DNA from: Caldifarciminota bacterium
GTDB taxonomy: Bacteria; Hydrothermota; Hydrothermia; LBFQ01; DSFT01
Assembly: GCA_026986535.1 (NCBI GenBank)
Contig: JALSOK010000072.1
Coordinates: 1 to 40,918 of the forward strand
Reading direction: 5' to 3'
Length of the DNA: 40,918 nucleotides
How positions within the stretch are numbered: the first letter of the stretch is position 1; the number at the start of each line of letters is the position of its first letter. Positions 1 to 40,918 of this stretch are shown here, one piece after another. A program made the translations under genes and the position numbers. The notes beneath the pieces were generated by a model. It searched no databases, had not been told where the DNA came from, and saw only the letters and a list, made by a program, of their open reading frames with translations.

Positions 1-1003
1 ATACATCATTGTAAGTTCCGCATGTCACCCAGTCTCCCCACCACTGATGTCCCATTTCGTGAACGGCCATGTCCAGGTAAGCAGAAGATATGGTGAAAGT
101 ATTGGTCTGATTCTCCATTGCACCGCTGAAGAACCCCTGCTTTATCTCCACCTGAGAGTACTTCTCCGTATAGAAGGGATAGAGGCCATAGGCATCGGAC
201 AGGACTGTGAGGATGTCGGGCAGAGTGCCCAGGAAAGAACTTACGGAATCCACCCACTCGTAAACCGGCATGGTTATGAGTCCGTAGTTCCAGGTCTGCT
301 CCAGCACCTTCCACCTGTTGGAAGCAGCAAGGACGATGAGGTATGGCGTGATGGAATATGCCTCGAGCCATGTATATGCGTACTTATCGCCCAGAGTATC
401 CACATCCACCAGCCTTCCATTGGCAACGGCAAACCAGGGGGTATCCACCACTATGGTGGCGAGAACTGTATCCGCTTTTTCATAGGGCTCATCGTAAGAG
501 GGAAGCCATCTCCGGGTTCCGTACATCTCCCCCTGCGTATGGATGTAGTTGTCCTGGAACTCCATTCCCTCCCCCACAAATCCATCCTGTCCCACCTGAC
601 CGTGATAGTAGAAGGTCAGATAGAATTCATCGCCGGCAGAAACTGTCGTTCCCAGATGGACAGTCAGCCTGGGCTGTACGGATGTGTAAGATACGGGATA
701 GGATACAGAGCCGTACTGAAAGACAACGGAATCGATCGTCAGATTATTGTAGCCGTCCTGCATCACGAAATGCAGCCACACGCTGTCTGTGGGAGATGTG
801 GCGAGGAATTTGATCCTGTCGATGGCATAGCCTATGGTATCCCCGTATGTGTCCAGGTATATCCAGTATTCATACTTTTTCACATCGAAGGGCTTGTTCT
901 CCAGATCCATGAGCCGGTACGCAGGCCACCTGCGGTAATGCTGAATCTCGCTGTAGTAAAATTGCTCCATGGAAGGCGAAGTTAAAATCAGTAAAGTTAT
1001 CAT
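1..1003 (-). CDS. M1 family (gluzincin) metallopeptidase, truncated by the window edge (3' part missing)
   Basis: Own minus-strand translation (absent from ORF track because open at the edge): starts MITLLILTSPSMEQFYYSEIQ (signal-peptide-like) and contains GAMENQT and HEMGHQWWGD, the M1 GxMEN and HExxH motifs. Confidence 0.9.
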   Translation of the reverse strand, partial: MITLLILTSPSMEQFYYSEIQHYRRWPAYRLMDLENKPFDVKKYEYWIYLDTYGDTIGYAIDRIKFLATSPTDSVWLHFVMQDGYNNLTIDSVVFQYGSVSYPVSYTSVQPRLTVHLGTTVSAGDEFYLTFYYHGQVGQDGFVGEGMEFQDNYIHTQGEMYGTRRWLPSYDEPYEKADTVLATIVVDTPWFAVANGRLVDVDTLGDKYAYTWLEAYSITPYLIVLAASNRWKVLEQTWNYGLITMPVYEWVDSVSSFLGTLPDILTVLSDAYGLYPFYTEKYSQVEIKQGFFSGAMENQTNTFTISSAYLDMAVHEMGHQWWGDWVTCGTYNDV

Positions 1004-1099
1004 GATAGGAGAATTTTACGCCCTGCACTCTGTTTTTGCAAATAATTCCCGCGAGAAGGGAAGGATGGGGAAAACAGGGGAACAGATAATCCCCCGAAC

Positions 1100-1324
1100 T
1101 TACTCCCTTTTCTCCAGCTTATCGGCCTGGTCATACAGGAAAGTCAGAAGGAGAGGAATCTGACTCTTAATATCAGTCTCAGAGATATCCTCATCCTTCA
1201 GGGCCCGGGTCAGCTGTCCAAGAATTTCCAGAAGTGCCTTGTAAAAACCGCGGGGATCCAGCTCTCCCCTCTTCCTCTTCTCCACCAGCTCATCCAGTTT
1301 TCCCATTATTGCTGCTCCTTCCAT
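1100..1324 (-). CDS. small conserved-looking hypothetical protein (74 aa)
   Basis: ORF MEGAAIMGKLDELVEKRKRGELDPRGFYK..., directly downstream of a roadblock-domain gene. Confidence 0.6.
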   Translation of the reverse strand: MEGAAIMGKLDELVEKRKRGELDPRGFYKALLEILGQLTRALKDEDISETDIKSQIPLLLTFLYDQADKLEKRE

Positions 1325-1358
1325 TTTATCCCTCCGGGGGATTTCAATTTACACCTTC

Positions 1359-1730
1359 TCAAAGTATAATGGCCCGCAATTTTTCTATCATTTTGGGAAT
1401 TACCAGCCTCAGCACCCCAAGATTTATATCCTTATGGGTTATGACAGCCAGTATAGCAGAATCGTCTATCGTATAGCAGAAGATCTTACCCTCATCGGCC
1501 TCCACGGCTATGGCCTCCATTTCCCCCACCTCGAGTTCGGAGGTTACCTTCTTCGACAGGGTCACCAGAGCCGATACCATTGCCGCAATCCTGTTCTGCC
1601 TTTCCACCGACTTGATATCGGAGGCGACAGGAAGACCATCGAAAGTGGAGAGCACTATACCCTTCAGTCCGGGTATATCGGCCCCCACATCCCTGAACAC
1701 CTCCCTGATCTTCTCATCTATTCCAAACAT
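1359..1730 (-). CDS. Roadblock/LC7 domain protein
   Basis: MFGIDEKIREVFRDVGADIPGLKGIVLSTFDGLPVASDI... fits the Roadblock/LC7 fold; AGGGGAGG SD upstream. Confidence 0.85.
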   Translation of the reverse strand: MFGIDEKIREVFRDVGADIPGLKGIVLSTFDGLPVASDIKSVERQNRIAAMVSALVTLSKKVTSELEVGEMEAIAVEADEGKIFCYTIDDSAILAVITHKDINLGVLRLVIPKMIEKLRAIIL

Positions 1731-1841
1731 TCTTCAAACCTCCCCTTTTGATGAATTTGTTTAATACCAGACACTTCCCCCATTCAATTTGAAAGTTTAA
1801 AGGGTGAATACCCACCGGAGTATCCAGTGAACACCTAATGC

Positions 1842-2399
1842 TTATTTTTTCTTCGATGCAGGCCTGAGGACCATCGTCATAATCCTCCCCTCGCCCTTGA
1901 TATCCTGCTCCACCTCCGCCATATCCGACAGTTCATCAGCGATTCTCCTCATCAGGTCTCTGGCTATCTCCGGGTGAACGATCTGCCTTCCCCTGAAGAC
2001 GAGGCGGAAGCGCACCTTATGGCCATCTTCCAGCATCTCCCGTGCCTTGCGGAGCTTGACCTCCAGGTCGTGCTTATCTATGTTGGGTGTGAGCTTGAGC
2101 TCTTTGGTCTCGGCCGATACCTGCTTCTTCCTGGCCTCCTTGAGCTTCTTCTTCTGACTGTAGAGGAATTTCCCATAATCCAGAATCCTGGCCACCGGGG
2201 GATTGGCATTGGGGGCCACCTCCACCAGGTCCAGCCCCATCTCACGGGCAAGATTTATGGCATCTATGGTCCGCATTATTCCCAGATTATTACCATCCGG
2301 TCCGACCACCTGCACCTCCCTTGCCCTGATCCTCTCGTTCACCCTGTAGAACAGGTCCTTATTCTTCTTCCCCTTATCCTTTCCTCTCTTCTTTCCCAA
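1842..2399 (-). CDS. infC: translation initiation factor IF-3
   Basis: RVNERIRAREVQVVGPDGNNLGIMRTIDAINLAREMGLDLVEVAPNANPPVARILDYGKFLY is canonical IF-3. Confidence 0.97.
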   Translation of the reverse strand: MGKKRGKDKGKKNKDLFYRVNERIRAREVQVVGPDGNNLGIMRTIDAINLAREMGLDLVEVAPNANPPVARILDYGKFLYSQKKKLKEARKKQVSAETKELKLTPNIDKHDLEVKLRKAREMLEDGHKVRFRLVFRGRQIVHPEIARDLMRRIADELSDMAEVEQDIKGEGRIMTMVLRPASKKK

Positions 2400-2709
2400 G
2401 AATTACCTCCTTGTTTCCCGCTCTCTCGTTATCGCATACGCATGGAATTCGCCCGCACTTTGGACACCCATTCGAATAGCGGGCAACTGCCTTCTCCACA
2501 TCGATGTCCAGAAGATTGGCAACGCTGAAAATCCAGGCTATGACATCCGACAATTCGAGCTCTATGTCCTCTCTATCCCCGCGGTTTACGGCCTTTGCAA
2601 ATTCTCCAAATTCCTCCACGAGCCACAGGAAAGTCCTCTCAAGCCCCCTCCTGCTATCTTTTTCGTAGTATGTGGACCTTATGATTTCCTGAAATTCCCT
2701 GAATGTCAT
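2374..2709 (-). CDS. MazG-like nucleotide pyrophosphohydrolase with C-terminal CxxC-x4-CxC tail
   Basis: WLVEEFGEFAKAVNRGDREDIELELSDVIAWIFSVANLLDIDVEKAV (EExxE/ExxD MazG pattern), then CPKCGRIPCVC. Confidence 0.85.
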   Translation of the reverse strand: MTFREFQEIIRSTYYEKDSRRGLERTFLWLVEEFGEFAKAVNRGDREDIELELSDVIAWIFSVANLLDIDVEKAVARYSNGCPKCGRIPCVCDNERAGNKEVILGKEERKG

Positions 2710-3893
2710 GATAACTCTATCTTCAGAAATCTGCGCTTTCCAACCCTTACGACTGTACTTCTATCTATCAACTTATCCTCGAAAACCTTCTGACCATCGA
2801 TTCGAATGGAACCCTGGGACAACAATCTCCTGAACTCGTTTCTGGACTTCACCAGACCACCCATCAACAATGCTTCCGATAATTTTACAGGCTCATCGGT
2901 CCTCAGGACCGGAATATCATCGGGGAGATCCCTCTTTCTGAAGACCCGGTTGAAATGCTCCCGACCCCTCCGTGCTCCCTCCTCCCCGTGGAATATACGG
3001 GTAATCTCGTAGGCAAGGCGCTCCTTGGCCCTCAGGGGATCCCTTTCTATGAGCTTCCTGATTTCGGCCATCCGGTCCTCATCGTAGTAGAGGACAAGAC
3101 GGTAGTAATCCTCCATGAGTTCATCCCTGATGCTCATCACCTTACCGTACATGTCCTCGGGAGAATCGTTGAAGGCTATGTAGTTGTTCTCCGACTTCGA
3201 CATCTTTTTTACACCATCGAGGCCAATCAGAAGGGGAACGGTAAGGATGATTTCCGGCTCCTGCCCATAAGCCTTCTGAATGTCCCTGGTGAGGGCAAAA
3301 TTGAACACCTGATCCTGCCCCCCCACCTCCATATCGGCCCTCAGATGAACTGAATCGTAAGCCTGAAACAGGGGATAGAGGAACTCGTGGATATAAATGG
3401 GCTCCTGCGCCTCCATCCTCTTGTGGAAATCATCCCTCTCCAGCATGCGTGAAACTGTGTATCTGGCCGACAGTTCGATTATATCCTGAGGCGTGAGTTT
3501 CGAAAGCCAGGTGGAATTGTACTCCACCCGGGTCCTGCGGGCATCCAGAACCCTGAATACCTGCTCGAAGTAGGTCTTCGCATTGGCCTTTACCTCCTCC
3601 GGAGTGAGCCGGGGTCTGGCCTTAGAACGGCCCGAGGGGTCCCCTATCATGGCAGTGAAATCCCCGATTATTATTATTATTTCGAATCCCAGATCCTGAA
3701 GGTCCTTCAGCTTCCTCAGGCTCACATAATGGCCCAGATGGAGGTCAGGCCTGGTGGGATCCGCCCCGAACTTTACCCTCAGCGGTCCCCTTCTGCCTTC
3801 GGCAAATGCCCTGTACTTTTCTACGAACTCCTCCTCAGGGAAAAAGTAGGATGTGTTCTTCTTTACTATCCGCAGGACTTCCCCGAGGTCCAT
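2706..3893 (-). CDS. tyrS: tyrosyl-tRNA synthetase
   Basis: KFGADPTRPDLHLGHYVSLRKLKDLQDLG (HIGH-like), KKMSKSENNYI (KMSKS), C-terminal S4-like domain. Confidence 0.95.
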   Translation of the reverse strand: MDLGEVLRIVKKNTSYFFPEEEFVEKYRAFAEGRRGPLRVKFGADPTRPDLHLGHYVSLRKLKDLQDLGFEIIIIIGDFTAMIGDPSGRSKARPRLTPEEVKANAKTYFEQVFRVLDARRTRVEYNSTWLSKLTPQDIIELSARYTVSRMLERDDFHKRMEAQEPIYIHEFLYPLFQAYDSVHLRADMEVGGQDQVFNFALTRDIQKAYGQEPEIILTVPLLIGLDGVKKMSKSENNYIAFNDSPEDMYGKVMSIRDELMEDYYRLVLYYDEDRMAEIRKLIERDPLRAKERLAYEITRIFHGEEGARRGREHFNRVFRKRDLPDDIPVLRTDEPVKLSEALLMGGLVKSRNEFRRLLSQGSIRIDGQKVFEDKLIDRSTVVRVGKRRFLKIELS

Positions 3894-3894
3894 A

Positions 3895-4236
3895 TCAGTT
3901 GTCGAAGTAGAGAATGAGGCCGCAGATATTACACTGGACTATTTCATCCGGACCCGGAGGCTGAACCCCCACGGGGAGCTTCGCAAAGCAGTTGGAACAT
4001 GTATCCCCTTCTATAACGATGGCAACAGCGCGTCCATGCATCTTCATGAGACTCTTGAAGAGGTTCAGCTTGTCCTTCGGAATTTCCGCCTCCAGCTTTT
4101 CCTTTGCCTCCTCCAGAGCCTTTATCCTCTCCTCATCCACATGCCCGAAGGTTTCTATATAGCGAGGGTCCCGAAGGTCCCTCAGCTTCAGCTCTATATC
4201 CTGAAGAACGAGCAACTTTTTGCTTAAGCTGTCCAT
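3895..4236 (-). CDS. C4-type zinc-ribbon protein
   Basis: Coiled-coil N-terminus then CSNCFAKLP...CNICGLILYF. Confidence 0.7.
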   Translation of the reverse strand: MDSLSKKLLVLQDIELKLRDLRDPRYIETFGHVDEERIKALEEAKEKLEAEIPKDKLNLFKSLMKMHGRAVAIVIEGDTCSNCFAKLPVGVQPPGPDEIVQCNICGLILYFDN

Positions 4237-4239
4237 GAT

Positions 4240-4701
4240 TTATTCCTTTTCGAGGGACGAGAGGAGCTCTATCAGCTCTTCGGGCGTCTCGACGGAGAGG
4301 TAATCCACATCGTTCTCCACCACTTTCTTTGCGAGCTGGGCCACCCTCCCCAGATAGATGAGATACCTGCTTCCCGGGTCGTTGGGGGGAGCAACCAGCA
4401 GGAAGAATATATGCACGGGCCTCCCATCGACCGCATCGAAATCCACTCCCTCCTTACTGACACCGATGACCAGATAGATGTCATCTATAACGGTGCTTCT
4501 GGAATGGGGTATGGCTATTCCCCTTCCGATTCCGGTGGAGCCCAGTTCCTCTCTCCTCTTGAGGGCTTCGAGCAGAATCTCCTTGTTCTCCTCAGGCAGA
4601 TCCAGCAGGTCCACAAGTTCCTTCAGAACTCCCTCCTTATCCTTCGCCTTCAGACCAATCTTAACCCTCCGGGGGTTCATAAGTTCGCTGAGTGCACTCA
4701 T
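4240..4701 (-). CDS. PTS EIIA-type (PtsN-like) protein
   Basis: LGSTGIGRGIAIPHSRSTVIDDIYLVIGVSKEGVDFDAVDGRPVHIFFLLVAP is the EIIA-Ntr/Fru active-site region. Start moved to MSALSELM because GGAAGGAGG lies 6-7 nt before it. Confidence 0.88.
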   Translation of the reverse strand: MSALSELMNPRRVKIGLKAKDKEGVLKELVDLLDLPEENKEILLEALKRREELGSTGIGRGIAIPHSRSTVIDDIYLVIGVSKEGVDFDAVDGRPVHIFFLLVAPPNDPGSRYLIYLGRVAQLAKKVVENDVDYLSVETPEELIELLSSLEKE

Positions 4702-4739
4702 ATTCAACCTCCTTCCGACATACTGTTGAAGTGCCAAAA

Positions 4740-6830
4740 TTATAAACCACGCTTCCTTCTAAAATTAGGTACAACCATAATCAGGGGGACAAGGGTTCCG
4801 GCGATGAACAAAAGGAGCGAAAGGAGAAGTCCTCTGGAATCCATGTAGAATTCCACCACATGCGTACCCTTTCCAAGTTCCACACCGGAAAATGCCCAGT
4901 TGGCTCTGATTACGGGCACTTCTCTTCCATCAACCCGGGCCCTCAGAAGCCGCTGATATGTCTTCGAAAGGTAAAGGAAGCCATTGCTCCTTGCATTGCA
5001 TGTTAGAACTATCTTCTCAGCGTCGTACCTGTCGATGCGGCAGGGGTCAAAGCCGCTGGAGCTGTAGGTGGAAGAAACGGGCATCTGCACATAGGCTGTC
5101 TGCACGAAGTTCATCCTGTCGGCCATGCTGAAGAAGGTGGCGCTGTCCGCTATTTCCCTCACAGAATAAACGACATAAGCCCTGGGCAGTTCCCTCATAC
5201 GGGCAAACCCCTTGTCCGTAATGTAGTACCTGACATTCATCACTGCCAGGAGATTGAGGAAACCCTTTCTCCTCTCAAGGACATGCTGATAAAGCTGGGC
5301 ATAATGATAGGGCATCATGGGATTGTACCCTTCCGTCAGCTCCAGCCCGGTAATCATTCCAGAATTCCTCCTGAGAACCATCCCCCGGGATGAGCGGGCA
5401 TTGATGCGGAACATACCTTTGTCCATCCTGAACCTCTGCACGAGACGCATGTTGTAATAGCCGTAGAGGTCCTCCTTCCATCTCAGGTAGGGATTCCCCG
5501 CAAGATACAGGTCCACGAAGGACACCAGAGCAAGAGAATACACGAATGGGACCGAAGAAACCGCATTCCTGATAAAGGCAAAAACGAGCAGAAGGATGAG
5601 GGTCAGCAGAATAAAGAATTTGAACATTTCCCCCTCCATGGGGGGCATTCCAGAATGGGTGAGCATATAGGCAACCGCAACCATCACCATACCCATCACG
5701 CTGTAGATTACCGGACGAAACAGTCTGTCCTTTTCAGAGATAAAGGCATTCAGGCCATAAGCGGCCAGTATGGGGACGACGAATGCCACGATGTACATGG
5801 CCCTGGAGGGATTTCTGATTCCGGAGAAGAGGCCGGTCTTATAGAGGGCCACCACAAGGGGATTGGATTTCCCCAGTGCGAAGAACACGGCAACGATCAC
5901 CACCAGCCCAAAGAACCTGAAGAGGGGCTCCTTCCACCCCTTCCACAGGCCCAGAATCGCAAATAGAAGGGCCGCAAGGGAGAAATACTGGGTTATTTCG
6001 ATGTAGAAGTAGTAGGGACCCCCGGCGAATCTGGCCCCCGGCTCGAGGGCACCGTAGAACTTGGGAATCAGGAGCTGGATGAAGAACTTCGGATAAAAGG
6101 AGATCTCCAGGAGCTGGTCGAGGGTATAGGAGAGCCTCGGAGAATCCCTCACCACATCTATAAAAGCAAAATAATAGGCGGCGAAGAAGGGAACGGAACC
6201 CAGAACGAAGAAAACCAGATTCTTCAATTTCCTGAAGTAAAGATAAAAAGCCAGCCCCATAAGAAATGTGTATATGGGAATCTGGGGATGGCCCGCAAAG
6301 AGCATGAAACCGACCAGAGCTCCCGCAATCATGGAAAAGCGCCAGTCTTCTTTCTCCAGAGCCAGCATAAAAAGGGGCAGGACCCACAGGCTATCCACGG
6401 CGAAATTATGGATAAAAACGACGATGTATCCGAGCGAAAACATGTAGGTGATGGCTCCGAACAGGGCAATCTCGTCCCTGAACTTCTTCCTGAGGTACAG
6501 GAACATGAATATGCCTGCCAGGAGATAGGGGATCGCGAGCCCCATCAGAAAGGTATGGATATCGTTATTCATGAAGAGACCCATCGCATACCGCAGAATC
6601 GCAGTGGGATTCAGATTGAAAACCTGGGGATCGTGGAGGAAATGGATGGAGGAGAAGATCTTATGGTTAAAAAAGGGAATTATACCGTCTCTGAGGTTCT
6701 GGGTCATATAGTAGAAGTTGGGAAAATTCTGCTCCAGTACATCCTCGAACATGGTAGAATGTCCCGAAAGAACCGGAAAGAAGAAAATCAACCATGCCAG
6801 GAATATTATGCCCACATAAACCACTGCCAT
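4740..6830 (-). CDS. YfhO-like polytopic membrane protein (696 aa)
   Basis: Many TM segments, YfhO-like C-terminal extracellular part (YLSKTYQRLLRARVDGREVPVIRANWAFSGVELGKGTHVVEFYM). Confidence 0.8.
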   Translation of the reverse strand: MAVVYVGIIFLAWLIFFFPVLSGHSTMFEDVLEQNFPNFYYMTQNLRDGIIPFFNHKIFSSIHFLHDPQVFNLNPTAILRYAMGLFMNNDIHTFLMGLAIPYLLAGIFMFLYLRKKFRDEIALFGAITYMFSLGYIVVFIHNFAVDSLWVLPLFMLALEKEDWRFSMIAGALVGFMLFAGHPQIPIYTFLMGLAFYLYFRKLKNLVFFVLGSVPFFAAYYFAFIDVVRDSPRLSYTLDQLLEISFYPKFFIQLLIPKFYGALEPGARFAGGPYYFYIEITQYFSLAALLFAILGLWKGWKEPLFRFFGLVVIVAVFFALGKSNPLVVALYKTGLFSGIRNPSRAMYIVAFVVPILAAYGLNAFISEKDRLFRPVIYSVMGMVMVAVAYMLTHSGMPPMEGEMFKFFILLTLILLLVFAFIRNAVSSVPFVYSLALVSFVDLYLAGNPYLRWKEDLYGYYNMRLVQRFRMDKGMFRINARSSRGMVLRRNSGMITGLELTEGYNPMMPYHYAQLYQHVLERRKGFLNLLAVMNVRYYITDKGFARMRELPRAYVVYSVREIADSATFFSMADRMNFVQTAYVQMPVSSTYSSSGFDPCRIDRYDAEKIVLTCNARSNGFLYLSKTYQRLLRARVDGREVPVIRANWAFSGVELGKGTHVVEFYMDSRGLLLSLLLFIAGTLVPLIMVVPNFRRKRGL

Positions 6831-6889
6831 GTTTAAAAAGTTAAAGTCGATGGTAATGCAAACTGATTTCGCCTGAATTTCAGGGAAGA

Positions 6890-7405
6890 CTAACGGAACC
6901 TGTAGAGGCGATCGCTCGTCAGCAGGAATCCCGCGGCCAGCAGAAACACCCCCAGGCCCTCCATGACGGGATTCTGAAGAATCTGAAAGATCACCCCCAG
7001 GAACACGAGACCCCCGGAGAGTTCAAGTCCTGAGCCCGGTCTGGCTTTACCGAGTTCGTATAGGAGCAGACTGAAGGAGACGATGGCTAGAGCCTGTATG
7101 GAGATTCCAAGGAGCCCCAGGGACGGCATGATTCTCAGGACATTGTTGGCAGTAATCAGTCCACTCGCCACCAGAAGCATGCCCCCGAAGACATGCTTGA
7201 AGTTTCCGCTCAGGCGGTAAATGCAGAACATACCCCATGCAAGGAGCATCTGAACCACAGCCCAGTACAGGAGGATGGGTGGAAGCAGAGAAACGCTCAG
7301 AAATTGCAGATATACGGCCCCGAGGAAAAGGGCAAAGAAAAATCCCATAAGGCTCGCCAGCCTGAGCCTTCCGAGGCATCCCGAACCTTTAACGGATGAC
7401 TTCAT
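6890..7405 (-). CDS. hypothetical membrane protein
   Basis: Hydrophobic ORF. True start likely MKSSVKGSG (GGAGGGACC-ATG); the ORF-track N-terminus translates a terminator hairpin. Confidence 0.65.
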   Translation of the reverse strand: MKSSVKGSGCLGRLRLASLMGFFFALFLGAVYLQFLSVSLLPPILLYWAVVQMLLAWGMFCIYRLSGNFKHVFGGMLLVASGLITANNVLRIMPSLGLLGISIQALAIVSFSLLLYELGKARPGSGLELSGGLVFLGVIFQILQNPVMEGLGVFLLAAGFLLTSDRLYRFR

Positions 7406-7424
7406 GGTCCCTCCACTGAAAAGG

Positions 7425-7442
7425 GCCCCGCGAAAGCGGGGC
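7425..7442 (-). terminator. putative intrinsic terminator/hairpin after the YeeE/YedE gene
   Basis: Perfect 7-bp stem GCCCCGC-GAAA-GCGGGGC; on the minus strand followed by CCTTTTC. Confidence 0.6.
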
Positions 7443-7448
7443 ATATAA

Positions 7449-9068
7449 TCAATCCTTCCGAGCCTGATCGTAGAGATCCCTCTCCAGATTGTCCATATCC
7501 TCGAACCTGCCTTCCTTCTGAAGCTGCTGAATCCTGTGAACCACCATATCCTCAGTGGACATGGTCAGGAGCCTGCCGGGAGTGACACCCAGGAACTGGG
7601 CCCCCTTGCGAGCAGCCCACCAGAACATGTAAGCCCAGAACAGCACATAGAGGAGGTAAATTGCCGACTGGAGGAAGAAGCTCTTGGGAGCCAGAAGGGC
7701 AGGCACGAAGGTAGTGGGAGCATAAATGTAATTGCCCATCAGGTTATCCCAGAAGTCGCGGGCCAGGGTGTAGGGGAGATAACCGAGATAGAAAGCGGGC
7801 CATATAAGCAGACCGGTTATGTACAGCAGTCCGGTCCTTCCGTAGTTTCTGAACTCACAGCCTATCATGAACACGGTTCCCAGACCCAGAAGAAGTCCAC
7901 CGAAGATGTCCATGGGGAGAGAGGTCTTTTCCCTTATATGCTTCAGACCGGCATCGCTCACCTTATGAAACTCGGGTCCCACATAATTCTCTGCGAAGCC
8001 GGTGGTGGCCCAGTGGTGGCCTTCCATTATGTTGAAGAAGGTGAAGCCAATCCACATCACGAAGGAAACTATGGCAATATGAAGTGCAAGGGCACCGAAG
8101 GGCTGGAGGGAGCCGAACACCGTTCTGAGGCTGAAGGGCATACCCCATACCCTGGCAGCCCTCTTCTCATCCACATGCACCTCCCTTCCCATCTCGGGAT
8201 TGATGAGGCCACATTCCGTTCCGAAACCCGTTTTTGCAACCGCTATTCCCAGCAGAGAACCTATGATAAGCAGCAGGATTATGTTGGGAAGGTTCTTTCC
8301 GGTGAGCATCGCCTTGGCCATCTTGGTCTTGGCGGGGTCAACGCCGAATGCCTCCACAGCATAATTGTTTCCAAAGAAGGCATTGTACATGATAACCAGG
8401 AAGAAAAAGACGAGGAAGGCCATGAGCACTCCGCTGAGTATGGGGTAGGGGTTCTTCTCGGAGTAGGTGAGACCATCAGCCCACTTGAGCTCCTTCGCCT
8501 GCACAACATACCACTGCGTATCCTGGCTCTTGAAGTACTGGGAAAGCTGGAGTTTGCGGAATGTCAGGAATGCGATGAGGGCCCCCACCGTGGCGGATCC
8601 CATAACCACGAAGCTCTTCAGGTTAAAGGCGGCAAAACCACCCAGCAGGTGATGGAGGGTACATCCTCCCGCCACACGGGTTCCCCATGCGAACAGGGCA
8701 CCACCCAGTATAGTGAAGAAGAGCATGGGTTTGGGGTACCTCACCCATGTGCGGAACTCCCCCTCCAGCCATGCGAACACCAGAGCCGCAATCATCGCCC
8801 CTATGATCACCCACTGGATGGATGGCTGATAATCCGGACGGGTGGCAATAAGACTTCCCCCGAAGAGGGTGGACTCGAATGCCGCATACATCCTGGCCAT
8901 ACCGCTGGTGACGCCTATGAACTTATGCTTCGGGTGACCCAGCGGTATGAACACATAGTTTATTACCTCCGCCAGAGCCGTAAGGAGACCGGCGATCCAC
9001 CACGGCCACTGACGCTTCAGCCACCCCTTACCTGTCCAGCCGTTCTTTATATTTACCAGCTGACTCAT
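7449..9068 (-). CDS. YeeE/YedE family (sulfur-compound) transporter
   Basis: Repeated cysteine motifs RVAGGCTLHHLLGG, GFGTECGLINPEMG, FMIGCEFRNYGRTG within a polytopic protein; AGGAGG SD. Confidence 0.85.
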   Translation of the reverse strand: MSQLVNIKNGWTGKGWLKRQWPWWIAGLLTALAEVINYVFIPLGHPKHKFIGVTSGMARMYAAFESTLFGGSLIATRPDYQPSIQWVIIGAMIAALVFAWLEGEFRTWVRYPKPMLFFTILGGALFAWGTRVAGGCTLHHLLGGFAAFNLKSFVVMGSATVGALIAFLTFRKLQLSQYFKSQDTQWYVVQAKELKWADGLTYSEKNPYPILSGVLMAFLVFFFLVIMYNAFFGNNYAVEAFGVDPAKTKMAKAMLTGKNLPNIILLLIIGSLLGIAVAKTGFGTECGLINPEMGREVHVDEKRAARVWGMPFSLRTVFGSLQPFGALALHIAIVSFVMWIGFTFFNIMEGHHWATTGFAENYVGPEFHKVSDAGLKHIREKTSLPMDIFGGLLLGLGTVFMIGCEFRNYGRTGLLYITGLLIWPAFYLGYLPYTLARDFWDNLMGNYIYAPTTFVPALLAPKSFFLQSAIYLLYVLFWAYMFWWAARKGAQFLGVTPGRLLTMSTEDMVVHRIQQLQKEGRFEDMDNLERDLYDQARKD

Positions 9069-9311
9069 CTTCCACTACCTCCTGCCTGTTCCTCTATATC
9101 GTCATTTTAGGATTTTCGTACAAAACTGGTGAGTTTTAATTTTAAAGGTATATTTTATGGTTATGTTTTTAAACTTACTGCTAAATTCTAAATTGCTTTT
9201 CTGATAAGGATTTTATGAATTTCTGGATTTATAGTTGATATACACTTAACATTATGCGTCCTTGAATACTTTACACAATAGAAGAAAATTATACTGACCA
9301 GTGACTTGTAT

Positions 9312-10412
9312 TCAGTGAGCAGACGGAAACTCTATTCTGAAATGGGTATAACCCCTTCTGGATTCAACCAGATATACCCCTGCATCGTGCATGCGAAGGA
9401 TTCGCTCCACCAGTATGAGCCCGATACCCCATCCCCCCTCCTTGGTGGTTCTGCTCTCCACGAATAGATGGCGCTTCACTTCCTCCGGAACCCCCCTTCC
9501 GTAATCTATAATGTCAACGATACACTTTCCATCCTCCGTCCGAATCTTTATCTCCATCCTTCCACCATCCCCCATCCGGGCTTCGAAGGCATTCTTTATG
9601 AAATTCTCGAATACCCACACCAGGAGTTCCTCATCCCCCCTCACCCTGCAATTTCCCTCCACATCGACCCTGAACTTCCCCCGAATCCGGAATCCCAGGA
9701 ACCGAATGGCCCTTTCCACAGCCCTCCTCAGCTCCACCTCCCGCATGGACAAACTGCTTCCTATCTTGGAAAAGCGCCTCAGTATGGCATTGATCCTCTC
9801 CATATCCTCCGAAATTCGCTCGAGAACATCTTCCCCATCCGGGCATATTCGCCTCAGCCTCTCCATATAAGCATTGATGGAGGTTATGGGATTTCCCAGC
9901 TGATGGGCAAGGCCCTTCGCAAATATGTTCCAGAAGCGCTCCGACTCGTACCTAACTGCCCCCCTTATGGAGAAGAAAGCGAGGATAAAGGTGAGAAAAA
10001 CGATGATCAACAGGGCAATGGGCAGGAGCGTCAGGTACACAATGGAGCGGGGCTCTCCGAAGTACATGCGCCCGATGTAGAAGTCCTGATAGTATATGTC
10101 TATAAAGTTGCCCTTTTTCTCCAGTTCCTTCAATTTGCCTTCGATAAAGCTCCTGTGAGGGGGATATCCCCTCACATACCTGATTCTCCCCCTGTCATCC
10201 GTCAGTATTATGGGAAACTCGATGTAATTCATGAGGGTATCCAGCTGTGGAGAGCCGGATATGAGCATCTCAGTAATGCTCCTTGCAAGGGCATCGGTGT
10301 ACTTGCGGATATCGGCCCTTATGTGGGAGATGGCCATGCTGGAGAGGACATATGAAATTATGACGATGAGGGCAAAACTAAGAGAAAGAATGATTTCGGT
10401 CCGTATCCTCAT
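9312..10412 (-). CDS. sensor histidine kinase
   Basis: TM N-terminus, H-box AKGLAHQLGNPITSINAYMERL, N-box WVFENFIKNAFEA, G-boxes DYGRGVPEE / GGWGIGLILVERI. Confidence 0.9.
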   Translation of the reverse strand: MRIRTEIILSLSFALIVIISYVLSSMAISHIRADIRKYTDALARSITEMLISGSPQLDTLMNYIEFPIILTDDRGRIRYVRGYPPHRSFIEGKLKELEKKGNFIDIYYQDFYIGRMYFGEPRSIVYLTLLPIALLIIVFLTFILAFFSIRGAVRYESERFWNIFAKGLAHQLGNPITSINAYMERLRRICPDGEDVLERISEDMERINAILRRFSKIGSSLSMREVELRRAVERAIRFLGFRIRGKFRVDVEGNCRVRGDEELLVWVFENFIKNAFEARMGDGGRMEIKIRTEDGKCIVDIIDYGRGVPEEVKRHLFVESRTTKEGGWGIGLILVERILRMHDAGVYLVESRRGYTHFRIEFPSAH

Positions 10413-11173
10413 TACTTCTTTTTCTTCTCCAGGAAGCGGCGAAGTCGCTCCCTCGCATCCTGCGTTGCTCTGGCCCGGGCTATGATCTCCGCGCTATAGG
10501 ATAGAAGCTCCTCATCTGCGATGGTCCTGAGTCTTATGAGCAATTCTTTCGTGAGCCTCAGAGCCTGCCTTCCGGCAGAACGGAGAGCGGATATTATATC
10601 TTCCACTTTTTCGTCCAGCTCCTGAATACTGGAAACCAGGTCATGCACCAGTCCAATTTCCTTCGCCACCTTTCCATCGAAAATTTCCCCCGTCAGAAAA
10701 TATCTGCGGGCATTCGAATAGCCCACCTTTCGGACGGCAAATGTCGATATAACAGCCGGGACCAGTCCCAGGCCCACTTCTGTCCATCCGAATCTTGTAT
10801 CCCCGGTAGCCACCACTATATCGGAGACCGCCACCAGACCCATCCCCCCACCGATGGCCGCCCCATGAACCCGGGAGACTACAGGGACTGGAGCTGTATC
10901 TATCAGCTCGAACATGCGGGCCATCCTGAGGGAACTCCGATAATTCTCCTGAAAATCGGCCTCCCCCATCCGCCTCATCCACTCAAGGTCCGCACCGGCG
11001 GAGAAAACCCTGCCGTTTCCCCCCATCAACACGCAGCACACATCTTCGGGAATGCCGGAGAAGACTTCAATGAGTTCCTCTATCATGGTCTCATCGAAAG
11101 CGTTGCGCTTTTCGGGGCGGTTCAGAGTAATCCGGAGAACACCGTCAGTAATTTCGGTGCTGAGGGTCTTCAA
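10412..11173 (-). CDS. enoyl-CoA hydratase/isomerase family protein, TTG start
   Basis: ITLNRPEKRNAFDETM...GGNGRVFSAGADLEWM...VHGAAIGGGMGLVAVSD: crotonase fold. Confidence 0.92.
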   Translation of the reverse strand: MKTLSTEITDGVLRITLNRPEKRNAFDETMIEELIEVFSGIPEDVCCVLMGGNGRVFSAGADLEWMRRMGEADFQENYRSSLRMARMFELIDTAPVPVVSRVHGAAIGGGMGLVAVSDIVVATGDTRFGWTEVGLGLVPAVISTFAVRKVGYSNARRYFLTGEIFDGKVAKEIGLVHDLVSSIQELDEKVEDIISALRSAGRQALRLTKELLIRLRTIADEELLSYSAEIIARARATQDARERLRRFLEKKKK

Positions 11174-11246
11174 TGGGCCGGCTGGGACTCGAACCCAGGA
11201 CCCCCGGATTAAAAATCCGGTGCTCTGCCTGCTGAGCTACCGGCCC
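11174..11246 (-). tRNA. tRNA-Lys (anticodon TTT)
   Basis: GGGCCGGTAGCTCAGCAGGCAGAGCACCGGATTTTTAATCCGGGGGTCCTGGGTTCGAGTCCCAGCCGGCCCA; full cloverleaf, no encoded CCA. Confidence 0.97.
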
Positions 11247-11279
11247 GAGCGTATGGACGAAAATTATACAGTTTATAAG

Positions 11280-12353
11280 CTACAGCAGTTTCCCGAACCT
11301 GACAACCGCCACGACGGTATCCCCCCTCTGATCAATGTAGAAGTTCCATCCGTGAAAATCCGCAATGAACTTGACAGTCTTTATACCGGTTCCCTCGTCT
11401 CCCATGTAGTTTCCCCTGTTCTTGATGGACAGCATGCCACTGCGCAGCGTGATCTCTATCGTGGAGCCCCTTGGAGAGTAGCGGATGGCATTGTCCAGCA
11501 GGTTGAGGAGCAAACGGCGCAGCATGTACTTATTGGCCTTTACCCTCACATCGCTCAGCTCGAGCTTCACATTTATGTCCTTGGCCCTGAGGTTGGCGGA
11601 GAATACGCGAAGGATATGCTCAACCTCATCTTTCACATTTACATCCTCCAGGGTCCTCTGCTCATCGTACAGGGACTTGAAGGAAAGGGTTATCTCGTCC
11701 ATATATCTCAGAGCATCTTTTATGGACTGGCGGACCTCCGGTCTTATGCTGTCATCATCCAGATTCAGCATGATTACCGACAGAGGTATCCTCAGGTCGT
11801 GATGGAACTTCCGGACGAGCTGGGAGAGATAACGGTGCCTGTCTATGAGGGTCCGGGTCAGAAATGTGGATATATCCCTTGCAATGGAATACACTATCAG
11901 GAGCAGGAGAATGTCCAGGAAGATGAAAATCCTGTAAATCTTCTTCAGCCTTCCCCCGAGGAACTCCCCGAAGGAATCCCCCACGGTAATGAACAGGTAG
12001 GGCTTGAACTTCTCGAACTTGAAGAACTTCACCGTGATGAAAACCGTATCCCCATAGTGCCGGATGCCCTCCTCCTTTATATCCGGAATGGAAAAATTCC
12101 TCACCAGGACAGTATCGGGGGTATAAATGGCAAACATGAATGTACTGCTGAGATTTCCGGGGTCCTTCTCCAGCTCCATCTGGTTGAGGAGGGCGATGAT
12201 TTCCCCCTGCATCCTGTAGAGAAATTCCGAATACAGGCGTCCCCTGTAATTGAAAAGGTATATGGCCTCCACAAGCACCACTATTCCCATTATGAAGGCA
12301 GTAATCAGCAGGGAGAGGCGATTTACGGTTCTTCTAAGTTCCCTCTCAAACAT
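11280..12353 (-). CDS. sensor histidine kinase
   Basis: Two TM segments, H-box RKFHHDLRIPLSVIMLNLD, N-box RRLLLNLLDNAIRYSPRG, GTGIKTVKFIADFHGW. Confidence 0.9.
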   Translation of the reverse strand: MFERELRRTVNRLSLLITAFIMGIVVLVEAIYLFNYRGRLYSEFLYRMQGEIIALLNQMELEKDPGNLSSTFMFAIYTPDTVLVRNFSIPDIKEEGIRHYGDTVFITVKFFKFEKFKPYLFITVGDSFGEFLGGRLKKIYRIFIFLDILLLLIVYSIARDISTFLTRTLIDRHRYLSQLVRKFHHDLRIPLSVIMLNLDDDSIRPEVRQSIKDALRYMDEITLSFKSLYDEQRTLEDVNVKDEVEHILRVFSANLRAKDINVKLELSDVRVKANKYMLRRLLLNLLDNAIRYSPRGSTIEITLRSGMLSIKNRGNYMGDEGTGIKTVKFIADFHGWNFYIDQRGDTVVAVVRFGKLL

Positions 12354-12999
12354 CCAGCATGTACCCCGAGCGCTTCCTGCTCTTTATAGCATCCTTTCCG
12401 AGTATATTCCTCAGCCTTACAATGTAAACCCTGATGGCGTTATCGTAATTCTGGGGAAGCTCAGAACCCCATATATACCTGGCCAGCTCTTCCTTAGAAA
12501 CAAACCTGCCCCTGTCCATGATGAGCCTTTCCAGAAGCCGCAGTTCATTGTTCTGCAATTCATATTCCTTTCCATCGGGTCCAACGATGATACCGCTTTC
12601 CCTGAGCAAACGATATTCTCCAAGATTTACCACCTCCGCCTTTCCCACCCTCCGCATGAGGGCTTCGATTCGTGCAAGCAACTCCTCCATATCGAAGGGT
12701 TTGGTTAGAAAATCATCCGCTCCCCTGTCGAATCCCTTGAGTTTATTCTGCAGATCCGTAAGAGCGCTTATTATGATAACGGGTACCGCATGCTCCTTAC
12801 GGATTTCCCTCAGGATTTCGAATCCATCCACATACGGTAGCATCAAATCCAGGAGTATTATATCGTAATCGCCGGGATCCCCCATTTCCTTCACACTGTG
12901 GAATAGACTGACCCTGTGCCCCCTCTCCTCCAGCTTCCTCTTCAGAATCTCGCCGAAAACAGCATCATCCTCTATGATCATTATGCGGTACATGGACAT
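12346..12999 (-). CDS. OmpR/PhoB-type response regulator
   Basis: MYRIMIIEDDAVFGEILK...DIILLDLMLPYVDGFEILR...; winged-helix C-terminus NAIRVYIVRLRNILG. MYR (12993) may be the real start. Confidence 0.95.
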   Translation of the reverse strand: MSMYRIMIIEDDAVFGEILKRKLEERGHRVSLFHSVKEMGDPGDYDIILLDLMLPYVDGFEILREIRKEHAVPVIIISALTDLQNKLKGFDRGADDFLTKPFDMEELLARIEALMRRVGKAEVVNLGEYRLLRESGIIVGPDGKEYELQNNELRLLERLIMDRGRFVSKEELARYIWGSELPQNYDNAIRVYIVRLRNILGKDAIKSRKRSGYMLDV

Positions 13000-13035
13000 C
13001 TTAATTTTAAACGGGCTCTTTATAATTGTGGAGCC

Positions 13036-13137
13036 ATGGATTTCCTGACCATTATTGTGGTTTTTGGAAGCTGGGTCACCCTGTTCATACTGACCCTTCT
13101 GTATTACTTCGTGTGGAGTAAGGAGGTGGAGTCATGA
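13036..13137 (+). CDS. 33-aa single-TM small accessory protein of the downstream symporter
   Basis: MDFLTIIVVFGSWVTLFILTLLYYFVWSKEVES; stop overlaps the symporter start (ATGA). Confidence 0.75.
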   Translation: MDFLTIIVVFGSWVTLFILTLLYYFVWSKEVES

Positions 13138-14555
13138 ACGCCATCATGGTGGGCCTCATCTTCTATGTGCTCGCGATGATTATAATCGGCTTCATCTCTT
13201 ACAGATACATGGGATCTCTGGACGATTTCCTCCTGGGGGGCAGGAGGCTGGGTCCCACTGTCATAGCCTTTTCCGAAAGGGCATCGGGGGAAAGCGCATG
13301 GTTCCTTCTGGGTCTTCCGGGATTCGCGTACGCGACGGGCATGTCCGCCTACTGGACAGTGATCGGTTGTGCCATAGGCATATTCGTAAGCTGGGTCTTC
13401 ATCGCCACCCGCCTGAGGAAGCTCACAGGGGAGTACAGGGCCCTTACGATACCGGATTACCTGGAGGAGAAATTCGAGGACAGGAGCAAAGTCATAAGGC
13501 TCATAAGCACCATAATCATACTCGTCTTCTATGTGGTGTATCTGGGAGCCCAGTTCATAGGAGCCGGAAAGGTCCTGAATGCCACATTCGGCCTCGACCA
13601 GAACATAGGCATGCTCATAGGGGCCTCCGTGGTGGTTCTGTACACCATGTTCGGAGGATTCCTGGCTGTTGCCCTCACGGACCTCGTTCAGGGGATAATA
13701 ATGCTGGCAGTGGCCGTTATAATGCCAGTAATAGGTATAATAGCTATTGGAGGATTCGGTGAGATTGTAGGCAGACTCCTGGAGATGGACCCCGGCCTTC
13801 TGTCCATCACGGCAGGGAAGCACGGAAGAGACCTGCTCCTGGGCGTCATCCTGGGCGGGCTGGGAGTGGGACTCGGGTACATGGGACAGCCCCATCTCCT
13901 GACCAGGTATATGGCCATAGATAAAGTGGAGCATGTCAGAAAGGGGGTCCTGGTGGCAATGCTCTGGGTCCTCTTTGCCTACTGGGGTGCCGCTTTAATC
14001 GGTGTGGTGGGGCTTGCATACTTCGGAAAGGGGCTTCCCGACTCGGAAGCAGTTATGCCCATGCTGGCCATGGAACTCTTTCCTCCCATCGTGGCGGGCT
14101 TTATCATAGCGGGAGCCATTGCGGCCATGATGTCCACAGCCGACTCCCAGCTGCTTGTGGTCACATCCGCCGTAGTAGAAGACATATACCGGAAACTCAT
14201 GGGGAAAGAACTCTCCCGGAAAAATGCCGTAAGGTTCTCCAGAGCCGTGACTCTCATTGTTTCGATACTGGCATTCATAATAGCAGTCTATGCCAAAAAT
14301 CTGATCTACTGGCTGGTCCTCTATGCATGGTCGGGACTGGGAGCCAGTTTCGGTCCAGTTATACTGCTTTCCCTGTGGTGGAAGAGGGTAAACAAATGGG
14401 GAGCAATCGCGGGACTGATAACAGGAACCCTGACAACCATAATCTGGTACAATGTGCCCATTCTCAAAGGGCTGGTTTACGAGCTGGTTCCGGCATTTAT
14501 CTTCAGCACCATAGCAGTGGTCGTGGTAAGCCTCCTCACCCAGAAAGAGCGATAA
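13134..14555 (+). CDS. sodium:solute symporter (SSF; PutP/PanF-like)
   Basis: FLLGGRRLGPTVIAFSERASGESAWFLLGLPGFAYATGMSAYWTVIG...VYLGAQFIGAGKV; 12-13 TM SSF pattern. Confidence 0.92.
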   Translation: MNAIMVGLIFYVLAMIIIGFISYRYMGSLDDFLLGGRRLGPTVIAFSERASGESAWFLLGLPGFAYATGMSAYWTVIGCAIGIFVSWVFIATRLRKLTGEYRALTIPDYLEEKFEDRSKVIRLISTIIILVFYVVYLGAQFIGAGKVLNATFGLDQNIGMLIGASVVVLYTMFGGFLAVALTDLVQGIIMLAVAVIMPVIGIIAIGGFGEIVGRLLEMDPGLLSITAGKHGRDLLLGVILGGLGVGLGYMGQPHLLTRYMAIDKVEHVRKGVLVAMLWVLFAYWGAALIGVVGLAYFGKGLPDSEAVMPMLAMELFPPIVAGFIIAGAIAAMMSTADSQLLVVTSAVVEDIYRKLMGKELSRKNAVRFSRAVTLIVSILAFIIAVYAKNLIYWLVLYAWSGLGASFGPVILLSLWWKRVNKWGAIAGLITGTLTTIIWYNVPILKGLVYELVPAFIFSTIAVVVVSLLTQKER

Positions 14556-14559
14556 TGGA

Positions 14560-14714
14560 TTCGACCTTCGGGGGTGAAGCCCCCGCATACACACTTTCGC
14601 ATCCGGCCTTCGTGTTGTAATTCCTCACCGGCTACCCTCAATGCCAAACATGTAATACAAAATTGAGGAACCGGTGGTGAAGGAGATGCGGAAATTCCAT
14701 TAAAATTTCCCGGA
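14560..14714 (+). promoter_or_regulatory. candidate structured RNA leader (riboswitch-like) upstream of the ArsB/NhaD-type gene
   Basis: CGGGGG-TGAAG-CCCCCG hairpin; long-range TTTCGCATC (14595-14603)/GATGCGGAAA (14685-14694); nested TTCCTCACCGG/CCGGTGGTGAAGGA and CCTCAAT/ATTGAGG stems. Confidence 0.5.
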
Positions 14715-15806
14715 GTGGACTGGATAAAGAAACTCGCTCTGAGAAACCTGACACTCACCATACTCCTTATCCTTTTCGGACTCATGCTCATCATCCATCC
14801 GGTTGCTCCCGCACACCTGTTCGGGTACATAGACCTCAAAACCATATTGAGCCTGACCGGACTCCTGATGATTACGAAAGGGTTCCAATTGAGCAATTTC
14901 TTCGAAAATCTGGCCCAATCATGGATAAAGGTAATCCAGAGCGAGAGACAGCTGGCCGCACTTCTGATTCTATTGACCTCCATTATTTCTCCCATTCTCA
15001 CCAACGATGTGGCCCTGTTCATAATGATTCCCCTGACCCTTTCCTTTCAGAGGTTCCTGAAGAACGACCTGGACAAAATCATAATATTCCAGATCCTGGC
15101 CGCCAATACCGGCTCCAGCCTCACGCCCATAGGCAATCCCCAGAATCTGTACATCTGGCACAGATGGGATATTCCATTCCTCAAATACACGGCCCATATG
15201 ATTCCGGTGTTTATCGTAACCACCGGACTGCTCCTTCTCATGACTTTTTCCTTTCCTCCCAGAAGACTTATGCTCAGAGACACCCATCCCCCCTCGACCA
15301 GCCTTCCCCTGCTCCTGATATCATCCATCCTGCTAATGCTCTTCATCGTGGCCATGGAAAAGGACTGGATACGGCAGGGAGTACTGCTCATCTTTCTCAT
15401 ATATTTGTTCGTAAAGAGGGAAGCCAACCAGAGCCGATTGGGGTATAGTGCTCATAATCTCCCTCATGTTCATCGACTTCAATATCCCTGCCGATATTCC
15501 CCCTTTACGAAACCTCCTGGAAAACCTGCCCATGAGCACCTATGGAAATGTGATACTGATATCCGCCCTGCTTTCTCAGGTTATAAGCAATGTACCCGCC
15601 ACAATAGTGCTCTCCGGTTTCACCCATAATTACAGTGCCCTATCGTGGGGGGTCAATCTGGGGGGAATGGGCTTATTCCGGCCTCCCTGGCCAACATCAT
15701 CGCCCTCCGGCTGGCAGGGGGCAGGAACCTCTGGTTCAGGTTCCACTTCTACTCCATTCCCTTCTTCCTTATCACACTCCTGCTGTTCCTTTTCCTGACC
15801 CACTAA
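14715..15806 (+). pseudogene. ArsB/NhaD-type ion transporter, disrupted by two opposite 1-nt frameshifts (or sequencing errors)
   Basis: Frame 14715: ...SIISPILTNDVALFIMIPLTL...LTPIGNPQNLYIW; continues in +1 frame from about 15436 (DWGIVLIISLMFIDF...SNVPATIVLSGFTHNYSALSWGVNLGG) then returns to the original frame at about 15669 (GLIPASLANIIALRLAGGRNLWFRFHFYSIPFFLITLLLFLFLTH*). Confidence 0.85.
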
Positions 15807-16376
15807 TCAATCCAGGCTCATCGTACCTATGAGAAACTTCACCCTTCTGCTCCCTATGTGTGCTTTCCTCCCTTCCATGCTTCCTATACCCATGTTCGAA
15901 TCCAGTAAATCCACATCCACCCCGTCCATCTCAATGGCACCAATCGACGAATTTACCTTCATGTACGGGATTCTGGAATTCCTGAGCCCCATATACAGAA
16001 TGCCCACATTCACATTGAGGGTATCCCCCCTGAACCCTTCCACATCTACAGTTCCCACCTTTCCATTCATGGCAAGGAGTTTTATTGTAGAAGGTATCAG
16101 GACCTCCACACTGCCCCGGTCCACATCGTCATTGCACAGAGGAATACCGAAGATTACAATCTCACTCCCGCCGCAGAAGGGGGAAACATCTATGTTCAGA
16201 TTACGCCCCTCTCTTTCGAAATCCACCCTGTAGCTGTTCTCCGACCAACGGATTTCCACATAAGGCTCATCGTGGGAAGCCACCCTGACATCGGACACAT
16301 TCCACTTTAGAACCACCCTGTCCACCCCGCGAAACACAGCAGTTGTATCAGCGGAAAAGAGCACCAGAATCAACAT
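15807..16376 (-). CDS. secreted adhesin-like protein of DUF4097-like beta-repeat character
   Basis: Signal-peptide-like MLILVLFSADTTA, then repetitive beta-strand sequence (VGTVDVEGFRGDTLNVNVGILYMGLRNSRIPYMKVNSSIGAIEMDGV). Start placed after GGGAGGTG. Confidence 0.6.
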   Translation of the reverse strand: MLILVLFSADTTAVFRGVDRVVLKWNVSDVRVASHDEPYVEIRWSENSYRVDFEREGRNLNIDVSPFCGGSEIVIFGIPLCNDDVDRGSVEVLIPSTIKLLAMNGKVGTVDVEGFRGDTLNVNVGILYMGLRNSRIPYMKVNSSIGAIEMDGVDVDLLDSNMGIGSMEGRKAHIGSRRVKFLIGTMSLD

Positions 16377-16439
16377 ACTCACCTCCCTGTAATAATTATA
16401 CGCCCGGGAAGGGATAACGGTTTCACAGAAATCCATTAT

Positions 16440-17060
16440 CCTTTTAAGCAACTGGAGTTCACAGGAGGCATCGTTAAAGGCCGGCAGGGTTTTGAGCCAG
16501 CGGGAAAACAGAGAACAGGGACATAATCTCCTGCCTTCTGACCTGCCTGAAAACAGCCTCTATGGGATTGGTAGAATAGATGTGCTTGTGGATTGAAGAG
16601 GGATACTTCAGAAAAGACCAGTAAAAGGGAGCATTATCGATAAGGGAGGATCCTCTTGCTCAAATCCATCAGCCTGTCCACAAACCTCTCCTTTTCGGTC
16701 TCCTTCACGGGCAAATTCCTCCTTAAGGACATGAAAGGTCAGACCGGGGAAATATGGGCTGAATCACCTGTGAAAGACCATTGAGGCCCTTCCCACCAGG
16801 AGTTATAATATCTGTGCCCATCCAGATACACGAAAGCCGCGCTCTCATCCACGGGAGAGATGTTTATGGCTTCTATGTCCCCTGCTTTTATGCCCGGTTC
16901 CAAGAGGACTGTCTTTGCAGTACCACGGGCATAACCCATGGAAATCCCGTTCCTCTTCCATCTCTCTGGCAGAAGCTTGCTTTCCGGTTCGGGGGACCTT
17001 CAGGCATTTCTACTGCCTCCCTCCACGCGATTTCTAAGTGTATATCCCCAGAAACCCACC
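16440..17060 (-). mobile_element. degenerate IS256/mutator-type transposase remnant, copy A
   Basis: Fragments ISPVDESAAFVYLDGHRYYNSW and (with frameshift) FLKYPSSIHKHIYSTNPIEAVFRQ match IS256-type landmarks; homologous to copy B at 40.2-40.9 kb. Confidence 0.75.
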
Positions 17061-17083
17061 GAAGTGTTAAAATTTTCCATCGG

Positions 17084-18850
17084 GTGGAGAGGAAGGAATT
17101 AAAGCGGATAGTGGAATCCATTTCGCCGAAGCCGGGAGTTTATCTATTTAAAAAAGGGGACACTGTCCTGTATGTGGGGAAGGCCCGCAACCTGAGGAAT
17201 CGACTGATGAACTATACCCAGTACTCGTCCAACAATCCCCGCATAAACGAGATGGTGGACGAGGCCGACTCCCTGGAGTATATAATCACCAGGAACGAAA
17301 AGGAAGCCCTCCTCCTCGAACTCTCTCTGGTTCACCACCACGACCCCCCCTTCAATATTCGTCTCAAGGGCAAACCCTACCCCTACATAGCCATAACGAA
17401 GGAGAAGATACCACGCATCACACTCATAAGGACCCGAAACAGCGAAAAATATCATCACTTCGGTCCATTCGTGAGTCCATCGCAGGCAAGGCATCTCGTA
17501 TCCATAGTCAGGCAGGTATTTGGCCTGAGAAACTGCGGTTTGAGACTGCCATCGAGAAAAACCCACAAACCATGCATAGAATATCACATAGGCAGGTGCT
17601 CCGCCCCATGCGCCGGGCTGATCAGCGAGGAAGACTACAGGAGGAATGTGGATATGGCCCTGCAGTTCCTCTCGGGAAAGACATCACAGGTGGAGGACTT
17701 CATTCGCAGGGAGATAGAAAGGGCCGTTTCTGAATTAAAGTTCGAAAGAGCGAAGGCCCTCAGGGATGCCCTCAGAAGTATAATGAGCTACACAGCCCGC
17801 CAGAGCGTATGGGGAAATGATGAGTACAGCAGGGATTACATCGGTGTGGCCCTCGCAGGGGACACCGTGGCCGTGAGCAGACTCCTGTGGAGGGATGGAC
17901 GTGTGGTGGGAAGGGAGAATTACATAATGGAAAAGGCCCGGCTCGAAGAACCCATGGAGCGCTTCCTCGCTGAAAATTATCTCAACGCCGGCGGCTTCAT
18001 AGATGCAGTCGTGGTGGATTTTCCCGTCGATGAGGAATTTAAAAAGCTCCTTCCGGTGAAAGTGAGGCAATACACCCCCCAGGAGTACAGATTGAGGGAT
18101 ATAGCGAGGCAGAATGCGGAAGAACATCTGAAACAGTACATGGTAAATCTCTCCCATCGGAGAGCCCACCCGGGCCTCAAAGAACTGGAGAAGCTGTTCA
18201 GGAAGGAAAAGATAGATCACATAGAGGGAATAGACATATCCCACTTTTCCGGTGAGGGAATAGTGGGTTCAGTGGTGGTATTCCTGAACGGTAAGCCTGC
18301 CAGATCCCACTACAGGCGATACCGCATAAGGGGACTTGCAGAGGGGGAGATAGACGATTACCGCTCCATAGAGGAAGTGGTTTACAGGAGATACAGACGG
18401 GTTCTGGAGGAGGGAAAGGGGCTTCCGGACCTGGTCCTGATCGATGGGGGTCTGGGGCAGTTGAGGGCCGCTCTGAAAGCGGCGGGGAAGCTCGGCATAG
18501 ATGATAGGGTTCTATTCGTGGGACTGGCAAAGCGCCTGGAGGAAATCATCCTGGAAAGCGGCGAGAAGATAATACTGCCGGGAAGTTCCTGGGCTCTGAG
18601 ACTGCTCCAGCATGTGAGGAACGAGGCGCACCGGTTCGCCCTTTCCTACCAGAAAAAGCTGAGGGAAAAGAAGATGAAAAATTCGATACTGGACACCGTG
18701 GAAGGACTGGGGGACAGGAAGAAACGGGAACTGCTCAAATACTTCGGCTCGGTAGAAAGGATTAAGGCCGCATCCATCGAAGAGCTCATGCGGGTTCCCG
18801 GAATAGGCCAGAAACTGGCCCGTAGGATAAAGGAAGTTCTCTCATCATAG
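17084..18850 (+). CDS. uvrC: excinuclease ABC subunit C
   Basis: SPKPGVYLFKKGDTVLYVGKARNLRNRL (GIY-YIG), CIEYHIGRCSAPCAGLIS, DGGLGQLRAALKA, C-terminal HhH. GTG start at 17084 preferred; upstream ORF extension translates IS remnant. Confidence 0.95.
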   Translation: MERKELKRIVESISPKPGVYLFKKGDTVLYVGKARNLRNRLMNYTQYSSNNPRINEMVDEADSLEYIITRNEKEALLLELSLVHHHDPPFNIRLKGKPYPYIAITKEKIPRITLIRTRNSEKYHHFGPFVSPSQARHLVSIVRQVFGLRNCGLRLPSRKTHKPCIEYHIGRCSAPCAGLISEEDYRRNVDMALQFLSGKTSQVEDFIRREIERAVSELKFERAKALRDALRSIMSYTARQSVWGNDEYSRDYIGVALAGDTVAVSRLLWRDGRVVGRENYIMEKARLEEPMERFLAENYLNAGGFIDAVVVDFPVDEEFKKLLPVKVRQYTPQEYRLRDIARQNAEEHLKQYMVNLSHRRAHPGLKELEKLFRKEKIDHIEGIDISHFSGEGIVGSVVVFLNGKPARSHYRRYRIRGLAEGEIDDYRSIEEVVYRRYRRVLEEGKGLPDLVLIDGGLGQLRAALKAAGKLGIDDRVLFVGLAKRLEEIILESGEKIILPGSSWALRLLQHVRNEAHRFALSYQKKLREKKMKNSILDTVEGLGDRKKRELLKYFGSVERIKAASIEELMRVPGIGQKLARRIKEVLSS

Positions 18851-18906
18851 TTTAAAATCCGGAATCCGCATCCGATGAAGAGACTGCTATAAAATTTTTT
18901 ACAGAC

Positions 18907-18978
18907 TGGGGCGTCGTCTAAGCGGCAGGACAGCAGGTTTTGGACCTGCGAGTGGAGGTTCGAGTCCTCCCGCCCCAG
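18907..18978 (+). tRNA. tRNA-Gln (anticodon TTG)
   Basis: TGGGGCGTCGTCTAAGCGGCAGGACAGCAGGTTTTGGACCTGCGAGTGGAGGTTCGAGTCCTCCCGCCCCAG; cloverleaf. Confidence 0.96.
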
Positions 18979-19040
18979 CTTAGAAGACTTCCCTGCAAAT
19001 CCACTGCGCCACAGGGATGCTCAGGGGGGAACAGATATAC

Positions 19041-19739
19041 TCACTCCTCCACCACTCTTCCAAATCTCCTGATCCTGCGGGAGTAATCCTCTATAGCCTC
19101 AATGAATTCATCCCTCCTGAAGTCGGGCCAGAGGGTATCCGTAAAGTACAGCTCGGTGTATGCAAGCTGCCAGAGGAGGAAATTGGAAATGCGCTTCTCT
19201 CCCGCCGTTCTTATGAGGAGGTCCGGATCCGGCGCCTCAGGAGCATACAGATACTTCCTGAAACTCTCCTCGTCTATTTCTCTCCTGCCCTCCGAAATAA
19301 TTCTGTTGACAGCATCCACAATTTCGGCCCTCCCCCCGTAGGAGATGGCCAGATAGAGGTACAATTTAGAGTTGTCTTCCGTGAGCTCCATGGCCTTCTT
19401 CACCACCTTCAGCACATCCCCCGGGAGTCTTCCGAGCCTTCCTATGACCCTTATGGATATCCCCTCCCTGTATATGAACTCCACTTCATTCTGAAGCAGT
19501 CCTTTGAGCAGATGCATGAGGCCCCTCACCTCCTCCTCAGGCCGATTCCAGTTCTCCGTGGAGAAGGCGAAGAGGGTAAGGTACTTTATACCCAGTTCGA
19601 GGGAAACCCTTATGACATCCCTTACGGATTCAGCACCCACCCTGTGTCCCACATTTCTGGAGAGTCCCCGCATCTTTGCCCATCTACCGTTGCCATCCAT
19701 TATTATGGCCACATGGGTGGGAATCCTGTCCACTTTCAC
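19041..19739 (-). CDS. uppS: isoprenyl transferase (undecaprenyl diphosphate synthase)
   Basis: PTHVAIIMDGNGRWAKMRGLSRNVGHRVGAESVRDV...LTLFAFSTENWNRPEEEV. Confidence 0.96.
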   Translation of the reverse strand: MKVDRIPTHVAIIMDGNGRWAKMRGLSRNVGHRVGAESVRDVIRVSLELGIKYLTLFAFSTENWNRPEEEVRGLMHLLKGLLQNEVEFIYREGISIRVIGRLGRLPGDVLKVVKKAMELTEDNSKLYLYLAISYGGRAEIVDAVNRIISEGRREIDEESFRKYLYAPEAPDPDLLIRTAGEKRISNFLLWQLAYTELYFTDTLWPDFRRDEFIEAIEDYSRRIRRFGRVVEE

Positions 19740-19787
19740 CGCCCGGAAATTTTAAGGGGATTTCCTTTAAAATTTATGCACAACAGA

Positions 19788-19861
19788 GCCAGCGTAGCTC
19801 AGGAGGTTAGAGCGCGTCCTTGGTAAGGACGAGGTCGGCGGTTCGAATCCGCCCGCTGGCT
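19788..19861 (+). tRNA. tRNA-Thr (anticodon GGT)
   Basis: GCCAGCGTAGCTCAGGAGGTTAGAGCGCGTCCTTGGTAAGGACGAGGTCGGCGGTTCGAATCCGCCCGCTGGCT; cloverleaf. Confidence 0.97.
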
Positions 19862-19878
19862 CTTCCTATAATATCCCC

Positions 19879-22200
19879 TCAATCTCTTCGCCTGAGTGCC
19901 ACAGCAGAAAGAAGGGTCATAATAAAGAGTCCCGCTATGGTGTACATCATAACGGCCCTGTCGAAACCGCTGTCGTAGTAAAACTCCACAGTGTGCTCCC
20001 CCGCATCCACAGGAACCGCCATCTGTACATAATTGGCCCTCAGGACCTTCACCGGATTCCCATCCACCCGGGCCCTCCACCTGTGATGATAGTTCTGGGC
20101 CAGGACCGCATAACCCCCCTTATCCAGATTCAACCTCACCACGACCCTGTCCGTCGTGTACTCCTGGAATTTCAGCCTGTATTTCACATCTCCATTATCG
20201 AATTTCTTCCCGGGCTCCTCCTCGAGGACAACCCTTCCCCGGTACTGGAGGACATCCTTGAGGGGGTCCCCCGAAACGATATAGGAACCCGCCACATACA
20301 CCGAGGGCATAGCATTGGGGTTCTCGTATATTTCGTAAAATCCATCATCATAAACCTTCCTGTAGCCACGGGAATCCACCAGGTCGAAGAAGGCCTGGAT
20401 AATCGGCTCCTTGATATCTCTGGGGAGCTTCCTGGTGGCAATGTACCTGATGGAAAGTATATCGTTCAGATGCGGATACATGACGAGATTCTTGCTGGTT
20501 ATGGGATTGAACATAAGGGAATTTCCAGCCCCTATGAGCTGGAACAGGCGGGCAGGCTGTATTCCATGATGGCCCCCTATGGTCTCTATGTGATGGGGTA
20601 TGAAGATGTTTTCATCCGTCCTGTAGGTATAGGGATAGACCTTGTACGGGCCCCTATTCTTCTTCAGGAAAGCGAGCACACCGTCCTCACCGAATATTCT
20701 GTACTCATCCTGCACATACTGGATGAAGTTCTTATCAATCAGCCACAGATCCACAAGGGTTAAACCCAAGAGGGAATACACGAGCAATCCAGAACTTATG
20801 GACTTCCTGGAATAAGCCCAGAGCAAATACGATCCCAGACCAGAAAAAACAACTGCCATAAACACAGAGAATTTAATTCCCCCCGCATGCTGATAAAGGA
20901 CCGCCATCTTCTTCTGCGAAACGGAAAAGAGGGATGCGAGGGTGGAGGGACCGGCCACGAGCCAGAGGACCAGTAGAAGGGATGGAAGTGCGAAGAGGAG
21001 AAACCCTTTCTTCTGGAGAACCTTCCCATCCTCCAGCACAGACTTAATGGTCATGGAAGCAACGATGACAGCTGAAAAGATGGCAAGATAGAAAGCCATT
21101 GAGGGGGCGCGAAACTTCTTGTAGGCCGGGAGGATATTCCAGATGAGCTTATACAGAGGAGTGGCACCCCCCAGGGCGATTATGGAGAACAGAATAAAGG
21201 CAAAAATCAGAAAATTCCTGAGCCTTCTGCCATCCTCATCCTTTATCGCGACGAACCCCACCAGAAAGAGCAGAAATACGATTACACCCATGTATTCCGA
21301 ATTGATTTTAAAAGCATTGGGGCCCCAGTAGGCGGAGTACTGGCTCGGAACATCGAATCCGGAAAATCCCCCCACGAATGTGGAAATCCAGTCCTGCCAG
21401 CCCAGAGCCCAGGAAGTGGCGAACTTGTAGTCCACTATCTGGCCCCTCTGGGAATAGTGCTGAAGGTAATCCAGTACCATGAAGATCTGGCCGGACGATA
21501 GAAGGAAGGCGACCGCCACAGAAACCGCACCGAGCAGAGCGGCCCTGATGGCAACGGCTTTCTCACCGCCCCTGAACAGATAGTAGAGTTCGTAAAAGGC
21601 ATAGAGAACGGAAAACAGTACCAGGTAGTAAATGATCTGCGCATGAAAGACGAGAACTATGAGAAAGATGAGAAAAGTCAGAAGAATGCCATTCCTCCAG
21701 TCCGGTCTGCGAATACTCCTCCTGAGAAACATGAAATAAAGCGGAAGAAGGGCATATATGGACAGCTTTCCCAGATGACCGCTGTAAACATAACCGAAGT
21801 ATATGGGGCTCATAGAATAGGCCACGGCACCGAAGAGGGCCACCCTCCTGTCATCGACCAATTCCCTCACCAGAAGGTACATTCCGAAACCCGCGAGCAT
21901 CATGTGGACCACGGGATAATATGCAAATACCGTCTTCACGGGAAGGAAAGCCAGCAGAAGATAGAAGGGATAGAACACGATGTGCATCGTGGGGAATGTG
22001 GGAACCCCATAGAACAGATATGGATTCCAGTAGTTGATCGCCATCCTTTTGAACCCCTCTGCCACATAATGGGCGGTGTATATACCGTCCGTGATGACAT
22101 CCGTCATAACCGGCAGCTTCCCCACCAGCACCCCCACGAAGAGGATAAGGGGAAGCACGAGCACGAAGATAAGATGCCAGTCCGGATTAAAACGCCTCAT
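19879..22200 (-). CDS. YfhO-like polytopic membrane protein, second paralog
   Basis: Multiple TM segments; C-term YAVLAQNYHHRWRARVDGNPVKVLRANYVQMAVPVDAGEHTVEFYYDSG. Start MRRFNPDW overlaps upstream stop (ATGA). Confidence 0.85.
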   Translation of the reverse strand: MRRFNPDWHLIFVLVLPLILFVGVLVGKLPVMTDVITDGIYTAHYVAEGFKRMAINYWNPYLFYGVPTFPTMHIVFYPFYLLLAFLPVKTVFAYYPVVHMMLAGFGMYLLVRELVDDRRVALFGAVAYSMSPIYFGYVYSGHLGKLSIYALLPLYFMFLRRSIRRPDWRNGILLTFLIFLIVLVFHAQIIYYLVLFSVLYAFYELYYLFRGGEKAVAIRAALLGAVSVAVAFLLSSGQIFMVLDYLQHYSQRGQIVDYKFATSWALGWQDWISTFVGGFSGFDVPSQYSAYWGPNAFKINSEYMGVIVFLLFLVGFVAIKDEDGRRLRNFLIFAFILFSIIALGGATPLYKLIWNILPAYKKFRAPSMAFYLAIFSAVIVASMTIKSVLEDGKVLQKKGFLLFALPSLLLVLWLVAGPSTLASLFSVSQKKMAVLYQHAGGIKFSVFMAVVFSGLGSYLLWAYSRKSISSGLLVYSLLGLTLVDLWLIDKNFIQYVQDEYRIFGEDGVLAFLKKNRGPYKVYPYTYRTDENIFIPHHIETIGGHHGIQPARLFQLIGAGNSLMFNPITSKNLVMYPHLNDILSIRYIATRKLPRDIKEPIIQAFFDLVDSRGYRKVYDDGFYEIYENPNAMPSVYVAGSYIVSGDPLKDVLQYRGRVVLEEEPGKKFDNGDVKYRLKFQEYTTDRVVVRLNLDKGGYAVLAQNYHHRWRARVDGNPVKVLRANYVQMAVPVDAGEHTVEFYYDSGFDRAVMMYTIAGLFIMTLLSAVALRRRD

Positions 22201-22904
22201 GATATTGCCTCCAGAAATTTCTCCCACTTCTCATCGAGAAACTTTTCGAGCACATCCTCAGAAGGGAGGAATTTGAAATACACAATTTTTTCCCTCTCCT
22301 TTACGAGCTCCACGAAGCCATCGAAATGGCCCACATCGGAGCGTATGGCCTCGATAAGACGAACATCCCCCATTATTCGGTTTCCAAACGCAAATGAAAT
22401 CTCCCTCACCAGGTCATCCTGAGAAATGTTCTCCACGATTATCTGAGGAAAAACGGTGCTATCATCCACCAGCCCCCTAAGGGCATGGGCTGCCTGAGAG
22501 GAGTTTTTCACAAGTCTGGAGCCCTTCTCTGTACGGATGATGAAGGGATATTCGTCCGTGTACTCGAGAAAATCATAGATATCATCCAGATTGTCGAATA
22601 TTTCGGCCCTCGTCGTGGGAATGTCGTTCCTTATTAAAAACGCCTTGCTTTCTGCAGGCCTGGCAAGGGCAAAAACCTCTGTGGTGGGAACTATATGAGG
22701 CACTTCCCTCTTGTACAGTTCATTTCCATAACCATCTAAAATATAGCGGACATTGAACGAAAGGACCAGAGAATAACCACCCGACATGAATTCATCCAGC
22801 ACCTCTTCACAGGAGGAGGGTTCTATGGCCTTTATCCCCGCGGAATTCCTTTCGAAGAGCCTGTTCTGGGGAGCGCTACCGATGGCGAGAAATCTCTTCT
22901 CCAT
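22197..22904 (-). CDS. hypothetical protein resembling a truncated, degenerate PurD-type ATP-grasp
   Basis: PTTEVFALARPAESKAFLIRNDIPTTRAEIFDNLDDIYDFLE resembles the PurD segment (GPTKxxAxLExSKxFxKxxMxxxxIPTAxxxxFxxxxxAxxY); later ATP-grasp motifs are not evident. Confidence 0.5.
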   Translation of the reverse strand: MEKRFLAIGSAPQNRLFERNSAGIKAIEPSSCEEVLDEFMSGGYSLVLSFNVRYILDGYGNELYKREVPHIVPTTEVFALARPAESKAFLIRNDIPTTRAEIFDNLDDIYDFLEYTDEYPFIIRTEKGSRLVKNSSQAAHALRGLVDDSTVFPQIIVENISQDDLVREISFAFGNRIMGDVRLIEAIRSDVGHFDGFVELVKEREKIVYFKFLPSEDVLEKFLDEKWEKFLEAIS

Positions 22905-23056
22905 AGGGAGAAATTTTATAGTTGGTGTATTGAAAGCCGATTCGCACAGGCAAAGGTCTGCTTCGACCGAATTCAGCCCCGAACAGGAGCGGACGGAGAT
23001 GTAAAATAAGTTATTGCTTACTCAACATCATAAAAGGAGCATACTTTAAACTTTTT

Positions 23057-23596
23057 ATGGTAAAAATGCTCATAATTCTGCTTACAGGAGGCCTGGAATT
23101 CGAAGTAGAACCTGGAAAGTATTACGCAGTGATAATCCAGACCATAGAGGATATGGACTCCATAAAATTGAGCCTGGGGAATATTTCGTGGAATCTCTTC
23201 AAATACTTCAGCTTCCACTACACATTCTTCCACACGGAAAACCTCCCCGAAGGGCAGATTGCCCATATAGACATACAGGAGGAAAGCATATCCGGAATAT
23301 TAATCGCAGAGGCGGATACGGTTATGGAGGTGAGGGCTCCGGATTCCATCGAATACATTATGAAACCCTATACCCCCATCGGAATATTCGTATTTCCATC
23401 CCCCCCCTCGCGAATCGACAGCATCACCATCTTCACAAGGGGAGGCGTAAACAGAACCATAGAACTCCGCGAGTCGGATATCGAGCAGTTTACCGTCGTA
23501 CCCGTGATAATGATTTCCGGTAGAAGGAACTTCATCCGGTTGTTTGGAAAAGGTAATTTTAAGATAATGGTGGGCAAAATCTTATTCCTTCACTAA
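23057..23596 (+). CDS. hypothetical protein
   Basis: 179-aa ORF with start adjacent to a TAAACT element; no family recognised. Confidence 0.6.
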   Translation: MVKMLIILLTGGLEFEVEPGKYYAVIIQTIEDMDSIKLSLGNISWNLFKYFSFHYTFFHTENLPEGQIAHIDIQEESISGILIAEADTVMEVRAPDSIEYIMKPYTPIGIFVFPSPPSRIDSITIFTRGGVNRTIELRESDIEQFTVVPVIMISGRRNFIRLFGKGNFKIMVGKILFLH

Positions 23597-23670
23597 TTTC
23601 ATACTATTTTTATAAGTTTTTTAAAGTCCGATTGTAAATTTTTTCCTCACAATGGTGTCTAATTTAGTGG

Positions 23671-23754
23671 ATGCGGATGCCTGAGCCTCCCCTGTCAGGA
23701 GCAATTGAAAAAGAAATCGCCCGAAACATTGGCAGAATCAATCAGGAGGACTAA
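23671..23754 (+). CDS. candidate small ORF/leader peptide (27 aa)
   Basis: ATG CGG ATG CCT GAG ... GAC TAA = MRMPEPPLSGAIEKEIARNIGRINQED; below ORF-track length cutoff. Confidence 0.35.
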   Translation: MRMPEPPLSGAIEKEIARNIGRINQED

Positions 23755-23755
23755 T

Positions 23756-23775
23756 CCCCGCCCCCCGGGGCGGGG
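23756..23775 (+). terminator. GC hairpin (terminator/attenuator-like)
   Basis: CCCCGCCCC-CC-GGGGCGGGG directly after the small-ORF stop, 41 nt before the sigma-factor ATG. Confidence 0.5.
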
Positions 23776-23815
23776 CTTCAACTGTAAAATTCTAAAAATC
23801 CCGGGGCAACGCCGT

Positions 23816-24514
23816 ATGGATAGAAAATCCCATATTTTCCGGTCCATCCTGAGCCAGATATACATAGATGATGAAAGACTGCAGGACAGAATAATCGAGG
23901 CATTCACCCGATTTTACCAGCCGGAAAAGGGGGAAGATGAAGCCATCCTGGTAAGCAAGCTTGCAGGGTTTGTCTATTCCTATATCAAGAGCAACCTGTG
24001 CCGGAAGGATGACCTTGCATGGGAGTCCTTTATAGAGATGTTTTCAGGGCTGTTCCATAACCAGCTGATTTCCAGATTCAATCTCAGGGATGAACTGCTC
24101 CGGGAAGAAATCATACAGGCTTTTCTTCACCACATAATGAGGAAATGCGAGGAGGGAAGATTCAATCCGTCGTCGCAGGAAATAAACGGATTCAGGGGCT
24201 ACATAATGACAGCATTCAGGAACTTCACCACCAATTACCTGCAGAGAAGGATGCCCAGGATACAGTCCATCGATGACATCCAGTCCATGATAGAATCCGG
24301 AGAAGGACCAGAACTGAAATGGTGCGAAAAAATCCAGCTCATAATGGAGATTCACGGGTTTTCTACAGAAGAGAGGATGATCATCCGTCTGAAATGCGAT
24401 GGGTTCACGCAGAAGGAAATCGCTGAAATACTCAACAGGTCCGAAGCCTACATTTCACGAAAGTTCAGGGCCACAGTGGAGAGGCTGAGGCAGTACTTCA
24501 GCGGGAAGGCTTAG
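23816..24514 (+). CDS. RNA polymerase sigma-70/ECF-like sigma factor
   Basis: Region-2-like GFRGYIMTAFRNFTTNYLQRR and region-4-like FSTEERMIIRLKCDGFTQKEIAEILNRSEAYISRKFRATVERLRQY. ATG at 23816 chosen because the upstream extension crosses the GC hairpin. Confidence 0.8.
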   Translation: MDRKSHIFRSILSQIYIDDERLQDRIIEAFTRFYQPEKGEDEAILVSKLAGFVYSYIKSNLCRKDDLAWESFIEMFSGLFHNQLISRFNLRDELLREEIIQAFLHHIMRKCEEGRFNPSSQEINGFRGYIMTAFRNFTTNYLQRRMPRIQSIDDIQSMIESGEGPELKWCEKIQLIMEIHGFSTEERMIIRLKCDGFTQKEIAEILNRSEAYISRKFRATVERLRQYFSGKA

Positions 24515-24959
24515 CCTTCACCTTTACGAGATTCCCATGCGGCTCCATCTGAAATTTGAATAGACCCATCTGACCGCGCAGATAAAAGAAGTGCAGTGCG
24601 AGAGTATCGATGTAAATGTACTTAAGTCTGGGAGCAGTGTAAACCGATACACCAGCAGTATCGTTCACATATCTGGCAGGAACTGTGTCCCTGAAAGTCG
24701 GGGTGAACCTGGAAAAATAAACGCTTGAGGAAATAAACAGGAGCAGTCCTGCAAGGAGGGATGCGAACCTCGAAACATAATCGGATAAGGGGATTCGACG
24801 ATTCGTGTTTTTCATATACTTTCTGAGGACTACATACCTGAACCTGCAATCATCACATCCAATTATATGATTCATCAATTCTTCGTATTCCTCGCCCTGA
24901 ATCTTCCCCTCCGCCAGCCTCACCAGAACCTTATCGCTTATATGCTTCTCCAATCCCAT
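24498..24959 (-). CDS. putative zf-HC2-type anti-sigma factor, single TM
   Basis: MGLEKHISDKVLVRLAEGKIQGEEYEELMNHIIGCDDCRFRY (H-x3-C-x2-C), then one TM helix (FASLLAGLLLFISSSVYF). Confidence 0.75.
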   Translation of the reverse strand: MGLEKHISDKVLVRLAEGKIQGEEYEELMNHIIGCDDCRFRYVVLRKYMKNTNRRIPLSDYVSRFASLLAGLLLFISSSVYFSRFTPTFRDTVPARYVNDTAGVSVYTAPRLKYIYIDTLALHFFYLRGQMGLFKFQMEPHGNLVKVKAKPSR

Positions 24960-25027
24960 TTCTCTGTGTTATAAGACACATTTATGGTCAAAAAAATTTC
25001 TGTTAAAGTTTACAGGGCATCCCCCAC

Positions 25028-26437
25028 TCAAACCTCGGTTATATGTATGAGATTGGTAATGCCGGGTATCTTGAGGGGAAGCCCCGCCACTATGACGATC
25101 CTGTCCCCCACATCCGCGAGACGATTCTGAACAATCCTGCGGCGGCTCAAATAAACCATATCCTCGAAGGATTCCAGAACATTTGCAATAGAGGGCTTCA
25201 CACCCCACACCATGCCCAGCATCCTCACCACCCACTCATTCGGAGTTATGGCAAGCACCATCTGTCTGGGGCGATACTTGGCGATATTGATGGCAGTCAT
25301 CCCCGAGAAGGTGAAAGCCACGATTACCCTGGCATTCGACAGGTTGGCAAGTTCGCATGCAGAATAGGCCACGGATTCGTCTATCTCCCTTTCCCACTCG
25401 GGACGGGATGAGAGGTACCTGTACTCCTCCGAACTCTCCACCTCCTCTATGACCCTCCTCATCATGCGGACCGCATCCACCGGATATCTGCCTATCGCGG
25501 TCTCCCCCGACAGCATCAGGGCATCGCTTCCGTCGATCACTGCATTGGCGACATCTGCCACTTCCGCCCTGGTAGGAGTGGGATTGTGAATCATGGAATC
25601 AAGCATCTGGGTGGCCGTGATTACCGGCTTACCCTTGTATATGGCCTTCCTTATGATCCTCTTCTGAATAACAGGAAGCTCCTCCATGGGGATCTCGAGG
25701 CCCAGATCCCCGCGGGCTATCATGATGCCATCGGCCACATTCACTATATCATCGAATCGCTTTACTGCGGATGACTTCTCTATCTTGGCCACCACTCTGG
25801 CATTGGAACCGCTTATCTTAAGATAGTATCTGGCCAGTTCCACATCGCTGGCCCTCTGAACGAAAGAAAGGGCAACCCAGTCGAACCCGGCTTCCGAGCC
25901 AATCTCTATATCCCTAACATCCTTATCCGTAAGAGCGGTGATATCCAGCTCCTTACCGGGAAGGTTTATTCCGGCCCTGGAAGAGACCTCTCCCCCCTTC
26001 ACCACCACTGCATATACATCTGACCCGGAAACCTTGAAAACCTCCAGGTGTATCTTGCCATCGGAAAGCAGAATCCTGTCCCCCGGAGAGACGAAGCTGG
26101 AAAGCCTGGCGAATTGAACCGGAAGGACCTTCGAATTATCATCATTGGAGGGAGAAGGGGACAGGACAATTTCTTCACCATCAGATAGCCTCAGGGTCCC
26201 ATCCGGCAGATCTCCCAGTCTCAATTTGGGACCGGAGAGGTCCTGAAGCAGGGTTATATTCCTTCCCGACTCCCTGGCCAGCTTCCTTATTCGGAGCGCA
26301 TTTCTTACATGGGTCTGCGGGTCCGAGTGGCTGAAGTTAAAGCGGAACACATCCACCCCCTCATCCATCATCCTCAACAGGACCGCATCATCATCTATCG
26401 CAGGGCCAAATGTGGCCACGATCTTGGTTCTCTTCAT
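25028..26437 (-). CDS. pyk: pyruvate kinase
   Basis: MKRTKIVATFGPAIDD...DGVDVFRFNFSHS...MIARGDLGLEIPMEELPVIQKRII...KPVITATQMLDSMI. Confidence 0.97.
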   Translation of the reverse strand: MKRTKIVATFGPAIDDDAVLLRMMDEGVDVFRFNFSHSDPQTHVRNALRIRKLARESGRNITLLQDLSGPKLRLGDLPDGTLRLSDGEEIVLSPSPSNDDNSKVLPVQFARLSSFVSPGDRILLSDGKIHLEVFKVSGSDVYAVVVKGGEVSSRAGINLPGKELDITALTDKDVRDIEIGSEAGFDWVALSFVQRASDVELARYYLKISGSNARVVAKIEKSSAVKRFDDIVNVADGIMIARGDLGLEIPMEELPVIQKRIIRKAIYKGKPVITATQMLDSMIHNPTPTRAEVADVANAVIDGSDALMLSGETAIGRYPVDAVRMMRRVIEEVESSEEYRYLSSRPEWEREIDESVAYSACELANLSNARVIVAFTFSGMTAINIAKYRPRQMVLAITPNEWVVRMLGMVWGVKPSIANVLESFEDMVYLSRRRIVQNRLADVGDRIVIVAGLPLKIPGITNLIHITEV

Positions 26438-26482
26438 CCCCGGGAAAATTTTATACGCAGAGGTAAGCGAAAGCCCGGAATC

Positions 26483-26986
26483 TCACATATCGTACTCCGG
26501 AATGCGCTTCACATAGATTCTTCCTTCTTCGAGGTCTATCTTCTCCACGAATTCATCGTGAAATGGGACATAAACTTCATCATCCCCCGTAGAAACTCTG
26601 AAAAGGGGATAGGGACCGGGCTGTATCACCGCCCGCACCTTCCCGATCACTTCACCCCCATATACGACTTCGAGACCCTCCAGTTCATACACATAGTACT
26701 CCCCCTCCTCCTTGGGGGGTAGCATATCTTCCTCCACCAGCAATTCCCTTCCCCTCAGGAGAGCAGCAACCTCCTTATCTTCTATTCCCCTCAACTTGAT
26801 GACGGCCATATTTCCATACTGGTGCCGGGCATATTCCACCTCATATTCCTGAAGACCCATGGGGGTTTCCACGAAGAAAGAAGTATAATTGAAGAAGGGC
26901 TCGGGGGGCGTCAGGTAGATCCGGATTTTCAGTTCACCCCCGAGCCCAAATTCTCGCAGTATTCTGGCAACAGGCTGTTTACTCAA
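26483..26986 (-). CDS. rimM: ribosome maturation factor RimM
   Basis: [19 protein letters not shown]...[14 protein letters not shown]...[11 protein letters not shown]; position beside rpsP and KH gene. Confidence 0.9.
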
Positions 26987-27218
26987 GGATTTCTATAACA
27001 GCCTTCTTACCCTTCTTCAGGGACACTGCCGCCACGATCGTCCTGATAGCCTTGGCAGTCCTGCCTTCCCTTCCGATGATCTTTCCGAGATCCTCAGGGG
27101 CAACCCTTACCTCGTATATCACGACCCTCTCGCCGGGTATCTCTTTTATCTCCACCTGCTCGGGATTATCCACGATGGACTTTATAATGTGCTCCAGCAG
27201 CTCCTTCACGCCTTCCAT
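26979..27218 (-). CDS. khpA: KH-domain RNA-binding protein (KhpA-like)
   Basis: [39 protein letters not shown]; between rpsP and rimM. Confidence 0.92.
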
Positions 27219-27219
27219 T

Positions 27220-27468
27220 TCAGCTACCTCCTTTTAGTTTCTTCTGCAATTTAACGATGCTCACCACCCTGGAAGTAGGTTGTGCTCCCTGACCGAGCCA
27301 ATACTCATACCTTTCCAGATCCACTTTAAAGTCTTCCTTCCTCTTGGGATTATAATGGCCCAGAACCTCTATGACTTTACCGTCCCTCCTCCATCGAGAA
27401 TCGGCCACGACGATTCTGTAAACTGGATAATTCCTCTTCCCGTGTCTCTGAAGGCGAATTTTTATCAT
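27220..27468 (-). CDS. rpsP: 30S ribosomal protein S16
   Basis: [41 protein letters not shown]. Confidence 0.97.
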
Positions 27469-27501
27469 ATCGAAAAGTATAAGGGATAGGATTCTGACAT
27501 T

Positions 27502-28881
27502 TTACTTAAGGGATTCCAGCTCTCTTCTGACCTTATCTATCTCTTCCCTGCTCCCCACTTCCTTGTACACCATTTCTGCTCTGCGCAGGAGACCCTTTGC
27601 CCTCTCCACATCCCCCTTCCTGGCATAGGAAGCCCCCATAAGATAGTAAATCTCCGCCTTGTACTTCAGGGGCAATTTCTCATCCCTGTACTTCGAAAGG
27701 AGCTTTATCACCGCATCGTAGTCTCCCCGCTCGAAGTACATTCTCGAAAGTTCTATGCGGCACCTGTAATCGCGGCACTTCTTCAGGTAATTTTCAGCAC
27801 TGGATGTATCCCCGAGTTTGATATAGCATTTTGCAACATAAAGCAGTGCATCCGATACGAATGGATCCTCGCTGTATCTCCTGAAGAATATGAAGTATCT
27901 CCTCTCCCTGCTCCTGAGGTAGCGCTCCAGATGTTCTATCGCTGTTCCACAGTTCCCCTTTTCATAGTTCAGGTACCCCTCGAGGAAGTGGTAATAGGGA
28001 TAATCCTCATCCACGATATAGGGACCCGATGTATATGCCTGCGTAATGTATCTTTTTATGGAAGGAACATAATCGCTCTCAGGATACTCTTTGAGGAAAT
28101 CCCTTACCACATCGGCCAGTTCCTCATACCGCTTCTCCTGATACAGGGTTCGGGCCAATATGTAATAGGCCTGGGGGCGAAGTTCGAAATCGGGATATTC
28201 CTCCAGTATCAGCCACAGGTACCTGACCGCATCATCCACATAGCCCGTCTTCAGATAAATCGTCGCTATGCGGAAAAGGGCATACGGGGCAAGGGGGCTG
28301 TTCGGATAAAGTTCGTAGAGCCTGTTGAGGGATTTCAGAGCCAGGTCATAATTGCCCAGCATGTAGGTGGCATAACCCCTGACGAGCAGGGCTTCTGGTG
28401 TGTCGAAGCCATCGAGGGCACTGTAGGCTGTTGAGTAATCCTTCAGGGCAATAGAAGACAGGGCTTTCAGGAGGCTGGCACTGTAGAAGAGGGAGGTGTC
28501 GGATATCCTCCCCGATATCTCAAGGGCTCTCTCGTACAGGTTTCTCCTGTAGTAGGTCCAACCCTTGGAAAGGAGTGCCATTTCCTTTATGAGTGTATCG
28601 GCATCGCTCCGCAGAATAATCGAGTAAATAGAATCTGCACCCGGATAATCTCCGGTATAATAGAGAGCCTCAGCAACCAGCAACCGATATACAGGGGAAG
28701 TGCTGGAGGAATAACGCTTTATTATCTGTGTGAACTGCCTGCTCCTGTAAAGTCCTTCGATGAGGGAATCTGCGCCGGATATGGTGTACAGGGGCTTCTC
28801 TATCCTGCTGATTTCTTCCAGAAAACGGGAGGAGACCACCTCCTCCCCAACGAAGGTCTGCCCGAGAACCAATAACAGCAT
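27502..28881 (-). CDS. tetratricopeptide repeat protein
   Basis: Repeated TPR-like helices (LNRLYELYPNSPLAPYALFRIATIYLKTGYVDDAVRYLWLILEEYPDFELRPQAYYILARTLY). Confidence 0.85.
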   Translation of the reverse strand: MLLLVLGQTFVGEEVVSSRFLEEISRIEKPLYTISGADSLIEGLYRSRQFTQIIKRYSSSTSPVYRLLVAEALYYTGDYPGADSIYSIILRSDADTLIKEMALLSKGWTYYRRNLYERALEISGRISDTSLFYSASLLKALSSIALKDYSTAYSALDGFDTPEALLVRGYATYMLGNYDLALKSLNRLYELYPNSPLAPYALFRIATIYLKTGYVDDAVRYLWLILEEYPDFELRPQAYYILARTLYQEKRYEELADVVRDFLKEYPESDYVPSIKRYITQAYTSGPYIVDEDYPYYHFLEGYLNYEKGNCGTAIEHLERYLRSRERRYFIFFRRYSEDPFVSDALLYVAKCYIKLGDTSSAENYLKKCRDYRCRIELSRMYFERGDYDAVIKLLSKYRDEKLPLKYKAEIYYLMGASYARKGDVERAKGLLRRAEMVYKEVGSREEIDKVRRELESLK

Positions 28882-29852
28882 CAGCTTTTCTTAATCTGCT
28901 TTAATTTTTCGATGAGTTCCGGAACCACCTGATTCAGGTCCCCCACTATCCCGTAATCGGCCACCTTGAAGATGGGAGCCTCGGGATCCTTATTGATGGC
29001 TATGATGTACTTGGAGGTCCTCATACCCGCCAGATGCTGTATGGCGCCGGATATTCCTATTGCGAAGTAGATCTGGGGGGATACGGTCTTTCCGGTCTGA
29101 CCCACCTGATGGGAGTGGTCTATCCATCCAGCATCCACGGCCGCACGGGATGCACCAAGGGCCACCTTCAGGCCCGTTACCTGCGTCAGGACATCGATGA
29201 GCTCCCTCAGGAGCTGAAACTTCTCCGGACCACCGAGACCCCTTCCGCCGGAGACCACGATGTCCGCTTCCGTGACATCGATTTCACCCTTCTCCTTTTC
29301 CTTTATGTGCTTTACCGAAAGGCCGCCCCTGTCGGTGTCGGGTGTGATTTCCACTATCTCCCCGGAAGAATCGCCGGCCTGAGCAGGAGCAAATGCCTTC
29401 GGCTTCACAGCGACGACCTTCTTCTCCTTCAGGAGCTTTATGTGGGCAAAGGCCTTGTTGGATACCACAGGTTTTATAACAACTTCAGCATCCTCCATTC
29501 CCGTTACTTCTTCCACTGATATGGCATCCACCAGACCTGCCACGAGAGGAGCGATCTCCCTTCCCACCACTGTGGAGGATATGAGGAAGTAGTCAACACC
29601 CTCCTTCTCGATTACACCAGCTATGGTTCTTGCAAAGGGCAGAGGATACGGATAATCCAGAGCATCGCTCTCGGCCACAAAAAGCTTATCCACATACCGG
29701 GCGGCATCGTCCTTCAGGGAGGAAACACCACTGCCTATGAGGATTCCATAAACCTCGCCGCCGATGATATTCCTCGCAACACCCACTGCTTCCAGACTGG
29801 CGGACCTCACCTCTCCATCAAGAACCTCGAGAAACACCAGTGTTTTTGCCAT
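28881..29852 (-). CDS. etfA: electron transfer flavoprotein alpha subunit
   Basis: VVSGGRGLGGPEKFQLLRELIDVL...GASRAAVDAGWIDHSHQVGQTGKTVSPQIYFAIGISGAIQHLAGM. Confidence 0.97.
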   Translation of the reverse strand: MAKTLVFLEVLDGEVRSASLEAVGVARNIIGGEVYGILIGSGVSSLKDDAARYVDKLFVAESDALDYPYPLPFARTIAGVIEKEGVDYFLISSTVVGREIAPLVAGLVDAISVEEVTGMEDAEVVIKPVVSNKAFAHIKLLKEKKVVAVKPKAFAPAQAGDSSGEIVEITPDTDRGGLSVKHIKEKEKGEIDVTEADIVVSGGRGLGGPEKFQLLRELIDVLTQVTGLKVALGASRAAVDAGWIDHSHQVGQTGKTVSPQIYFAIGISGAIQHLAGMRTSKYIIAINKDPEAPIFKVADYGIVGDLNQVVPELIEKLKQIKKS

Positions 29853-29863
29853 GACCCACCTCC

Positions 29864-30613
29864 TTATATGACCTTTATCTCGTTTTTGAGGACCTCTACC
29901 AGCTCATCCACGGACTCCAGTATGCGGCCGCCTTCCTTCTTGGGAGGAGGTGTCAGCTTCACAATCTCATAAGCAGGAGTAACAGTAATTCCGAGGTCTT
30001 CCAGTTTGAGGACATCCAGGGGTTTGCGCTTGGCCTGCATAATGCCCCTGAGGTTCGGGAGCCTGGGCTCGTACTTACCCCTTTCGTGGGTAAGGATGGC
30101 GGGCATGGAAATGGAGAGGGTCTCGCTTCCCCTATCGGTCTCCTTCTCCACCACCAGCTCATCCCCCTCCAGTGCAGCAGAAACGATATGGGAAACATAG
30201 TTCAGGCCCAGAAACGCCGCAAGATAGCCCCCTATTGCATAGCTGTTGTCATCGATGGTCACCTTCCCGGTCAGAATGAGGTCATAGGGGCCCTTCTGCT
30301 TTATAACCTCTGCGTAAATGCGGGACAGATTGTAGGGATCCAGTTTGTCGTAATCGGCGTACTCCACCATATACGCTTTATCGGCGCCCACAGCAAGTGC
30401 ATTCCTGAGGATATCCTGATTGTCGGAAACAGCCAGTACCTCCAGCTGTCCACCCTTTGCTTCCTTCAAGCGGAGGGCGGTCTCGAGGGCGTATTCATCA
30501 TAAGGGTTCGTAACATAATTAAGATTGGTTTTGTCTATCCCCGAACCGTCCTCCAGAATCCTGATATTGGCGGCTGTGTCGGGAACTCTCTTGATGATAG
30601 TTAGGATTCTCAT
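29864..30613 (-). CDS. etfB: electron transfer flavoprotein beta subunit
   Basis: MRILTIIKRVPDT...NPYDEYALETALRLKEA...LPNLRGIMQAKRKPLDV. Confidence 0.97.
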   Translation of the reverse strand: MRILTIIKRVPDTAANIRILEDGSGIDKTNLNYVTNPYDEYALETALRLKEAKGGQLEVLAVSDNQDILRNALAVGADKAYMVEYADYDKLDPYNLSRIYAEVIKQKGPYDLILTGKVTIDDNSYAIGGYLAAFLGLNYVSHIVSAALEGDELVVEKETDRGSETLSISMPAILTHERGKYEPRLPNLRGIMQAKRKPLDVLKLEDLGITVTPAYEIVKLTPPPKKEGGRILESVDELVEVLKNEIKVI

Positions 30614-30655
30614 GGGAAAATTTTACAGGGAATGCCGGAACTGTTATGATTTTAG

Positions 30656-30677
30656 TGAAACCGGATGGTCGGTTTCA
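30656..30677. promoter_or_regulatory. perfect inverted repeat upstream of etfBA (candidate operator)
   Basis: TGAAACCG-GATGGT-CGGTTTCA, 8-bp perfect arms, about 30 bp upstream of the putative etfB -10 (TAAAAT). Confidence 0.5.
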
Positions 30678-30920
30678 TCCATTTTGCATTTGCAGAGAAA
30701 AACTATTGATTTACATAGTCTTACACACAACAAAATTGAACCCCATCCATTATAATGGACACTGTGATGATTGGGAAAGAAGAAAATGGATTTCCGGGCC
30801 GGGGAACCCGGAAGAATTAAAAAACCAATGGATAAGTTATTGGATTATATGATTCGAACCATGGATGGGGGTGGGGGCTCTTCTCATAACAGGAGGGAAC
30901 GAACCCTGCTCCCTCCAGTA

Positions 30921-31307
30921 CTACCATTTATATCCAGCACCCAAAAGGAGGAAGGACAGGCCCTTTTCCATTCCTGGAAAGAGCTTCCACCCGAGATGGG
31001 CTCTCCATCGGGAGCCGAACTGCAGGCCCATATATACCGATGAACCGACAGCCATCTCATGGGCGTCGTTTCTGCTTCTGACATACACGCCTCCCTCCAG
31101 ACCCAGAGAAAAGATTCTGTATCTGTATCTCACACCCGCAGTCACGGCCGTAAAGGAATATTCTCCGGAACCCGATACCCTGAAAAGGGAAGCGCCCATG
31201 TATCCGTGGGAAACCTGTGCGTCGAATCCGTACGAATAATAAACCATGGGCTGAACGGGGACCGCATAGTAAGCCGAAAAGGACAGGGTTATAATCGAGA
31301 ACAGCAT
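30921..31307 (-). CDS. small outer-membrane beta-barrel-like protein
   Basis: Signal-peptide-like N-terminus, alternating beta-strand pattern, C-terminal aromatic (LLLGAGYKW). Confidence 0.55.
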   Translation of the reverse strand: MLFSIITLSFSAYYAVPVQPMVYYSYGFDAQVSHGYMGASLFRVSGSGEYSFTAVTAGVRYRYRIFSLGLEGGVYVRSRNDAHEMAVGSSVYMGLQFGSRWRAHLGWKLFPGMEKGLSFLLLGAGYKW

Positions 31308-31321
31308 GGAGAAAGGTTAAA

Positions 31322-31337
31322 GGGGGCATCCGCCCCC
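31322..31337 (-). terminator. putative terminator after the S8 protease gene
   Basis: On minus strand GGGGGC-GGAT-GCCCCC followed by TTTAACCTTT. Confidence 0.6.
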
Positions 31338-31347
31338 CAGCAGGATA

Positions 31348-34300
31348 CTACCGGATGTAAACCGCTTTCTTTACTATGGACCTCTCGGGAGTGTCTAACC
31401 TCAGGATGTATATCCCGGTGGAAGGCAATCTCAAATCGTAAGTATATACGCCCGCATTCAATTTGCCCCTGACCACATCGGCCACCTTACGGCCAACGAT
31501 GTTGTAAACGGAAAGGTTCACATTCATGGAAGAAGGTATGGTGAGCCTGATGGACAGGGCTCCCCTCTTCACCACAGGAGTCATGGTAAGGAAGTAGGGT
31601 CCGGATGCTATATCCGATTCGTTCTGAGAAACGGTCCCCTCAGGCAGGAAGAGTATCGCAAAGGAATCGGTGATGGCCTCAGCCCCCTGATTGAAGGCTC
31701 CATCGTATGCATAAACGAGATAATAGGTGGTATCAGGGGTTATGCTCTCGAGCCCCAGGGTGAAGTCCGACTGGACCGGAGCGGTCAGGAACTGGACCTT
31801 TATGAGTCCATCACCGCTGGTCGTTGGATACTGGGCAGGGTCGTACAGGATTACCTGGAAGTTCTCCAGGTCGGTGGAAGAACCATAGTGGGGAACACCC
31901 CTGTACTCCACTATGAACAGGCTGTTGAGGGAATCGTAATGGTAGAGAACCTGTCCGCCATTGGAGGGATTGAGGTCGTCCCAGTAAGCGGCAATCATAA
32001 TATTCGGCTGGGAGGTGTCGGGAATCGGGTCGTTGCTGAAATCGTTCGTTCCGGGGTCGGGGCCGAAGGCAAGCCATCCGTTGGAGTTGATCCACAGGGT
32101 GTCGTAATCAACCCCATAGAAGCGGAATGTGAAGGGCAGAACCACAGCAGTCCTGTCATCATCCCCCAGAGTCACCGCCGTTCCAACGGTATCTATTTCG
32201 ATCCACTGGAAATCGGGAGCACTTGGTGTGTAGGCAGCATCAGTGACATCATACGCTATGTATGCCCCAACACCAGGTGTCCAGTACAGCTTCCCTATGA
32301 GTATTTCGGAACTGATAGTGTCGTTCACATTATCACCGGAGAGAACCAGCTGTATATCGGCAGGGGTTCCATGGGGGGTGGAAGCATCCGTCTGAACTTC
32401 GAAGTAGAGGGTATCAGCCCCTCCCGACAGTATATCGCCGGCACTGTAGGAAGGACTGGTTATATTCAGGTAGGAATTCGTGGTGGAAAGGGTGGCCACC
32501 ACATTGGTTGCCGCATCGCTTCCATTATTGACAACGACCCATTTGAGGAAAGCGGTCTCACCGGGGTCGAGGTGGCCATTGTTGTTATCGCCGGAAAGGG
32601 TGTCGATTACGGTATAGCCCAGACTGATTAAATACGCCCCTGTAATGGGAATATCCTGCTGTAGGACCACATCATCCACATACCATCCATCCTTGGTCAC
32701 AGAGCCATCGCTCTCCAGCAGGAACCTCACATACACCTGCTGACCCATGAAATCCGAGGGTATGTAAAGGGTCTCAGCAACCCAATCGCTCTGCGTCCCG
32801 CTGTAGCTTCCTATAGTGGTCCAGGAAGCCGCATCGGATGAATCGGTGGATACCTGTACATAGCCATAATCGTATCCGCTTTCGATATCGTACTTGTGAT
32901 GGAATATGATTCTGGCAAAATAGGCATCGCTCAGGTCGAAGGCGATGGTGTGAAGCAGATAATTGTGCTCGTAGTTGCCATAATCCCCGGAAGGAGAATC
33001 TGTATAGGAGGAAGGAGGCGAGTTATAATCCGAAGTGGTCAGGGCCCATGTTCCATTGGTCGTCCATGGCCCCTCGGCCGTAAAGTCATAGTAGAACCAT
33101 GTGTAGAAGGTGGGCGTTCCAAGCTGAAGAGCAAATGTGTCGTATTTCTCATATCCACCATCCGCCACTATGTGCAGTTCGAATCTGGCAGGAAGACCCG
33201 GCCTCCTCTCGGAAGATACCGAAAATGCAAATCCATCACCGGAGGAAGTATCCCCCTGGGCAAGGGTACCGTAGAAGGAAGAGTTATCAGAGACGGTCAC
33301 CCCCGTGTCCAGAACAGTTATTGTTGCGCTCACATTGGTGGCATCGAGCCCCAGATTCTTCAAAACCACAAACAGATTTACGCTCTCCCCGGGATCAGCG
33401 ATGCCATCCCCATTGCCAGACCCATCGTCCACTATGTAAGCCACGGGCTTTATGAAAGGCTCGCTCAATGTGGGGGTGTTCTGTATAACTTTGAGAGCAT
33501 TTATCCGCCCCCAGCCGTAATCGTTGTTGGGATATGTTCCCCCCTGCGAAGGCTGGTCCACCCCGTAGTTCGTCAGAATGTCATACACCGTGTAGTAATC
33601 CAGAGTTGGATTGAGTTCGAACATGAGGGCTATGACGCCGGTCACATGGGGAGTTGCCATGGAAGTCCCATCCCATGTATCATAACCACCACCGGGCACT
33701 GAAGAGCGAATCCCCGCACCGGGTGCCGAAATGTCGGGCTTTATGAAGTTCCAGTCAGGCCTGGACCAGTAGGTGGTATCGTTGTAGGGTGCTGTGTTGG
33801 GCGCGGGTCCCCGGCTGGAGAAACTGGCCACATTATCTGCATTATCGGTAGCACCAACGGCGATCACTATTGGATAATCACCGGGGCTTCCCACAGTCCC
33901 TGTTCCCGGACCGCTGTTTCCCGCGGCGAAGACCGGGATTATATCCATTCCCCTCCAGTTGTTCCAGATATCGTCCCACATCCAGGTGTCTCCACCACCG
34001 CCGCCCCAGGAGTTGCTGATGGCCACGAGGGGAACTCCCGAGTCGGCCTTCAGGGAAACGAACCACTGGGAGCATTCGAAGATGTCCGTGTCGGTTCCAC
34101 TACCGCTGGCGCTGAAAGCCTTACACGAGGATATCTGCGCATTGTACGCAACCCCTATGTCGTCGGTAAAGGGACCAGGACCGTCCCCACCAGCTATCGT
34201 ACCCGACACATGAGTACCGTGTCCGTGGTCATCGTAAGGGGTCGTCTGGCCGTTAACCGCATCGAAAAAGTGCCCCGAAAAGTTGCCCTCGAGGGCAGGA

Positions 34301-34824
34301 TGATTGGGATCTATGCCCGTGTCCAGCACTCCAACATGCACACCATCTCCCGATAGTCCATACTGGTACCATACAGAGTCGGCCTTTATCTTATCGATGT
34401 TCCACTCCACAGTGTTCAGCCTGGGAGGAGTTTTGTAGGATTTTACCGGCTCTATGATGTGGTACTTCTGCACGGGTCTTATGTAATCCACATCAGGTAG
34501 CTGCGCCAGTTCCTCTATCACCTCAGGTGTAGCCTTCACATGTATCGCATTTATGATCCAGAAGGATTCCACCTCTTTGACCCGCTTCCCCTGCCCATTG
34601 AGATACTTCAGTATGGGCCCTTGTGTGATTCGGGCAGTCTGCCTCAGGAGGTCGGCCTTCTCTTTATAGGACAGGCCCTTCACCTCCATGAGGTTCACCT
34701 GCTCCTTCAATACCACTATCGCATCTATGTACCCTTCGCTGTCCACGCTGCTGAGCAGTCCGGGCGCAATCTCCCCGGCGCTCAGAACCCCGGCAGACAG
34801 CAGCAGTATCCATACATATCTCAT
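31348..34824 (-). CDS. secreted subtilisin-like (S8) serine protease with C-terminal sorting-type domain
   Basis: Catalytic triad contexts VGVLDTGIDPNHPAL, DDHGHGTHVSGTIAGG, DGTSMATPHVTGVIALM; C-terminus YNIVGRKVADVVRGKLNAGVYTYDLRLPSTGIYILRLDTPERSIVKKAVYIR resembles T9SS type-A sorting tails. Confidence 0.95.
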   Translation of the reverse strand: MRYVWILLLSAGVLSAGEIAPGLLSSVDSEGYIDAIVVLKEQVNLMEVKGLSYKEKADLLRQTARITQGPILKYLNGQGKRVKEVESFWIINAIHVKATPEVIEELAQLPDVDYIRPVQKYHIIEPVKSYKTPPRLNTVEWNIDKIKADSVWYQYGLSGDGVHVGVLDTGIDPNHPALEGNFSGHFFDAVNGQTTPYDDHGHGTHVSGTIAGGDGPGPFTDDIGVAYNAQISSCKAFSASGSGTDTDIFECSQWFVSLKADSGVPLVAISNSWGGGGGDTWMWDDIWNNWRGMDIIPVFAAGNSGPGTGTVGSPGDYPIVIAVGATDNADNVASFSSRGPAPNTAPYNDTTYWSRPDWNFIKPDISAPGAGIRSSVPGGGYDTWDGTSMATPHVTGVIALMFELNPTLDYYTVYDILTNYGVDQPSQGGTYPNNDYGWGRINALKVIQNTPTLSEPFIKPVAYIVDDGSGNGDGIADPGESVNLFVVLKNLGLDATNVSATITVLDTGVTVSDNSSFYGTLAQGDTSSGDGFAFSVSSERRPGLPARFELHIVADGGYEKYDTFALQLGTPTFYTWFYYDFTAEGPWTTNGTWALTTSDYNSPPSSYTDSPSGDYGNYEHNYLLHTIAFDLSDAYFARIIFHHKYDIESGYDYGYVQVSTDSSDAASWTTIGSYSGTQSDWVAETLYIPSDFMGQQVYVRFLLESDGSVTKDGWYVDDVVLQQDIPITGAYLISLGYTVIDTLSGDNNNGHLDPGETAFLKWVVVNNGSDAATNVVATLSTTNSYLNITSPSYSAGDILSGGADTLYFEVQTDASTPHGTPADIQLVLSGDNVNDTISSEILIGKLYWTPGVGAYIAYDVTDAAYTPSAPDFQWIEIDTVGTAVTLGDDDRTAVVLPFTFRFYGVDYDTLWINSNGWLAFGPDPGTNDFSNDPIPDTSQPNIMIAAYWDDLNPSNGGQVLYHYDSLNSLFIVEYRGVPHYGSSTDLENFQVILYDPAQYPTTSGDGLIKVQFLTAPVQSDFTLGLESITPDTTYYLVYAYDGAFNQGAEAITDSFAILFLPEGTVSQNESDIASGPYFLTMTPVVKRGALSIRLTIPSSMNVNLSVYNIVGRKVADVVRGKLNAGVYTYDLRLPSTGIYILRLDTPERSIVKKAVYIR

Positions 34825-35020
34825 CCATACACCTCCTTATTTCCGCTTTTGCGGATAAAATATTAAAGCAGTCGGAATCCAGCTGTGGAAAGTTCAGCGT
34901 TTCATATAAATTTTCGAAAATGCAGGTATCACGCAGTTTCAAATCCTTGAAAACGAATTTTTTAATTGCACGATAAAACTTGAGAAAGCTTGTAGGAATG
35001 TCTGCAGGAAAATTCGAAAC

Positions 35021-35034
35021 AGGGGGAGGCCCCC

Positions 35035-35036
<2 letters not shown>
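35021..35036 (-). terminator. putative terminator after eno
   Basis: On minus strand GGGGGG-CCT-CCCCC followed by TGTTTCGAATTTT, overlapping the eno stop. Confidence 0.55.
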
Positions 35037-37850
<2,814 letters not shown>

Positions 37851-38065
37851 GATTCACCTCCTTTTTGCACCTAAATTTTATAGGGATTATTCCGCTCCTG
37901 CCCCCGGGAAAACTCATCTCCTGAAAAAATTTATCCATTGCCAGCAGATGGATCATACAACTGCTTCGAAGGAAGAGAAAGCAAAGTGCGTCCATTACTA
38001 TCTGGTTGTATCATCTGGACTTGAAAATGAAAAGAGAAGGAGGAAAATCCCCGGGATCGAAAGCC

Positions 38066-38260
38066 CTACCGGGCGGATTTGAGAAAATCTTCCAGATTCA
38101 GCAGACGGGACCTGTACAGGATGTAGCCCGTTTTGTATCCCTCGATTTGCCTTTCGAGCAGGCGCATTTCGGAATACAGATTGACCAGATGATAGATGGT
38201 CAATGCATAGTATATGCCAAACCACAGAAGAACGGCCGTGAACAAAGCCCGATAAATCAT
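38066..38260 (-). CDS. FtsB/DivIC-like small membrane coiled-coil protein
   Basis: MIYRALFTAVLLWFGIYYALTIYHLVNLYSEMRLLERQIEGYKTGYILYRSRLLNLEDFLKSAR: one TM then coiled coil. Confidence 0.55.
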   Translation of the reverse strand: MIYRALFTAVLLWFGIYYALTIYHLVNLYSEMRLLERQIEGYKTGYILYRSRLLNLEDFLKSAR

Positions 38261-38289
38261 CCGAGAACCCCCGAAGGATGATATAAAAG

Positions 38290-38307
38290 AGCAGGTGGCG
38301 TACCGCC
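38290..38307. repeat. 3' half of 16S processing-stem inverted repeat
   Basis: AGCAGGTGGCGTACCGCC, exact reverse complement of 39914-39931. Confidence 0.85.
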
Positions 38308-38325
38308 TCTGGATTTTACCTTATA

Positions 38326-39889
<1,564 letters not shown>

Positions 39890-39913
39890 AGTTATCAACA
39901 AAACTACCTTCTC

Positions 39914-39931
39914 GGCGGTACGCCACCTGCT
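39914..39931. repeat. 5' half of 16S processing-stem inverted repeat
   Basis: GGCGGTACGCCACCTGCT, exact reverse complement of 38290-38307. Confidence 0.85.
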
Positions 39932-39965
39932 TATATAAAACGAGGTCTATATCAGAGCGATTGAA

Positions 39966-39994
39966 AGTTTAAAGGAAACTCCACTTCCTGTCAA
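39966..39994 (-). promoter_or_regulatory. 16S proximal promoter
   Basis: TTGACA (39989-39994) - 17 nt - TAAACT (39966-39971) on the minus strand. Confidence 0.75.
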
Positions 39995-40038
39995 GTGGAG
40001 CACGCTTTCAATAAATCGAGCTATCCGACTGCTCTATA

Positions 40039-40067
40039 AGTTTAAAGCAACTTTCCCCCCGTGTCAA
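40039..40067 (-). promoter_or_regulatory. 16S distal promoter
   Basis: TTGACA (40062-40067) - 17 nt - TAAACT (40039-40044) on the minus strand. Confidence 0.75.
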
Positions 40068-40233
40068 CCCACCGCAGTCCAAGAAAGGAACTTCTATAAA
40101 CCGAGGCGTGATAATTTTAATACCTACCCAGCATTGGTTTCAAGCAGGCGGATTGAGCACATCAAAGAAGAGCATTGAAGCAATTGAGGCAAGAGGAGGA
40201 ACATTTGGGGACATATCCTCAAGATTATATAAT

Positions 40234-40900
40234 TTTACTCTTTTAATCAGCTGGAGTTCACAGGGGGCACCGTTAAAGGCCGGAAGGGTTTTGATCCAGC
40301 AGGAAAAGAGGAACTCCAGAACCAGAGCAACAGAGAGCAAAGCATAATCCAGAGAAGCAAAGAAGCCCATATTATTCTCTGCCTGAAAACAGCCTCTATG
40401 GGATTGGTATAAGGGGGAGCATTATCGATAAGGGACCTGAAATAGAACCCCGGACGGGGAATCTCTTCCACGGTTTCCCCATAATCCCCGGCCCTCTCCT
40501 GTCCCTCTTCAATACCCGCATAAAGCAGGCTTTTCTATACTCTGTGCCCATCCAGATACACGAAAGCCACGCTCTCATCCACAGGGGAGGTGTTTATGGC
40601 TTTTATATTGCCCGGTTCTGAGAGGACTGTCTTTGCAGTGCCACGAGAATAGCTCATGGAAATCCCCGTTCCTCTTTCATCTCTCCGGCAGGAGCTTGCT
40701 TTCCGGTTAGGGAGACCTTTACTTCCTCTCTTAATGTCCATTGGCAGGGTCCTCGGGGTTCCTCTTCGTGTATTCTTTCCTCCCGGATCTCATGACCTCC
40801 TCAAATCCCGGGCTCTCCACTATCTCCATGACCATCTCCCTCAGCTTCCTCTCCCTCTCGCTCATCTTCCTCCTCCTTCCCCCTCGCATCTCTGCCACCT
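40234..40900 (-). mobile_element. degenerate IS256/mutator-type transposase remnant, copy B
   Basis: Fragments SPVDESVAFVYLDGHR and YTNPIEAVFRQ in different frames; nucleotide homology to copy A with indels. Confidence 0.75.
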
Positions 40901-40918
40901 CCCTCTACACAATTTTAA

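Follow-up and report, generated by a model that had tools for sequence, protein, structure and literature searches.

A zero-gap tRNA-Lys/crotonase junction in a Caldifarciminota bacterium points to tRNA 3′ processing as a possible source of leaderless mRNAs

The window, by which we mean the whole 40,918-nucleotide stretch of contig JALSOK010000072.1 analyzed here, carries on its minus strand a tRNA-Lys gene (anticodon UUU; positions 11174 to 11246) and, immediately behind it, a gene for a crotonase/enoyl-CoA hydratase family protein of 253 amino acids (10412 to 11173). The tRNA was detected by ARAGORN and matched Rfam model RF00005 with 74.2 bits; the crotonase open reading frame (ORF) matched Pfam ECH_1 over residues 8 to 252 (E = 1.4 × 10⁻⁴⁵). 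Pairing in the 7-bp acceptor stem (GGGCCGG/CCGGCCC) identifies the A at 11174 as the discriminator base, and the TTG start codon occupies 11171 to 11173 on the same strand, so the gap between the two genes is 0 nt, as the original prediction had it. That prediction also took TTG for the only canonical start, with none in frame in the neighboring part of the tRNA. This holds up to the in-frame stop codon 66 nt upstream of the TTG, inside the tRNA: no ATG, GTG, or TTG lies between that stop and the TTG, which rules out a start within the tRNA. CCA is encoded by none of the three tRNA genes in the window, as had been noted before, and is absent from 44 of the 45 tRNA genes in the genome, tRNA-Trp being the exception.

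Downstream, the crotonase stop codon overlaps the ATG of a histidine kinase gene (9312 to 10412, minus strand) in the sequence TAATG, and this gene is the probable next cistron. A second histidine kinase gene lies on the other side, in the region 11280 to 12999, so that the tRNA-crotonase pair is flanked by two of them; the upstream one is accompanied by a response regulator, and the other genome of the genus shows the same order over the length that the contig covers. The predicted fold of a tRNA-crotonase precursor is a mixed structure.

A putative −10 box for a tRNA-Lys/crotonase transcription unit, TATAAT, is located at 11263 to 11268 on the minus strand, 16 nt 5′ of the tRNA. The block that contains it, AAACTGTATAATTTTC, is conserved in the other genome of the genus, while the surrounding spacer has diverged. 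More generally, among 42 tRNA genes of the genome, 34 have a TANNNT located 5 to 30 nt before them. A generic sigma-70 scan returned no promoter-like site between tRNA-Lys and crotonase, where a separate promoter would have contradicted the original prediction; the same scan also misses the tRNA promoter. The 17 nt 5′ of the TTG read GAGTCCCAGCCGGCCCA and contain no TANNNT. No Shine-Dalgarno (SD) motif was found in the 3′ arm of the tRNA, and the junction leaves no space for a leader between the tRNA and the crotonase.

Conservation of this arrangement was assessed in the window's genome (G000), the only other genome of its genus (G001), and two genomes from another genus of the same family (G002 and G003). 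In G001, the gene order, an identical tRNA, the zero gap, the TTG start, and the TAATG overlap are all retained, with crotonase genes that are only 77% identical at the DNA level. Over the first 90 nt of the crotonase, differences between the two genomes fall 4, 3, and 16 times at codon positions 1, 2, and 3, respectively, a pattern indicating that protein-coding constraint begins right at the junction. Conservation of the junction among relatives, which had been proposed as a check, is thus observed within the genus but does not extend to G002 and G003. There, the crotonase orthologue is not adjacent to a tRNA and has TAAAAT approximately 8 to 9 nt before its start, which by its sequence looks like an ordinary leaderless promoter. 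Several orthologues from the sister family likewise carry a −10-like hexamer approximately 8 nt before the ATG. Comparison of these orthologues suggests that the leaderless promoter of the crotonase was exchanged for a tRNA in the genus of G000 and G001. A single in-frame TGA falls within the matched part of the G003 orthologue (L007, G003:C93); since the match extends as far as the natural stop, this TGA may be just the terminal codon.

Leaderless-type promoters appear to be common in the host. Among 84 long ORFs in the G000 stretches examined, there were 25 matches to TANNNT ending 4 to 10 nt before the first in-frame ATG (a few ORFs count twice), against a background of approximately 7% per internal ATG. 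The enrichment at first ATGs is about fivefold (p = 1 × 10⁻⁸). Expressed as a proportion, roughly 30% of first ATGs have such a box 4 to 10 nt upstream. SD-like motifs, on the other hand, are not enriched (18% before first ATGs versus 19% before internal ATGs). The other three crotonase paralogues of G000 all have a −10-like box directly before the ATG. This −10 layout matches the leaderless promoter layout demonstrated experimentally in Deinococcus (PMC12340547), and on these sequence patterns the host appears to be a bacterium rich in leaderless genes that lies outside the known cases in Deinococcus and actinobacteria.

The genomes of this lineage are fragmented, and the recurrence of short gaps was surveyed at tRNA-flanking loci in G000, G001, G002, G005 (from the sister family within the order), G018 (from a different order of the class), and, as a control, a betaproteobacterium, by counting ORFs of at least 60 amino acids that start 0 to 10 nt after the discriminator. 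Antisense ORFs starting from the tRNA 5′ side served as a mirror control. Such ORFs follow 20 of 41 tRNAs in G002 (mirror control, 0 of 41; p = 4 × 10⁻⁸), 17 of 36 in G005 (mirror, 4), 7 of 42 in G000 (mirror, 5), 5 of 33 in G001 (mirror, 1), 3 of 36 in G018 (mirror, 3), and 1 of 26 in the betaproteobacterium (mirror, 2). With a minimum length of 80 amino acids, the G005 counts are 16 of 36 versus 1 of 36 (p = 2 × 10⁻⁵). The raw count in G000 is not above its mirror control (7 versus 5; p = 0.38); support for short gaps within this genome comes instead from gap lengths that are equal in G000 and G001 at five tRNAs, namely, Lys (0 nt), Leu-CAG (1 nt), Leu-UAA (1 nt), Gly-UCC (4 nt), and Ile (10 nt). 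Two of these loci (both on L107, G000:C2) have TTG starts conserved in G001: tRNA-Leu CAG precedes a DUF354 protein of 337 amino acids, and tRNA-Leu UAA precedes a DUF4321-like protein of 84 amino acids, with a gap of 3 nt in G002. Two short-gap candidates were set aside: the ORF with a TTG start behind tRNA-Cys of G018 is false, extending into the following tRNA, and for the ORF behind tRNA-Cys of G000, the true start probably lies downstream of the ATG at gap 9.

The proteins encoded behind tRNAs are genuine, and most give profile matches that start at or near residue 1, including HMG-CoA lyase and a GIY-YIG protein (both gap 0), DUF354, NuoH, and GcvPA (gap 1), and MurA, nucleoside-diphosphate kinase (NDK), and ribosomal protein L31 (gap 2). 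For GatC (gap 0), the profile match begins at residue 16. In the sister family, tRNA-Lys (UUU) is followed by murA with a TTG start and a gap of 0, 2, or 3 nt in all seven genomes with a readable junction (G004, G005, G006, G008, G009, G010, and G011, of which G004 and G008 are near-identical there). Elsewhere in the class, other orders have either a gap of 13 to 43 nt behind tRNA-Lys or no gene there. Judged from these genome sequences, short gaps appear to characterize the window's order. The genes involved form a mixed housekeeping set across the lineage, which looks like promoter sharing. Given this functional mixture and the separation of the crotonase from tRNAs in G002 and G003, regulation specific to lysine or to the crotonase was rejected, and the proposed coupling of tRNA maturation to this metabolic enzyme found no support.

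Start codon usage at the junctions follows the composition of tRNA trailers. In G000, the trailers of 34 of 45 tRNAs begin with TT (19) or CTT (15), and none of the 45 begins with A or G. In half of the G000 trailers, a C occupies position 74 but the remainder of CCA does not follow. Each of the seven zero-gap starts is TTG, and ATG is the more frequent start only at gaps of 3 nt or more. If a trailer must begin with U, a flush start has to be UUG; the simplest idea is that the (C)UU trailer reflects a preference of the 3′ endonuclease. Counting against a leaderless UUG start, this codon is weak in that role where it has been measured; in P. acnes, it makes up 3% of the leaderless starts (PMC3848588).

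From the layout of the junction, its conservation, its recurrence, and the leaderless context of the host, we infer the following model. A promoter just upstream of tRNA-Lys (TATAAT, 11268 to 11263) would drive a tRNA-Lys/crotonase/histidine kinase precursor, in which the tRNA would fold and lose its 5′ leader to RNase P. An endonuclease would then cut after the discriminator, or about one base later, freeing the tRNA for CCA addition and leaving an mRNA that starts with UUG and would be translated as a leaderless mRNA. Across the order, tRNA processing would in the same way set the mRNA 5′ ends of genes located 0 to 10 nt behind tRNAs. We assign a probability of roughly 0.66 to this reading, in which one tRNA promoter, a tRNA-mRNA precursor, and 3′ cleavage yield a leaderless or nearly leaderless mRNA, as a bacterial form of mitochondrial tRNA punctuation. 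Of the processing scheme first put forward, the release of an mRNA from a tRNA-mRNA transcript is favored by the conserved junction, the leaderless-type host, and the many independent short-gap junctions in relatives; its assignment of the cut to RNase Z and its coupling to metabolism are not.

With regard to the enzyme, no protein in G000 to G003 reaches the cutoff of TIGR02651 for RNase Z, and no canonical RNase Z was found in these four genomes, G005, or G018, even though CCA is missing from nearly every tRNA gene. In five genomes, the proteins matching PF12706 appear to be UPF0173-like, beta-CASP, or other metallo-beta-lactamases, assignments based partly on reading of the sequences. An ELAC-like candidate exists in some genomes only. 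In G000, it is a 229-amino-acid metallo-beta-lactamase of ELAC/Apyc1/PhnP-like type (L117:3168-3857, G000:C134), which scores 46 bits against TIGR02651, where the cutoff is 293. Measured against the RNase Z motifs HxHxDH, AxDx, HEAT-HST, and PxKxRN (PMC9181182), it has HxHxDH and AxD, carries HE(V/F)G and HTP where HEAT and HST would be expected, and shows no PxKxRN. By curated score and motif set, it therefore does not qualify as an RNase Z. Its AlphaFold model has a pLDDT of 88, and the best Foldseek matches in the PDB are Apyc1, PhnP-type, and ELAC-like proteins, with the RNase Z enzymes of B. subtilis and T. maritima ranking lower. Similar proteins were detected only in G000, G001, G004, G006, and G008, and none was found in G002 or G005, where the short-gap pattern is strongest. 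This protein is a candidate for either a tRNA 3′ nuclease or a nucleotide phosphodiesterase.

Exonucleolytic maturation of tRNA 3′ ends occurs in other bacteria, and a precursor lacking a precise cut could have either of two fates: exonucleases would degrade the mRNA while trimming up to the discriminator, or translation would begin on uncut RNA at the UUG beside the acceptor stem. In both cases, the flush junction would reflect only compact promoter sharing. The failure to recognize RNase Z in this lineage fits such an arrangement, as does the exonucleolytic 3′ maturation described in passages of PMC4681348. However, with the start codon directly against a folded acceptor stem, the ribosome has no loading space on uncut RNA, and trimming would ruin the mRNAs of essential genes (murA, ndk, and that for L31) that sit behind tRNAs. 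We regard this explanation as unlikely, though it deserves some weight.

Two further explanations were weighed. The junction could be a nonfunctional product of chance adjacency in a compact genome, or of a misplaced start, as the counts from G000 alone would allow. At the level of the lineage, the mirror control and the conserved gaps largely refute chance, which the G000 raw counts do not: the five equal gaps in G001 and the strong enrichment in G002 and G005 speak against it, and the substitutions of coding type from codon 2 onward, together with the lack of another canonical start, speak against misplacement. This leaves chance or misannotation with little probability. Slightly less probable still is expression of the crotonase from a separate promoter located within the tRNA gene, after the manner of other leaderless G000 genes. 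Boxes of the −10 type 4 to 10 nt before starts are indeed widely used in this genome, but the stretch before the TTG has no such box, the promoter scan is negative there, and the constraint on the tRNA sequence leaves no freedom to form a promoter.

Beyond the preferred reading of release from a tRNA-mRNA precursor, a broader proposal is that this free-living order uses tRNA genes as genome-wide processing signals. Up to half of these genes would make the leaderless 5′ ends of housekeeping mRNAs, with UUG starts shaped by the trailer and an unrecognized endonuclease replacing RNase Z. We advance this tentatively, at somewhat under even odds. If true, tRNA maturation would join transcription initiation as a systematic route to leaderless mRNAs. 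Two questions become testable: the way in which ribosomes initiate on a 5′-monophosphate UUG, and the identity of the enzyme that matures CCA-less tRNAs where no RNase Z can be recognized. In addition, gene finders that disfavor TTG or tRNA-adjacent starts would misplace many starts in this group.

No published description of flush tRNA-start junctions in bacteria was found in the open-access literature, although several known systems share individual features. In P. acnes, tRNA 3′ cuts are made without an obvious tRNase Z and many mRNAs are leaderless, according to passages of PMC3848588; unlike in G000, CCA is encoded in roughly half of the tRNA genes, and these passages mention no flush tRNA-start junctions. 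Tko-sR44 of Thermococcus kodakarensis, a C/D-box RNA that shares a transcript with tRNA-Arg and is probably cut free by RNase Z (PMC4247193), is likewise an RNA located 3′ of a tRNA, but it is noncoding and archaeal. The leaderless mRNAs of Deinococcus, mycobacteria, and P. acnes start at or within a few nucleotides of the 5′ end, and TANNNT before ORFs, common in G000, is shared as well (PMC12340547). In contrast to those promoter-made transcripts, 5′ ends at tRNA junctions would arise by processing, would carry a monophosphate, and have no promoter before the ORF. In mitochondrial tRNA punctuation, RNase P and RNase Z/ELAC2 excise the tRNAs, and the cut after the discriminator leaves a 5′ phosphate on the downstream RNA (PMC9181182). 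The present case differs in that the chromosome is bacterial and has many separate promoters, in that just some of the genes are involved, mostly at the mRNA 5′ side, and in that the cleavage is predicted and no canonical RNase Z was found in the genomes checked. It resembles the opisthokont mitochondrial version in that protein starts lie at or near tRNA 3′ ends, CCA is not encoded, and leaderless or nearly leaderless mRNAs are proposed to result from tRNA excision; if the model is true, this order would hold a bacterial counterpart of mitochondrial tRNA punctuation.
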